Below are positions 1 through 52,739 of a DNA stretch of 52,739 bases, piece after piece. Both the position numbers and the translations under genes were made by a program. Source of the DNA: Deltaproteobacteria bacterium (GTDB lineage: Bacteria > Desulfobacterota > Binatia > Binatales > Binataceae); the NCBI GenBank assembly GCA_021780225.1, contig JAJXZF010000092.1, positions 1-52,739 of the forward strand, written 5' to 3'. The notes beneath the pieces were generated by a model that had not been told where the DNA came from, searched no databases, and saw nothing but the letters and a program-made list of their open reading frames with translations. Position 1 is the first letter of the stretch; every line of letters starts with the position of its first letter.

Positions 1-153
1 CTCGGCGGGGGCGGCAGCCGTCGCAGCCGCGGGAGCGGGTTCCGCAGTGGGAGCTGGAGCGCCGTCGGCGGGATGCGCCAGCTTGGCGCCGCATCCGTCG
101 CAATAGTCGAGGCCGTCCATATTCTCGTAGCCGCATTCGCTGCATTTGGTCAT
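1..153 (-). CDS. Zinc-ribbon protein, 3' end outside window
   Basis: This is the first 51 codons of a minus-strand gene that runs off the left edge. The N-terminus reads MTKCSECGYENMDGLDYCDG and contains CxxC (C4, C7) and a second CxxC (C18, C21), the usual four-cysteine zinc ribbon. After about residue 27 it becomes a low-complexity Ala/Pro linker. Many multidomain bacterial proteins (FHA, kinase-associated, or membrane proteins) begin this way, so the C-terminal function cannot be told. The gene starts 60 bases after the VWA gene ends, on the same strand, so the two probably form an operon. Confidence 0.72.
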   Translation of the reverse strand, partial: MTKCSECGYENMDGLDYCDGCGAKLAHPADGAPAPTAEPAPAAATAAAPAE

Positions 154-213
154 AGTAGTCCCGCACTTTCTCCGCGCGGCGCCGTCCGGGGCGGGCGCGG
201 TTCCCCGGTAAAG

Positions 214-1515
214 TTATTCGCCTTTCTGCAAATCCTTGAGCGCTTCCGGATCCAGCATCTGGGTCTTGCGCACCACCGCCTGCGCCTGGAGCAGCGTGGT
301 TTTCGCCGCGCGAGTGCCGAGCGTCTGGGTCTTTTTAACCTGATCCATCAGGCCCGACAGCGCCTGCGTCGCCTTGATGTTGCCCATCCGCTGCGAACCC
401 TGAATCGCGTTGCTCAGCAGGCGGGTCGCACGGTCAACGTTGCCCGATTTCAATTCCTCTTCGGCGCGCGCCTGAAGCTTCGCGATCGAAACCTGATCGA
501 CCATGTTCATCACGCGCCCGTTGCGCTTGCTCATCAGCGTGCGGTCGAGCGTATATTCGACGGTGATATCGGAATTTACCGAACGTTCGCCGGCGCCCGG
601 AATCTCGAAATGGAAGGTGGCCTGCCCGATTCGCACCGGCCCGGGCTTGCGCGGCGGCAGCACCAGAGTGAGCAGCACCGAGCCCGGCAAGCCGGCTTCG
701 AGATCGCCGATTTCGTAGGAAACTTTGCGATCTTCGCCGACCAGCGGCGCGCCGAGCGTATAAATTTCGGGACTGGCGCGAAACGCCTCGCGCACCTGCA
801 CGCCTTGCGCGAGGGTCGCGTCGATCCGGCCGTTACGCACGCTGACGGCGCGCAATCCCTGCAATTCGTCTTCGAAGATTCCAGGAATTTCAGCCGGATC
901 GCCGATGAAATGATATTTCCCGTGCGAATCCTGCGCGACTCGCATCAGCAGCTTCTCGTTGAATTCGACGCCGACGCCCATCGCGGAAAACGACATCTGC
1001 TCGCGATTCTGATTGGCCAGATCGATGCACGCGGTTTCTTCGTAGGTTTGGCCGTCGGTCAGCACGAGCACGCGGTTGAGCCGGTTGGCGGCGAGATTTT
1101 TCTTCACCTCGTCGATCGCCGCGCGCATCCCGAGCGCCATCTGCGTGCCGCCGCCGATTTCCAGCAGATCGATATCGTCGAGCGCGCGCTTGACCGCCGC
1201 GGCGTCGTGAATCTGGTCGGGCTGCAGGATTACCTGCGCCTTGTCGGCGAAAGCGACGACCGCGACCTTGTCATCGGGGGCGACATTCTGCGCCAGGAAT
1301 TTGACCGCCTCGATCACGAATTCGAGACGCCGCTCGTCGTACATCGAACCGGAGCGGTCGAGCACGATGCCGAGGTTGAGAGGCAATCGCGAACCGCCGC
1401 CGCCAGCTCCCCCGCCTGCCGTGGCTTCAAGCAGAACGTAAAGCACGAAATTCTCCGCTGTCGAGAGCACGTATTCGCTGCTCGCCAGCGCCTGGAAGGT
1501 GACGGCCTCGGCCAT
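214..1515 (-). CDS. von Willebrand factor type A domain protein
   Basis: The product is 433 aa when started at MAEAVTFQAL, which has GGGGAGAA five bases upstream; an upstream ATG at 1596 lacks such a site. A VWA domain occupies about residues 47-230. Its metal-ion-dependent adhesion site is visible: DRSGSM at 53-58, a GGT threonine, and LTDGQT. A beta-rich region follows, then a helical C-terminus containing KKTQTL and RKTQML. VWA domains bind protein ligands through a divalent metal. There is no signal peptide, so it is probably cytoplasmic. The zinc-ribbon gene immediately downstream is a likely partner. The threonine-rich tail could be a kinase target, but that is inference. The specific role is unknown. 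Confidence 0.85.
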   Translation of the reverse strand: MAEAVTFQALASSEYVLSTAENFVLYVLLEATAGGGAGGGGSRLPLNLGIVLDRSGSMYDERRLEFVIEAVKFLAQNVAPDDKVAVVAFADKAQVILQPDQIHDAAAVKRALDDIDLLEIGGGTQMALGMRAAIDEVKKNLAANRLNRVLVLTDGQTYEETACIDLANQNREQMSFSAMGVGVEFNEKLLMRVAQDSHGKYHFIGDPAEIPGIFEDELQGLRAVSVRNGRIDATLAQGVQVREAFRASPEIYTLGAPLVGEDRKVSYEIGDLEAGLPGSVLLTLVLPPRKPGPVRIGQATFHFEIPGAGERSVNSDITVEYTLDRTLMSKRNGRVMNMVDQVSIAKLQARAEEELKSGNVDRATRLLSNAIQGSQRMGNIKATQALSGLMDQVKKTQTLGTRAAKTTLLQAQAVVRKTQMLDPEALKDLQKGE

Positions 1516-1984
1516 ATTCAGTTCTCCCCAATCAATTCTAGGTGCAAGGTTCGTAGCATAGCAACATTGGACGGCCGTGCACGGCGCTGGATTCATCCGC
1601 GATGCGCGTAATTTGCCGATCTGTTCCGAAACGGCGCTCGGTTTTCAGGCGCGGCGTTTCATATTCCTATTACGGTCCCGCCGTCGCGATGTTACATCGC
1701 AACGGCTTAATCCAAGGCCGTTCCCACGCGACCGGCGCTCGACGGCCGGCATCCGAGATGCGCCATCCATCGTGCGCGACCGCACGTCGCGAATGAAGAG
1801 GTGCACGCGGATTCCCGCAGTTTGACCTCAACGATCAACTGTAAACTTTTCCGGCATTGATAGGGGAAATTTCCGCAGTGTTCCGAAATTCCTCAGAAAA
1901 TCCATAGAATTCGCATCTAAAACGAAGAAAAGCTGAATATGGGCGGAACCTGCCTATGGTATTGGAATTGCGTCATGCGACGAC
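1516..1984. other. 469-base intergenic region between divergent genes
   Basis: I see no convincing gene here. Short plus-strand frames around 1577-1825 are arginine-rich and look like noise in GC-rich DNA. From about 1820 to 1960 the sequence turns AT-richer, which fits a promoter region for the methyltransferase gene, but no clean -35/-10 pair stands out. The right end carries the palindrome listed separately. Confidence 0.5.
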
Positions 1985-1992
1985 ATGACGCA
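1969..1992 (+). promoter_or_regulatory. Inverted repeat spanning the methyltransferase start codon
   Basis: TGCGTCATG at 1969-1977 and CATGACGCA at 1984-1992 are perfect 9-base inverted arms around a 6-base loop (CGACGA). The ATG of the downstream gene (1985-1987) lies inside the right arm. In RNA this could hide the start codon; in DNA it could be an operator. Neither role is shown. Confidence 0.45.
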
Positions 1993-3052
1993 TCTAATTC
2001 GCGACTCGTTCGTTTCCGACGCCGACCGGCGAAGGCCGCTATGCGGTTTGGTCGATCGGATTTTCTTTCGTGCGCCGCGACCGACTGCGATCATCGATGA
2101 GCATCGGCCTGAGTTCGTGCGGCTCGACGAAATTTTAGCGCGAGCGCATCGAGAGTTAGATAAATCTTCTTCCGCGGCGGACGCTTTTGACTCCGTCGTT
2201 GACGGTCTCGCCGGAGTGCGCACGCGCTCCGGCACGCATGGATGGGCAACGGCGGTCAGCCGCATCCGGCGCCATCCCGTGCTTGCGCTGATGCATCAGG
2301 AAGACCTGATGCGCCGCGCCTATCATGCGCCCGCCGGAACCTCTGGCGATGTCGTGCGGCTGTCGGGGATAGCCGATCCGAAGGCCGCATCCCGGCCGGC
2401 CGAAGCATTGACCGAACTGGGGGTCAGTTTGAGGAACTGGCTGATGGCCTCGACGCTGGCGCAATCAATGATGAACCGCACCGCGATGCTGGCTCGGGCT
2501 ATCGACCGGTCGGCGGATGCGGCCGGCGACGGCGCCGAAGTGCTTGTGCTCGGCTGTGGCGATTTAAGCGAGGCACGGCTCAGCGCCGCGGTTGGCGCCG
2601 GCCGATTGCGGCGCTTTGTCGCGCTGGACCACGATTGCCAAGCGACCGAGACGGTCGAGCGCACATTCGGCCGCGCCCGCGTCACCGCGATCCATACGCC
2701 AACCTATGCGTTGCTCAACGGCGGTTCGAGCGCCTTTGGGCGTTTCGACCTGATCTATTCGGCGTCGCTGCTCGAACGGCTCGAAACGCGCGCCGCGGCG
2801 CAGGCGCTGAACACGATGTACTCGATGCTGAAGCCGGGCGGTAGGATTCTGGTCGCGAACCTTGCGCCGAGCTTGCCCGAAGCCGCGCTGGTCGAAGCCG
2901 TCATGAACTGGTGGCCGATCTATCGCGACCATGCCGCCATGAACGAATTGGGCTATGAAATCGCGCAAAGTCATGCCGCCGCGGCGAACGTCATGCTTGA
3001 ACCCGGCGATAATATCCGCTTCCTTGAATTGACCCGCCCGCGCAACCGATAG
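1985..3052 (+). CDS. Class I SAM-dependent methyltransferase
   Basis: The product is 355 aa. Residues about 1-165 are helical and unrecognised. From about 183 there is a Rossmann methyltransferase fold: motif I VLVLGCGD at 186-193, the acidic ribose-contact residue in VALDHD at about 213-216, FDLIYSASLLERL near 254, and LKPGGRILVANL near 287. This binds S-adenosylmethionine; the substrate cannot be told. The start is the only in-frame ATG near the beginning, but no clear ribosome binding site precedes it and it sits inside a palindrome. The gene stands alone, with two hairpin terminators after it. Some exopolysaccharide-related or cyclic-di-GMP-linked methyltransferases have similar long N-terminal extensions, but I cannot assign it to any of them. 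Confidence 0.75.
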   Translation: MTHLIRDSFVSDADRRRPLCGLVDRIFFRAPRPTAIIDEHRPEFVRLDEILARAHRELDKSSSAADAFDSVVDGLAGVRTRSGTHGWATAVSRIRRHPVLALMHQEDLMRRAYHAPAGTSGDVVRLSGIADPKAASRPAEALTELGVSLRNWLMASTLAQSMMNRTAMLARAIDRSADAAGDGAEVLVLGCGDLSEARLSAAVGAGRLRRFVALDHDCQATETVERTFGRARVTAIHTPTYALLNGGSSAFGRFDLIYSASLLERLETRAAAQALNTMYSMLKPGGRILVANLAPSLPEAALVEAVMNWWPIYRDHAAMNELGYEIAQSHAAAANVMLEPGDNIRFLELTRPRNR

Positions 3053-3062
3053 ATAGCCGCCG

Positions 3063-3086
3063 ATAACGCTTAAATTAGCGTTATTT
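3063..3086 (+). terminator. Hairpin terminator after methyltransferase
   Basis: ATAACGCT (3063-3070) pairs with AGCGTTAT (3077-3084) around a 6-base loop, 10 bases after the stop codon, with a short T run. It is weaker than the hairpin that follows. Confidence 0.5.
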
Positions 3087-3109
3087 CAAGTAAAATCATC
3101 TGATTGCAA

Positions 3110-3137
3110 GCCGCCGGAGCCGTCTCCGGCGGCTTTT
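3110..3137 (+). terminator. Intrinsic terminator
   Basis: GCCGCCGGAG (3110-3119) pairs perfectly with CTCCGGCGGC (3124-3133) around the loop CCGT, followed by TTTT. It lies between the methyltransferase and the thiolase-fold gene and argues against any thiolase start upstream of it. Confidence 0.8.
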
Positions 3138-3217
3138 CGATCGCGCCGCATTTGAGCTACAGTCGGATGAACGGTCGTCCGTTTGGCGGCGGCCCGAGAG
3201 CGGGAGAGATTCGTAGC

Positions 3218-4390
3218 ATGAGTCTGCGCGCGAAATGCGCCATCGCCGGGCTGGGCGCGACCCGGATGGGCCGAAACTTCGATCATTCCAACGCCATCGG
3301 ATTCGCGATCGAAGCCGTCGAACTGGCGCTGGCCGACGCCGGCCTGAAGCGCTCCGAGCTCGACGGATTGCTGGTCAATCCCGGCGTGACCTGGATGACC
3401 AATCCGATGGCCTCGTTCGATTTGCAGCAAGCGATGGGGCTGCGCGATCTCAGCTTGACCGCGACCATGAACCTTGGCGGCGCGACCGCGGGCGCGATGG
3501 TCATGCATGCGGCGCAGGCGATCGACGCCGGGATGGCCAACATGGTGGCCTGCGTATTCGCTGACGCTCCGCTCAAGCCGCCGCGGCCTGAAAGCGCCAA
3601 AAAGGGGGCGGGATCGGCGGCGGCTTACGGGTTTGCGCGCGGGCTGGAAGGCGCGTATGGGCTGTTTGGCGTAAGCGCGCAGTATGCGTTCGTCGCGCGC
3701 CGTTATATGCATAAATTTGGCGCCACGAACGACCATCTGGGCGCGATCGCGGTGGCCGAGCGGCAGTGGGCCAACCTCAATCCCGCCGCCCAGTTTCACG
3801 ATCAGCCGCTGACGCTGGCCGATTATCACAATTCGCGATGGATCGCCGAGCCGTTCCATCTGCTGGATTGTTGCCTCGTTTCCAACGGCGGACTGTGCGT
3901 GATCGTCACCTCGGCGGAACGCGCGCGCGGCTTGCGCAAACCGCCGGTCCACATCCTCGGCATGGGTCAGGGCCATACCGGTGGCGACCCGATCGAAACG
4001 CTCGCTTCCGGAGCGCCGATCGCCAAGCGGGTCGCGTTCAAAATGGCCGGCGTCGAGCTGTCCGATATCGACCTCGCGGAGATCTACGACTGCTATACCT
4101 TCACCGTGATGGTCACGCTCGAGGATTATGGCTTTTGCAACAAGGGTGAAGGGGGGCCGTTCGTCGCCGATGGCAGAATTGCGCCGGGCGGGTCTCTGCC
4201 GGTCAACACCGGCGGCGGACAGCTCAGCTCGTTTTATATGTGGGGCATGACCCCAGTGTGCGAAGCGGTAATTCAGGTGCGGGGCGAAGGCGGCGAGCGG
4301 CAGGTGAAAAAGCACGATGTCGCCCTGGTGTCGGGCAACGGCGGAATTCTCTCCACTCATTCGACGCTGGTGCTGGGCGCGGACGCCTGA
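3218..4390 (+). CDS. Thiolase-fold protein of the SCP-x/Ltp2 (lipid-transfer) type
   Basis: The product is 390 aa. I chose the ATG at 3218 because GGGAGAG precedes it and because the longer frame would start inside a terminator. The N-terminus (MSLRAKCAIAGLGATRMGR) and the blocks IYDCYTFTVMVTLEDYGFC and NTGGGQLSSFYMWGM are typical of SCP-x/Ltp-type thiolases. The classical nucleophilic cysteine is missing: the position reads NLGGATAGAM. This is also seen in Ltp2-type proteins, which act as retro-aldolases on acyl-CoA side chains rather than as thiolases. The DUF35 gene 75 bases downstream is the expected partner. The substrate is unknown; breakdown of a branched or steroid-like acyl-CoA is a reasonable inference. 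Confidence 0.85.
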   Translation: MSLRAKCAIAGLGATRMGRNFDHSNAIGFAIEAVELALADAGLKRSELDGLLVNPGVTWMTNPMASFDLQQAMGLRDLSLTATMNLGGATAGAMVMHAAQAIDAGMANMVACVFADAPLKPPRPESAKKGAGSAAAYGFARGLEGAYGLFGVSAQYAFVARRYMHKFGATNDHLGAIAVAERQWANLNPAAQFHDQPLTLADYHNSRWIAEPFHLLDCCLVSNGGLCVIVTSAERARGLRKPPVHILGMGQGHTGGDPIETLASGAPIAKRVAFKMAGVELSDIDLAEIYDCYTFTVMVTLEDYGFCNKGEGGPFVADGRIAPGGSLPVNTGGGQLSSFYMWGMTPVCEAVIQVRGEGGERQVKKHDVALVSGNGGILSTHSTLVLGADA

Positions 4391-4465
4391 CCCATCTGCG
4401 CGCGCCGCGGAAATAATCTGATTTGAGTCAAGGACAAGCGTAGGCTAAAGGTAATCAGGATAGGC

Positions 4466-4882
4466 ATGTCTGAGATCGCCAAACCAGTTCCCGCCGTCAC
4501 GCCGCAGATGGTTCCATTTTTCGACGCGGCGCGTCAGGGCGAATTAAAAGTGCAGCGCTGCACCGAGTGCGGCGCGCTGCGCTTTCCGGCGCGGGAGATC
4601 TGCGCGGAATGCCTGTCGCGCCAGCACGCTTGGGTGAGGGTCAGCGGACGCGGCGAGGTGCTGAGCTTCAACATCATGCACCAGGCATACCATCCGGCGT
4701 TCGCCGCCGAGGTCCCGTATGCCGTGGTCGTTGTTAAATTAGAGGAAGGACCGGCGATCGTGTCGAATCTCGTGGGCGTCAAGCCCGACCTGATTCGCTG
4801 CGGGATGCCGGTCGAGGTCGTGTTTGAAAAGGTCAACGACCAAATCAGTCTGCCAAAATTCCGGCCCCGCGCCGCCGGTTGA
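4466..4882 (+). CDS. Zn-ribbon OB-fold (DUF35) protein, partner of the thiolase-fold protein
   Basis: The product is 138 aa, the usual family length. A rubredoxin-like zinc ribbon lies at about residues 29-51, with CTECG and CAECL supplying four cysteines. An acyl-CoA-binding OB fold follows (GRGEVLSFNIMHQAYHP, then PYAVVVVKLEEGPAIVSNLVG). DUF35 proteins form complexes with Ltp2-like or other thiolase-fold enzymes and hold the CoA part of the substrate. Its place just after the SCP-x-type gene fits that role. The ATG follows a weak purine-rich site (AGGATAGGC). Confidence 0.9.
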   Translation: MSEIAKPVPAVTPQMVPFFDAARQGELKVQRCTECGALRFPAREICAECLSRQHAWVRVSGRGEVLSFNIMHQAYHPAFAAEVPYAVVVVKLEEGPAIVSNLVGVKPDLIRCGMPVEVVFEKVNDQISLPKFRPRAAG

Positions 4883-4935
4883 GAGCCTTATAGCTAAATG
4901 CACATCCGCCCGGCGCGCGGAGGTTGATAGATACA

Positions 4936-6096
4936 ATGTTAACTCTCGACCAAAATTATCTGCAGCGTCTGATTGAAAGCTCGCCCGATATCATAATTGC
5001 CGTCGATAACGAGGGCGCGATTATTTTCTACAACGACGGCGCGCGCCGAAACCTCCGCTACAGCGCGGAAGAAGTAATCGGCCAGAAAATCGACCGGATC
5101 TATCCGACGCTGGCCGAAGCGCGGCGGGTGATGAAGGCGATGCGCGCCGCCGAGGACCATCGCATCTCCAGCTTCGAGACGGTGCTCCGCGACAAGGACA
5201 ACCAGCAGATTTCCTGCGCGATTTCAGGCTCGCTGATTTATGACGAGCACGGCAAGGAGATGGGCTCGATCGGCTACGCGCGGGATATACGCTCGATGCG
5301 CCAGCGCGAGCAACTTGCGACCTGCGGAGAAATCGCGGTCAGCCTCGCTCACGAAATCAACAATCCGCTGGAAACCATCACCAACAACCTCGATCTGCTG
5401 GCGCGCGAAATTCAGGGCCATCTGACCGACGCCGAGATGGTGGTCGAGACCGAACGGCTCGATTCGATTCGCGCCGGAATCGCGCGCGTGCAGGGAATCG
5501 TGCGCCGGCTCGACGAGATGACCCGCAAGGGCATTTACGAAACGCGCGATTATCTGCAGGGTAAAAAGATGGCCGACCTCGCGCCGCGCGAGGGCGAGGC
5601 CGCGCCGCAAGCCGGGGGCGCGCGTCCCAACGGCGCCGCGCGCCGCGACGATTGGGCGCTCAGCGGCATGTCGGTGCTGGTGCTGGACGACGACGTTTCG
5701 GTGGTGAGCTCGCTGGCCGACGTGCTGCGCGCGGAGCGCTGCGTGGTGCATACGGCGACCCGGCCGAGCGCCGCGTTCGGCATCCTGCGCAACGTCAAAA
5801 TCGACGTCGTGATCTCGGACGTCGTGATGCCCGAGATGGACGGCTACGAATTTTACATGAAGGTCAAAGAAGAATTGCCCGACCTGCCGGTAATTCTGAT
5901 GACCGCCTATTATTACGACAAGGATCACATCATCAAGCGCAGCCGGCTGCGCGGACTCGAAGCCGCCATCTTTAAGAAGCCGGTGAATCCGGCCAAACTG
6001 CGCGACGTGCTGATCAATGCGCGAGGCCATCGCGGGCCGGCCGCAGCCGCGCCGGTTCCTCCCGCCACGCCCGCGGCGCCAGCGCCGCGCGCCTGA
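4936..6096 (+). CDS. PAS-histidine phosphoacceptor-receiver protein without a kinase ATPase domain
   Basis: The product is 386 aa from the ATG at 4936, which has GGAGG 12 bases upstream. A PAS domain covers about residues 8-120 (LIESSPDIIIAVDNEGAI to GYARDIRSM). A dimerisation/phosphoacceptor helix pair follows at about 123-200, with the H-box SLAHEINNPLETI and the expected phospho-histidine H139. After a Pro/Ala/Gly-rich linker, a receiver domain runs from about 245 to 365, with acidic residues D251-D253, phosphoacceptor D295 (VISDVVMPEMDG), a switch Thr in ILMTAY and the Lys in FKKPV. The N, G1 and G2 boxes of a HATPase domain are absent. It probably depends on another kinase, or acts as a phosphorelay or output scaffold. 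No paired regulator gene is adjacent. Confidence 0.85.
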   Translation: MLTLDQNYLQRLIESSPDIIIAVDNEGAIIFYNDGARRNLRYSAEEVIGQKIDRIYPTLAEARRVMKAMRAAEDHRISSFETVLRDKDNQQISCAISGSLIYDEHGKEMGSIGYARDIRSMRQREQLATCGEIAVSLAHEINNPLETITNNLDLLAREIQGHLTDAEMVVETERLDSIRAGIARVQGIVRRLDEMTRKGIYETRDYLQGKKMADLAPREGEAAPQAGGARPNGAARRDDWALSGMSVLVLDDDVSVVSSLADVLRAERCVVHTATRPSAAFGILRNVKIDVVISDVVMPEMDGYEFYMKVKEELPDLPVILMTAYYYDKDHIIKRSRLRGLEAAIFKKPVNPAKLRDVLINARGHRGPAAAAPVPPATPAAPAPRA

Positions 6097-6149
6097 GCCG
6101 CGCGCCAAATCGCGGCGAAATTCAATTCCTCCGCCGATGTAAAATCCGC

Positions 6150-6184
6150 CGCGCCGCGCGAACCGTGCGGCGCGTCTTTTTTTT
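6150..6184 (+). terminator. Intrinsic terminator after the PAS-receiver gene
   Basis: CGCGCCGC (6150-6157) pairs with GCGGCGCG (6167-6174) around a 9-base loop. Eight Ts follow at 6177-6184. It separates the PAS-receiver gene from the Fur-type operon. Confidence 0.85.
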
Positions 6185-6204
6185 CTTGACCGCGCCGGCT
6201 ATCC

Positions 6205-6223
6205 GATGATAATTATTATCATC
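6205..6223 (+). promoter_or_regulatory. Perfect 19-bp Fur/PerR-like operator
   Basis: GATGATAATTATTATCATC is a perfect 9-1-9 palindrome. Its core TGATAAT-T-ATTATCA has the 7-1-7 form described for Fur and PerR boxes. It ends 6 bases before the ATG of the fur-family gene, so a bound repressor would block the promoter or ribosome access. Autoregulation of the operon is the natural reading. Confidence 0.85.
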
Positions 6224-6229
6224 TGATAG

Positions 6230-6784
6230 ATGAGACTAACCGTCGTCAACGATAACCGCCGCGCCGCTTATGCGCGCGAGCGGATGGCTGAATTCGCCGC
6301 GCGATGCCGGGCGGCGGGTCTGCCGGTGACGCCGCAGCGGACGGCGATTATCGAAGCGCTGCTGGACGCGACCGACCATCCGCGGGCCGAGTCGATTTGC
6401 GCGGAAGTGCGCCGGCGCCATCCGCACGTTTCGCTCGCGACCGTCCATCGCACGCTCGAAACGCTGTGCCGAATCGGCGAGGCGCGCAAGGTCACAACGC
6501 TGCACGACAGCGCGCGCTACGACGGCAACCTCAGGCCGCATCATCATGTGGTTTGCGTGCGTTGCCGGCGGATTCGCGACGTTGAAATCGCCGGCCTGGA
6601 TACGGCGCTGGGCGGCGCGATTCGCGCGCCCGGCTTCAAGCCGCTTGGATGGTCGCTGGAAATCCAGGCGGTATGCGACGATTGCGCAAATTTCGGCGGG
6701 CGCGAGGGGCGTTCGTCAGGAACCGGCGGCGTCGGCAGGACGCCGCGCAATTCAAATCAAACCCCACAAGGAGCGAATGAGTGA
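6230..6784 (+). CDS. Fur-family transcriptional regulator, PerR-like
   Basis: The product is 184 aa. A winged-helix DNA-binding domain starts with LPVTPQRTAI (31-40) and includes the recognition helix in HVSLATVHRTLETL. The metal region contains RYDG (D98), HHH at 104-106, and two structural zinc CxxC pairs (C109/C112, C149/C152). The Asp just before the histidine cluster matches the position of Asp85 of Bacillus PerR, and the next gene is rubrerythrin, a common PerR target. A peroxide-sensing role is therefore more likely than iron uptake control, but a Fur role cannot be excluded. The C-terminal 30 residues are an untypical Gly/Asn-rich tail. The stop codon overlaps the start of the next gene (GTGA). 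Confidence 0.88.
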   Translation: MRLTVVNDNRRAAYARERMAEFAARCRAAGLPVTPQRTAIIEALLDATDHPRAESICAEVRRRHPHVSLATVHRTLETLCRIGEARKVTTLHDSARYDGNLRPHHHVVCVRCRRIRDVEIAGLDTALGGAIRAPGFKPLGWSLEIQAVCDDCANFGGREGRSSGTGGVGRTPRNSNQTPQGANE

Positions 6785-7197
6785 AGAGTCTGAAAGGAAC
6801 GAAGACCCACCAGAACCTGAAAGACGCCTTTGCCGGCGAAAGCCAGGCCAACCGCCGCTACCTTTATTTTGCGAAGGTCGCGGACGTTGAAGGCCAGCCC
6901 GAAATCGCCGGCCTGTTCCGCGACACCGCGGAGGGCGAGACGGGCCACGCGCATGGTCATCTGGACTATCTCAAATCGGTTGGCGATCCGGCGACGGACC
7001 TGCCGATCGGCGACACGATGCTCAATCTGAAATCCGCCGTTCATGGCGAAACCCACGAATACACCGACATGTATCCGGGGATGGCGAAGACCGCCCGCGA
7101 TGAAGGCTTCAGCGAAATCTCGGACTGGTTCGAAACGCTGGCCAAGGCCGAGAAATCGCACGCCGGACGTTTCTCGAAGGCGGCGGACACGCTCTAA
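6781..7197 (+). CDS. Rubrerythrin-family di-iron protein without rubredoxin domain
   Basis: The product is 138 aa. It is a ferritin-like four-helix bundle with the ligands [41 protein letters not shown] and AEKSHAGRF, so ExxH and Glu ligands are all present. Rubrerythrins reduce hydrogen peroxide in the cytoplasm. The C-terminal rubredoxin domain of classical rubrerythrin is missing, so electrons must come from another protein; the Fe-S oxidoreductase downstream is the obvious candidate. The start is GTG at 6781, with AAGGAG at 6769-6774. It overlaps the regulator's stop by four bases, which implies coupled translation. An ATG at 6777 is in another frame. Confidence 0.92.
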
Positions 7198-7210
7198 ATC
7201 CAGCAGCGCC

Positions 7211-7331
7211 GCGCGGCCGCGGCGACGCGGCCGCGCGTAATCCCGCCGTAGGCGGCGCGGATTCGTTACGCTCATCGGAAAGCGTTCGGATTGCGCCGCC
7301 GCGGCATGCGCCGCGCGCCTGAGGCGCGCGG
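7211..7331 (+). other. Two GC-rich hairpins in the rubrerythrin/Fe-S intergenic gap
   Basis: GCGCGGCCGC (7211-7220) pairs with GCGGCCGCGC (7227-7236). CCGCGCGCC (7311-7319) pairs with GGCGCGCGG (7323-7331) around a TGA loop. Neither has a T run, so they are not clear terminators. They may protect mRNA ends or lower expression of the downstream genes relative to rubrerythrin. Confidence 0.45.
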
Positions 7332-7387
7332 ATGCGGCCGCACTTATTCGACCTGCGCCTGCGAATCTTTCGAGCGGAAACATCGCC

Positions 7388-8731
7388 ATGAGCCGAATCG
7401 AAGCCCGACCCACCGACGGCCTTTCCTACGATCCCAACGAGCCGAAGTACTGGGATCGCGCGAAGCTCGACGCCGAGATCGATCGCGTCTTCGACATCTG
7501 CCACGGCTGCCGGCTGTGCTTCAATTTGTGTCCGTCTTTTCCGGAGTTGTTTCAGTCGATCGATCGGCGCGGCGAAGATGTCCGCGATCTTTCGCGCGAA
7601 GAGAAAGATCGCGTTATCGACCTTTGCTGGGAATGCAAGCTGTGCGAGGTGAAATGTCCGTACACGCCGCGCGACAAGCATGAGTTCCAGCTCGATTTTC
7701 CGGCCCTGGTGCTGCGCGCACGCGCGGTCAAGGCCCGGGAACAGGGAATCGCGCGGCGCGAGAAGATGCTGGGCGATCCGGATCGGGCCGGCAAAATCGG
7801 CTCGAAGATTCCGGCGCTGGCGAACTGGGCCTGCCGCAGTCCGTTCCAGCGGCGGATGATGGAGCGGATGCTGGGCATCCATCGCGATAAAAAGCTGCCC
7901 GAATTCGCCGGGGAAACTTTCGAGAAATGGATCGAGCGCACGGGAATTCCGGCGGCTCCCGCCGAACCCGCCGCCAAAGTCGCCGTTTTCCATACCTGCT
8001 TCGTGAATTACTACAATCCCGGCCCGGGCCAGGCGCTGATGAAATTGCTGGCGCGCAACGGATGCGCGATCGCAAGCCCGAAGCAAAATTGCTGCGGGAT
8101 GCCGGCGCTGGACGGCGGCGACGTCGCCTTCGCGCAGCGGCAGGCGCGGGCCAACGTCGAAAACCTGCTGCCGTTCGCGCGCGCGGGCTACAAAATCGCG
8201 GCGATCAATCCCACCTGCTCGATGACGCTCAGGCGCGAATATCCGAAGCTGGTGGGCGCGCCGGAAGCGCGCGAAGTCGCCGCGGCAGTGGTCGATCCGG
8301 GCGAGATGCTTTACCAGTTGCGGCGCGCCGGCAAGTTCGATCGCTCGTTCAAATCCACTCCGGGCAAGGTCGCATATCACGTGCCGTGCCATCTGAAGGC
8401 GCAGGCGATCGGATTGCGGTCGCGCGACCTGATGCGCCAGATTCCGGGAGTCGAAATCGCCACGGTTGACGCCTGCACCGCGCACGACGGCACGTGGGCG
8501 ATGAAAAAGGAATTTTTCCCGCTCTCGATGAAGTGGGGCGAAAAAGCGTTCGCCGGAATGCGCGACGCCGAAGCGCAAGTGATGGCGACGGACTGCCCGC
8601 TCGCGGCGCTGCAAATCGAACAGGCGATCGGCGCGCGTCCGATCAGTCCGCTTGAAGTGCTGGCGCGCGCTTACGAGGCGGACGGATTCGCGACGCCCGT
8701 GCCGCCGCCCGCCGAGGAAGAAAAATCGTGA
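7388..8731 (+). CDS. Fe-S oxidoreductase with two 4Fe-4S clusters and CCG domains (GlpC/HdrD-like)
   Basis: The product is 447 aa. Two ferredoxin-type clusters are visible near the N-terminus: C38-C41-C44-C48 (CHGCRLCFNLCPSF) and C80-C83-C86-C90 (CWECKLCEVKCPYT). Two cysteine-rich CCG domains follow: CFVNYY...QNCCGMPALDGG is complete, while the second (CHLKAQA...DACTAHDGTW) has lost the CCG signature. The family includes anaerobic glycerol-3-phosphate dehydrogenase subunit C and heterodisulfide reductase subunit D. The conserved arrangement rubrerythrin - Fe-S protein - DUF3501 suggests electron delivery to rubrerythrin rather than glycerol metabolism; this is inference. Its stop overlaps the next start (GTGA). 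Confidence 0.87.
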   Translation: MSRIEARPTDGLSYDPNEPKYWDRAKLDAEIDRVFDICHGCRLCFNLCPSFPELFQSIDRRGEDVRDLSREEKDRVIDLCWECKLCEVKCPYTPRDKHEFQLDFPALVLRARAVKAREQGIARREKMLGDPDRAGKIGSKIPALANWACRSPFQRRMMERMLGIHRDKKLPEFAGETFEKWIERTGIPAAPAEPAAKVAVFHTCFVNYYNPGPGQALMKLLARNGCAIASPKQNCCGMPALDGGDVAFAQRQARANVENLLPFARAGYKIAAINPTCSMTLRREYPKLVGAPEAREVAAAVVDPGEMLYQLRRAGKFDRSFKSTPGKVAYHVPCHLKAQAIGLRSRDLMRQIPGVEIATVDACTAHDGTWAMKKEFFPLSMKWGEKAFAGMRDAEAQVMATDCPLAALQIEQAIGARPISPLEVLARAYEADGFATPVPPPAEEEKS

Positions 8732-9315
8732 AGCCGATTACGTTGAAAGAGCTGCTGCCGTGGCGGCATTATGAAATTCTCCGCCCGCGCCTGCGCCCGC
8801 TGTTTATCGCGGAAAAGGAACGGCGGCGGCTCGCCGTCGGCGCGCATCTGACGCTGCTGTTCGAGAACGGCCAGACGGTTTGGTATCAGATCGAAGAGAT
8901 GATCCGGGCCGAGCGAATCGAGGCCGAAGACGCGCTGCGCCACGAAATCGACACCTATAATGAATTGCTGCCGCGGCCGGGCGAACTGACCGCGACGATG
9001 CTGGTCGAGTACGCGGACGCGCAGGAACGCGACGCCGCGTTGCGCGCGCTGACCGGTTTGGAGCGGCATTTGTGGATCGCGATCGGCGGGCGGCGCGAAA
9101 GCGCGCGCTTCGACAACCGCCAGATTGCGGCCGACCGGATCAGCGCGGTGCAGTTCGTGCGGTTTCCGCTCGGCGGACTGGACGCGGCTGAGTTTCACGA
9201 TCACGCCGCCGCGGGCAAAATCGCGATCGAAGCGGACCATCCGCATTTGACGGCCCGCGCGATGCTTCAGGGAACGATCGCGCGCGCCCTTGAAGGCGAC
9301 TTGATCGGCGACTAG
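8728..9315 (+). CDS. DUF3501 family protein
   Basis: The product is 195 aa. It begins MKPITLKELLPWRHYEILRP and contains NGQTVWYQIEEMIRAERI and HEIDTYNELLPRPGELTATM, which match the DUF3501 family as I know it. No catalytic motif, signal peptide or membrane segment is visible. It starts with GTG, overlapping the Fe-S gene's stop by four bases, so translation is coupled. The family is found with rubrerythrin and CCG Fe-S proteins, so a role in peroxide or oxygen defence is likely, but its biochemical function is unknown. Confidence 0.85.
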   Translation: MKPITLKELLPWRHYEILRPRLRPLFIAEKERRRLAVGAHLTLLFENGQTVWYQIEEMIRAERIEAEDALRHEIDTYNELLPRPGELTATMLVEYADAQERDAALRALTGLERHLWIAIGGRRESARFDNRQIAADRISAVQFVRFPLGGLDAAEFHDHAAAGKIAIEADHPHLTARAMLQGTIARALEGDLIGD

Positions 9316-9367
9316 CGTGGTGTCCCGCAAATAACTTCCACCTGATGCCTGATCGGCTCGGCACGCG

Positions 9368-9461
9368 GGTCGCCCAGCGGTGGGCGACCAGGGATGGATT
9401 GCCGGGTCTGGACCCGGCAATGACGAACTGAGCTGGTCATGCCCGGACTTGATCCGGGCAT
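9368..9461. repeat. Cluster of three palindromic intergenic repeats
   Basis: Three imperfectly related palindromes lie in a row: GGTCGCCCA/TGGGCGACC (9368-9389), ATTGCCGGGTC/GACCCGGCAAT (9398-9421) and ATGCCCGGA/TCCGGGCAT (9439-9461). The last two share the (A)TGCCCGGG-type arm and a trailing GGATCCATG-like or AATGAC end with copies at 46.0-46.2 kb, so they belong to one dispersed family. Each could form a stable RNA hairpin. Confidence 0.75.
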
Positions 9462-9562
9462 CCATGCGGAGCGCAAGATCGACGCGGAGCGCAAACTTAT
9501 TCAGGGGACGCCACACTAGCGGCGTGGATGATTGCGCCGGGCGGGAACGGCGCGGAGCGGAG

Positions 9563-10738
9563 ATGCGCACGCAGGTTGGAATTGTAGGCGCGGGACCGGC
9601 GGGCACGATGCTGGCGCATCTGCTGGCCCGCGCCGGAGTCGAAGCGGTCGTGGTCGAAACGCGCAGCCGCGAATACGTGCAGGAGCGTGTGCGCGCCGGC
9701 GTGCTCGAACAAGGCACGTGCGATCTGATGGACGCGGCGGGAGTCGGCGTGCGGATGCGCCGCGAGGGTCTGGTCCATCACGGAATCGAATTGCGCTTCG
9801 GCGGCCGCGGCCATCGCATCGACCTGAGCGGCCTGACCGGCGGCCGATCGACTATGATTTATCCGCAGCGCGAAGTGGTCAAAGACCTGACCGACGCGCG
9901 CATCGAGGCCGGTCTGCCAATCCATTTCGAGGCCGAAGATGTGCGCGTCGGCGGCATTGGCGGCGAGCATCCCGAAATTCTTTTCATTCACGACGGTTTC
10001 GAGCGTCGCGTGGAATGCGATTTCATCGCCGGATGCGACGGCTTTCACGGCGTCTGCCGCGAAGCGATTCCGCGCGCCGCGCTGACCATCTACGAGCGGG
10101 TGTATCCGTTCGCGTGGCTGGGCATTTTGGCGGAAGTCGCGCCCTCTTCGGACGAACTGATTTATTGCAGCCACGAGCGCGGTTTCGCGCTGCATAGCAT
10201 GCGCACGCCGTCGCTGACCCGGCTTTATCTGCAATGCGATCCGCGCGAGGCGATCGAGAACTGGCCCGACGATCGAATTTGGCGCGAGCTGCGAACGCGA
10301 TTCGCGACGGCGGGCGATTGGCGGCTGGCTGAAGGGCCGATCGTGCGGAAAGGAATCACGCCGATGCGCAGCTTCGTCGCCGAGCCGATGCGTTACGGGA
10401 GTCTTTTTCTGGCCGGCGACGCGGCGCATATCGTGCCGCCGACCGGCGCCAAAGGACTTAACCTCGCCGTCGCGGACGTGAAGGTGATGGCCGAGGCGCT
10501 GGCGGAGTTCTATCGCTCGGGACGGCGCGGCCCGCTCGACAATTACTCGTCCGTTTGCCTGCGCCGGGTTTGGAAAGTGCAGCGGTTTTCGTGGTGGATG
10601 ACCTCGATGCTGCATCGCTTTCCAGACGAAACTCCATTCGATTGGCGCCGTCAGCAGGCCGAGTTGGATTATGTGACGAGCTCGCAGGCGGCGGCCGCCA
10701 GTCTCGCGGAGAATTACGTCGGACTGCCGTTCGACTGA
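9563..10738 (+). CDS. pobA: 4-hydroxybenzoate 3-monooxygenase
   Basis: The product is 391 aa from the ATG at 9563 (GGAGCGGAG upstream), close to the 394 aa of the Pseudomonas enzyme. The FAD-binding motif GIVGAGPAGTML is at about 6-17. The block VRAGVLEQGTCDLM and the second FAD motif LFLAGDAAHIVPPTGAKGLNLAVAD are typical of PobA. It hydroxylates 4-hydroxybenzoate to protocatechuate, using NAD(P)H and O2 in the cytoplasm. No pobR regulator or protocatechuate ring-cleavage genes are adjacent; the gene stands alone after a repeat cluster. Other aromatic flavin monooxygenases are related, but the length and the block after the GxGxxG make PobA the best call. Confidence 0.9.
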   Translation: MRTQVGIVGAGPAGTMLAHLLARAGVEAVVVETRSREYVQERVRAGVLEQGTCDLMDAAGVGVRMRREGLVHHGIELRFGGRGHRIDLSGLTGGRSTMIYPQREVVKDLTDARIEAGLPIHFEAEDVRVGGIGGEHPEILFIHDGFERRVECDFIAGCDGFHGVCREAIPRAALTIYERVYPFAWLGILAEVAPSSDELIYCSHERGFALHSMRTPSLTRLYLQCDPREAIENWPDDRIWRELRTRFATAGDWRLAEGPIVRKGITPMRSFVAEPMRYGSLFLAGDAAHIVPPTGAKGLNLAVADVKVMAEALAEFYRSGRRGPLDNYSSVCLRRVWKVQRFSWWMTSMLHRFPDETPFDWRRQQAELDYVTSSQAAAASLAENYVGLPFD

Positions 10739-11121
10739 TCCAGGAGATCGAAGGCCGGGCCGTTCGCGATCTCGTGCAAGATCGCACGCCGCGCGAAAAT
10801 TGGAACAGTGGACCTCTTTTCAATGCCGCATGACGAAGCCGGTGCGGCGATCGATCGGAAAAAATTCGGCCGCGCGTAATTTGCTTGTCCAGCCAAATTT
10901 ACGAATTTTCGCCGTTTGATTGGCGATATTCGCCTATTCTCAGCGCCTTTGAGCGCCGCATGATCGATGTTTGGCGGCCCCTTTGAAGCGATTAATTGAC
11001 GCCTTGGGCCGGGATGCCTGCTAAGATCAAAAACTGGCGCGCCGCTTGGAAGCAGTGTCGTTGATCGAGCGGGTAATCGGAACGGCGCCAGATAACGATG
11101 GCGTCGAAGGAGCGGATTGAC
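10739..11121. other. 383-base gap before the NusG paralogue
   Basis: No gene is supported here. The stretch 10850-11030 is AT-richer than its surroundings and probably holds the promoter of the downstream gene. TTGACG at 10996 and TAAGAT at 11022 are 20 bases apart, too far for a standard promoter. A small palindrome (GGCGA-TAT-TCGCC) lies near 10921. Confidence 0.5.
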
Positions 11122-11619
11122 ATGGAGTGGTATCTAATCCGCACCAAACCGAACAAAGAGCGCTGGGTCCGGGATCAGCTTGCGGCGATTTTGCCGGAGG
11201 TGTTCATGCCCCTGCTCGAGGCGCGCACGCGCCGATGGGGCAAGATGGCGTGGACGATCGCGCCGCTGTTTCCGTGCTACCTGTTTGCGCGGTTCGATCC
11301 GCAACTTCACTACTTCGACGTGAAATATATGCATGGCGTGCAGGGAATCGTCGGAGCCGGAAGCGATCCTCTGACCGTGCCGCAAGGCGTGATCGAAGAG
11401 ATTCGCCGCCGCGGCGTCAACGGCGTGGTCAAGATTGAAGAGCAGGCGCTGGCGAGCGGTGAAACGGTGCGCGTGGTCGATGGGCCTTTCCGCGGTTTCG
11501 CGGCGATTTTCGACCGTTACATGTCCGGGGCGGAGCGGGTGGCGATTCTGCTCAATACGCTGGAGGCCACCGGCGTGCGCGTGGTGCTGCCGGCGTCGGC
11601 GGTGACGAAGTTTTCCTGA
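11122..11619 (+). CDS. NusG/RfaH-family transcription elongation factor, orphan paralogue
   Basis: The product is 165 aa from the ATG at 11122, with AAGGAG 9 bases upstream. The NGN domain covers about 1-100 (MEWYLIRTKPNKERWVRDQL, PLFPCYLFARFD, GVQGIVGAG), and a KOW domain follows (ASGETVRVVDGPFRGFAAIF). These proteins bind RNA polymerase and suppress pausing. The true nusG sits beside secE and rplK, which are not here, so this is a specialised paralogue of the RfaH/LoaP kind. Such factors usually act on long polysaccharide or secondary-metabolite operons, but none is adjacent, so the target is unknown. Confidence 0.85.
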   Translation: MEWYLIRTKPNKERWVRDQLAAILPEVFMPLLEARTRRWGKMAWTIAPLFPCYLFARFDPQLHYFDVKYMHGVQGIVGAGSDPLTVPQGVIEEIRRRGVNGVVKIEEQALASGETVRVVDGPFRGFAAIFDRYMSGAERVAILLNTLEATGVRVVLPASAVTKFS

Positions 11620-11650
11620 ACATTCCGGCTTGGCCGAACGCCCGCGACCC

Positions 11651-11679
11651 GGCGGCGCGAATGCGGCGGCCGCGCCGCC
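11651..11679. terminator. Hairpin between convergent genes
   Basis: GGCGGCGCG (11651-11659) pairs with CGCGCCGCC (11671-11679). It fills the 61-base gap between the NusG paralogue and the convergent amidohydrolase. It has no T run, so it is at best a weak bidirectional terminator. Confidence 0.4.
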
Positions 11680-11680
11680 G

Positions 11681-12808
11681 CTACGAAATCCGCGTGTAAA
11701 GCCGGCGCGGATTATCCCACAGGATTTTCCGCTGCACCTCCGGCGGAAAAATTTCCGGACGCGCCGTCAGCTTGACCGTATCGGGAAACCGGCCGTCGAA
11801 ATGCGGATAGTCCGAAGCGTAGAGGATATGCTCGGGGCCGGCGAAGTTCGCGACGAACGGCAGCGTCTCCTCGTCGGGGTCGCAGGAAATGAAAAAATTC
11901 TCCGAGCGGATTGCCTCGGACGGTTTGCGCCGCAGGAACGGCACGTACTCGGGCATCAACTCGTAATGCTCGTCCAGCCGCTCCATCCAGAACGGCAGCC
12001 AGCCCGCGCCCGCCTCCAGAATCGCGACGCGCAGCCGCTCGAACATATCGAGCACGCCGCCGCCGACGAGCGCCGCGACCGCCCGCATCATTTCGAACGG
12101 ATTGGTCGCCGAATGTTGCAGGAAAAGATTGTTGGTCATCTCGAAAGTGCCAAGTCCATACGGCGGACGCGCGGTGCCGCCGTGAAAGCACGCCGGCAAA
12201 TCCGCGTCCTGGCAGGCCTGCCATATGGGATGGAGCGCCGGATGGTCGAGCAGGCGATCTTCGATGTGGCCGGATAAATAGACGCCGGCCGCCCAGGGCG
12301 CGCGCGCAACCTCGCGAATCATCGCGGCCGCGCGCTCCGGATCGCGCATCGGCACGACCGCGGCCGCCTTCAATCGATTCGGATAGGCCGCGCAATAATC
12401 GGCGATCCAGCGATTGTAGGCCCGGATCATCGCCGCCTCGAAATCGACCGTCTTCAAAGAGCAGAAGCTCGAAACCACCGTCGCGAACAACACGGCCACG
12501 TCGATGCCCTCGCGGTCCATGTCCTTGATGCGGATGTGCGGGTCCCATCCGCCGCGCAGGTCGGGTTTTTCGGCGCGCGGATTGCGTCCGCGGCGCACGA
12601 GGGGCTGGTCGGGATGCGGCACGCCGAGCGGGCGTCCGGTGTCGAGCTGATGGAAAATGCCGAAGAAGAATTTCGACGGACGCCGTTCGGCGGCGCGCTT
12701 GAGTTCCTCAAGGTCGGGTTTGTACTTCGCTTCGAGATACTGATCGTAAAGGTCGTTCGGCTCCATCACGTGGCCGTCGGCGTCGATAACCTTGATGCCG
12801 TTGTACAT
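11681..12808 (-). CDS. Amidohydrolase 2-family metal-dependent hydrolase
   Basis: The product is 375 aa. It starts MYNGIKVIDADGHVMEP, with the DxDxH-type metal site, and continues with LPACFHGGTARPPYG, AILEAGAGWLPFWMERLDEHYE and YASDYPHFDG, which give the later His, Glu and Asp ligands of the ACMSD/amidohydrolase_2 TIM barrel. These enzymes decarboxylate or hydrolyse small organic acids in the cytoplasm. AGGT precedes the ATG. The MFS gene upstream is on the same strand, so import and hydrolysis may be linked. The substrate is unknown; a second relative lies at 19190-20437. Confidence 0.87.
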   Translation of the reverse strand: MYNGIKVIDADGHVMEPNDLYDQYLEAKYKPDLEELKRAAERRPSKFFFGIFHQLDTGRPLGVPHPDQPLVRRGRNPRAEKPDLRGGWDPHIRIKDMDREGIDVAVLFATVVSSFCSLKTVDFEAAMIRAYNRWIADYCAAYPNRLKAAAVVPMRDPERAAAMIREVARAPWAAGVYLSGHIEDRLLDHPALHPIWQACQDADLPACFHGGTARPPYGLGTFEMTNNLFLQHSATNPFEMMRAVAALVGGGVLDMFERLRVAILEAGAGWLPFWMERLDEHYELMPEYVPFLRRKPSEAIRSENFFISCDPDEETLPFVANFAGPEHILYASDYPHFDGRFPDTVKLTARPEIFPPEVQRKILWDNPRRLYTRIS

Positions 12809-12904
12809 CGCCAGAACCTCGCTGGTTTTCTGCGTTCAGCCGTCTCGATTTCGTTATCATACGATGAGCGCCGAATCTCAAGCGCCGCCGTCCGTCCGAC
12901 GCGC

Positions 12905-14380
12905 CTATTCAGACGATAGCGGGGCGGCGATTTGTTCGAGGCTGCGCCGCTCCGCCGGGACGCCGATGACCATCTCGACGATCGCCGCCAGCAGCATCAG
13001 CGCCGCGGCGGCCAGATAGCCATGGAGCAGCGCGGCGCGCGAGCCGGTATCGATCAAGCGGCCGAAAAACCATGGCGCCGCGATTCCGCCGACGGCGGCG
13101 CCGGCGGCGAAAAAAATCGCGATCGCGAGAGCGCGAATCTCCAACGGAAAAATTTCGCTCACCGTCAGATAGGCCGCACTCGCCGCCGGCGACGCGAAGA
13201 AGAACATCGCCGTCCACAGCAAACCCTGCTCGAAGCTGGTGAGCATCCCGCGGGCGAACATCGCGCCGGTCAGGATTAATATCGCCGCCGCGATCGCGTA
13301 GGTCGCGGCGATCATGCGCCGCCGGCCGACAGAGTCGAACAACGGGCTCATAATGACCGGCCCGGCGAAATTCGCCGCCGCGAATGGCAGCAGATATGCG
13401 GCCGCATGCGCGGCGGAGACGCCGAAAAAGCGGTTCAGCACGATCGCGTAGGTGAAAAATATCGCGTTGTAGGTGAAGGCTTGCGCGGCCATCAGGGTCA
13501 CGCCGAGCAGCGCGCGCCGCCGATAGCGAATCACGATCGTGCGCAGCGCGCCGCCAATCCCGATCGCGCGACGCGGGCGGATTCGAACCGCAAGAACGGC
13601 ATCGGGGAATTCGAGCGGACGGCCGGCACGGGCTTCCACCGCCCGCTCCATTTCCGCGACTACCAATTCCGCCTCGCCGGGACGGTCGTGCGTCAGCAGC
13701 CATCGCGGGCTTTCCGGAATGAATTTGCGCAGATAGAGGATCGCCAAACCAAGCGCCGTGCCGATCGCGAAGCCCGCGCGCCATCCGTAGCGATACGGCA
13801 CGAAGCGCGGATTCAGCAGCACGATTCCTGACAGCGCTCCCGCGGCCGCGCCCAACCAGAAACTACCGTTGACGATCAAATCGACGCGGCCGCGAATTCG
13901 CGCCGGAACGAGCTCATCGATCGCGCTGTTGACCGCCGCATATTCGCCGCCGATCCCCGCGCCCGTCACCGCGCGAAAAATCGCGAAGCTCGCCAGATTC
14001 CACGCGCACGCCGTAAGCGCAACGCCGATCAGGTAGAGCGCAAGGCTGATGAAGAAGAACCGGCGACGGCCATGGCGGTCCGTCAGATGGCCGAAGACGA
14101 GCGCGCCAACCACGGCGCCCGTCAAATAACACGAGCTGATAAAACCAATCTGCTCAGCATTGAGGCCGAGCGTGTCCGGAAGTTGCAGCACCGCTCCGAT
14201 CGCGCCCATCAGCGTCACTTCAAGGCCGTCGAGCGCCCACGTGATGCCGAGACCGACGACGATGAGCGTATGGAGCCGGCTCCAGGGCAGGCGATCCAGC
14301 CGCGCCGGAATCAGCGTGATGAATTTGCCGGCTTCACTACGCGGAGCGGTTGAGTACGGTTGGTCCATCGCTTTTCGCAC
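12905..14380 (-). CDS. MFS transporter, sugar-porter-like
   Basis: The product is 491 aa and has about 12 predicted membrane helices. The loop 2-3 motif GHLTDRHGRRR and the mid-protein FIPESPRWL are the classical MFS and sugar-porter signatures; the loop 8-9 counterpart is SPLFDSVGRRR. The N-terminal helix contains GITWALDGLEVTLMG, a D-G-x-E element found in carriers of organic or aromatic acids. The GTG start at 14380 has GGAAGG 9 bases upstream; an ATG lies four codons further in. It faces away from another MFS gene and precedes an amidohydrolase gene on the same strand. Uptake of a carboxylic acid is plausible; the substrate is unknown. Confidence 0.88.
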   Translation of the reverse strand: MRKAMDQPYSTAPRSEAGKFITLIPARLDRLPWSRLHTLIVVGLGITWALDGLEVTLMGAIGAVLQLPDTLGLNAEQIGFISSCYLTGAVVGALVFGHLTDRHGRRRFFFISLALYLIGVALTACAWNLASFAIFRAVTGAGIGGEYAAVNSAIDELVPARIRGRVDLIVNGSFWLGAAAGALSGIVLLNPRFVPYRYGWRAGFAIGTALGLAILYLRKFIPESPRWLLTHDRPGEAELVVAEMERAVEARAGRPLEFPDAVLAVRIRPRRAIGIGGALRTIVIRYRRRALLGVTLMAAQAFTYNAIFFTYAIVLNRFFGVSAAHAAAYLLPFAAANFAGPVIMSPLFDSVGRRRMIAATYAIAAAILILTGAMFARGMLTSFEQGLLWTAMFFFASPAASAAYLTVSEIFPLEIRALAIAIFFAAGAAVGGIAAPWFFGRLIDTGSRAALLHGYLAAAALMLLAAIVEMVIGVPAERRSLEQIAAPLSSE

Positions 14381-14480
14381 AGTGCGCCGCCTTCCATCCG
14401 CGGCGGTTCAGAGCCGTGATTGCGCGTCGCGCCGGCGGCTTTCTTAGCCGGGCGGCTATCGAATATGTTTAGCGCCACCG

Positions 14481-15728
14481 ATGGCCTCCGAACCCGGAAT
14501 CGCAAGCTCGGCCGCCTCCGTGCAATCAACATCCGAAGCGTTCCACACCCTTTTCGCGAGCTTTCTGGGATGGACGCTCGACGCCTTCGATTTTTTCGCG
14601 TTGGTATTTGTTCTGCCAACTATCGCCAAAGAATTCCATCGCGACGTGGCCGATATCGCCTTCACGATCACCGCGACGCTGGCGATGCGTCCGGCCGGCG
14701 CGCTGATTTTCGGCTGGCTCGCCGATCGTTACGGACGGCGCACGCCGTTGATGATCGACGTGATCCTCTATTCGCTCTTCGAGGTGCTGAGCGGGCTTGC
14801 GCCGACTTTCGGATGGTTCCTGTGCTGGCGGGCGCTGTACGGCGTCGCGATGGGCGGCGAATGGGGCGTGGGCGCGTCGCTCGCGATGGAGGCCGTGCCG
14901 GCGCGCTGGCGGGGCCTGCTCTCCGGACTGCTGCAGGAGGGTTACGCGGTCGGCTATCTGCTCGCGGCGGCGGCCTATTTTCTGGTCTTTCCGCATTTCG
15001 GATGGCGCGCGATGTTTTTTCTGGGCGGCGCGCCCGCGCTGCTGACGCTCTATATCCGCGCCAAGGTGCCGGAGTCGAAATCGTGGGAGCTGATGCGTCC
15101 GTCGCGCGGCGCTATCTGGCTCGCGCTGCGCCGGAATTTTCGGCGGTTCGCCTACCTGGTCGTCCTGATGACGATGATGAACCTGATCTCGCACGGCACG
15201 CAGGACCTCTATCCGACGTTCCTGCATCTTGAGCGCAAGCTCGAACCGCGCACGATCGCGACGATCGCGATCATCTACAATATCGGCGCGCTGCTTGGCG
15301 GACTCGCGTTCGGATGGCTCTCCGACCGTTTCGGACGGCGCCGGGCGATGGTTGCGGCGACGCTCGCGGGGCTGCTGCTTGTGCCGCTGTGGATTTTCCC
15401 GCGGTCGCTGATCTGGCTGACCGCGGGCGCGTTCCTGATGCAATTCATGGTGCAGGGCGCGTGGGGCGCCATTCCGGCGCATCTGGTCGAACTGTCGCCG
15501 CCGGAGGTGCGCGGGCTGTTTTCCGGCTTCGCCTATCAACTGGGCGTGCTGTTCGCCTCCAACGCCGCCTTTGTCGAGGCGCTGATCGCACGGCGGCTCG
15601 GCTACAGCGCGGCGCTGGCGCTGCTCGCCTCGACGGTTTTGCTAATCGACGCTGTCGTTATCGCGCTCGGCAGCGAGCGGAAGGGATCCGACTTGAATCA
15701 GATCGCCGGAGGCGCCGCGGCCGGATGA
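14481..15728 (+). CDS. MFS transporter, SHS (lactate/sialate-type) family
   Basis: The product is 415 aa with about 12 predicted helices. It begins with the helix FLGWTLDAFDFFALVFVLP, typical of the sialate:H+ symporter/lactate permease group. The motif GWLADRYGRRTPL lies between helices 2 and 3, and GEWGVGASLAMEAVPARWRG and KVPESKSWE follow. It should import a monocarboxylate together with protons across the inner membrane. It is divergent from the other MFS gene, with 100 bases between the two starts. The LLM oxidoreductase gene lies 136 bases downstream on the same strand. Confidence 0.87.
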   Translation: MASEPGIASSAASVQSTSEAFHTLFASFLGWTLDAFDFFALVFVLPTIAKEFHRDVADIAFTITATLAMRPAGALIFGWLADRYGRRTPLMIDVILYSLFEVLSGLAPTFGWFLCWRALYGVAMGGEWGVGASLAMEAVPARWRGLLSGLLQEGYAVGYLLAAAAYFLVFPHFGWRAMFFLGGAPALLTLYIRAKVPESKSWELMRPSRGAIWLALRRNFRRFAYLVVLMTMMNLISHGTQDLYPTFLHLERKLEPRTIATIAIIYNIGALLGGLAFGWLSDRFGRRRAMVAATLAGLLLVPLWIFPRSLIWLTAGAFLMQFMVQGAWGAIPAHLVELSPPEVRGLFSGFAYQLGVLFASNAAFVEALIARRLGYSAALALLASTVLLIDAVVIALGSERKGSDLNQIAGGAAAG

Positions 15729-15864
15729 GCGATCGATTCGGCCACAGCCGCAACGCTCGATAGCAGGCGCCGCGGCCGGACGAAATTTCGTTTTTTCCTA
15801 ATCATCGGAGGCTTTCCCTTACTGACGGATTGCGCTAAACGACGGCAATGCGGAGGGCATCAGG

Positions 15865-16977
15865 ATGAAATTCGGAATCTTCTATGAAATTTCGGTGCCG
15901 CGGCCGTGGGATCCCGGCGTCGAAAAGCGCGTCTTCGACAATTGCCTCGAACAGGTCGCGTTAGCCGACGAGCTTGGCTTCGATTCGGTCTGGGCGGTCG
16001 AGCATCATTTTCTTGAGGAATATTCGCACTGCTCCGCGCCCGAATTGTTTCTGACCGCTTGCGCGATGCGCACCAAGAAGATGCGCGTTGGCCATGGGAT
16101 CGTGGTCTGCGTGCCCGAATTCAACCATCCGATCAAAATCGCCGAGCGCACCGCCACGCTCGATATCCTCTCAGGCGGCCGGCTCGAAGTCGGCACCGGA
16201 CGCTCCGCCACCTGGAACGAATTGGGCGGCTTCCGCGCGAATCCCGACGAGACCAAACGCACCTGGGATGAATTCGTGCGTTGCCTGCCGAAGATGTGGA
16301 CGCAGGAGCGTTTCGGCTATCAGGGCCGGTCGTGGTCGATGCCGGTGCGGACGATACTGCCCAAGCCGATCCAGAAACCGCATCCGCCGATGTGGGTCGC
16401 GGTGACCAGTCCCGGCACCGAAATCGACGCCGCCGAACGCGGTCTCGGCTCGCTCGGCCTGACCTTCGGATCGGTCAAGGAGCAGGAAACCAAAGTCGAG
16501 AACTACCGTCGCATAATCGCCAACTGCGAGCCGGTCGGCGAAATCGTGAATAATCAGGTCAGCACGGTCAATTTCCTCTTCTGCCACGAAGATACGGAAA
16601 AGGGGAACAAGCTTGGCCGGCGGATGCTCGGCACGTTCAATTTCCTGGCCGCGCAATTGCTCGCCGCGCGCGAGGCTTATCCGACCAAGTCGTATCCATC
16701 GCTCGGCTTGCTGCCGTCGCTGCGCAAGGAGGCGTCGGGACCGGCCGATCCGGCGGGCGTGCCGGAAGGCATCGCGATTGGCGATCCCGAGCGAGTGCTG
16801 CGCGCCTGCAAGCGATGGGAGTCGGTCGGCGTCGATCGGATCAACTTCCTGCTCAACGCCATGGAAACGATTCCGCAGGAAGAAGTGCTCAACAGCCTGC
16901 GCACCTTCGCCAAGCATGTGATGCCGCATTTTCAGGACAGCTCGTCGCACGCCGCGGCGGCCGGAGGCGGACGCTGA
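15865..16977 (+). CDS. LLM-class flavin-dependent oxidoreductase (luciferase-like)
   Basis: The product is 370 aa. It has the bacterial luciferase-like TIM barrel: KFGIFYEISVP at the N-terminus, ELGFDSVWAVEHHFLEEYS, TKKMRVGHGIVVCVPEFNHP, TATLDILSGGRLEVGTGRSA and PHPPMWVAVTSPGT. Members use reduced FMN or F420 for monooxygenation or hydride transfer; the sequence does not settle which. GGAGGG precedes the ATG by 7 bases. Its stop overlaps the next start (TGATG), so it is translationally coupled to the acetoacetate-decarboxylase-like gene. Oxidation of an aliphatic substrate is inferred from the neighbours. Confidence 0.88.
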   Translation: MKFGIFYEISVPRPWDPGVEKRVFDNCLEQVALADELGFDSVWAVEHHFLEEYSHCSAPELFLTACAMRTKKMRVGHGIVVCVPEFNHPIKIAERTATLDILSGGRLEVGTGRSATWNELGGFRANPDETKRTWDEFVRCLPKMWTQERFGYQGRSWSMPVRTILPKPIQKPHPPMWVAVTSPGTEIDAAERGLGSLGLTFGSVKEQETKVENYRRIIANCEPVGEIVNNQVSTVNFLFCHEDTEKGNKLGRRMLGTFNFLAAQLLAAREAYPTKSYPSLGLLPSLRKEASGPADPAGVPEGIAIGDPERVLRACKRWESVGVDRINFLLNAMETIPQEEVLNSLRTFAKHVMPHFQDSSSHAAAAGGGR

Positions 16978-17738
16978 TGCCGATTTCGGGAACGATGGAT
17001 GTGGCGGCCTTCGCCGCGGGCGCGCATCTGGCCGAGATTCACGGCTTCAAGACCGAGGATTGGACGCTCAAGGGCGCGCAGATCCTCAACGTCTATTACG
17101 AAGTCGATATCGACCTCGCGCAGCGGTTGATGCCGGTGACGGTTCATCCCGTCATTCCGGCGTATGCGATGTTCAACGTAACGCACTATCCGGAAAGTCC
17201 GGTTGGACCGTTCACGATCGCCGACGTGCGCCTGGGCTGCCGCGCCGGCGTGCGGCCGCGCGGTTTAACGCTCGCAAGCTACGTCGATAGCGAAGCGGCG
17301 GCGCGCGAACTGGCGCAGCGATGGGGGTTTCCGACGCGCGTGGGCAAGGTCGCCCTGCGCGCTTTTCACGATCGCGTGGTCGGCCGCGTGGTTACGGCCG
17401 AGGGCAGGCTGGCGCTCGAAGTCGAGATGCTCGACCGCGATTTCATCAGCGGCGGCGACGTCCAATACGTCTCGAGCATGCATCTGTGCCGCAATCGCGA
17501 AGACGGCAAGCTCACGATAGTGCAGTGCGATCCCGAATGGACTTTCAGCAAAGCCGAGCGCGGCCGGCCCAATCTGGTCTCGTTCGATTCGGCGCTCTGG
17601 AACGGCGGCGATAAAGTCCGGCCGAATTGGCCGATTTCCGCCAGCTATGCGATCGCCGACGTGACGCTCTCGAAAATCCGCTACGTCAGCGATCCCAATC
17701 AGGACGCGTTCCGCGGCACGACGCAGGTCGCCGCCTGA
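16977..17738 (+). CDS. Acetoacetate decarboxylase-superfamily protein
   Basis: The product is 253 aa from the ATG that overlaps the preceding stop by one base. The sequence ILNVYYEVDIDLAQRLMPVTVHPVIPAYAMFNVTHYPES and the following YVDSEAAARELAQRWGFPTRVGKV match the ADC superfamily fold. True acetoacetate decarboxylase has a Schiff-base lysine next to a Glu-Glu-rich loop; the lysine in RVGKVAL is a candidate, but the active site is not otherwise convincing. Superfamily members also act as lyases or hydratases on oxo acids. The tight coupling to the flavin oxidoreductase suggests they process the same substrate. Confidence 0.8.
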   Translation: MPISGTMDVAAFAAGAHLAEIHGFKTEDWTLKGAQILNVYYEVDIDLAQRLMPVTVHPVIPAYAMFNVTHYPESPVGPFTIADVRLGCRAGVRPRGLTLASYVDSEAAARELAQRWGFPTRVGKVALRAFHDRVVGRVVTAEGRLALEVEMLDRDFISGGDVQYVSSMHLCRNREDGKLTIVQCDPEWTFSKAERGRPNLVSFDSALWNGGDKVRPNWPISASYAIADVTLSKIRYVSDPNQDAFRGTTQVAA

Positions 17739-17797
17739 AAGGCCAAAACGCATCCCACTCCCGGGATCCGGCGCTTTTTCAAATCCGTTGTTAGCGA

Positions 17798-17832
17798 CGG
17801 CCGCGGCAATTTCGCCGCGGTCGTTTTTTTTT
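17798..17832 (+). terminator. Intrinsic terminator
   Basis: CGGCCGCGGC (17798-17807) pairs with GCCGCGGTCG (17814-17823), with one G-U pair and a 6-base loop. Nine Ts follow (17824-17832). It ends the LLM/ADC-like transcript and shows that the thiolase has its own promoter or lives on read-through. Confidence 0.9.
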
Positions 17833-17920
17833 GGCGCGCTTGCGGTTCCGGTGGCTTCGGTTTCCTTGGACATCCCGCCGCGGATTCGCGATATTAAGAT
17901 GCTGGACAAAGGAGACGACG

Positions 17921-19147
17921 ATGGGCGAAGCATGGATTATCGACGCAGTGCGCACTCCGCGCGGCCGTGGCAAAAAAGACGGCGCGCTCGCCAGCCTGCA
18001 TCCGCAGGAACTGATGGCGCGCACGCTCAACGCAATCAAAGATCGGAATCATATCGATCCGCGCGACGTTGACGACGTCGTCGTCGGATGCGTCACCGCC
18101 TACGGCGATCAGGCGATGTGCATCGCCCGGATGTCGGTGCTCGCGGCGGAATGGCCGAACGATTCGACCGGCGTGACGATCAATCGCTTCTGCGGCTCCG
18201 GCCAGCAGGCGGTTAATTTCGCCGCGATGGGAATCAAGGCCGGCGAGCAGGATCTGGTCGTCGCCGGCGGCGTCGAATCGATGTCGCGGGTGCCGATGGA
18301 CGCCGATCGCGGCGGCATCGACGGCCACAATCCGCATCTGCGCCAGCTTCATCCGTTGGTTCCGCAGGGTATCTCGGCCGATTTGATCGCGGCGATCGAA
18401 GGCTTCACGCGCGAGGATTGCGACCGCTTCGCGCTCGAAAGCCAGAATCGCTACGCGCGCGCGCACGCCGAAGGCCGGCTCAAAAAAAGCCTGATTCCAG
18501 TCCTTGACGCCGAGGGCCGGGTGCTCCTCGACCGCGACGAGCATCCGCGCCCGACCACGCTCGAAGGGCTGGGCAAGCTGCCGTCGTCGTTCGAGCAAAT
18601 CGGCAAATACGTGCAGAAGGGCGACACGCTCAGCTTCGATCAGAAAGCGCTGTCGCGTTACAAGAACGTCGAATCGATTCCGCATGTCCATCACGCCGGC
18701 AATTCGTCGGGCATCGTCGATGGCTCCAGCGCTCTGCTGCTCGCTGCGCCTGAATATGCGAAAGCGCACGGACTCAAGCCGCGCGCCCGCGTCGTCGCCA
18801 CCGCGACCGCCGGCGACGAGCCGATTATCATGCTCACCGCGCCGGTGCCCGCGTCGCGCCGCGTGCTCAAAAAGGCGGGCATGACGATCAAAGACATCGA
18901 CCTCGTCGAAATCAACGAGGCGTTCGCCGCCGTGCCGCTCAAAGTGATGCGCGACTGCGAGATGGATCCGGCGACGGTCAACGTCAACGGCGGCGCGATC
19001 GCGCTTGGCCATCCGCTCGGCGCCACCGGCGGGATGCTGATCGGCGCCGTGCTCGACGAGCTGGAACGTCAGAACAAAACCACCGCGCTGATCACGATGT
19101 GCATCGGCGGCGGCATGGGCGTGGCGACGATTATCGAGCGCATTTGA
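17921..19147 (+). CDS. Thiolase (acetyl-CoA C-acyltransferase)
   Basis: The product is 408 aa from the ATG at 17921 with AAAGGAG upstream. All catalytic elements are present: the nucleophilic Cys in NRFCGSGQQAVN (about residue 90), VEINEAFAAVP, the His in GGAIALGHPLGATGG and the C-terminal Cys in TMCIGGGMG. It cleaves 3-ketoacyl-CoA to acetyl-CoA and a shorter acyl-CoA, or condenses acetyl-CoA in reverse. Unlike the thiolase-fold protein at 3.2 kb, it keeps its cysteine, so it is a true thiolase. It probably acts in beta-oxidation of the compound handled by the neighbouring genes. Confidence 0.93.
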   Translation: MGEAWIIDAVRTPRGRGKKDGALASLHPQELMARTLNAIKDRNHIDPRDVDDVVVGCVTAYGDQAMCIARMSVLAAEWPNDSTGVTINRFCGSGQQAVNFAAMGIKAGEQDLVVAGGVESMSRVPMDADRGGIDGHNPHLRQLHPLVPQGISADLIAAIEGFTREDCDRFALESQNRYARAHAEGRLKKSLIPVLDAEGRVLLDRDEHPRPTTLEGLGKLPSSFEQIGKYVQKGDTLSFDQKALSRYKNVESIPHVHHAGNSSGIVDGSSALLLAAPEYAKAHGLKPRARVVATATAGDEPIIMLTAPVPASRRVLKKAGMTIKDIDLVEINEAFAAVPLKVMRDCEMDPATVNVNGGAIALGHPLGATGGMLIGAVLDELERQNKTTALITMCIGGGMGVATIIERI

Positions 19148-19189
19148 CCGGAGCTGAATTGCGCTTCGGCAAGCGAGGAGTGTTCGCGG

Positions 19190-20437
19190 ATGTTGCAGGA
19201 AGCGACGACGGTTGACGAGAAAAACCGCTGGCGGCTGGAAACGCCCGGCCATCAGGGCTGGCCGCGCACGGCGCGCCCGGACGATCCGGGCCGCTGTCTG
19301 CTCATCTCGGCCGATTGCCATTGCAACGAGCCGGGCAGCCTCTGGTGGCAGCGCATCGACAAGAAGTTCCAGCCCCGGTTGCCGCACGTCGAAGTGGACG
19401 AGCACGGCGAAAAATGGATGGTCGTCGAGGGTTACCAGAAGTCGCGCATCCGCGCCGTCAATATCGGCGACGCGCCCAGGGGCGGCGAGGATCGCCTGCG
19501 CGGCAACGCCGGCCGCACGCCCGAAGAGCGCATTCAGGACCATCTGCGCGACGGCATCGATGCCGAAATCATGTTCCCGAACAAGGGGCTTTCGATGTGG
19601 GCGACGCAGGACCCCGAGTTCGGCGCCGCGCAGTGCCGCGTGTGGAACGACTGGGCGTGGGAAACCTTCGGCCCGTACAACGATTTCATGTCGCCGATGG
19701 CGGCGATCATGACCGCCGACGCCGATATTGCGATCGCGGAAATCCGCCGCGTCGCCAAACTCGGTTTTCGCGGCCTGAATCTGCCCGCCAAGCCGGTTTG
19801 GGGCGCTCACGACGCGCGCCATCCCAACTACAATCTGCCGATTTTCGACCCGATGTGGGCGGCGATTCAGGACACCGGCCTGCCGATCACTTTCCATATT
19901 TCGACCGGCATGGATCCGCGCGCCGCGCGCAAGGACGGCGGCGCCGTGATCAATTACGTCACGCACGCCTGCACCACCGTGATCGAGCCGATGTCATGCC
20001 TGTGCGCCTCGGGCGTGCTCGAACGTTTCCCGCGCCTGCGTTTCGCGCTGATCGAATCGGGCATCGGATGGGTCGCGTGGGCGCTTGGCGCGATGGACGA
20101 GGCCTATCTGAAGCATCATTTGTGGGCCTGGCCCAAGCTCAAGCGGAAGCCGAGCGATTATTTCCGCGAGCATGGCGCGGTTTCTTTCCAGGAAGATCCC
20201 GCCGGCCTGCAGTTGGCCGAGTCCTTCAATCTCGTCGATAATTTCCTGTGGGCCAACGACTATCCGCATGCCGAGGGAACGTGGCCGCATTCCGCCGAGG
20301 CGATCGAGCGGCAGATGCAATCGCTCACTGACGCAGCGCGGGCGAAAATCCTCGGCCTGAATTCCGCGAAGATGTTCCGCTTCGACGCCGAACGGTTGCT
20401 GGCGCGGCGCGCCGCGGCGGCCCATCCGGCGCAATAG
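19190..20437 (+). CDS. Amidohydrolase 2-family protein
   Basis: The product is 415 aa, with GAGGAG 10 bases before the ATG. The usual DxH metal motif reads ISADCHCNEP. Later features are NLPAKPVWG, PITFHISTGMDPR, FALIESGIGWVAWALGAMDEAY and LWANDYPHAEGTWPHS, with the typical His, Glu and Asp ligands. It belongs to the same broad family as the gene at 11.7 kb, but the two differ clearly in the N-terminal insert (about residues 40-110). It follows the thiolase gene by 42 bases and is likely co-transcribed. Such proteins are hydrolases or decarboxylases; the substrate is not known. Confidence 0.86.
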   Translation: MLQEATTVDEKNRWRLETPGHQGWPRTARPDDPGRCLLISADCHCNEPGSLWWQRIDKKFQPRLPHVEVDEHGEKWMVVEGYQKSRIRAVNIGDAPRGGEDRLRGNAGRTPEERIQDHLRDGIDAEIMFPNKGLSMWATQDPEFGAAQCRVWNDWAWETFGPYNDFMSPMAAIMTADADIAIAEIRRVAKLGFRGLNLPAKPVWGAHDARHPNYNLPIFDPMWAAIQDTGLPITFHISTGMDPRAARKDGGAVINYVTHACTTVIEPMSCLCASGVLERFPRLRFALIESGIGWVAWALGAMDEAYLKHHLWAWPKLKRKPSDYFREHGAVSFQEDPAGLQLAESFNLVDNFLWANDYPHAEGTWPHSAEAIERQMQSLTDAARAKILGLNSAKMFRFDAERLLARRAAAAHPAQ

Positions 20438-20501
20438 CCGCCATCCGGCCGTCGCACACGGACGAGGCCGTCCGCGTGCGGCGGTCGCAGGGTTGGCCCG
20501 T

Positions 20502-20864
20502 ATGATTGCGATTAAGCGCGCATACGAAGCTCCGGCGGACGCCGACGGCGCGCGCGTGCTGGTCGATAGGCTCTGGCCGCGCGGCCGCGCGAAGGATTCC
20601 CTCCGCATCCTCAAATGGATGAAAGAGCTTGGGCCGAGCGACGAATTGCGCCGCTTTTTCGGCCACGATCCCGCCCGCTGGCCTGACTTCCGCAAACGCT
20701 ACCTCCGCGAACTGGAACGTTCCGGCGCCGCGCCGCTGATCGCGGAGCTGGCCGCCCTCGCGCGCAAAGGCCGATTGACCCTCGTTTATGGCGCCAGGGA
20801 TACCGAACACAATCAAGCCGTAGTGCTGAAAGAGTTTCTGGAAGCAAAACTGCGCAATTCGTGA
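20502..20864 (+). CDS. DUF488 (YeaO-like) protein
   Basis: The product is 120 aa from the ATG at 20502 (AGGG 9 bases upstream); a TTG three codons earlier is possible. The signatures GARVLVDRLWPRGRAKDSL, WMKELGPSDELRRFFGHDPARW and LTLVYGARDTEHNQAVVL define DUF488 proteins. The family is widespread, small and cytoplasmic; its function is not established. It lies between a catabolic gene and a membrane molybdoenzyme, with no clear link to either. Confidence 0.9.
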   Translation: MIAIKRAYEAPADADGARVLVDRLWPRGRAKDSLRILKWMKELGPSDELRRFFGHDPARWPDFRKRYLRELERSGAAPLIAELAALARKGRLTLVYGARDTEHNQAVVLKEFLEAKLRNS

Positions 20865-20897
20865 ATTGGCGGATCGGGAGATTGGAGTGTTTGAGCG

Positions 20898-22613
20898 ATG
20901 GCCGAATTGAGCGATCCATTTGAAACGCAATTGACTCATGCGGACGATCGCGTGCGGCTCAGCCACTGGCTGCCGCCGCAATGGGGCGTCGCGCCCAGGG
21001 TGCGCATCGGCAAACGTTGGTTCAATCTGCTTTGGCTAATCCCGATCGGCGTGGCTGGTCTGCTCATCGGTGTTCCGATCGCGCAGGAGTTGCGGCGGCT
21101 TCCCGCCGTCGAGCGATTCATCGCGCGCTATCCGGGACAAAGTTCCGTCCCTATTCACTATTCGGGCTTCCCGGCATGGTTGCGATGGCAGCATTTTTTC
21201 AATTTGTTTCTGATGTTCTTCATTATCCGCGCCGGACTGCAAATTCTCGCCGACCATCCGCGGCTCTACTGGAATCGCGATTGCACTCCCGGCACGGAGT
21301 GGTTCCGGTTCCAGCGCCCCGTCCCGGCCGATCGCATCTGGACCGCCAAAGACGACTCCGTGACGCTTCCCGGGTGGCTCGGCATTCCCGGTATCCGCCA
21401 TTCGATCGGCCTGGCGCGCTGGTGGCATTTTTCATGCGACCTGTTGTGGACGCTCAACGGTGCGATCTTTTTCGTCTTGCTCTTGTCCACTCATCAATGG
21501 GAGCGCATCGTACCGCGCGCCTGGGACGTGTTTCCCAACGCGCTTTCAACCGCGATTCAATATCTCTCGCTTGATTTTCCGGCCGAAGAAGGATGGGTCC
21601 GGTACAATGGATTGCAGTTGCTATCTTACTTCGTGACGGTATTCATTGCCGCGCCGCTCGCGATCGTCACGGGATTGATGCAAGCGCCGGCGCTCTCGAA
21701 CAAAGCCGGATGGTTTGGGCGGATGCTGCATCGTCAGGCCGCCCGTTCGATACATTTCATAATCCTCTGCTGGTTCCTATTTTTCATCTTTATCCATGTG
21801 GCGATGATATTCGTCACCGGCCTGCTGCCGAACCTCAATCATATGTTCGCCGGAAATGACGGCGCGGGTCCGGAAGGATTGGTTATCTTCATCGCCGCAA
21901 TGACTATAGTCGCCGTCGCGTGGGCGCTCGCCACGCCGATTACGCTGAATCATGCGCGCGCGGTGCAAAAGACCGGCGAATTCCTGATCGGATGGCTGAA
22001 AGGATTCGCCGAATGGTGGGATCCGTCCAATCAGTATTCCGAACAGGACATCTCGCTGCATTTCTGGCCGAACGGCACGATGCCCGCGTCGGACGAGTAC
22101 GAGGAGCTGGCCGCTCGCCAGTTCGGCGGCTACAAGCTGCGCGTCGGCGGCCTCGTCGCAAATCCACGCGAGTTCTCTTTCGACGAACTCAAGGCGATGC
22201 CGAAACAGGAGCAGATCACCTGCCATTTTTGCATCCAGGGATGGTCGGGCGTCGCGAAATGGGGCGGCGTGCCGATGGCGAAAATCATCGCGGAGGTAAA
22301 GCCGCTGCCCGCCGCGCGCTATGCCGTCTTTTACTCATTCGCCGACGGCGCCGACGGCGGCCGCTACTATGACGTGCACAAGCTCGAGAACATGCGGCAT
22401 CATCTGACGATTCTCGCGTACGAGATGAACGGCCGGCCGGTCGGCGTCTTGCACGGAGCGCCGCTCAGGCTGCGATGCGAAAACGAGCTTGGATTCAAGC
22501 AGGTGAAGTGGATCGCCGCGATCGAGTTCGTCGCCGACTTCAAGCATCTCGGCGCCGGCCAGGGCGGCTACAATGAAGATCACGAGTTTTACGGCTACCG
22601 GATGCCGATCTGA
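20898..22613 (+). CDS. Membrane cytochrome b-like domain fused to a molybdopterin (sulfite-oxidase-fold) domain
   Basis: The product is 571 aa. Residues about 43-350 hold six hydrophobic helices (43-62, 98-118, 176-198, 239-261, 284-310, 328-350) with membrane-proximal His residues H99, H177, H286 and H300, consistent with b-type haem. From about 380 there is a sulfite-oxidase-type molybdopterin domain: RVGGLVANPREFSFDELKAMP, then ITCHFCIQGWSGVAKWGGVPM with the Mo-ligand Cys (C442 or C445), and NGRPVGVLHGAPLRL. It looks like MsrP and MsrQ functions in one chain. There is no Tat signal. With six helices and positive residues at both ends of the membrane part, the Mo domain could face the cytoplasm. 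The substrate is unknown. Confidence 0.83.
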   Translation: MAELSDPFETQLTHADDRVRLSHWLPPQWGVAPRVRIGKRWFNLLWLIPIGVAGLLIGVPIAQELRRLPAVERFIARYPGQSSVPIHYSGFPAWLRWQHFFNLFLMFFIIRAGLQILADHPRLYWNRDCTPGTEWFRFQRPVPADRIWTAKDDSVTLPGWLGIPGIRHSIGLARWWHFSCDLLWTLNGAIFFVLLLSTHQWERIVPRAWDVFPNALSTAIQYLSLDFPAEEGWVRYNGLQLLSYFVTVFIAAPLAIVTGLMQAPALSNKAGWFGRMLHRQAARSIHFIILCWFLFFIFIHVAMIFVTGLLPNLNHMFAGNDGAGPEGLVIFIAAMTIVAVAWALATPITLNHARAVQKTGEFLIGWLKGFAEWWDPSNQYSEQDISLHFWPNGTMPASDEYEELAARQFGGYKLRVGGLVANPREFSFDELKAMPKQEQITCHFCIQGWSGVAKWGGVPMAKIIAEVKPLPAARYAVFYSFADGADGGRYYDVHKLENMRHHLTILAYEMNGRPVGVLHGAPLRLRCENELGFKQVKWIAAIEFVADFKHLGAGQGGYNEDHEFYGYRMPI

Positions 22614-22643
22614 TTCTTCGCGAAGCGGAATTTCACGTCCGAT

Positions 22644-22682
22644 AAAACACGCCGGAGCGGCGTTGCTCGCCGCTCCGGCGTG
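22644..22682 (-). terminator. Strong intrinsic terminator after rny
   Basis: CACGCCGGAGCGGCG (22648-22662) and CGCCGCTCCGGCGTG (22668-22682) form a perfect 15-bp stem with a 5-base loop. On the minus strand TTTT follows (22647-22644). It ends the minus-strand housekeeping block and also separates it from the convergent molybdoenzyme gene. Confidence 0.9.
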
Positions 22683-22703
22683 CGCATTGCTTCGCTTGGC
22701 TTA

Positions 22704-24269
22704 CTATCGCGCCAGATCGGTCGCGCGCGTCTCCCGAATCACCGTCACCCGGATTTGTCCCGGATAGGTCATGTCGGTTTCGATCTTGCGCGCCACCTCG
22801 CGCGCCAGCATCGTCGCCTCCTCGTCGGAAACCTGGCTCGGTTCGACGATCACGCGCATTTCGCGTCCCGCCTGCACTGCGAAACACTTGTCCACGCCCT
22901 TGAACGACTTCGCGATCGTTTCCAGATCGTCCAGCCGCTTGACGTAGCTCTCCAGCACCTCGCGCCGCGCGCCGGGCCGCGCGCCCGAAAGCGCGTCGGC
23001 GGCGTCGACCAGCGGCGCCAGAATCGTCTCGGCCTTGACCTCCTCGTGATGCGCCGCGATCGCGTTGACAATCTTCGCCGACTCGCCGTATTTGCGCGCC
23101 AGCTCGCCGCCGATCAGCGCGTGCGATCCCTCGACTTCGTGCGTCAGCGCCTTGCCGATATCGTGCAGCAGCGCCGCGCGCCGCGCCTGCTTTTCGTTCA
23201 AGCCCAGCTCCGCGGCCATCGCGCCGCAGATGAACGCCGCCTCGATCGAATGCATCAGCACGTTCTGCGCGTAGGAGTAGCGGTACTTCAGCATCCCGAG
23301 CAGCTTGACCAGCTCCTGATGCACGCCGTGGACGCCCACCTCGATCAGCGCGCGCTGGCCCGCTTCCTTGATCGATTCCTCGACCTCCTGCTCGGCCTTG
23401 CGCACCACCTCTTCGATGCGCCCCGGATGGATGCGGCCGTCGGAAATCAGCCGCTCCAGCGCGACCCGCGCGATTTCACGGCGAATCGGATTGTGGCACG
23501 AGATGACCACCGCTTCGGGCGTGTCGTCGATAATTATATCGACGCCCGTCGCCGCCTCGATCGCGCGGATATTGCGCCCTTCGCGCCCGATAATCCGCCC
23601 CTTCATTTCGTCGGAGGGCAGCGCGATTACCGAAACCGTGCGTTCGGCGACGAATTCGCCCGCCAGCCGCTCGATTGCGATGGAGATGATGCGCTTGGCC
23701 CTGCGGTCGGCCTCCTCGCGCGCCTCTTCTTCGACCACCCGGATATGACGGGCCGCTTCGTGCCGCGCCTGTCCGGTTATTTCGTCGATCAACGCGCGCT
23801 TGGCCTCTTCGCGCGTGAGCTCGGCGATCGTTTCCAGCCGGACGCGCGCCTCTTCGACCAGCGCCTGCCGTTCGGTCTCTTTCTCGCCGATCGCTTTTTC
23901 GCGATTGCGCACGCCCTGATCGCGCCGGTTGAGATCGGTCTCGCGCCGTTCAAAGGCTTCCTGGCGTTTCTCGAAAGCCTCCTCGCGCGTTTCCAGCTTG
24001 TTTTCCAGCGTCGCCAAATCGCGCCGCCGTTCGCGCAGTTCGCGTTCCGCGTCGTCGCGCGCGGCGACGATCACGTCCTTGGCTTTGAGTTCCGATTCTT
24101 TGATTAAAAGCTCGCTTTTGGTTTTAGCCTCCTCGAGCATTCGTTGCGCTTCGCCGGCGGCGCTGTGCGCCGCGTCGGCGTCGTTTCGGCCGCGCGCGTT
24201 CAGCAGCAACAGGAACGCCACGCCGGAAATTACAACGCCCAGGATCAACAGTCCCGCGTCTAACAACAC
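22704..24269 (-). CDS. rny: Ribonuclease Y
   Basis: The product is 521 aa, the normal length. I chose the GTG at 24269 because AAGGAGG lies 9 bases upstream and because the product then opens with the usual membrane anchor (LLDAGLLILGVVISGVAFLLLL). A long coiled coil (about 35-200) follows, then a KH domain (GRIIGREGRNIRAIEAATGVD) and an HD domain (LLHDIGKALTHEVEGSHALIGG). It is the membrane-bound endonuclease that starts mRNA decay. The start overlaps the last 10 bases of the folate gene upstream, so translation is coupled. Confidence 0.96.
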   Translation of the reverse strand: MLLDAGLLILGVVISGVAFLLLLNARGRNDADAAHSAAGEAQRMLEEAKTKSELLIKESELKAKDVIVAARDDAERELRERRRDLATLENKLETREEAFEKRQEAFERRETDLNRRDQGVRNREKAIGEKETERQALVEEARVRLETIAELTREEAKRALIDEITGQARHEAARHIRVVEEEAREEADRRAKRIISIAIERLAGEFVAERTVSVIALPSDEMKGRIIGREGRNIRAIEAATGVDIIIDDTPEAVVISCHNPIRREIARVALERLISDGRIHPGRIEEVVRKAEQEVEESIKEAGQRALIEVGVHGVHQELVKLLGMLKYRYSYAQNVLMHSIEAAFICGAMAAELGLNEKQARRAALLHDIGKALTHEVEGSHALIGGELARKYGESAKIVNAIAAHHEEVKAETILAPLVDAADALSGARPGARREVLESYVKRLDDLETIAKSFKGVDKCFAVQAGREMRVIVEPSQVSDEEATMLAREVARKIETDMTYPGQIRVTVIRETRATDLAR

Positions 24270-24895
24270 CGGTTCATACCTCCTTGGTCGTCCGGCCGCG
24301 CCGCCGCTCCAATTTCGGATTGGGCGGGCCATAGCACGGCGGACTCGGTGACGATTAGGCCGAGGCGCCGGTCGTGCGGCTCCTCGGGCAACCGGTCCAG
24401 CACCTGAAAAGCGTAGGCCAGACCGGCCGCCACCGCTGCTTCAGCGGCGCCAGCCAGAAAACGATCGTAATGGCCGCCTCCGCGGCCGAGGCGTCCGCCT
24501 TCGCGGCTGAATGCCAGGCCGGGGACGCAAATCAGCGCCCGCCGCAAATCCCGCGACGACGCGATTTCCGCCCCCGACGGCTCGGGTATTCCGAACGCCC
24601 CCAATCGCATTTCCGACGGATCGTTCACACGGACCATCTGAAGGTCCCGGCGCTCCGGAGCGATACGTGGAAAATAGACGCGCCGTCCGGAGCGCAGCGC
24701 GTCGCGCACGATCATCTCGGTCGAGACTTCATTGCCGGCCGCGGCGTACAGCGCCACTCGATCGGCCGCGGCGTAACAGGGAGCTTCAAGCAGGTTCTGC
24801 TGAATTCGGCAGGCGAGCGCAACTGCGTACTTTCCATCAAGCGCATCCCTGCACTCACGGAAAATCCGCCGCAAATGATTCTTTTCGTCCGCCAT
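24260..24895 (-). CDS. fau: 5-formyltetrahydrofolate cyclo-ligase
   Basis: The product is about 211 aa from the ATG at 24895; a GTG two codons earlier (24901) is equally possible. The family signatures are RVALYAAAGNEVST, VYFPRI, and the glycine-rich GLAFSREGGRLGRGGGHYDRFL, which binds ATP and folate. It converts 5-formyl-THF to 5,10-methenyl-THF using ATP. The gene order zapA - gap - fau is the same as in many Proteobacteria. The end of the gene contains the ribosome binding site of rny. Confidence 0.93.
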   Translation of the reverse strand: MADEKNHLRRIFRECRDALDGKYAVALACRIQQNLLEAPCYAAADRVALYAAAGNEVSTEMIVRDALRSGRRVYFPRIAPERRDLQMVRVNDPSEMRLGAFGIPEPSGAEIASSRDLRRALICVPGLAFSREGGRLGRGGGHYDRFLAGAAEAAVAAGLAYAFQVLDRLPEEPHDRRLGLIVTESAVLWPAQSEIGAAARPDDQGGMNRCC

Positions 24896-25178
24896 GCTCA
24901 CTGCTGCGATGGCGGGCGCGGGGCTAAATTGGCGTGCTTTTCGCCTCTTGTAGAAAACTGTCGCTTCTCATCGCAATATTCCGCTCCCACTGCCGGAAGC
25001 GAACGACGAGGATGCGTCAAAAGTCGAAATGCCGCTATTCTTCATCGAAGTAAACTGCGTCAATCGCTCTCTGATGCGAGCGTAGCAACGCTAAATCCAT
25101 CCCAGCCCCGCGAAATCCCGCCCCCTCGAAACCTGCGCCGCCTTATCGTCAACGCGCCCGCGGTCAGCGCCGGTCAAT
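24896..25178 (-). other. Intergenic region at the usual 6S RNA location (zapA-fau)
   Basis: In many Proteobacteria the 6S RNA gene ssrS lies between zapA and fau on the same strand. This 283-base gap has the right place, orientation and size. On the minus strand it shows TTGACG-like hexamers and local stems (for example TCGCTTC with GAAGCGA about 28 bases apart). I could not recognise the conserved 6S closing stem and open bubble by eye, so I do not call it as an ncRNA. No protein gene is visible. Confidence 0.4.
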
Positions 25179-25463
25179 TCAATCGCCCGCGCCGATCGCC
25201 GCTGAAAGCCGCCGGTTGAGCGACTCCAGACGGCTCAGCAGGTCCTGATGGTCCCGGCGCAGGCGCTCAAGCTCGTCCGCGAACTGAAGCGCCGCCAGAA
25301 TCGCCAGATTGATTGAATTTACCGTCTGTCCGCTGGCGCGAATATGCCGAATCTTCTCGTCAACCGCCGCCGCGATCGCGCGAACTCGCTGGTCGTCGTC
25401 CACCCCCGGGCCGCTGCTGAGCTTCAACTGCTGCCCCATGATTTCGACGTCGACGGCGTTCAT
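25179..25463 (-). CDS. zapA: Cell division protein ZapA
   Basis: The product is 94 aa. It begins with VDVEIMGQQLKLSSG and has the typical VDEKIRHIRASGQTVNSINLAILAALQFADEL, followed by a C-terminal coiled coil (about 60-90). ZapA binds FtsZ filaments and stabilises the Z ring. It follows the ZapB-like gene with only two bases between stop and start, so the two are translated together. Confidence 0.93.
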   Translation of the reverse strand: MNAVDVEIMGQQLKLSSGPGVDDDQRVRAIAAAVDEKIRHIRASGQTVNSINLAILAALQFADELERLRRDHQDLLSRLESLNRRLSAAIGAGD

Positions 25464-25465
25464 CT

Positions 25466-25693
25466 TCAGCCCAGATCAAGACCATCAAACCGCGCCAGAA
25501 TCCTTTCGATCCGCTCTTTCACTTCGGCGCGGGCGGCCTCTTGTTCGCGCAACTCGGCGCTTGCCTGCTGAAAGCGCTGCTCGCTTTCGGCCAACTGTCG
25601 CGCCAATTGCTCATTTTCGCGCTGTAATTGCTGAATCCTGCCGATCGATGCCTGTATACGTTCGTCCAGTTGCTTGAGGACGTCAGTCGCCAT
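25466..25693 (-). CDS. Small coiled-coil protein, ZapB-like
   Basis: The product is 75 aa from the ATG at 25693 (AAGGTGG upstream); a TTG three codons earlier is less likely. Almost the whole protein is predicted coiled coil (LDERIQASIGRIQQLQRENEQL and AELREQEAARAEVKERI), like ZapB and the small coiled-coil proteins encoded just before zapA in other genomes. A role in Z-ring assembly is inferred from this position; the sequence alone shows only the coiled coil. Confidence 0.78.
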   Translation of the reverse strand: MATDVLKQLDERIQASIGRIQQLQRENEQLARQLAESEQRFQQASAELREQEAARAEVKERIERILARFDGLDLG

Positions 25694-25739
25694 GTCTGCC
25701 AATTTCCACCTTCACTTTAATTTTGGATTAAATATGGTG

Positions 25740-27173
25740 TCAAGCCGCATAAGAACCGCTCGCCGCCGCGCCCTCGCCGTCGCCCTCTTCAAACAGCGCA
25801 TCGACGAATTCGCGCGGGTCGAACGGCCGCAAATCTTCAAGGTTTTCGCCCAGGCCGACGTAGCGAACCGGCAGCTTCAAGCGCTCGGCGATTCCCACGA
25901 TCACGCCGCCCTTGGCCGTGCTGTCCAGCTTCGCCAGCACCACGCCGGTCAGCGGTACCGCTTCGCCGAAGAGCTTAGCTTGGCTGAGCGCGTTTTGGCC
26001 CGTGGTCGCATCCAGGACCAACCAGGTTTCGTGCGGCGCTCCGGGCAGCTCGCGGCCTACCACCCGCGCGATTTTTTTCAGCTCTTCCATCAAATTGGTC
26101 TTGGTTTGCAAGCGCCCCGCCGTGTCGATTAGCACCACCCGCGCGCCGCGCGCGACGGCGGCCTTGACCGCGTCGAACGCGACCGCGGCCGGATCGGAAC
26201 CCGGTTTTTGTTTAATCAACTCGACCCCGACCCGATCGCACCATACCTGTAGCTGATCGATCGCGGCGGCGCGAAAAGTATCGGCCGCGGCGACCAGCAC
26301 CGTTCCCCGCTCGGCCTTGAGCAGCGCCGCCAGCTTGGCGACGGTCGTGGTTTTGCCGACGCCGTTGACGCCGGCCATCATGATCACCATCGGCGCGTCG
26401 CCGGAATCGGCGATCGGCCGCTCGGCGTCGTTCAGTACGCGCGCGATTTCGTCTTTTAGAGCTTCGCGGATAACGTCCGGCCGGGCGTCGTTCTTAAGCC
26501 GCGATCGCACCGCCTCGACCAGCTTCAGGCTGCCCTCGACGCCGACGTCGGCGCCAATCAGCGCCTCTTCGAGTCCTTCGTAAATCTCGTCAGCCTTGGC
26601 GCTGCCGGTAATCGCGGCGCGCACGCGGGCGAGAAAGTTCTCGCGCGTTTTGCGCAGACCAAGTCCAATCCGGACCGGCCCCGGAGACGGCGTTGCGACA
26701 GGACCGGGCGTGGACGGCGGCGTCGCCTCAGGTTGTGCGGACGCCGCGACTTCGGCGATCGCGGGCGGCGCTTCGGCTTGCGGCGGCGCTGCCGCGGCTG
26801 GCGCAACCGGCGCGGTTTCAATAACGGCTTCGGCCGCTTCGCCGGGAGCGATCGGGATCGCGGCCGGCGCGGGCCGCGCTTGCGCCGGAGACGCCGGTTC
26901 GGCGACCCGTGCCGGCGCGATTTCGGGCGGCGGCGCGGCGGCTTCGACCGGAACCTGCGGCGGCGGCGCAACCTCGGCCGGTTCAGCGGTCGGGACCGTC
27001 TCAACCCGAACCGCGGCGGGTGCCGGTCGCGGCGCCTCGGGCCGTTCGGCGCGCCGCGGCCGCCGTTTTCGCGCGCTGAACTCGCTCAGGAAGGCGAGAC
27101 CGAGCAGCGGTATCTGCGCGGCAACGGCGATCGCCATCGCCAGCTGCAGCGTATTCAGATGGATCGTCGGCAA
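25740..27173 (-). CDS. ftsY: Signal recognition particle receptor FtsY
   Basis: The product is up to 477 aa. An N-terminal hydrophobic segment (AMAIAVAAQIPLLGLAFL, about 12-29) and an Ala/Pro/Glu-rich linker (about 38-160) replace the usual acidic A domain. The N domain follows, then the GTPase (G) domain with GVNGVGKTTTVAKLA, AADTFRAAAIDQL, LIDTAGRLQTKTNLM, LDATTGQNALSQAKLF and KLDSTAKGG. It receives SRP-ribosome complexes at the membrane. The annotated start is a TTG without a clear ribosome site; the ATG at 27137 is an alternative. A gap of 227 bases to smc holds no gene. Confidence 0.94.
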   Translation of the reverse strand: MPTIHLNTLQLAMAIAVAAQIPLLGLAFLSEFSARKRRPRRAERPEAPRPAPAAVRVETVPTAEPAEVAPPPQVPVEAAAPPPEIAPARVAEPASPAQARPAPAAIPIAPGEAAEAVIETAPVAPAAAAPPQAEAPPAIAEVAASAQPEATPPSTPGPVATPSPGPVRIGLGLRKTRENFLARVRAAITGSAKADEIYEGLEEALIGADVGVEGSLKLVEAVRSRLKNDARPDVIREALKDEIARVLNDAERPIADSGDAPMVIMMAGVNGVGKTTTVAKLAALLKAERGTVLVAAADTFRAAAIDQLQVWCDRVGVELIKQKPGSDPAAVAFDAVKAAVARGARVVLIDTAGRLQTKTNLMEELKKIARVVGRELPGAPHETWLVLDATTGQNALSQAKLFGEAVPLTGVVLAKLDSTAKGGVIVGIAERLKLPVRYVGLGENLEDLRPFDPREFVDALFEEGDGEGAAASGSYAA

Positions 27174-27400
27174 GGCGTTTGGCCCCGGTAAAAGAATCTT
27201 CGCCCGAGCGCCGCAGGCGGCGGTCGTGGCTCGAACAACATTCCCGAACGAGCCGCGAGCGCCGCCGCGCGCCGGCGAACCGGATCAGAATATCAGCGCC
27301 GGAGAAATTCTAAAACGCCAGCGAGGCGATTCGTTCGCGGCGGCGCGGCGGAGTTCCGGCCGGACGCCCGCGGCGCCGCGCGTGGCCGGCGCGATTCGCC

Positions 27401-30400
27401 TCACGCCGCGTTGGGAATCGTGAGCGAGATAATCCGCGACACGCCCGGCCGATCCATGGTCACCCCGTGAATGTGATCGGCGCTCTGCATCGTGCGCTGA
27501 TTATGCGTGATCACGATAAACTGTGAGCGCTCCTTAAGCTCGCGCACCAGGCCGGTGAAGGCCGCGAGGCTGAATTCGTCGAGCGGCGCGTCCACCTCGT
27601 CCATCACGCAGAACGGACTCGGGTTCAGCAGGAACAGCGAGAAGATCAGCGCCATCGCCGAAAGCGCCTTCTCGCCGCCCGAGAGCAGGGCGATTTCTTT
27701 TACCTTTTTGCCGGCCGGCTGCACGAGAATATTCACGCCCGATTCGAGCATGTCGTTGGGATCGGTCAGATCCAGCCGGCCTTTGCCGCCGCGCAGCAGT
27801 TTCGGGAACAACTCCTCGAAATTTTTCGCCGCGCCCTCGAAGGTCTCGGCAAACCGTTTGCGCGCCTCGCGATTCAGCTTCTGAATCGTAAGCGTCAGGT
27901 CGTTGACCGCGGCTTCGAGGTCGGCCCGTTCGGCGCCGAGCGCCGCCGCGCGCTGTTCAAGCTCGGCGACCTCGCTTTCCGCGGCAAGATTCACTTCGCC
28001 GATTTTTTCGGCGCGGGCGCGCAGCTCCGCGAGCCGCGCCTCATCGGCGGCGGCGTCGCGCCCGGCGAGCGCGGCTTCGATTTCCGCGGCGGCGCCGTCG
28101 AACGCGGCGGAGAATTTTTCGGCGAAGGCGCGTTCCAGTTCTTCGATCAGCGTGCGCGCGCGCTCGCGTTTGAGGCCGTATTCGATCGTTTCGGCCTCCA
28201 GCGCTTCGAGCCGGCCGCGCGCGCCGGCCAGCGCGGCGCGCGCCGCTTCGAGTTCGGCTTCGCGCGCGGCGGCCTGTTCGGTCAAAGCCGCGACCGCGCT
28301 TTCAAGCTCGTCGCGCCGCGCCGCCGCGCCCGCGTCCTGCCCGGCCAGCTTTGCAAGCTCGGCCTGAAACTCGATTCGGTCGGCCTCCGCGCGATTGCGC
28401 GCGGCCAGATTCTGCGCGATTTGCGTTTCCAGTTCGTCCGCAATCCCGCGCTGATGGCGCAGCTCCTGCTCAAGGCCGGCGATCGCCGCTTTGCGCGCCT
28501 CGACCTTGGCGGCGGCCGCGAGCATCTCCTCGGCCATCCGCTCCGCGTCCGCCTTGCGCTCGGCCAGCTCGCCCGCGGCCGCGCTCAGGCGCGCGCGCGC
28601 CGCCTGTTCGAGCATCGCCAGCTCTTCCATCCGGGCGTTCGCCGCCAGCGCCGCCGCGACGATTTCGGCGAGCCGCCGATCGGCGGCGTTGTGGCCCGCT
28701 TCGGCCAGCGCGATCCGTTGCTCGGCGCGCGCGATCGCGGCGCGCGCTTCGGCCGCGGCGCGTTCCGCCGTCTGGATGCGAGCGCGGACCGTCTCGCCGG
28801 CCGCGCGGGCTTCGCGATGAGTCGCGCGGGCCGCTTCGTGGCGTTCGGCGAGCGCCTGATGCTCCGCACGGGCGGCGTCGGCGGCGTTGCGCGCCGCTTC
28901 AACCGAGCGGGCGCCGCTGTGCCAATCCAGAAAGCCGTCGGCGGCGCTGGCGCCGCTGCCGCCGGCGATCATCCGCTCCGGCGCGAGCAGGTCGCCCTCG
29001 CGCGTGACAAAAATGGTTCCGACGCCGTTCAGATTCGCCGCGGCGAGCGCGGAATCGAGGTCCTCCGCGACCATCACATGGCCCATCAGCGCCTCGGCGA
29101 GCGCCTGATACCGCGGCTCGACCTCGACCAAATCGACCAGTCGGCCCGCGATGCCGGATGCTTCGATCGGCGCATGCGCCGATCCCGCCGCCAGCGAAGT
29201 TGGGATGAAACTCAAACGCCCGGCGTTGCGGTGCTTGAGACTTTCGATCGCGCGAAGCGCGAAAGCGGGAGAGTCCACGATCACCGCGTCGATTTGCTCG
29301 CCGAGCACGGCGCGCAAGGCCGGCTCGAGCGCGGGCGGGGCCTTGACCACTTCGAGCAGCATCGCGGGGTCCGCCGGCGGGCGATCGCCGTTGAGCGATT
29401 CGAGCACGCCGCGCAAGCGTTCCCCGGCGCCGTTGGGCATGATCCGCTGGGCGCGCGCGAGCGCGGCGGCAAGTTCGTCTTCGGCCGCGGCTAAGCGGCC
29501 CGCCTGATGGTCAAGCGCGGCGCGCGCGGCGACCTCGGCGTCAGCGGCGGCCGTGCGGGCATCTTCGCGCTCGGCGTCCGCGGCGCGGTCGGCGGCCAGC
29601 GCAGCGTCGGCCTGAGCGAGATCGTTATGAGCGGCGGCCAGCGCGTCGCGCAGCGCCGGCAATTCGGACGCGGCCGCGGCCAGCTTGCGTTCGAGTTCGG
29701 CGCGTTCGCCGGAGAGATCGGCCAGCCGCCCGCGCGTGACCGCGGCCTCGCGCACAACCTCGCTCAGTTCGTCTTTCAAGTCCTCGATTTGGCGCTCGCT
29801 CTCGCGGCGCAATTTGTCGGCCGCTTGATGCGCAGCGCGCAGGGCCGCCAGCGCGGTCTCGCCCAGGCGATCGTCGCCGCCGTTGAGCTCGCGCGCCAGC
29901 CGCGCTCCGGCGGCGGCGCGCGCCGCGCGGGCGAGCGTGGCCCGTCCTGACAGGTCGGCGAGGCGCTGTTCGAGCTCGGGTTGGAGCCGTTCGGTCGCTT
30001 CAAGCCGGCGGGCGAGAAACTCGCGCGCGCGGGCGCGCTCGCTGAAGGCCGCGCGCAGATTTTCGAGTTCGCGGCGGCTCGCGGCCAGTTCGTCGCGGGC
30101 GGCGGCGAGGGCCGCCGCGGCGGCTTCCGCGACCGCTTCGGTCGCGCCGATCGCGCCGCGGGCCGCGGCGGCGGATTCTCGCAATTCGAGTTCGCGCGCC
30201 GCGGCGGCGGCCAGCTCCGTCCGCAATTCAAGCAGGCGTCGGCCCGCGCCGAGCCGCTCCAGCTCGACCAATTCGGCGCGGATCGCTTTGAAAGCTTCGG
30301 CCTTTTTCGCCTGGCGGCGCGCGAAATTGAGCTGGCGCTCGATTTCCTTCAAAACGTCATCGACGCGCGCCAGATTCTCGCGCACCCGTTCGAGCTTGCG

Positions 30401-30946
30401 CTCGCTGATATCGCGGCGGCCTTTGAACAGCGAGAGACCGGCGGCCTCTTCGACCATCGTGCGCAATTCGGCCGGCTTGGCCTGGATAATCTCCTCAATC
30501 CGACCCTGTTCGATCAGCGCATAGCCGCGACTGTGGATCTGCGCGGCCATGAAAAACTCGGTGATATCCTTGAGGCGGCAGGGAATCCGGTTGAGCAGGT
30601 ATTCGGAATCGCCCGAGCGATAGACCCGGCGGGTCACCGCGACCTCGCTCAGCGCCGCATAAGGCTCGGGCAGTGCGGAATGCTCCTCCGCTTCAAGCAG
30701 CAGCGTGACTTCCGCCATTCCGGCGGCGGGGTTCGATTCGTTGCCGGCGTAAATCAGGTCTTCGGCGCTTTTGCCGCGCAGGCGGGAGGGCGCCTGCTCG
30801 CCCAGCACCCAACGAATTGCGTCGACCACATTCGACTTGCCGCATCCGTTGGGGCCAACCACGGCGGTGACGCCCGGACTGAAACTGATAACGGTCGGAT
30901 CGAGAAAAGATTTAAAGCCGACAACTTCAAGGCTTTTTAACCGCAT
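27401..30946 (-). CDS. smc: Chromosome segregation protein SMC
   Basis: The product is 1181 aa. The N-terminal ATPase half has GFKSFLDPTVISFSPGVTAVVGPNGCGKSN, that is the Walker A motif GPNGCGKS. Two very long Ala/Glu/Arg-rich coiled coils flank a hinge (about 510-670, with GRLVDLVEVEPRYQALAEALMG). The C-terminal half has the ABC signature LLSGGEKALSAMAL and Walker B PFCVMDEVDAPLDE. SMC dimers load at parS through ParB and organise the chromosome; a parS-like site lies 11.6 kb away in this window. scpA and scpB are not adjacent. Confidence 0.97.
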   Translation of the reverse strand: MRLKSLEVVGFKSFLDPTVISFSPGVTAVVGPNGCGKSNVVDAIRWVLGEQAPSRLRGKSAEDLIYAGNESNPAAGMAEVTLLLEAEEHSALPEPYAALSEVAVTRRVYRSGDSEYLLNRIPCRLKDITEFFMAAQIHSRGYALIEQGRIEEIIQAKPAELRTMVEEAAGLSLFKGRRDISERKLERVRENLARVDDVLKEIERQLNFARRQAKKAEAFKAIRAELVELERLGAGRRLLELRTELAAAAARELELRESAAAARGAIGATEAVAEAAAAALAAARDELAASRRELENLRAAFSERARAREFLARRLEATERLQPELEQRLADLSGRATLARAARAAAGARLARELNGGDDRLGETALAALRAAHQAADKLRRESERQIEDLKDELSEVVREAAVTRGRLADLSGERAELERKLAAAASELPALRDALAAAHNDLAQADAALAADRAADAEREDARTAAADAEVAARAALDHQAGRLAAAEDELAAALARAQRIMPNGAGERLRGVLESLNGDRPPADPAMLLEVVKAPPALEPALRAVLGEQIDAVIVDSPAFALRAIESLKHRNAGRLSFIPTSLAAGSAHAPIEASGIAGRLVDLVEVEPRYQALAEALMGHVMVAEDLDSALAAANLNGVGTIFVTREGDLLAPERMIAGGSGASAADGFLDWHSGARSVEAARNAADAARAEHQALAERHEAARATHREARAAGETVRARIQTAERAAAEARAAIARAEQRIALAEAGHNAADRRLAEIVAAALAANARMEELAMLEQAARARLSAAAGELAERKADAERMAEEMLAAAAKVEARKAAIAGLEQELRHQRGIADELETQIAQNLAARNRAEADRIEFQAELAKLAGQDAGAAARRDELESAVAALTEQAAAREAELEAARAALAGARGRLEALEAETIEYGLKRERARTLIEELERAFAEKFSAAFDGAAAEIEAALAGRDAAADEARLAELRARAEKIGEVNLAAESEVAELEQRAAALGAERADLEAAVNDLTLTIQKLNREARKRFAETFEGAAKNFEELFPKLLRGGKGRLDLTDPNDMLESGVNILVQPAGKKVKEIALLSGGEKALSAMALIFSLFLLNPSPFCVMDEVDAPLDEFSLAAFTGLVRELKERSQFIVITHNQRTMQSADHIHGVTMDRPGVSRIISLTIPNAA

Positions 30947-30977
30947 ACCGCCCTCGCCTCCGCCACCACAGCCCCAT

Positions 30978-31008
30978 CGAGAATACCCTAACGCGACGCG
31001 GAACGGTC
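30978..31008 (-). promoter_or_regulatory. Possible smc promoter
   Basis: On the minus strand TTGACC (31008-31003) and TATTCT (30983-30978) are separated by 19 bases and end about 32 bases before the smc ATG. The spacing is longer than the ideal 17, so this is tentative. Confidence 0.3.
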
Positions 31009-31177
31009 AATAGAGACCCAATCAGTCGTCGCGACACGCTTCCACAGGCCCAAGATGATGTGCCTTGAGCGCCTGTTGACCAATCTTCGTCAAATTTACG
31101 CCGTCGCGACGGACAAGCCAATCCGGGGGCGGAGCGAGGGCGTCGGTCTTCGCGGGCGAAACGCCGCCGGCGAAGGC

Positions 31178-31825
31178 TCAATCCTTGAGCAATTCAGTGT
31201 TCCAATAAGCCGCGTCGATCGTCGTCAGGAACGGCATCCATTCGCGATAGCGGCGCAGGCTGAACATCTCGGTGCTGAACGGCGTCCACTGCGGGCGCTG
31301 GGGTTTGCGCACCAGCGGCATCCCGGCTTCTTCCGGCGTGCGTCCACCCTTGCGCCGGTTGCAGTGATGGCACGAGCAGACGACGTTTTCCCAGGTGGAC
31401 ATCCCGCCGCGCGAGCGTGGGGTTACGTGGTCGAGGTTGAGGTCGGTGCGCGGCAGGCGCCGCCCGCAGTACTGGCAGGTGTTGTTGTCGCGCGCGTAAA
31501 TATTGAAGCGCGAAAAACGGACGTGGCGTTTGGGCACGCGCTCGTAAGCGGTAAGCAGCAGCACCCGCGGCACCCGGATTACGCCTCCGATTACGCCGAT
31601 ACGCTCGTGATGGGTCTCCAGGGCGAGCGCCCGCCAACTGTCGAAATCGAAGATTCGGTACTGTTCATCGACCGCGCGCGCCACGCCCTGGTAGAGCAGC
31701 GCGAAGCCGCGTTTGACCGAAGTTACATGAACCGGAAGATAGGAACGGTTGAGCACCAAGACTCTGCTGTTGAGCACAGCCGTTCCCGCCGGGTAGGCCA
31801 TCAGCGCTTGGTCTGACGACGCCAT
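31178..31825 (-). CDS. HNH endonuclease family protein
   Basis: The product is up to 215 aa. The N-terminal half (VLNSRVLVLNRSYLPVHVTSVKRGFALLY) is shared by a common family of stand-alone HNH proteins. The nuclease part has CQYCGRR, the catalytic LNLDHVTPRSRGG and CHHCNRRKGG, so the zinc-binding CxxC pairs and the HNH core are intact. The first ATG (31825) overlaps an extended -10-like TGGTACTAT, so the ATG at codon 9 (31801) may be the real start. The family is chromosomal and its target is unknown; it is not necessarily mobile or a restriction enzyme. Confidence 0.88.
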   Translation of the reverse strand: MASSDQALMAYPAGTAVLNSRVLVLNRSYLPVHVTSVKRGFALLYQGVARAVDEQYRIFDFDSWRALALETHHERIGVIGGVIRVPRVLLLTAYERVPKRHVRFSRFNIYARDNNTCQYCGRRLPRTDLNLDHVTPRSRGGMSTWENVVCSCHHCNRRKGGRTPEEAGMPLVRKPQRPQWTPFSTEMFSLRRYREWMPFLTTIDAAYWNTELLKD

Positions 31826-31996
31826 ATAGTACCACGTAATTAGAGCAAACCCGTCAAGTCAAGAGGATCGCCGAAAATTCACCATCGCGTCGGATTTGTG
31901 CGCTTCCGCAATCCGTCGCAGCGCGCGCAAGCAAGTTCAATCTCATTATAGCTTGCGGGCGTCGATGCGGCGCCGGGCGCGATTTCCGGGGCCATA

Positions 31997-32026
31997 TTGA
32001 CCTGCCGATCCGGCGGCGGCTAGTAT
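31997..32026 (+). promoter_or_regulatory. Promoter of tRNA-fMet
   Basis: TTGACC (31997-32002) and TAGTAT (32021-32026) are separated by 18 bases. Transcription would start about 7 bases after the -10 box, at or just before the first base of the tRNA, so the primary transcript would have almost no leader. Confidence 0.6.
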
Positions 32027-32032
32027 GCGCCG

Positions 32033-32109
32033 CGCGGGGTGGAGCAGTCTGGTAGCTCGCCGGGCTCATAACCCGGAGGTCAGAGGTTCAAATCCTCTCC
32101 CCGCAACCA
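32033..32109 (+). tRNA. Initiator tRNA-fMet (CAT)
   Basis: The 77-base sequence runs from CGCGGGGTGGAGCAG to the encoded CCA. The anticodon loop is CTCATAA. Two initiator hallmarks are present: the unpaired first acceptor position (C1 opposite A72) and three consecutive G-C pairs in the anticodon stem (GGG/CCC). The T arm reads GGTTCAAATCC. It is close to E. coli tRNA-fMet over its whole length. Confidence 0.97.
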
Positions 32110-32309
32110 ATCAAAACCTCCACATCGACAAACAATTAGAGGTGCAAGCGCTCCCATTGCGACGGCGCTCCGAACCCGATGGCGGTTGCGTAGATTAGTT
32201 TTGCAAGTGCGGGACTGAACGGGCGGCGCGTCCACGATCGAACGAAACTCCAGACACCTTCCCAAGCGTCGCCTTGAAAGAAGCATCGCCGCGACGGATA
32301 CTGAAAACG

Positions 32310-32504
32310 ATGACGAAGAAGACCAAAGTGGCGACCGAGATTCGGGCGGACCTGACCAGCCGGGAAGCTGTTGAGCAGTTTCGCGAGGCGGCTGCCGAGT
32401 TCACCAGGAAGGCTACGCGCTCGCGCGAGTCGGCGATGCAGGTCTTGGTCGAAGCCGGGATTTACACGAAGTCGGGTAAGCTCGCGAAGAATTATCGCTC
32501 CTGA
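32310..32504 (+). CDS. Small protein, candidate antitoxin
   Basis: The product is 64 aa from the ATG at 32310. It is charged and mostly helical (TSREAVEQFREAAAEFTRKATRSRESAMQ) and ends with VLVEAGIYTKSGKLAKNYRS. There is no membrane segment and no recognisable DNA-binding fold. It is directly followed, in the same reading frame and after only 7 sense codons, by the ADP-ribosyltransferase-like gene. Small proteins of this build occur before related genes in other bacteria, as far as I recall. An antitoxin or immunity role is inference from the arrangement. Confidence 0.65.
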   Translation: MTKKTKVATEIRADLTSREAVEQFREAAAEFTRKATRSRESAMQVLVEAGIYTKSGKLAKNYRS

Positions 32505-32525
32505 CCGCCCGCCGTTCGCATTCCG

Positions 32526-33116
32526 TTGCATCAACTGGCTGCGAGTTTCATCCTCGGCTACCACGGATGCGACCAGGCCGTTGGCGAGCGCATCCTCAGG
32601 GGCGAAACTTTTAAGCAAAGCAACAACGATTACGACTGGCTCGGTCCCGGGATTTATTTCTGGGAAGCCAACCCGCTTCGCGGTCTCGATTTCGCGCGCG
32701 AGGCCAAAAAGCGCCATATCTCAAAAATCGGGAAACCTTTCGTTATCGGCGCGGTAATCTCTCTGGGCTTATGCCTGGATCTGACGACCCTCGCCGGCGT
32801 GGAACAGGTGCGAGCTGCCCATAGGAGTTTGTCCGAGCTCGCGGCCGCGGCCGGCCGCACGCTGCCAAAGAATGCTCCGAATGGATTGCTGCGCCATCTT
32901 GATTGCGCGGTGATTCAGACGCTCCATAGGATTCGCCGCGACCGTGACGATCAGCTACTCGATTCGGTCAAAGGCGTCTTCATCGAAGGCGCGCCGATAT
33001 ACCAGGGCTCTGGTTTCCACGAAAAAACTCACATCCACGTTGCGATCCGGAACCCGGATTGCATCAAGGGCGTGTTCCGCGTTCCGGAGGCCCAGCTTCA
33101 TTCCCTAAAGCCGTAG
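32526..33116 (+). CDS. ADP-ribosyltransferase-like protein, candidate toxin
   Basis: The product is 196 aa from TTG at 32526; no better start is available, because in-frame codons before it run back to the upstream stop. The N-terminal core has GYHGCD (H13), a conserved linker ILRGETFKQSNNDYDWLG and GPGIYFWEANPLRGLDFA (Y44, E47). This His...Tyr pattern with YFWE/FYxT resembles DUF3990/PARP-like ADP-ribosyltransferases. Later blocks are VIGAVISLGLCLDLTT, HLDCAVIQTLHRIR, IYQGSGFHEKTHIHVAIRNPDCIKGVF. No Shine-Dalgarno sequence precedes the start, so translation probably depends on the small upstream gene. I infer a toxin of a toxin-antitoxin pair. The enzymatic activity is not proven by sequence. 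Confidence 0.7.
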   Translation: MHQLAASFILGYHGCDQAVGERILRGETFKQSNNDYDWLGPGIYFWEANPLRGLDFAREAKKRHISKIGKPFVIGAVISLGLCLDLTTLAGVEQVRAAHRSLSELAAAAGRTLPKNAPNGLLRHLDCAVIQTLHRIRRDRDDQLLDSVKGVFIEGAPIYQGSGFHEKTHIHVAIRNPDCIKGVFRVPEAQLHSLKP

Positions 33117-33120
33117 TGAC

Positions 33121-33147
33121 GCGGCGGCGACGCAATAACGCCGCCGC
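33121..33147. terminator. Hairpin between convergent genes
   Basis: GCGGCGGCG (33121-33129) pairs with CGCCGCCGC (33139-33147) around a 9-base loop. It lies 5 bases after the candidate toxin's stop and before the convergent hsp20 gene. There is no T run. Confidence 0.45.
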
Positions 33148-33182
33148 CGATCAGCCCCCTTCGGATTGCCCGCCGCCGCGGC

Positions 33183-33680
33183 TTACGCCGCCTGCGGTTT
33201 CCTTTCGGGTTCCACTTTCTTTTGCTCGGCGCCCTCGATCTGGATCTTCACCTCTTTGGGCGCGGCCTCCTTCGGCATCGCGGCGCTCAACTCCAGCACG
33301 CCGTTCCGATAGGTCGCCTTCAGGTCGTCGGCCTTTACGCCTTCCGGCAGCGTGACCGCGCGCTCGAACGATCCGTAGCGGATCTCGCGTCTGAAATAGT
33401 CGCCTTTTTTGGTTTCGCTTTTGTCCTCCCGCGACCCCTTGATGGTCAGCAGGTCGCCAACCACTTTGATATCGACGTCCTTCGGATCGATTCCCGGCAG
33501 GTCGGTGCGGACGATGAATTTTCCGTCCTCGACGCAGGTTTCAACCGCCAGCTCGAGCGCGCTACGCTCGCGTCCGCCAAAGAATTCGCGATCAAAGCCG
33601 AAGCGGTCCATCAACTCGTCGAACTCCCGGCGAAAACGATCCATTTCCACTGAGGGTTTCCATTTTTCTAAAAAGCTCAT
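33183..33680 (-). CDS. Small heat-shock protein, Hsp20/alpha-crystallin
   Basis: The product is 165 aa from the ATG at 33680, which has GGAAGGAG 6 bases upstream; the ATG two codons earlier has no room for the ribosome site. The alpha-crystallin domain runs from about 45 to 135 (FIVRTDLPGIDPKDVDIKV, GDLLTIKGSRE, FERAVTLPEGVKADDLKATYRNGVLELSAAMP). The C-terminus is Lys/Glu/Pro-rich and lacks a clear IxI motif apart from VKIQI. It holds unfolded proteins in solution. A small CCGC-CUUG-GCGG stem lies directly before the ribosome site and could act in temperature control; that is speculative. It is 45 bases after the hydrolase-phosphoribosyltransferase gene. Confidence 0.93.
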   Translation of the reverse strand: MSFLEKWKPSVEMDRFRREFDELMDRFGFDREFFGGRERSALELAVETCVEDGKFIVRTDLPGIDPKDVDIKVVGDLLTIKGSREDKSETKKGDYFRREIRYGSFERAVTLPEGVKADDLKATYRNGVLELSAAMPKEAAPKEVKIQIEGAEQKKVEPERKPQAA

Positions 33681-33725
33681 CTGCATCTCCTTCCGCCAAG
33701 GCGGCGTTTTAATCGCGGCTTCGAT

Positions 33726-35045
33726 TCATCCATGCGCGGCTTCGGCGCGATCAGGTTGCGGAGCCAGCAGCCGGCGCACTTCGTCGTCTGCGACTTGATG
33801 GAAATCCCGGTAGAACTGGCCGACGGCGTAAAAATTCGGCGGCGTTTCGAGGCATATGATTTCGTCCGCCTCGCCCTGCAGCGACACGATCGTTTCGACC
33901 GGCGCCACCGGTACAGCCAGAATCAAGCGCTTCGGCTTCGCCCGGCGCACGCCGCGCAGCGCGGCGCGTACCGATGAGCCGGTCGCGATGCCGTCGTCCA
34001 CGACGATCACGATTTTTCCTTCGAGCGGAATTTTCGGACGGCCGCCGCTGTAAAGCGCGTTCCGGCGTTTGACTTCGGCGAGTTGGCGGGAAATTTCCGC
34101 CTCGATATATTCATTCGTCACGCCGAGGCCGGCGATCACGTCCTGATTGAAAATCGTCCGCGGATTGTCGCCGTCCACGACCGCGCCGATGCCGAGTTCG
34201 GGCTGGCCGGGCGCGCCCAGCTTGCGCACCACCATGATGCCGAGCGGCGCGCCCAGTTCGTCGGCGACGATCCGCGCCACCGGCACGCCGCCGCGCGGAA
34301 TTCCCAGCACGACCACCACGTCATGCCGCAAGGCTTGCAACCGCCGCGCCAGCATCCGGCCGGCCTCTTCGCGGTTGGTGAAGACCCTGGTCTCCACGGC
34401 GCGAAAACTATCCTCCGCGCGCTCCGTCAGATGGCGCTTGAACCAATCGGCGGCGAGCCGCGCGGCTTCCTCCAGCGTTCCCGGTTCTTCGAATAGATGC
34501 GTCGCGCGCGGCACGATCTTCAGCGATTTTTCGCATCGCAGCAGTCGGTATGCCTTCTCGTTCAATTCGATTACGCCGTAGTCGGCGCCGCCGACGATCA
34601 GCAAAGTCGGCGACCGCACTTCGCCGAGGTCGCGAAGCGCGAGGTCGGGACGCCCGCCGCGCGACACGACCGCGCCGACCGACGGATCGTGGGCTGCGGC
34701 GGCCAGGGCCGCCGCGGCGCCCGTGCTCGCGCCGAAATATCCGATCGCGTATCCGTTCTGAAAATATTCACGCAGCCAGCGGGTCGCGTCCGCCAGCCGA
34801 TGCGCGAGGAAATCGACGTCGAAGACGTTGTCCCGATCCGCCGCTTCCGTTTCGGTCAAAAGGTCGAAGAGCAGGGTTCCGATTCCCGCCCGGTTGAGGG
34901 CCGCCGCGACCATCCGATTCCGCGGGCTGAGCCGGCTGCTGCCGCTGCCATGCGCGAACAAGACCAAACTCGTCGCGCCGCGCGGAATTTCGAGCTCGCC
35001 CGCGAGAAAAACATCGTCAGAGGGAATTGTTAAGCGCTCCGACAT
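33726..35045 (-). CDS. Alpha/beta hydrolase fused to phosphoribosyltransferase
   Basis: The product is 439 aa. The N-terminal half (1-210) is a dienelactone-hydrolase-like alpha/beta hydrolase with nucleophile S107 in GASTG, the acidic residue in LLIVGGADYG and the His in RATHLFEEPG. The C-terminal half (about 225-420) is a type I phosphoribosyltransferase-like domain with GIPRGGVPVARIVADEL and the PRPP-binding loop IVVDDGIATGSSVRAAL. Both domains are often encoded as neighbours or as a fusion; the joint function is unknown. Linkage to hsp20 downstream hints at stress metabolism. Confidence 0.88.
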   Translation of the reverse strand: MSERLTIPSDDVFLAGELEIPRGATSLVLFAHGSGSSRLSPRNRMVAAALNRAGIGTLLFDLLTETEAADRDNVFDVDFLAHRLADATRWLREYFQNGYAIGYFGASTGAAAALAAAAHDPSVGAVVSRGGRPDLALRDLGEVRSPTLLIVGGADYGVIELNEKAYRLLRCEKSLKIVPRATHLFEEPGTLEEAARLAADWFKRHLTERAEDSFRAVETRVFTNREEAGRMLARRLQALRHDVVVVLGIPRGGVPVARIVADELGAPLGIMVVRKLGAPGQPELGIGAVVDGDNPRTIFNQDVIAGLGVTNEYIEAEISRQLAEVKRRNALYSGGRPKIPLEGKIVIVVDDGIATGSSVRAALRGVRRAKPKRLILAVPVAPVETIVSLQGEADEIICLETPPNFYAVGQFYRDFHQVADDEVRRLLAPQPDRAEAAHG

Positions 35046-35427
35046 CGGATTTGCTCCGGCGCGCGGCGAGAGGGCGTTAAACGTGTGGATATTTGCGCGC
35101 CCGGCCCGGTCCTCTCGGATAAAAACGCAGCATCATTCATGCCCGTCGTTGACGCCGCGCCTGGCTGAAAAAAACAAGCTGGTGATTTCGTATGCCGCAG
35201 GCGCCGCCGCCACGCTGTGGCGATCGGGTGTGGCGGCGCGTCCCCGGCGCGGTTCCAATGAATCCGGCCGGCCCGGCGATGATGTGGATTTATCGCATAA
35301 ATTGCGCCGACCGATTTGAAAAATCCGTCGCTTATCTCCGTGCGTCGCAAACGGCTTTGGCATCTTTGATGCTGGAATTTTTCAATGCTGGGCCGTGGAT
35401 TCTCTCGTTTTGGGGCGGAGTCGAACG
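35046..35427. other. 382-base gap between divergent genes
   Basis: Short frames on both strands have biased, unfamiliar composition and no ribosome binding sites; I see no gene. The region should contain the promoters of the hydrolase-phosphoribosyltransferase gene (minus) and the hemerythrin-like gene (plus), but I cannot point to clear boxes. Confidence 0.45.
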
Positions 35428-35961
35428 ATGAAAGAAGAAAGCCGGAACCTTCCTCAGGCCGAATCGGCGGGCAATTTGAATCAAGCCAGATTGCGGCTGC
35501 TGGTTTATGAACTCGCCCAGGAGCATCGGCAGCTTCGCCTGCCGCTGCTGGCGGTCGCCGCCGCCGGCGCGGCGCTGGCCGCGAATCCAGACCATCCGAC
35601 CTTGCGCCGCGAGGCGCGGCAGGCGTGGCGTAAGCTCGACGCGGTGATGGAAGTTCATTTCGCGCGCGCCGAAGACGCGGAATTGCTGCGCGGAGCGTCG
35701 CAAATGAAGCTGTTGCCGCCGGACGCAGCCGACACGCTGATTAAGGTTTGCGAAAAATTGGAGGAGCTTGCGCATCGGATTGCGCGTATCGACTTCGAGG
35801 CCGGTTCGCCGGATGCGGTGAAGAACGCGGGCCTGGCGATGCGCGATATCGCCGTGGCGCTCGACGATATGGCCGCGCGCGAAGAACGCGAGGTGATCCC
35901 GCGCCTCCAGCACGCGCTTTACGGTCTGAGCAAGGCCGTCGGCCATGCCAAGTCCCTGTGA
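35428..35961 (+). CDS. Hemerythrin-like four-helix protein with degenerate metal site
   Basis: The product is 177 aa from the ATG at 35428. The pattern of a hemerythrin/HHE domain is visible: EHRQLRLPL (H33), AVMEVHFARAEDAELL (H77 and the following acidic residues), LEELAHRIARID (H116) and MAAREEREVIPRL (E152/E153). In canonical domains the last block begins with His (HxxxEE); here the position is occupied by Arg. Such proteins bind a di-iron centre and sense or carry O2 or NO. With one ligand missing, iron binding may be altered or lost. It is 98 bases upstream of msrB, a methionine sulfoxide repair gene, which fits oxidative stress. Confidence 0.7.
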   Translation: MKEESRNLPQAESAGNLNQARLRLLVYELAQEHRQLRLPLLAVAAAGAALAANPDHPTLRREARQAWRKLDAVMEVHFARAEDAELLRGASQMKLLPPDAADTLIKVCEKLEELAHRIARIDFEAGSPDAVKNAGLAMRDIAVALDDMAAREEREVIPRLQHALYGLSKAVGHAKSL

Positions 35962-36058
35962 TCCGCGCGCCCGCCGCCGATTTTCGCCGCCGCGCCATTC
36001 GCATTAGGATAGATCCCAATGCACGCGCCGCATCGCGGCCGCGGCGGAGGGATTTCCG

Positions 36059-36457
36059 ATGGCCGAGAAAATCATCAAGAGCGACGACGAATGGCGCCGG
36101 ATGCTGACGCAGGAACAATATGAAGTCGCGCGCCGCAAGGGCACCGAGCGCGCCTTCACCGGCAAATACTGGGATTTGCACGAAACGGGCGTTTACCTGT
36201 GCGTATGCTGCGGCAACGAGCTGTTCAATTCCGACACGAAATATGATTCGGGATGCGGATGGCCGAGCTTTTATGCGCCGCAGGCCGAGGAACGAGTCGA
36301 AACCGCCGTCGATCGCAGCTATGGGATGATGCGCACGGAGGTGATGTGCTCGCGCTGCGGCGCGCATCTTGGCCACGTGTTCGAAGACGGTCCGCGCCCG
36401 ACCGGACTGCGCTACTGCATGAACTCGGCGTCGCTTAATTTCGTGAAAAAAGACTGA
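36059..36457 (+). CDS. msrB: Peptide-methionine (R)-S-oxide reductase
   Basis: The product is 132 aa, the usual length. The structural zinc site is present (C48/C51 in CVCC and C97/C100 in CSRC). The catalytic cysteine is C120 in GLRYCMNSASL, and GCGWPSFY carries a possible resolving cysteine (C66). It reduces methionine-R-sulfoxide in proteins using thioredoxin. GGAGGG precedes the ATG. Its 3' end overlaps the convergent methyltransferase gene by 23 bases. Confidence 0.96.
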   Translation: MAEKIIKSDDEWRRMLTQEQYEVARRKGTERAFTGKYWDLHETGVYLCVCCGNELFNSDTKYDSGCGWPSFYAPQAEERVETAVDRSYGMMRTEVMCSRCGAHLGHVFEDGPRPTGLRYCMNSASLNFVKKD

Positions 36458-37412
36458 GCCGCCATCCGCTGCACGCCCAGCGCTTGGGCGTCCGGCGCTC
36501 CCATCCGCCGGTCACGCGAGCGGGCAGCGCGCCGCGATGCAAAATCACGTTGGCGTAGTCCACGCCGTCGAAACTTGCGAGCGGGCCGCATCGCCGGGGC
36601 GACCCGTCGATGCGCCACGCGGCGTAGCCGAACCGGCGCGCCTCTTCCCATAAGTCGCGCACGCCGCTGCCCATCGCCGCGAGACTCGACTCCTGCACTT
36701 CGGTCAGGATTGCCGGGTGATGCGCTTCGAGCAGTTCGTGCGCGCCGGCGAGCGCGAACGGCTCCGCGCCCTGAATGTCCATCTTGATCACATCGACCCG
36801 CTTCAGTCCGGCGCGCGCGGCGTACGTGTCGAGCCGCACCGCCGGCGTCGCGACCCGCGCCACATCCTCCGCTTGCCGCGCGATCGTCCATCCGCCCTGA
36901 TTGCCCCTGGCGTCGAGATCCGAGCGCAATCCGAGCGTCAGCTCGGTGTCTTCGTTCCATAGCGCGGCGCGCGCCGGATGAACGTTGCTCAGATGGTTCG
37001 CCGCCAGATTGGCCCGCAGGCGGGCGAAATTGCGCTCGACCGGCTCGAAGCTGTGCACCGATCCGCCCGGACCCACCGCGGTCGCGGCCAAAATCGAAAA
37101 CTCTCCCACGTTGGCGCCCGCGTCGATCACGGTCATGCCCGGTTCGAGCAGGCGCGTGAACAGAAAGGCCTCGACCGCGTCCCACAGCCCCTCGAAGTAG
37201 ATGTGGCGCTCGATGAAGTCCGAGAGATCGCAGCCGATCACGCAACCGTTTGGCAGACGCGAGCGCATCGGACGCGTCGCGAGCCGCGGTCCGAGCCTTT
37301 CGACCAACCGATAAAGCCGCGCCGACTTGCGTCCGGTCGCCGCCCATCGGCGCAAAATCCAGCGGATTGGCGTGCGAATCGGAGCGGGCAACGGCCTGTT
37401 CGTGCGGCTCAT
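36435..37412 (-). CDS. FkbM-family methyltransferase
   Basis: The product is 325 aa. The SAM site is MTVIDAGANVGEFSILAA. The acidic contact is in VHSFEPVERNFARLRANLAANHL, followed by VDVIKMDIQGAEPFALAGA, which is the FkbM family hallmark (K-x-DIxGAE). These enzymes O-methylate sugars or polyketides; the substrate here is unknown. The gene ends tail-to-tail with msrB, sharing 23 bases, and diverges from the ABC exporter genes. Confidence 0.88.
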   Translation of the reverse strand: MSRTNRPLPAPIRTPIRWILRRWAATGRKSARLYRLVERLGPRLATRPMRSRLPNGCVIGCDLSDFIERHIYFEGLWDAVEAFLFTRLLEPGMTVIDAGANVGEFSILAATAVGPGGSVHSFEPVERNFARLRANLAANHLSNVHPARAALWNEDTELTLGLRSDLDARGNQGGWTIARQAEDVARVATPAVRLDTYAARAGLKRVDVIKMDIQGAEPFALAGAHELLEAHHPAILTEVQESSLAAMGSGVRDLWEEARRFGYAAWRIDGSPRRCGPLASFDGVDYANVILHRGALPARVTGGWERRTPKRWACSGWRLSLFSRN

Positions 37413-37544
37413 CGGCGGCGCATTCTAATCGATCGGTTTCCGCGGCGCGACCGCCCATGCCGCGGCCGGCGGCGTTGCGACGAGCGCCGTCAAGGACGAT
37501 AATTCGATTCCGGCTATCAATTATTCATTCCGGTTGCGATTTCG

Positions 37545-38549
37545 ATGACAGCGTCAACAGCGATCCCGGCGCATGCGCGCGCCACGAACGAATCCGCCGA
37601 ACCGGCGGTGGCCGCGTCAGACCTGCGTTTCCGTTACGGCGGGCGCACGGCGATCGACGGCGTGAGCTTCACGATCGGGCGCGGCGAATTTTTCGGCCTG
37701 CTGGGTCCCAACGGCGGCGGCAAGACCACGCTCTTCAAAATCATTTCGACCCTCGTGCCGCCGCAGGACGGCGCCGCGCGCATCCTGGGCTTCGATTTGC
37801 GGCGCGATACGATCGCGCTGCGCCGCCGCATCGGCGTGGTGTTCCAGCATCCGAGCGTTGACGGCAAGCTGACGGTGAGCGAGAACCTGGCGCATCACGG
37901 GCGCCTCTACGGCATCGGCGGCGCACGCCTGCGCCAACGGTCGGCGGCGATACTTGAGCGGCTGGGATTGTCCGATCGCGCGGGCGATTTGGCCGAAACG
38001 CTTTCAGGCGGACTCAAGCGCCGCGTCGAGCTCGCGACCGCGCTGCTCCATAATCCCGAGTTGCTGGTGCTGGACGAGCCCAGCACCGGACTCGATCCGG
38101 CCGCGCGCCGCGATTTTCTCAACTACCTCGCGCATCTGCGCGAAACCGCCGGCGTCACGATCGTCCTCACCACGCATTACATGGAGGAGGCCGAGCGCTG
38201 CGATCGAATCGGCGTGCTCCATCAGGGGCGGCTGGTCGCAATCGCGCCGCCCGCCGAGCTCAAAGCGCGCGTCGGCGGCGACATCGTCGCGATCAATTCG
38301 CGCGATCCCGAAACGCTGCGCCGCAAAATCGCGGAGCGGATGCGCGTCGATGCGGCGCTGGTGGACGGCGTGCTGCGCGTCGAACGGCCGCGCGGCCACG
38401 ACTTCGTGCGCGACGTGGTCGACGCCTTCGGCGACGAAATCGAATCGGTGACCTTCGGCAAGCCGACGCTCGAGGACGTGTTCGTCCATCTCACCGGCCA
38501 TCGCTTTTTCGCCGGCGTCGGCGGCGCGCGCGAAGACGGAGACGTTTGA
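37545..38549 (+). CDS. ABC transporter ATP-binding protein, DrrA-like
   Basis: The product is 334 aa. Walker A is GPNGGGKT (54-61), the signature is ETLSGGLKRRVELATALLHNP, Walker B is LLVLDEPSTGLDP, and the switch His is in TTHYMEEAERCDRIGVLHQG. A C-terminal DrrA-type extension (about 240-330) ends with FGKPTLEDVFVHLTG. It powers export through the permease encoded next. The stop overlaps the permease start (TGATG). Residues 1-20 are a poorly conserved Ala/Thr-rich leader, so the start may be later. Confidence 0.94.
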   Translation: MTASTAIPAHARATNESAEPAVAASDLRFRYGGRTAIDGVSFTIGRGEFFGLLGPNGGGKTTLFKIISTLVPPQDGAARILGFDLRRDTIALRRRIGVVFQHPSVDGKLTVSENLAHHGRLYGIGGARLRQRSAAILERLGLSDRAGDLAETLSGGLKRRVELATALLHNPELLVLDEPSTGLDPAARRDFLNYLAHLRETAGVTIVLTTHYMEEAERCDRIGVLHQGRLVAIAPPAELKARVGGDIVAINSRDPETLRRKIAERMRVDAALVDGVLRVERPRGHDFVRDVVDAFGDEIESVTFGKPTLEDVFVHLTGHRFFAGVGGAREDGDV

Positions 38550-39334
38550 TGAACGAAATCGCATTGCAGGCCGGCACTCTGTGGCTGCGCGAGATTACGC
38601 GTTTCATGCGCCAGCGCAGCCGCGTGATCGGTTCGTTCCTGCAGCCGCTGGTCTTCTGGCTGCTGCTCGGCGCGGGCCTGCGCGCATCCTTCAAGCCGGC
38701 CGGGATGCCGGCCGGGATCGACTATTTCGAATATCTCTACCCCGGCTTCATCGTGCTGGTGCTGCTCTTCACGGCGATTTTCGCGACCATCTCGACCGTC
38801 GAAGATCGCCGCGAAGGCTTTTTGCAGGGCGTGCTGGTCGCGCCGATCTCGCGCCCGACGATCGTAATCGGGCAGGCGCTCGGCGGCGCCACGCTGGCGT
38901 GGGTTCCGAGCGTGATTTTTCTCGTGTTGGCGCCGTTCGCGGGAATCCATCTCAGCCTCGGCGCGGCGATCGCGGCGGCGCTGATGATGGCGGTGATCGC
39001 GTTCGCGCTCACCTGCATCGGATTGGCGATCGCCTGGAAGATCGAATCGACGCAGGGCTTCCACGCGATCATGAACCTGATTCTGGTGCCGATCTGGCTG
39101 CTGTCCGGAGCGTTCTGGCCGATCGCCGGCGCGCCCGCCGCGCTGCAATGGATCATGCGGCTGAATCCGCTCACCTATGGGATGGCCGCCCTGCGGCAGA
39201 CGCTTTACCTCGGCGAAACGCAAGCGCTCGGCGGACTGCCGTCGCTCGCTTGCGCGATCGCTATTGCGGTGGCCTTCGCAATCGCTACGTTCGCGCTGGC
39301 GGCGCGCACCGCGCGGCGCGCGACCGCGTTCTGA
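38549..39334 (+). CDS. ABC-2 type transporter permease
   Basis: The product is 261 aa with six predicted membrane helices. Typical ABC-2 elements are EITRFMRQRSRVIGSFLQPLVFWLLLG, EDRREGFLQGVLVAPISR and PIWLLSGAFWPI, then LNPLTYGMAALRQTLY. Together with the ATPase it forms a two-gene exporter for a lipid, drug or polysaccharide; the cargo is unknown. The ATG at 38549 shares one base with the ATPase stop codon. Confidence 0.93.
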   Translation: MNEIALQAGTLWLREITRFMRQRSRVIGSFLQPLVFWLLLGAGLRASFKPAGMPAGIDYFEYLYPGFIVLVLLFTAIFATISTVEDRREGFLQGVLVAPISRPTIVIGQALGGATLAWVPSVIFLVLAPFAGIHLSLGAAIAAALMMAVIAFALTCIGLAIAWKIESTQGFHAIMNLILVPIWLLSGAFWPIAGAPAALQWIMRLNPLTYGMAALRQTLYLGETQALGGLPSLACAIAIAVAFAIATFALAARTARRATAF

Positions 39335-39362
39335 TTGCGCGCCGGCCGCGCGCGTCCCGCGC

Positions 39363-40019
39363 TTACAGCGGATCGAAATAGGTTTCGACGCGCCCCTCAA
39401 AATGGAATTCGCGCGCGAGTCGAATCCATTTCCGATCGTAGCCGTGCAGCGGTTCGGGCAGCCGCTCCAGCGGGAAAAACCCCGCGTCGAGCGTTTCCAG
39501 CGGATGGAGCCGCAGGGCGCCGCCGTCGAGCCGGCAATAGAAGAGCATCGAATAGATGTGGCGCATCGGCGATCCCGCCTTGAGGCTGTCGATCACGCCG
39601 AGCAGGCGCGTCGGCGTCACGGCGAGGCCGGTCTCCTCGGCGACTTCGCGCGCGACGTTTTCGGCGGGCGATTCGCCGACGTCGCAAAAGCCGGTCGGAT
39701 ACCACCAGCGTCCGCCCGGCCGCTGGATCATCAGTAGCTCGTCGCGCTCGTTGAAGACGATCGCGCCGCATCCCACGCCCGCCGTGACGTAGCCGTCGTA
39801 GCCCGCCCCGGCCGCGGCGCGCCATCGCGCGGCCAGCGCGGCCGCGTCAAGTTCGGCGCCGGCCGCCAGCGCCGCGTGAATCCGCGCCGCCTCTTGCAGC
39901 AGCGATTCGTAGCGTTCGGCGTCGTAGCCGTGCGGTTGAAAGGCGAGTCCGGTGCGGCCGATCGCGGCGACGCGCTCAACGAAGCGGGCGAGTTCGAGAA
40001 TCAAATCATCGGCGGCCAT
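39363..40019 (-). CDS. Nudix hydrolase with N-terminal Nudix-associated domain
   Basis: The product is 218 aa. The Nudix box is complete: GFCDVGESPAENVAREVAEETGL. The N-terminal 60-70 residues (ILELARFVERVAAIGRTGLAFQPHGYDAERYESL) match the accessory domain found on Nudix hydrolases of ADP-ribose or similar nucleotides. The first four codons and the ribosome binding site (GAGGAC) lie inside the 81-bp direct repeat, so the start region exists twice in this window. It converges on the ABC permease gene. Confidence 0.92.
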   Translation of the reverse strand: MAADDLILELARFVERVAAIGRTGLAFQPHGYDAERYESLLQEAARIHAALAAGAELDAAALAARWRAAAGAGYDGYVTAGVGCGAIVFNERDELLMIQRPGGRWWYPTGFCDVGESPAENVAREVAEETGLAVTPTRLLGVIDSLKAGSPMRHIYSMLFYCRLDGGALRLHPLETLDAGFFPLERLPEPLHGYDRKWIRLAREFHFEGRVETYFDPL

Positions 40020-40087
40020 CGCGCGGTCCTCGCGGAAATCGTAACAGCCGCGCGGGGACGGACGAAACCGCGGACCGATCGCGCCGG
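40007..40087. repeat. 81-bp direct repeat, copy 1
   Basis: This copy begins CATCGGCGGCCATCGCGCGG and ends GATCGCGCCGG. It is identical over 81 bases to 41161-41241. It contains the first codons of the Nudix gene and its upstream region. Bases just outside the two copies differ, so the boundaries are sharp. Confidence 0.98.
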
Positions 40088-40115
40088 AGGAAGCGATTGG
40101 TCCGAAAATCGCTTG

Positions 40116-40721
40116 CTATTTCTTTTGGTTTTTCACCGGGATGGGCATGTCGTGTCCTGCGAACTGGTCTTTCGCCGACGCTCCATATAGGTCGGCGCTC
40201 TTAAGCGCCTTGGAGACTTCCATTAGCATCAATTGGCAAATTACCACTCCGTTCTCACCGGCGCGGAGTTCATAAGCAGCCTCACTATGGTTGGTCAATT
40301 CGAGCGTGATCGGATCACTGTACCCGGGGTCTATCTTCGGCGCTGTCACATGGATTCCAATTCCAAATCGTGCAAAGCTGCTGCGACCCTCAACCAGTCC
40401 CATCAAATCATTCGGCAGATGAACGGTCTCCAACGTTCGGGAAAGAACGAATTGCTTCGGCTCCAATTTCCAGCGGTCGACTTCATGGTGCTCCCACAAA
40501 TCTGTCGCTTCGAAAAGGTCCTTAGGATTTTGAAGATCATAAGTTGCTATCCCTTTTTTCTTTCTGAAAATAGTAAATATCGGCGCTAGGCGCAAATCAA
40601 TCGAGCATTGGTCGATTTTATCGAGTGAGATTTCAGGCGCAAATGAAAGGCTGCTGGGATCATTAGGCTTTTTACGCCCGGCTTTCACCCGTTTGATCAA
40701 ATCAGGCTTGGACAGTATCAT
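40116..40721 (-). CDS. dCTP deaminase-like protein
   Basis: The product is 201 aa. Family blocks are IDQCSIDLRL, EGRSSFARFGIGIHVTAPKIDPGY and ITLELTNHS. R113 and E141 match the conserved Arg and catalytic Glu of Dcd. The enzyme would deaminate dCTP to dUTP. Compared with housekeeping Dcd there are extra residues at about 15-35 and in IFRKKKGIATYDL, so it belongs to a divergent group. Its start overlaps the end of the 98-aa gene by 20 bases. A 7-bp hairpin (AAGCGAT/ATCGCTT, 40091-40114) follows the stop. dCTP deaminases are known as anti-phage proteins, and its presence in an insert makes that possible; this is inference. Confidence 0.87.
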   Translation of the reverse strand: MILSKPDLIKRVKAGRKKPNDPSSLSFAPEISLDKIDQCSIDLRLAPIFTIFRKKKGIATYDLQNPKDLFEATDLWEHHEVDRWKLEPKQFVLSRTLETVHLPNDLMGLVEGRSSFARFGIGIHVTAPKIDPGYSDPITLELTNHSEAAYELRAGENGVVICQLMLMEVSKALKSADLYGASAKDQFAGHDMPIPVKNQKK

Positions 40722-40998
40722 TTGCGATTAGCGAAGATCGAGTCAGAATTGCCCCACTCGATGGCGATTGACCGCGAATTCCAATTGTGATGTTGTCATT
40801 ACTCACTTCGACAACAACTCCGCGCACGCTGTCGTGGCCTTCCAATACCCCTTGCTTCAGTTCCGAGGTGCTAACGAATCCGAACCATTCACTCAGCCCG
40901 GTCTTGATATATACTCGACGCTCGTTCGGAAAGGGTCCGCCTCGAACTTCGCAGCTTATCCAGACCGTCATCCCCTTTTTTATGTTGCTGGGCTTCAT
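40702..40998 (-). CDS. Hypothetical 98-aa protein, gene partner of the dCTP deaminase
   Basis: The product is 98 aa. It starts MKPSNIKKGMTVWISCEVRG with AGGAG at a good distance, and looks like an all-beta protein (VWISCEV, RRVYIKTGL, SVRGVVVEVSNDNITIGIRG), possibly a small SH3- or OB-like barrel. I do not recognise the family. It overlaps the deaminase start by 20 bases, so the two are translated together. There is no signal peptide or membrane segment. Confidence 0.72.
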   Translation of the reverse strand: MKPSNIKKGMTVWISCEVRGGPFPNERRVYIKTGLSEWFGFVSTSELKQGVLEGHDSVRGVVVEVSNDNITIGIRGQSPSSGAILTRSSLIANDTVQA

Positions 40999-41038
40999 TT
41001 TTCGCTCCTGATCCGAACGGTTGCTCCTCGGTTCTCTG

Positions 41039-41173
41039 TCAGAGTCGACCAGATGATTTCACAATTGCCAGATTTATAGCCAGAAAGTTTTCGGCAAGGC
41101 AAACGACCTGGTCTGGCTTTGGTTTTTCGCTGCGGCTCGCGCTGCCCATGATGGCCGTGGCATCGGCGGCCAT
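41039..41173 (-). CDS. Short ORF starting at the duplicated Nudix start codon
   Basis: The frame begins at the ATG of repeat copy 2 and reads MAADATAIMGSASRSEKPKP, 44 aa in all. The first four residues are identical to the Nudix protein because they come from the repeat; the rest is encoded by the insert. It may be a real short protein, the remains of one, or simply a chance frame that carries ribosomes into the cassette transcript. Confidence 0.35.
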   Translation of the reverse strand: MAADATAIMGSASRSEKPKPDQVVCLAENFLAINLAIVKSSGRL

Positions 41174-41241
41174 CGCGCGGTCCTCGCGGAAATCGTAACA
41201 GCCGCGCGGGGACGGACGAAACCGCGGACCGATCGCGCCGG
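41161..41241. repeat. 81-bp direct repeat, copy 2
   Basis: This copy is identical to 40007-40087. It lies directly upstream of the serine hydrolase gene and, on the minus strand, provides the upstream region and start codon of the 44-codon ORF that opens the insert. Confidence 0.98.
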
Positions 41242-41291
41242 TGGACGATCGCGGCGCGATACGGCTAAGCTCGGCGCGAGGAGAAACCACG

Positions 41292-42491
41292 ATGCCGTCG
41301 TCTCATTTCTTTGCGGATAGTCCCGCCGAAGTCGGCCTCAATCCGGACAAGGTCGAAGCGCTGCTGGATCGCGCCGGACGCGAAGTGCGCGATGGCTTGT
41401 TGCCGGCCTGCCAGGTCGCGATCGCGCGGCGCGGAAAAATCGCCGCGATGCGCACCTACGGGCGCGCGATGCAGGGCGGCGCCGAGCGCGACGCCACCGA
41501 CGCGACGCGCTTCGTCGCGATGTCGGCGACCAAGGCGATCACTTCCTCCGCGCTCTGGATCCTGATGCAGGAAGGGCGCATCGCCGCGAGCGATCCGATC
41601 GTCAAATTCGTGCCCGAGTACGGAACCAACGGCAAGGAGACGACCACCGTCGAGCATCTGCTGACGCATACGTCGGGCATCCCGGTGGCGCCCGGCTCGC
41701 CCAAGGATTGGGGCGATCGCAAGCGGCGGCTGGAGCGCTTCGCACAGTGGCGCCCGGAGCATCCGCCCGGCGCGAAGTTCGCCTATCACGTGCATGCGAA
41801 CTACTGGCCGATCGCCGAGGCGATCGAACGGATCAGCGGGATGCGGCTGGGCGAGTTCGTGCGCACGCGCGTCGCCGAACCGCTCGGCATCCCCGACTTG
41901 CGGATCGGCACGCCGCGCGCGATGCAGGATCGAATCGCCGATCTCGGATGGGTGGGCGAGCCGGCCAGGGACGAGGAATACCGCAAGCTCGGCGTGACGC
42001 CGCCGCGCGCCGGCGTCTCCTCGATCAATGAGGGCGTGGTGCTGGAATTCAACGATCCCGTGCTGCGCGAGACCGACTTTCCCGCCGGCGGCCTGACCAC
42101 CTCGGCGGGCGATATCGCGCTTTTCTATCAGGCGCTGCTCAACGACGGCCGCGCGCACGACGGCGGGCAAATCTGGCGGCCCGAGATGCTGGCCGAGGCG
42201 CGCCGCATCCGCAGCGGCGAGCTGACCGATCCGATCCTGAAAATTCGCGCCAACCGCGCTTTGGGAATCGTGATCGCGGGCGACGACGGGCGCGCCAACA
42301 TGCGCGGCTTCGGCCGCACCAATTCGCCGCTCGCCTTCGGCCATCCGGGCTTCGGCGGGCAGATGGCGTGGGCCGATCCGGCGACGGGAATTTCGTTCGC
42401 GTACCTGACCAACGGCTTCGACCGCAACGATCTGCGCGAGGGGCGGCGCAGCGTCGCGGTGTGCAGCCTGGCGGGAGCTTGCGCGGAGTGA
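41292..42491 (+). CDS. Serine hydrolase, beta-lactamase class C family
   Basis: The product is 399 aa from the ATG at 41292 with GAGGAGA upstream. The SxxK catalytic motif is in VAMSATKAITSS. The family blocks EHLLTHTSGIP, FAYHVHANYWPIAEAIERISG, DFPAGGLTTSAGDIALFYQ and FGHPGFGGQMAWADP are present; the second motif is YHV in place of YxN. There is no signal peptide, so it is more likely a cytoplasmic esterase or peptidase than a resistance enzyme. It diverges from the insert and originally from the Nudix gene. Confidence 0.9.
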   Translation: MPSSHFFADSPAEVGLNPDKVEALLDRAGREVRDGLLPACQVAIARRGKIAAMRTYGRAMQGGAERDATDATRFVAMSATKAITSSALWILMQEGRIAASDPIVKFVPEYGTNGKETTTVEHLLTHTSGIPVAPGSPKDWGDRKRRLERFAQWRPEHPPGAKFAYHVHANYWPIAEAIERISGMRLGEFVRTRVAEPLGIPDLRIGTPRAMQDRIADLGWVGEPARDEEYRKLGVTPPRAGVSSINEGVVLEFNDPVLRETDFPAGGLTTSAGDIALFYQALLNDGRAHDGGQIWRPEMLAEARRIRSGELTDPILKIRANRALGIVIAGDDGRANMRGFGRTNSPLAFGHPGFGGQMAWADPATGISFAYLTNGFDRNDLREGRRSVAVCSLAGACAE

Positions 42492-42534
42492 TTTTGAACG
42501 CCGGCGAAATCCATTTGGGTGAAGAATTTCATCC

Positions 42535-42550
42535 CGTTTCACGTGAAACA
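42535..42550. promoter_or_regulatory. parS-like centromere site
   Basis: CGTTTCACGTGAAACA matches the ParB-binding consensus TGTTNCACGTGAAACA at 15 of 16 positions; only the first base differs. The inner 14 bases are a perfect palindrome. It sits in the short gap between the serine hydrolase and the OsmC-family gene. parS sites usually lie near the replication origin and load ParB and SMC. Confidence 0.8.
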
Positions 42551-42595
42551 TCGCGCCTGACGGCGGCGCGATCGCGATGACGGAGGCGAGTCGAA

Positions 42596-43036
42596 ATGGC
42601 GGATAGATATATCAATCCGAAAGTCAAAACCGTCAGCACCGGAATTCCGGGGCGGCATCTGTGGAGCGCCCGGCACAACCATCTCGTGGTGGACGACGGC
42701 GCCTACCACGGCGGACCGGGCGAGGCGCCCGGCGCGGGCGAGCTGTTCCTGGCCGGCATCACCGGATGCGCCACGCACATGGTCGAGCGGCTGGCGCACG
42801 CCGCCAACGCGCCGCTCAAGCGGGTCGAGGTCGCGATGGAGGCGATGATCGACACGCAGGCGAAGCGCGAGGGGCCGGCGATTTTCGAAAACGCCCGCCT
42901 GCATTTCACAATCGCGGGCGTCGATGAAAAACTCGCGCGCGAATTCGTCGAGACCTACAAACGCCATTGACCGCTGTACGGATCGGTCGCGGTCGCGACC
43001 GCCGACACCACCGTCGAGCTGACGGTTCTGCCCTGA
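42596..43036 (+). CDS. OsmC-family peroxidase-like selenoprotein (UGA = Sec125)
   Basis: The gene has GGAGG 9 bases before the ATG. Reading stops at UGA 42968-42970 after 124 codons, but the same frame continues as PLYGSVAVATADTTVELTVLP to a UGA at 43034-43036, giving 146 aa, the normal OsmC length. The UGA falls exactly at the family's second conserved cysteine (ETYKRH-U-PLYGSV, where relatives have Cys-Pro). The first redox cysteine, C58 in LAGITGCATHMVERLAH, is present. OsmC/Ohr proteins reduce organic hydroperoxides with these two cysteines. A SECIS-like hairpin follows the UGA, so selenocysteine insertion is the best explanation. OsmC-like selenoproteins have been reported in metagenomic surveys, as I recall. 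Sec machinery must lie elsewhere. Confidence 0.87.
42979..43004 (+). promoter_or_regulatory. Bacterial SECIS element
   Basis: CGGTCGC (42984-42990) pairs perfectly with GCGACCG (42995-43001) around the loop GGTC. A further CGG/CCG pairing (42979-42981 with 43002-43004) extends the stem below a 2-base AU bulge. The first loop G is 21 bases after the UGA. The E. coli fdhF SECIS has the same GGUC loop at +19 with a bulged U in the stem. All this lies inside the coding sequence, as bacterial SECIS elements do. Confidence 0.85.
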
Positions 43037-43045
43037 ACCCAAACG

Positions 43046-43076
43046 CGGCGCGGATCGGTTGAAACGGTCCGCGCCG
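43046..43076 (+). terminator. Hairpin after the OsmC-family gene
   Basis: CGGCGCGGA (43046-43054) pairs with TCCGCGCCG (43068-43076) around a 13-base loop, 10 bases after the second stop codon. There is no T run, so termination may be weak. Its place after the second, not the first, UGA supports the longer reading frame. Confidence 0.5.
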
Positions 43077-43175
43077 TGCGCTTCGATCGGGCGCCGCTTT
43101 CGAGCCGTGCGCGCCGCCGCGCGGCCCGTTGCGATAGTGCGCGCCTCAGCGGGCATGCGCTAGAATAAAGCCGGT

Positions 43176-45872
43176 ATGCGTTGGACCACCGATAAAATTC
43201 GCCAGTCGTTTCTTGATTTCTTCAAGGAGAAGAAACACGAGATTGTTCCGTCGGCGCCGCTGGTTCCCAAGGGCGACCCGACGCTGTTGTTCGTCAACGC
43301 CGGGATGGTTCCGTTCAAGGATTATTTCCTGGGCGTGCGCACGCCGCCGGCGCCGCGCGTCGCCGATTGCCAGAAGTGCCTGCGCATCTCGGGCAAGCAT
43401 AACGACCTCGAAGCGGTCGGCCGCGACAGCTATCACCACACCTTCTTCGAGATGCTCGGCAACTGGTCGTTCGGCGACTACTACAAGCGTGAGGCGATCG
43501 CGTGGCATTGGGAACTGGTGACGAAGGTCTGGGAGATTCCGGCCGACCGGCTCTACGCGACGATTTACAAGGACGACGACGAGGCCGAGGCGGCGTGGAA
43601 AACGATTCCCGATCTGTTGCCCGGCCGGATTTTGCGCTTCGGCGAGAAGGACAATTTCTGGGAGATGGGCGAGACCGGGCCGTGCGGACCCTGCTCGGAA
43701 ATCCATATCGATCGCGGCGCGGAGGCGTCGGCGCAGTGTCCGCATCCGGCGGGCGAATGCGGCGTGAACGTGGACGGATGCGCGCGATATATCGAACTGG
43801 GTAATCTGGTTTTTATCCAGTACAACCGCGACGCTGCGGGCAAGTTGACGCCGCTGCCGATGAAGCACGTCGATACGGGAACGGGACTCGAGCGGGTCGC
43901 GGCGGTGATGCAGAGCCTCGAGACCGGCAGGCTGCTCGGCAACTACGATATCGACTTGTTTCGGACGATCATCGCGGGTATCGAGACGCAGGTTCAAACG
44001 CTGGCGAGAAATACAGCGATTTTCCGCTACGGTCAAAATGCCCAGTCCGATATCTCATTTCGGGCGATCGCAGATCATGCGCGTGCGATTAGTTTTCTCA
44101 TTTGCGATGGCGTTCAGCCCGGCAATAGCGATCGCGAATATGTATTGCGGCGCCTGATGCGCCGCGCGATCCGGCACGCGCATAAACTTGGCGTACCGGC
44201 GTCGGGCGGATCGCTTGCGGTCTTTCTTTTCAGCGTTGTCCAATACGTCGTCGATGTGATGGGCGACGCATACAAGGAGCTGCGCGATAACAAACCAAAA
44301 ATTGTTTCGGTATGCGGCGACGAGGCGCGCCGGTTCGAACAGACGCTGGAGCGCGGACTGCAATTGCTCGAGGAATGGCGCGAGCGGCGGCGCACGATCA
44401 AAAGCGCCGTCTTTCCCGGCGATGTCGCGTTTCAGTTGCACGACACCTACGGATTTCCGCTCGATCTGACGCAGGACATCCTGCGCGAGGACGGCTTCAC
44501 CGTCGACGTCGAGGAATTCAATCGCCTGATGGAGGAGCAGCGCGAACGCGGACGCGCCGCCCGGCTTGAACCGCGTCCCTACGATATGAGCTTCTATGCG
44601 GAATTTGGCGCAAGCTCAAAATTTATCGGTTACGAGGAGGCCGCGGTCGAAACCAAAATAATAGGCTCTGGAACCAGTTCGATCGAAGGAAAAGATAATA
44701 TCGTTGAATTAGTCGCCGCCGAGACGCCCTTCTACGCCGAGAGCGGCGGTCAGGTCGGCGATCGCGGCGTGATCGAAACCGACGACGGAGCGATTTTCGA
44801 GGTAACGGACACTCGCAAGCGCGATGGGTTAATTGTGCACGTCGGGCGGATCCTGCAAGGGGCGGCGGGCGACTTCGCGCGCGGCAAACGCGTCAAGCTA
44901 AAGATCGATCGGGCGCGGCGGGACGCTGCGATGCTCAACCATTCCGCGACCCACATTCTGCATTACGCGCTGCGCGATATCGTCGGCGCGGAGGTCCATC
45001 AGGCGGGTTCGATGGTCGCGCCGGAGCGGCTGCGTTTCGACTTCAGCCACAACGGCCCGGTGGGCGAGGGCGAGCTCGCGACGATCGAAGAAGAGATCAA
45101 CGCGCGTATCCGCGAGAACGCCGCCGTCGCGACCGAGGAGATGGCTTACGACGCGGCGCTCAAGACCGGCGCGCTGGCGTTTTTCGGCGACAAGTACGGG
45201 GATATCGTGCGGGTCGTGCGGATGGGCGATTTTTCGACCGAGTTGTGCGGCGGCACGCACGTCGCGCGGACGGGCGATATCGGCTTCTTCAAGCTCGAAA
45301 GCGAAGGCGGGGTCGCGGCGGGAGTGCGCCGGATCGAGGCGTTCACCGGACAGGGCGCGCTCGAGTCGATTCGGCGGCGCGAAAAAATACTGGACGAGCT
45401 GGGGCGGAGTCTCGGCGCGCGCGACGCCGCCGCGCTCGATCGGCTGGAGAAGCTGGTCGCGAGGGAGAAGGAGCTGGAAAAAAAGCTCCGTGCGCTCGAA
45501 CAAAAGCTGGTCGCCGGCGCGGGAGCGGGCGGAGACGCCGAGCGGGTGCGCGAGGCCAACGGCGTCAAAATCGTCACGCGCAAGGTCGAGGGCGTCGAGG
45601 CCAAGGCGTTGCGCGAGCTGGCCGACCGGATGCGCCAGAAGCACGGCTCGGCGGTGGTCGGAATCGGCACGGATTTGGGCGAGGGCAAGGCGGCGCTGAT
45701 CGTTGCGGTGACGCCGGACCTGACGGGCCGAATCAAGGCCGGCGAGATTATCAAGCGGATTGCGCCGATCGTCGGCGGGACGGGTGGCGGACGGCCGGAC
45801 TTCGCGCAGGCGGGCGGCCGCGACGCCTCGCGGCTCGACGAAGCGCTGGAACAGATCGCCTCGCTGGTGTGA
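43176..45872 (+). CDS. alaS: Alanyl-tRNA synthetase
   Basis: The product is 898 aa, a normal length. Class II motifs are seen in SYHHTFFEMLGNWSFGDYYK and FWEMGETGPCGPCSEIHID; GTGLERVAAVMQ completes the active site. The editing domain has NHSATHILHYALRD (HxxxH) and the zinc-binding CGGTHVARTG. The C-terminal DHHA1 domain ends with VGGTGGGRPDFAQAGG. It charges tRNA-Ala. Two stretches (about 43970-44330 and 44590-44720) are visibly AT-richer with different codon choice, which suggests past recombination with a foreign alaS. The frame is intact throughout. Confidence 0.97.
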   Translation: MRWTTDKIRQSFLDFFKEKKHEIVPSAPLVPKGDPTLLFVNAGMVPFKDYFLGVRTPPAPRVADCQKCLRISGKHNDLEAVGRDSYHHTFFEMLGNWSFGDYYKREAIAWHWELVTKVWEIPADRLYATIYKDDDEAEAAWKTIPDLLPGRILRFGEKDNFWEMGETGPCGPCSEIHIDRGAEASAQCPHPAGECGVNVDGCARYIELGNLVFIQYNRDAAGKLTPLPMKHVDTGTGLERVAAVMQSLETGRLLGNYDIDLFRTIIAGIETQVQTLARNTAIFRYGQNAQSDISFRAIADHARAISFLICDGVQPGNSDREYVLRRLMRRAIRHAHKLGVPASGGSLAVFLFSVVQYVVDVMGDAYKELRDNKPKIVSVCGDEARRFEQTLERGLQLLEEWRERRRTIKSAVFPGDVAFQLHDTYGFPLDLTQDILREDGFTVDVEEFNRLMEEQRERGRAARLEPRPYDMSFYAEFGASSKFIGYEEAAVETKIIGSGTSSIEGKDNIVELVAAETPFYAESGGQVGDRGVIETDDGAIFEVTDTRKRDGLIVHVGRILQGAAGDFARGKRVKLKIDRARRDAAMLNHSATHILHYALRDIVGAEVHQAGSMVAPERLRFDFSHNGPVGEGELATIEEEINARIRENAAVATEEMAYDAALKTGALAFFGDKYGDIVRVVRMGDFSTELCGGTHVARTGDIGFFKLESEGGVAAGVRRIEAFTGQGALESIRRREKILDELGRSLGARDAAALDRLEKLVAREKELEKKLRALEQKLVAGAGAGGDAERVREANGVKIVTRKVEGVEAKALRELADRMRQKHGSAVVGIGTDLGEGKAALIVAVTPDLTGRIKAGEIIKRIAPIVGGTGGGRPDFAQAGGRDASRLDEALEQIASLV

Positions 45873-46513
45873 TAGGAAGGCGTGTCGCGGACCTGCCTAT
45901 CGCTCGCTGTCCAGTCGCGGGAGATCCTTCGACTTCGCTCGCGGACTCGCTCCGCTCAGGATGACATGCTTGTGAGGAATCCGATTGCGGGCGGTCTCGC
46001 GCAGGGATGCTCGGGTCAAGCCCGAGCATGACGGTGCGGTAGATCGGCACGGTTCGTCGCGGGCAATCCACGTGGTCGGCGATCGATTCGGTTCGCTTTT
46101 TCAGTCACGCCCGGGCTCGACCCGGGCATCCATCACGATGGCGCTGCCGTTACGGTATGGATTCGCGGGTCCAGCCCGCGAATGACTATTCGGACGCCGC
46201 GCCGTTCGCGGCATCCAGTAGTGCAAGCGCAATCCGAATGGAATATTCAGTCGCGATACTAATTCTGGAAACGATTAGGGGGTCGGGAGAGACTCCCGAC
46301 CCCCTGCCATCCCCGCATCCGCCGCCCCACCGCACACTCTGATGAAAGCGGACCGTTGCCGCTCTCAAGTCATTTCAAATGGGGCCCCGGAGAAGCGTTT
46401 CAACCGCCGCCGCAATCCGCCGCTTCCGCCTGCAAACTCCTCCTCCGCCTTTCGTCCACGCCTCTCCGGGGCCATCTCCCCCGCATCCGCCGTCCCCGCC
46501 CCCAAACTTATGG
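45873..46513. repeat. 641-base intergenic region with dispersed repeats
   Basis: No gene is convincing here. At 45920-45966 lies an AGATCCTTCGACTTCGCTC...CTCAGGATGACA element of a type scattered in many genomes. Three palindromes of the same family as at 9.4 kb follow: ATGCTCGGG/CCCGAGCAT (46007-46029), GCCCGGG/CCCGGGC (46109-46127) and ATTCGCGGG/CCCGCGAAT (46161-46183). All have 5-base loops. At 46277-46305 AGGGGGTCGGGAG and CTCCCGACCCCCT form a 13-bp perfect stem with a 3-base loop and no T run. Confidence 0.75.
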
Positions 46514-46858
46514 TCAACGCCGGCCGCGCGCCGATTGCGCGAACGCGGCGATCCGCGACTGAGTAATTGGCAAATCCGCAGTGATCCCGGCGCATCCGGC
46601 CTCGGCCGCCGGACGCGATTCGCGATTCAGCCGCCAGCGGCCGACGCCGCCGGTCCGCCACGCCAGATTGTCGAACCAGAAGATTTCGTGGCAGCGGGCG
46701 CAGCGGATCTGCATCTGCCACGGCAGGTCGCTGGCGCAGGTGAGCGTGGCGCCGCAGATCGGAAGATGGCCGCGGCCGCGCAGCGCGGCAAAATCGCGCG
46801 AGCGTTCGAGAATCGCGCGCGTCCGGCTCAGCCCGAGCTCCGATTTCGCCGTCTCCAT
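46514..46858 (-). CDS. Small cysteine-containing hypothetical protein downstream of nrdJ
   Basis: The product is 114 aa, starting 29 bases after the nrdJ stop on the same strand, with GGGAGGAG about 9-10 bases before the ATG. It contains LPICGATLTCASDLPWQMQI and RCARCHEIFWFDNLAW, with two cysteine pairs that could bind zinc. The last 30 residues are of unfamiliar composition. I do not recognise the family. The position and ribosome site support a real gene; the sequence itself is weak evidence. Confidence 0.5.
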   Translation of the reverse strand: METAKSELGLSRTRAILERSRDFAALRGRGHLPICGATLTCASDLPWQMQIRCARCHEIFWFDNLAWRTGGVGRWRLNRESRPAAEAGCAGITADLPITQSRIAAFAQSARGRR

Positions 46859-46887
46859 CCCCCTGTCTCCTCCCTTGCCTCAGAAGG

Positions 46888-49701
46888 TCAGGAACATCCG
46901 CTGGTGGCGCCGCAATTCATGCATTTGTAGCAGGCGCCGTTGCGCACCATGATGCTGCCGCAATCGGGACACGGAGGCGCGTCGGCCTGATTGATGAACG
47001 CCTGCCGGATTCCGGAGTCCTTGCCCTCGATGCGCGCGATCGGCGCCGCCGCGACGGGTTTGAGCGCGGGTTCGGCGGCGGGCGTCTGGCTGATAACGCC
47101 GACTTCCTGCCGCGCCTGCTCGTCGAAGAACTTCGACGCCATCCAGCGGAACAGGTAATCGACGATCGATTTGGCGTAGGGAATCTGCGGATTCTTGGTG
47201 AAGCCCGACGGCTCGAAGCGCATGTGGGCGAACTTGTCCACCAGGAATTGCAGTGGCACGCCGTATTGCAGGGCGTAGGAAATCGCGGTCGCGAACGAAT
47301 CCATCAGGCCCGAGATGGTCGAGCCCTGCTTGGACATCGAGACGAAAATTTCGCCGGGCGCGCCGTCTTCGTACATCCCGACCGTGATGTAGCCCTCGTG
47401 GCCGGCGATATCGAATTTGTGGGTGATCGATTTGCGCTCGTCGGGCATCTTGCGCCGATGCGGCCGGAATTCGTCGGACGGCGCCGCGGCGAGCGCCTGC
47501 GCCGCCCGGACGGCTTCGGCTGGAGCGGCGGCCGCCGCGCCCTGCGCCTTCGCGCCGCCGGTGCTGAGCGGCTGCACGCGCTTGGAGCCGTCGCGGTAGA
47601 TCGCGACCGCCTTAAGCCCGAGCCGCCATGCGGTGATATAGGCCTCGGCGACTTCGTCGACGGTGACGTCGGCGGGCATGTTGATCGTTTTGGAGATGGC
47701 GCCGGAGATGAACGGCTGCACCGCGCCCATCATTTTCAGATGGCCGAGGTAGTGAATCGTGCGCGAGCCGGCGCGCGGCTTGAAAGCGCAATCGAACACG
47801 GGGAGATGGGCGTCGGCGAGATGGGGCGCGCCTTCGATGGTTTCGTGCTCGTCGAGATATTCGACGATCTCCTGGATCTCCCTGGAGTCGTAGCCGAGGC
47901 GCTTGAGCGCGCGCGGCACGGCGCCGTTGGTGATTTTGAGCATCCCGCCGCCGACCAGCTTCTTGTACTTGATCAGCGCGATATCGGGTTCGACGCCGGT
48001 GGTGTCGCAATCCATCATGAAGGCGATCGTGCCGGTGGGCGCGATGACGGTCGCCTGCGAATTGCGGACGCCGGCGGTCTGGCCGAGGCGCAGCGCGTCG
48101 TCCCAGGCGTCGCGCGCGGCGCTCAGGAGATCGAGCGGCACGTATTCGGATTTCAGTTCGCGGGCGCAATTGCGATGGCGTTCGATGACGCGCAGCGTCG
48201 GCTCGCGATTCTGCGCGTAACCCTCGAACGGCCCCATCGCGCCGGCGATGCGCGCGGACTGGAGATAGGCCTCCCCCGTCATCAGCGCGGTGATCGCGCC
48301 GGCGTAGGCGCGCCCCTGATCGGAATCGTAGGGCATCCCGAGCGCCATCAGCATCGCGCCCAGGTTGGCGTAGCCCAATCCGAGCTCGCGGAAGGAGTGC
48401 GCGTTGCGGGCGATTTCGTCGGTCGGATACGACGAATTATCGACCACGATATCCTGCGCCGTGATCAACACGTCCACGGCGTGGCGGAAGGCGCGCACGT
48501 CGAAGTTGCCGGCGTCATCGAGGAACTTGAGCAGGTTGAGCGAAGCGAGGTTGCACGCGGAGTTGTCCAGATGCATGTACTCGCTGCACGGGTTCGAGGC
48601 GTTGATGCGGCCGGTGTTGGGGCAGGTGTGCCACGAGTTGATGGTGTCGTCGAACTGCATGCCGGGGTCGCCGCAGGCCCATGCCGCTTCGGCGATCATG
48701 CGCATCAGGTCGCGCGCGCGATATTCGTCGGCGATCGCGCCGTCGGTGACGTAATGGGTGCGCCAGGCGCCGTCGTCGATCACGGCGCGCATGAATTCGT
48801 CGGTCGCGCGCACGGAATTGTTGGCGTTCTGAAAGAAGACCGAGCCGTAGGCCGGACCGTCGAGCGAGCCGTCATAGCCGGCGTCGATCAGCGCCCACGC
48901 CTTCTTTTCCTCATCGACCTTGCAGGTGATGAAATCCTTGATGTCCGGATGGTCGGCGTTGAGCACGACCATCTTGGCCGCGCGGCGGGTCTTGCCGCCC
49001 GATTTGATTACGCCGGCCGAGGCGTCGGCGGCTTTCATGAACGACAGCGGTCCCGACGCGGTGCCGCCGGCCGAGAGCTTCTCGCGGCAGGAGCGCAGCG
49101 CGGACAGATTCACGCCCGAACCGGAGCCGCCTTTGAAGATCATGCCCTCGTTGCGGTACCAGTTCAGGATCGAGTCCATGTTGTCCTCGACCTTCAGGAT
49201 GAAGCAGGCGGAGCATTGCGGCTTGGGCTCGATGCCGACGTTGAACCAGACGGGGCTGTTGAACGAGGCCATCTGGTTGATCAGCAGATGGGTAAGTTCG
49301 GCCTTGAAGGCGTCGCGGGCGGCGTCGCCGGCGAAATAGTGCTGGCGCTCGCCCCATGCCGCGATCGTATCGACGACGCGGGCGATCAACTGGCGGACGC
49401 TGGTTTCGCGCCGCGGGCTGCCGATCGGGCCGCGAAAATATTTCGAAACTACAACATTGGTTGCGGTCTGCGACCAGGCGCGCGGAACCTCAACGTCGCG
49501 CTGCTCGAAAACCACCCGGCCATCCTCGCCGGAGATAATCGCGGAGCGCAGCTCCCATTCGACCTGCGACATCGGATCGACGCCGGGCCGGGTGAAGAAG
49601 CGCTCGAGCGCGATACCTGCGGCGCGTGTGCGGGCGGCGTCGGGCGTTTTCGCCGAATTATCGATCAGGTGTCGTTCAGGTTTTTCGATGCTCTGCGCCA
49701 T
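46888..49701 (-). CDS. nrdJ: Adenosylcobalamin-dependent (class II) ribonucleotide reductase
   Basis: The product is 937 aa. Redox and active-site cysteines are seen in EPKPQCSACFIL and NPCSEYMHLDNSACNLASLN (N-x-C-x-E radical site). GGSGSGVNLSALRS is the usual substrate loop. The C-terminus carries a zinc ribbon (CPDCGSIMVRNGACYKCMNCGATSGC) found in the long NrdJ type. It reduces ribonucleotides to deoxyribonucleotides using vitamin B12 and needs no oxygen. GGAGAG precedes the ATG. No nrdR or class I genes are adjacent. Confidence 0.96.
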   Translation of the reverse strand: MAQSIEKPERHLIDNSAKTPDAARTRAAGIALERFFTRPGVDPMSQVEWELRSAIISGEDGRVVFEQRDVEVPRAWSQTATNVVVSKYFRGPIGSPRRETSVRQLIARVVDTIAAWGERQHYFAGDAARDAFKAELTHLLINQMASFNSPVWFNVGIEPKPQCSACFILKVEDNMDSILNWYRNEGMIFKGGSGSGVNLSALRSCREKLSAGGTASGPLSFMKAADASAGVIKSGGKTRRAAKMVVLNADHPDIKDFITCKVDEEKKAWALIDAGYDGSLDGPAYGSVFFQNANNSVRATDEFMRAVIDDGAWRTHYVTDGAIADEYRARDLMRMIAEAAWACGDPGMQFDDTINSWHTCPNTGRINASNPCSEYMHLDNSACNLASLNLLKFLDDAGNFDVRAFRHAVDVLITAQDIVVDNSSYPTDEIARNAHSFRELGLGYANLGAMLMALGMPYDSDQGRAYAGAITALMTGEAYLQSARIAGAMGPFEGYAQNREPTLRVIERHRNCARELKSEYVPLDLLSAARDAWDDALRLGQTAGVRNSQATVIAPTGTIAFMMDCDTTGVEPDIALIKYKKLVGGGMLKITNGAVPRALKRLGYDSREIQEIVEYLDEHETIEGAPHLADAHLPVFDCAFKPRAGSRTIHYLGHLKMMGAVQPFISGAISKTINMPADVTVDEVAEAYITAWRLGLKAVAIYRDGSKRVQPLSTGGAKAQGAAAAAPAEAVRAAQALAAAPSDEFRPHRRKMPDERKSITHKFDIAGHEGYITVGMYEDGAPGEIFVSMSKQGSTISGLMDSFATAISYALQYGVPLQFLVDKFAHMRFEPSGFTKNPQIPYAKSIVDYLFRWMASKFFDEQARQEVGVISQTPAAEPALKPVAAAPIARIEGKDSGIRQAFINQADAPPCPDCGSIMVRNGACYKCMNCGATSGCS

Positions 49702-50174
49702 GACTCAAATCTCTCCGCCTACGCCCCGCCCAGCAGGTTCTGGACCGACTTGGCTGTTTAAACTGATTGCCGCCGGTTCAAAACCGCTTCCGCCGCCACA
49801 TCCACAAATCCGACAGGTCGGAATTATGCCCCGCGCGCGGATGTGTCAAGCTCGCAACCCTACCGGTAGTATGGAACAACTTGTTGATAACACAATATCA
49901 GGTTGTTGATAACCTTTGCACAGATTTTCGCCGGCTTTAGTTCCGATTCGTGATCGCATCATGAAGGATTAGCAGCTTTAATGCCTGATTTTAGTTTTTA
50001 TCGATATCTTCGACGCTTTACCCGGACGCGGCGACGCGGCTGACAGGCTCTGCCCGCAACCGACCGAAAGGTCCAAACTGGAGACCGGCGGGCTGAGCAT
50101 AAAGTTACGGGCGGATTGCGGCCGTGTTGCGAAATCCGGTCGCGGCGACGATCGGGAAACGCTATCTTGAGCGT
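49702..50174. other. 473-base AT-richer gap between nrdJ and dciA
   Basis: This divergent gap is markedly AT-richer than its surroundings at about 49860-50010. It holds the two 11-bp repeats listed separately, an ACACAATAT half-site that resembles part of an NrdR box, and stretches such as TTTTAGTTTTTATCGATATC. It must contain the nrdJ promoter. I recognise no cobalamin riboswitch core. An origin or origin-proximal role is possible but unproven. Confidence 0.55.
49881..49913. promoter_or_regulatory. Two DnaA-box-like direct repeats
   Basis: TTGTTGATAAC occurs at 49881-49891 and again at 49903-49913, exactly 22 bases apart (two helical turns). The reverse strand reads TTATCAACA, one base away from the DnaA box TTATCCACA. 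ACATCCACA at 49798-49806 is a weaker third candidate. E. coli nrdAB has DnaA boxes in its promoter, so control of nrdJ by DnaA is as possible as a replication role. Confidence 0.55.
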
Positions 50175-50624
50175 ATGGCGGTTCCGGCGCGGCGCAAATA
50201 CCCCCAGCAGATCGGCGGTCCGCTGCAGGAAATCCTCGCCCGGCTCGACACCGAGGGCCATTTCGAGATTGTGCGGCTGATGCGGCTGTGGCCGGAGGCG
50301 GTGGGCGAGACGATCGCGCGGCGGACGCAGGTGGCGGGGCTAAAGTTTCATGTCGCGACGGTCAAGGTTTCGGGCGCGATGTGGATTCAGGAGTTGAACC
50401 TGATGAAGCCGCAGATTCTGGCGCGGCTGAACGACGCTTTGGGCAACGACGCCGTCCGCGATGTCCGCTTCGTGCAGGGGCGGCTGAGCCGGCGCGAGCG
50501 GCCGCGGCTGCGGCCGGCGCCGCGCCCGACCCGCCACGCGATCGAGCTGCCCGAATTGAAGGATCCCGAGCTGCGCCGCGCCTTCGAGAGCCTGATCGAG
50601 GCGTGGGGCCGGGCGTCGCGCTGA
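50175..50624 (+). CDS. dciA: DciA family (DUF721) protein
   Basis: The product is 149 aa from the ATG at 50175; an in-frame ATG-less longer reading from 50124 has no support. The DUF721 core is seen in PLQEILARLDTEGHFEIVRLMRLWPEAVGETIARRTQVAGLKFHVATVKVS, with the strand and helix pattern SGAMWIQELNLMKPQILARLND, then an Arg/Pro-rich linker. DciA proteins help load the replicative helicase DnaB in bacteria that lack DnaC/DnaI. No strong ribosome site is visible, so the start is uncertain. It lies beside DnaA-box-like repeats. Confidence 0.82.
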   Translation: MAVPARRKYPQQIGGPLQEILARLDTEGHFEIVRLMRLWPEAVGETIARRTQVAGLKFHVATVKVSGAMWIQELNLMKPQILARLNDALGNDAVRDVRFVQGRLSRRERPRLRPAPRPTRHAIELPELKDPELRRAFESLIEAWGRASR

Positions 50625-50711
50625 CGCCGGCCGCGGATCCGCCGTCCACTCCGCACGCTGAAACATTCGCGCGGCCTGCTGCGTATAGATTTGCAGGAGG
50701 CAATCGCAACC

Positions 50712-51089
50712 ATGAAACGTCTGGCAACGCTGGCTGGAGCGTTCGCAATCGGGATCGCTTTCGCGGCGTCGGCGATGGCGCAGGAGGGCGGACCGGGGGG
50801 CATGGCTCCGCCGACCGAATACGGCGAGCATCACCAATACGTGCGCGGCTTCGACGCTTATCTGGATCGGCATCCCGATGTGGCGAAGCAGCTCAGCGCC
50901 AATCCCCATCTGATCGATAATCCGCAATATCTCTCGCAGCATCCGGAATTGCGTGAATGGACGCGGAGACATCCGCGCGCCGCCGACGTGTTCCGCGACC
51001 ATCCCGGCCGCTTCATGCATCGCGAGCATCTTTACAATCGCAGCGAGACCCGGTGGGGCCGCGCGCATCATCGCGCGGACGCGAATTAA
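50712..51089 (+). CDS. Small secreted protein with HP-repeat region
   Basis: The product is 125 aa from the ATG at 50712, with AGGAGG 11 bases upstream. A Sec signal peptide is clear (MKRLATLAGAFAIGIAFAAS, cut likely after AMA). The mature part has a run of His-Pro/Asn-Pro motifs: DRHPDVAKQLSANPHLIDNP, SQHPELREWTRRHPRAADVF and DHPGRFMHREHLY. I recall similar small exported proteins in other soil bacteria, but their function is unknown. It precedes the DUF1800 gene by 36 bases, so co-transcription is likely. Confidence 0.78.
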   Translation: MKRLATLAGAFAIGIAFAASAMAQEGGPGGMAPPTEYGEHHQYVRGFDAYLDRHPDVAKQLSANPHLIDNPQYLSQHPELREWTRRHPRAADVFRDHPGRFMHREHLYNRSETRWGRAHHRADAN

Positions 51090-51125
51090 TTCGCGATCAG
51101 GGACGGGCGGCGAACCGCGTCAATC

Positions 51126-52691
51126 ATGAGCGCTTCGATTAACAAGGCGGCGGCGTTGCACGCGCTCAACCGGGCTGCCTTTGGACCGCGCCCCGGCGAG
51201 GTTGACGCCGCCGCCACAGCGGGCGCGCGCGCCTATCTGGAGCGCCAGCTTCATCCGGAGTCGATTCCGATTCCGCCGGAACTGACCGCGCAAATTCGCG
51301 GGATCAGGACGCTCGGCATGACGCCGCCGGAACTATTCGCGGAGTTTCAGGAGCCGATTCGCGCAGCGGCCAAGGGCGATATCGAGGCGAAGAAGGCCGC
51401 GCGCCGCGCGGCGCGGCAGGTCGTGCAGGAAGCCGTTTACGCGCGCATCGTGCGCGCGATTTACGGGCCGCGCCAGCTTCAGGAAGTGCTGACGGCCTTC
51501 TGGTTCAACCACTTCAACGTTTTCGCCGGCAAAGGGCTTTGCTCGATCTGGATCGGCGCGTACGAGGAAGAGGCGATCCGGCCGCATACGCTGGGCCGCT
51601 TTCGCGACCTGCTGGGCGCGACCGCGAAACATCCGGCGATGCTCTTTTATCTCGACAACTGGCAGAACACCGCGCCGGGTGCGCCGGGCGCGCGCGGCAA
51701 ATTCGACGGCATCAACGAGAATTACGCGCGCGAGGTGATGGAGCTGCATACGCTGGGCGTCAACGGCGGCTACCATCAGGATGACGTAATCGCGCTCGCG
51801 CATATCCTGACCGGATGGAGCATCGAGCGGCCCGGATTCGCCGGCCGGATGGGCGGTTTCGGCGGGATGGGCGGCGGACGGTTTGGCCGCTTCGCGCGCG
51901 CTCGTGAAGATCGCGCGCGGCCGGAGGCCGGCGCCGATGGATTTTGCTTTTATCCGCGCCGTCATGACTACAGCGACAAAATTTTCCTGGGCCGCAAAAT
52001 CGCGGGCGGCGGGATGGCCGAGGGCGAACGCGCGCTCGATATGCTGGCGGAAAGCCCCGCGACGGCGCAGCATCTGAGCTTCCAGTTGGCGCAATATTTC
52101 GTCGCCGACGCGCCGCCCGACGCGCTGGTGGAGCGGATGGCGCGGCGCTACCTCGAAAGCGGCGGCGAGATTCGCGCCGTGCTCGAAACCATGTTCATGA
52201 GCGCGGAATTTTCCGACCCGCGCGTGCGCGGAACGAAATTCAAGACGCCATACGAATACGTGATTTCGTGCGCGCGCGCGGCCGGCGCCGAAGTGGTCAA
52301 TGCGCGGCCGCTGGCGGGTTCGATGGCGATGATGGGGATGCCGCTGTACGGATGCCAGACGCCGAACGGCTACAGCAATACGCGCGAGGCGTGGCTCAAT
52401 CCCGACGGGATGATGATGCGGCTCAGCTTCGCGACAGCGATCGGCGCGGGCCGGCTGCCGCTGAATCGGCCGCCGCAAGATTACGCCGCCGGCCGTCCGG
52501 ACGGCGCGGCGGACCGTCCGATGATGCGGCCGGCGGAATTCGCCGATCGGCCGCCGCCGCCCGATCCGGCGGCGCTGGCGATGACGCTCGGCGATCTTTT
52601 CACGCCGAACACGGCGGCCGCGGTCGAAAATGCGCCGCCGCGGTTGCGGGCGCCGCTGATCCTCGGCAGTCCGGAATTCATGATGCGTTGA
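51126..52691 (+). CDS. DUF1800 family protein
   Basis: The product is 521 aa. It starts with ALHALNRAAFGPRPGEVDAAA and has the family blocks LTAFWFNHFNVFAGKG, NENYAREVMELHTLGVNGGYHQDDV and ALAHILTGWSIERPGF, then FLGRKIAGGGMAEGERALDML and MFMSAEFSDPRVRGTKFKTPYEYVIS. DUF1800 proteins are often paired with a DUF1501 gene; the next gene's start does not look like one. A Gly/Met/Arg-rich insert (GRMGGFGGMGGGRFGRF, about residue 240) is unusual. No signal peptide is visible from this start. The function of the family is unknown. Confidence 0.88.
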   Translation: MSASINKAAALHALNRAAFGPRPGEVDAAATAGARAYLERQLHPESIPIPPELTAQIRGIRTLGMTPPELFAEFQEPIRAAAKGDIEAKKAARRAARQVVQEAVYARIVRAIYGPRQLQEVLTAFWFNHFNVFAGKGLCSIWIGAYEEEAIRPHTLGRFRDLLGATAKHPAMLFYLDNWQNTAPGAPGARGKFDGINENYAREVMELHTLGVNGGYHQDDVIALAHILTGWSIERPGFAGRMGGFGGMGGGRFGRFARAREDRARPEAGADGFCFYPRRHDYSDKIFLGRKIAGGGMAEGERALDMLAESPATAQHLSFQLAQYFVADAPPDALVERMARRYLESGGEIRAVLETMFMSAEFSDPRVRGTKFKTPYEYVISCARAAGAEVVNARPLAGSMAMMGMPLYGCQTPNGYSNTREAWLNPDGMMMRLSFATAIGAGRLPLNRPPQDYAAGRPDGAADRPMMRPAEFADRPPPPDPAALAMTLGDLFTPNTAAAVENAPPRLRAPLILGSPEFMMR

Positions 52692-52703
52692 GGCGCGCAG
52701 CGA

Positions 52704-52739
52704 ATGATTATCAAGTTTGAGCTTCCCGATATTGGACGG
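52704..52739 (+). CDS. Start of a further gene, truncated by window edge
   Basis: Only 12 codons are present: MIIKFELPDIGR. The phrase KFxLPDIG resembles the opening of lipoyl domains of 2-oxoacid dehydrogenase E2 subunits, but 12 residues are too few for an assignment. It starts 12 bases after the DUF1800 stop. Confidence 0.4.
   Translation, partial: MIIKFELPDIGR

Follow-up and report, generated by a model that had tools for sequence, protein, structure and literature searches.

An OsmC/Ohr-fold selenoprotein with predicted selenocysteine at the position of the resolving cysteine

Introduction

Proteins of the Ohr family act on hydroperoxides through two redox cysteines. In the account of the Xylella fastidiosa (X. 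fastidiosa) enzyme given in PMC5962072, Arg19 and Glu51 hold the peroxide for attack by Cys61, and the sulfenic acid is then resolved by Cys125, with formation of a disulfide that a lipoylated protein reduces; the dependence on lipoyl groups is also described in PMC8945050. Selenium has been reported on the same fold, and the selenoprotein tables in PMC1088965, PMC2398784, PMC9312934 and PMC13188914 give one OsmC-like family, with the motif UxxT. We infer that the NCBIfam family NF041052 (OsmC-related (seleno)protein) corresponds to this published family ("OsmC-like protein, UxxT" in the tables of reviews and of the Sargasso Sea and GOS surveys).

Here, we describe a gene from a member of the Binataceae (Deltaproteobacteria bacterium, contig JAJXZF010000092.1) which, as far as its sequence and those of its relatives can tell, very probably encodes an OsmC/Ohr-fold selenoprotein with selenocysteine (Sec) at the position of the resolving cysteine. 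A preliminary description of the locus had mentioned the OsmC-like selenoprotein of marine surveys as a precedent, but that protein belongs to a different family, in which Sec takes the place of the first cysteine (UxxT).

The gene and its reading frame

The gene lies on the forward strand of a stretch of 52,739 nucleotides, hereafter the window, by which we mean the whole of the DNA analysed. Its features are as follows.

42582–42586, forward strand: Shine-Dalgarno-like GGAGG, 9 nt 5' of the ATG, read from the sequence.
42596–43036, forward strand: putative OsmC/Ohr-fold selenoprotein gene, 146 amino acids with Sec125.
42653–42655, forward strand: codon of Arg20, which may correspond to the catalytic Arg19 of X. 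fastidiosa Ohr; present in all 14 orthologues.
42740–42742, forward strand: codon of Glu49, which corresponds to the catalytic Glu51 of the X. fastidiosa enzyme; unchanged in all 14.
42767–42769, forward strand: codon of Cys58, counterpart of the peroxidatic cysteine; invariant in 14 of 14, and aligned with Cys in all five alignments with solved chains.
42968–42970, forward strand: in-frame UGA, predicted Sec125, counterpart of the resolving cysteine; UGA in 14 of 14.
43034–43036, forward strand: terminal stop of the read-through frame, also UGA, read from the sequence.

The frame opens with the ATG at 42596, runs for 124 codons to the UGA at codon 125, continues for 21 codons (PLYGSVAVATADTTVELTVLP) and closes at the second UGA. 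The preliminary description had given the same 124 codons, UGA, 21 codons and 146 residues, and its frame and coordinates are confirmed; what it called a normal stop does end the frame, but is itself a UGA. It was also right that the first cysteine (Cys58) is intact and that automatic annotation truncates the protein, as gene calling with translation table 11 cuts it at 124 residues and thereby hides the second active-site residue. Read through, the protein is a member of the Pfam family OsmC (PF02566; 49.7 bits, cut-off 27.5), and the match covers residues 40–132, on both sides of the UGA. The two redox positions, Cys58 and Sec125, are 67 residues apart. A mechanical search of the window gave 50 other candidate frames interrupted by UGA, none of them convincing by eye.

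Orthologues and their distribution

A protein search of 145 related genomes matched 19 of them at E ≤ 0.001, and 14 of these 19 (own copy counted) carry a close orthologue (E ≤ 2.1e-44). The other close orthologues are about 55–99% identical to the window protein, and the remaining, distant matches score 21–28 bits; one of the latter (G143:C4) also has a TGA and belongs to the first-position family NF041052. Each of the 14 close orthologues has exactly one internal stop, a TGA. It falls in a single alignment column at all 14 loci, in the context K-x-x-U-P-L-(Y/F)-G-S-(V/I)-A-V-A.

The same 14 genomes stand out when 148 genomes of the class are searched with a profile (E ≤ 1e-6, at most 26 candidates scored per genome). 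Seventeen genomes matched: these 14 have the TGA and at least 233 bits, and eight other matches have no stops and score at most 43 bits. Among these 148 genomes, with up to 26 candidates scored in each, we found no orthologue with Cys at position 125. The pairing of Sec with Cys is therefore judged on distant Ohr/OsmC proteins.

Thirteen of the 14 carriers are among the 41 genomes of the window's own family. The fourteenth (G104) is assigned to another family, and its gene lies on a 5.9-kb contig of an assembly in about 1040 pieces; given this fragmentation and the short contig, its orthologue may have been mis-binned. The G104 assembly holds both kinds of putative OsmC selenoprotein: L060 has Sec at the first position and L038 at the second. 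Near L038 lies another ORF (L100, 1027–1554) that by eye looks similar to the OsmC-like protein of L002. Among 395 sampled genomes of the phylum (E ≤ 1e-12, at most 10 candidates scored per genome) four matched, all from the own family, and a scan of genome contigs, which reaches close relatives only, gave four loci, all in congeners and all with the TGA. Plasmids had no match to the gene at E ≤ 1e-3, and the 34 pattern matches on viral contigs included no relative.

Comparison with Ohr and roles of the two redox residues

In four of the five alignments with solved Ohr/OsmC chains, i.e., all four that reach it, position 125 is aligned with the cysteine of a Cys-Pro pair, the conserved second cysteine. 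Glu49 is aligned with Glu in four of the five (Ala in 3cje), and Arg20, reached by two alignments, is aligned with Arg in 3eer and not clearly so in 4mh4. The window protein thus shares with Ohr (e.g., PDB 3eer and 9jx6) the two redox positions, the glutamate and the proline that follows the second redox residue, and probably the active-site arginine. It differs in having Sec where Ohr has the resolving cysteine, and it is far from the Ohr family model (TIGR03561; 22.3 bits, cut-off 88.85). Structure prediction from five near-identical sequences had a pLDDT of 51.7 and was unusable.

By homology to Ohr, Cys58, close to Glu49 and probably Arg20, would reduce an organic hydroperoxide. Sec125 would then attack the sulfenic acid of Cys58 to give a selenenyl-sulfide, which a dithiol would in turn reduce; as in Ohr, this dithiol is probably a lipoylated protein. 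We regard this complete cycle, with a peroxidatic Cys58, a resolving Sec125 and recycling by a dithiol, as having roughly even chances of being correct. Cys58 is favoured as the attacking residue and Sec125 as the resolving one because of the conservation of the residues and the alignments with Ohr. The suggestion of the preliminary description that Sec makes a more reactive peroxidase is unproven: since position 125 is the resolving one by homology, selenium would more naturally speed resolution or recycling than the first attack on the peroxide.

Two other assignments can be made given Sec at position 125. In the first, the roles are swapped, with Sec125 attacking the hydroperoxide and Cys58 resolving the selenenic acid. 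The attacking residue of selenium peroxidases is usually Sec, and the known OsmC-like selenoprotein, with Sec at the first Cys, indicates that the attacking position of the fold can take selenium. We nevertheless consider a swap the less likely assignment, though a serious alternative: Cys58, Glu49 and Arg20 are kept in all 14 orthologues, as expected if Cys58 is still activated, and in Ohr it is the first cysteine that is activated by Arg and Glu (in the account of PMC5962072). In the second, the protein is a thiol/selenol redox protein acting on a substrate other than a hydroperoxide. The scores below the NCBIfam cut-offs are compatible with this (that for Ohr given above, and 38.6 bits against a cut-off of 95 for NF041052, OsmC_like_Se), and the neighbouring alaS offers no functional hint. 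This assignment seems doubtful to us in view of the retention of the Ohr glutamate, first cysteine and second redox position, and probably of the arginine.

Conservation on both sides of the UGA codon

The sequence after the internal UGA is a conserved coding tail. In the 13 codons 3' of the UGA, the 14 orthologues have 5, 3 and 9 variable sites at codon positions 1, 2 and 3, and in the 80 codons 5' of it the corresponding numbers are 60, 44 and 76. The tails of the congeners L029, L031 and L032 differ from that of the window by synonymous changes only. In L033 one silent change is joined by 2 amino-acid changes, and the tails of L040 and L041 have 5 and 8, and 5 and 7, respectively; in the last two the counts are out of register late in the tail because of an extra residue there. 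The read-through frame is 144–150 codons long in 13 of the 14 (164 in L036). Its terminal stop varies (UGA in eight, UAG in four, UAA in two) and the internal UGA is constant. The internal UGA is not there by chance: the same codon, followed by a conserved tail, is found in all 14 orthologues.

Selenocysteine machinery

The genome that carries the window has selA, selB, selC and selD. The scores exceed the family cut-offs for selA (566.9 bits, cut-off 267.9), selB (370 bits, cut-off 242.25) and selD (387.3 bits, cut-off 125). The selD gene (L026, G000:C17:116918–117844), about 3 kb from selB on the same contig, has one in-frame UGA, in AGUAGK, and its product, selenophosphate synthetase, is likely a selenoprotein itself. 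Four Rfam matches to tRNA-Sec are over the cut-off, three of which ARAGORN calls tRNA-SeC and the fourth tRNA-Ser. The three tRNA-SeC (UCA) genes are at C18:23069–23160 (L012), C18:25930–26021 (L013) and C70:11402–11488 (L014); two are near-copies about 2.8 kb apart, and the third is more divergent and lies in a 7-kb stretch of lower GC content (58% vs 64–65% in other stretches).

Among the 41 genomes of the own family, tRNA-Sec was found in 34 by a search at E ≤ 1e-9. Apart from the genome of the window, 32 have one such gene, G017 has a pair separated by about 4 kb, and seven have none. Two of the 13 own-family carriers (G016 and G024) had no match at this threshold, possibly owing to incompleteness or to the stricter filter applied there. 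A selA over the family cut-off is present in every one of the 14 carrier genomes. This co-occurrence is consistent with the use of Sec without being telling, because 120 of the 145 relatives also have selA over the cut-off (123 at E ≤ 0.001).

A hairpin downstream of the UGA codon

A SECIS-like hairpin can be drawn within the tail.

42985–43000, forward strand: GGTCGC-GGTC-GCGACC, six pairs, loop at 42991–42994.

It starts 15 nt after the UGA and its loop 21 nt after it. Bacterial SECIS models call for a small loop, with a G near its start, some 16–37 nt after the UGA, and the placement and loop G of the window hairpin fit them. All six pairs can form in each of the 14 distinct sequences (84 of 84 cells), and sliding the partners by 1–3 columns lowers the pairing to 21–69%. 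One pair shows compensation (A-U in L039 and L040, G-C in eleven sequences, G-U in L041), and another is U-G in three sequences in place of U-A. When the 3' letters were shuffled, the observed pairing was reached in 12 of 500 trials; for doubly changed pairs, 212 of 500 trials reached the observed count of one. The loop consensus is NGTN, in which a valine codon by itself would also fix the GU. These statistics are drawn from 14 related sequences.

The conservation of wobble bases gives a stronger signal of the hairpin than pair counts or energy. Across the 14 sequences, 8 of 92 codon columns keep the same third base throughout, two of them being Met. Four of the eight are codons +5, +6, +9 and +10 after the UGA, whose third bases pair with each other, and the third bases of the loop codons +7 and +8 vary. 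By energy, the region is no stabler than its synonymous recodings (z between -1.5 and +0.7 across the 14 sequences), and random synonymous codons yield all six pairs with a probability of 0.23–0.25 in the five sequences tried. Over the 51 nt that start at the UGA, the predicted pair probability of the hairpin is about 0.3 for two sequences (L029, L032) and 0 for two more (L040, L041); when folding starts at nt 10 after the UGA, the hairpin dominates in 12 of 14 sequences, the exceptions being L037 and L041, and the L041 hairpin, folded by itself, is weak (-2.9 kcal/mol). The selD gene of the same genome also allows a similar hairpin to be drawn, with its loop 18 nt after the UGA; the predicted minimum-energy fold there is a different one.

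Taken together, the UGA in 14 of 14 orthologues, the conserved tail, the sel genes and the conserved hairpin support the proposal of the preliminary description that UGA 125 encodes Sec, and that the gene encodes a selenoprotein by Sec insertion at this codon is strongly supported by the sequence data. SelB, bound to the hairpin 15–30 nt after the UGA, would deliver Sec-tRNA-Sec, and the codon would be read as Sec. If UGA 125 were instead a true stop, the product would be a protein of 124 residues without the second redox residue and the tail would be a relic. This is how translation table 11 reads the gene, and UGA does end the read-through frame in eight of the orthologues, but a relic tail would hardly be conserved as protein in all 14, next to a conserved hairpin and in a genome with the Sec machinery, and we hold this reading to be very improbable. 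For a sequencing error or a reassigned UGA (e.g., as Trp) we found no supporting point, and the chance of either is negligible given the same UGA in 14 genomes, its use as terminator in eight of them, and the lack of internal stops in alaS (898 codons), selA and selB.

Genomic neighbourhood

The gene has a conserved neighbour.

43176–45872, forward strand: alaS, 898 codons.

The neighbourhoods were compared systematically for the carriers other than G001, G003 and G006. In the window, as well as in G004, G010, G013, G016 and G024, the gene immediately precedes alaS (at a distance of about 0.75 kb in G016), and alaS is within about 9 kb of it in G018, G019, G021 and G032; alaS was not seen on the short contig of G104. 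This linkage points to a mostly vertical descent of the gene. In the 1700 bases examined at alaS in the non-carriers G002, G005, G007 and G012, we found no remnant of the gene (best tblastn E of 6.5).

A 16-base site (CGTTTCACGTGAAACA) at 42535–42550, 45 nt 5' of the gene, is one mismatch away from what we take to be the consensus of parS, the site bound by ParB in chromosome partition. It is the sole match in the window with at most two mismatches, and 100 shuffles gave none. Its 14-base core is also present in the loci of the congeners G001, G003, G004 and G006, which are carriers, and G005, which is not.

Relation to the first-position family and to other selenoproteins

Thirty of the 145 relatives have a match to NF041052 above its cut-off, and none of these genomes belongs to the window's own family; the protein occurs in other families of the same class. 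Of the 30 loci that were read, 29 combine a UGA at the first cysteine position with an intact second cysteine, and one (L082) has Cys instead of the UGA. The motif is UxxT in 28 of the 29 and UxxS in L081. Some genomes (e.g., G133 and G135) have several UGA-bearing copies (L053–L081 are examples from relatives of the class). The window protein has the motif UxxY (U125-P-L-Y) and keeps Cys58, a pattern other than the UxxT with Sec at the first cysteine.

In a tree made with the Sec columns masked, a branch with support 100/99 separates the two Sec groups, in a topology where 7 of 21 inner branches are open and long branches meet. Five distant Cys paralogues are not separated from the second-position group in this tree, and that group is set apart from them because of the gap in profile scores (at least 233 vs at most 43 bits). 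The simplest reading is that Sec was gained twice, separately, on the OsmC fold. We think it probable that the window gene represents a second, separately evolved OsmC-fold selenoprotein, with Sec at the resolving position and found only in the Sec form in the genomes searched, and that the fold has recruited selenium at both of its complementary active-site positions. In the sampled passages of open-access papers, we found no OsmC/Ohr protein with Sec at the second position, and neither OsmC nor hydroperoxide occurs in the main text of the 2025 deep-Sep paper; such a protein may already be listed somewhere in the literature.

The order of the two redox residues is that of the CxxU selenoproteins (AhpD-like and SelW-like), which also have Cys first and Sec second. 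Their pair forms a CxxU motif, as given in PMC1088965, whereas the Cys and Sec of the window protein are far apart in the sequence. With NF041052, the window protein shares the OsmC fold, a Sec predicted from an in-frame UGA and a predicted hairpin, whose loop is 20–21 nt after the UGA in the five NF041052 loci folded. The two families differ in that NF041052 has Sec first and keeps the second cysteine, whereas the family of the window gene has the reverse, Cys first and Sec second. They would offer a natural comparison, within one fold, of selenium as the attacking and as the resolving residue.
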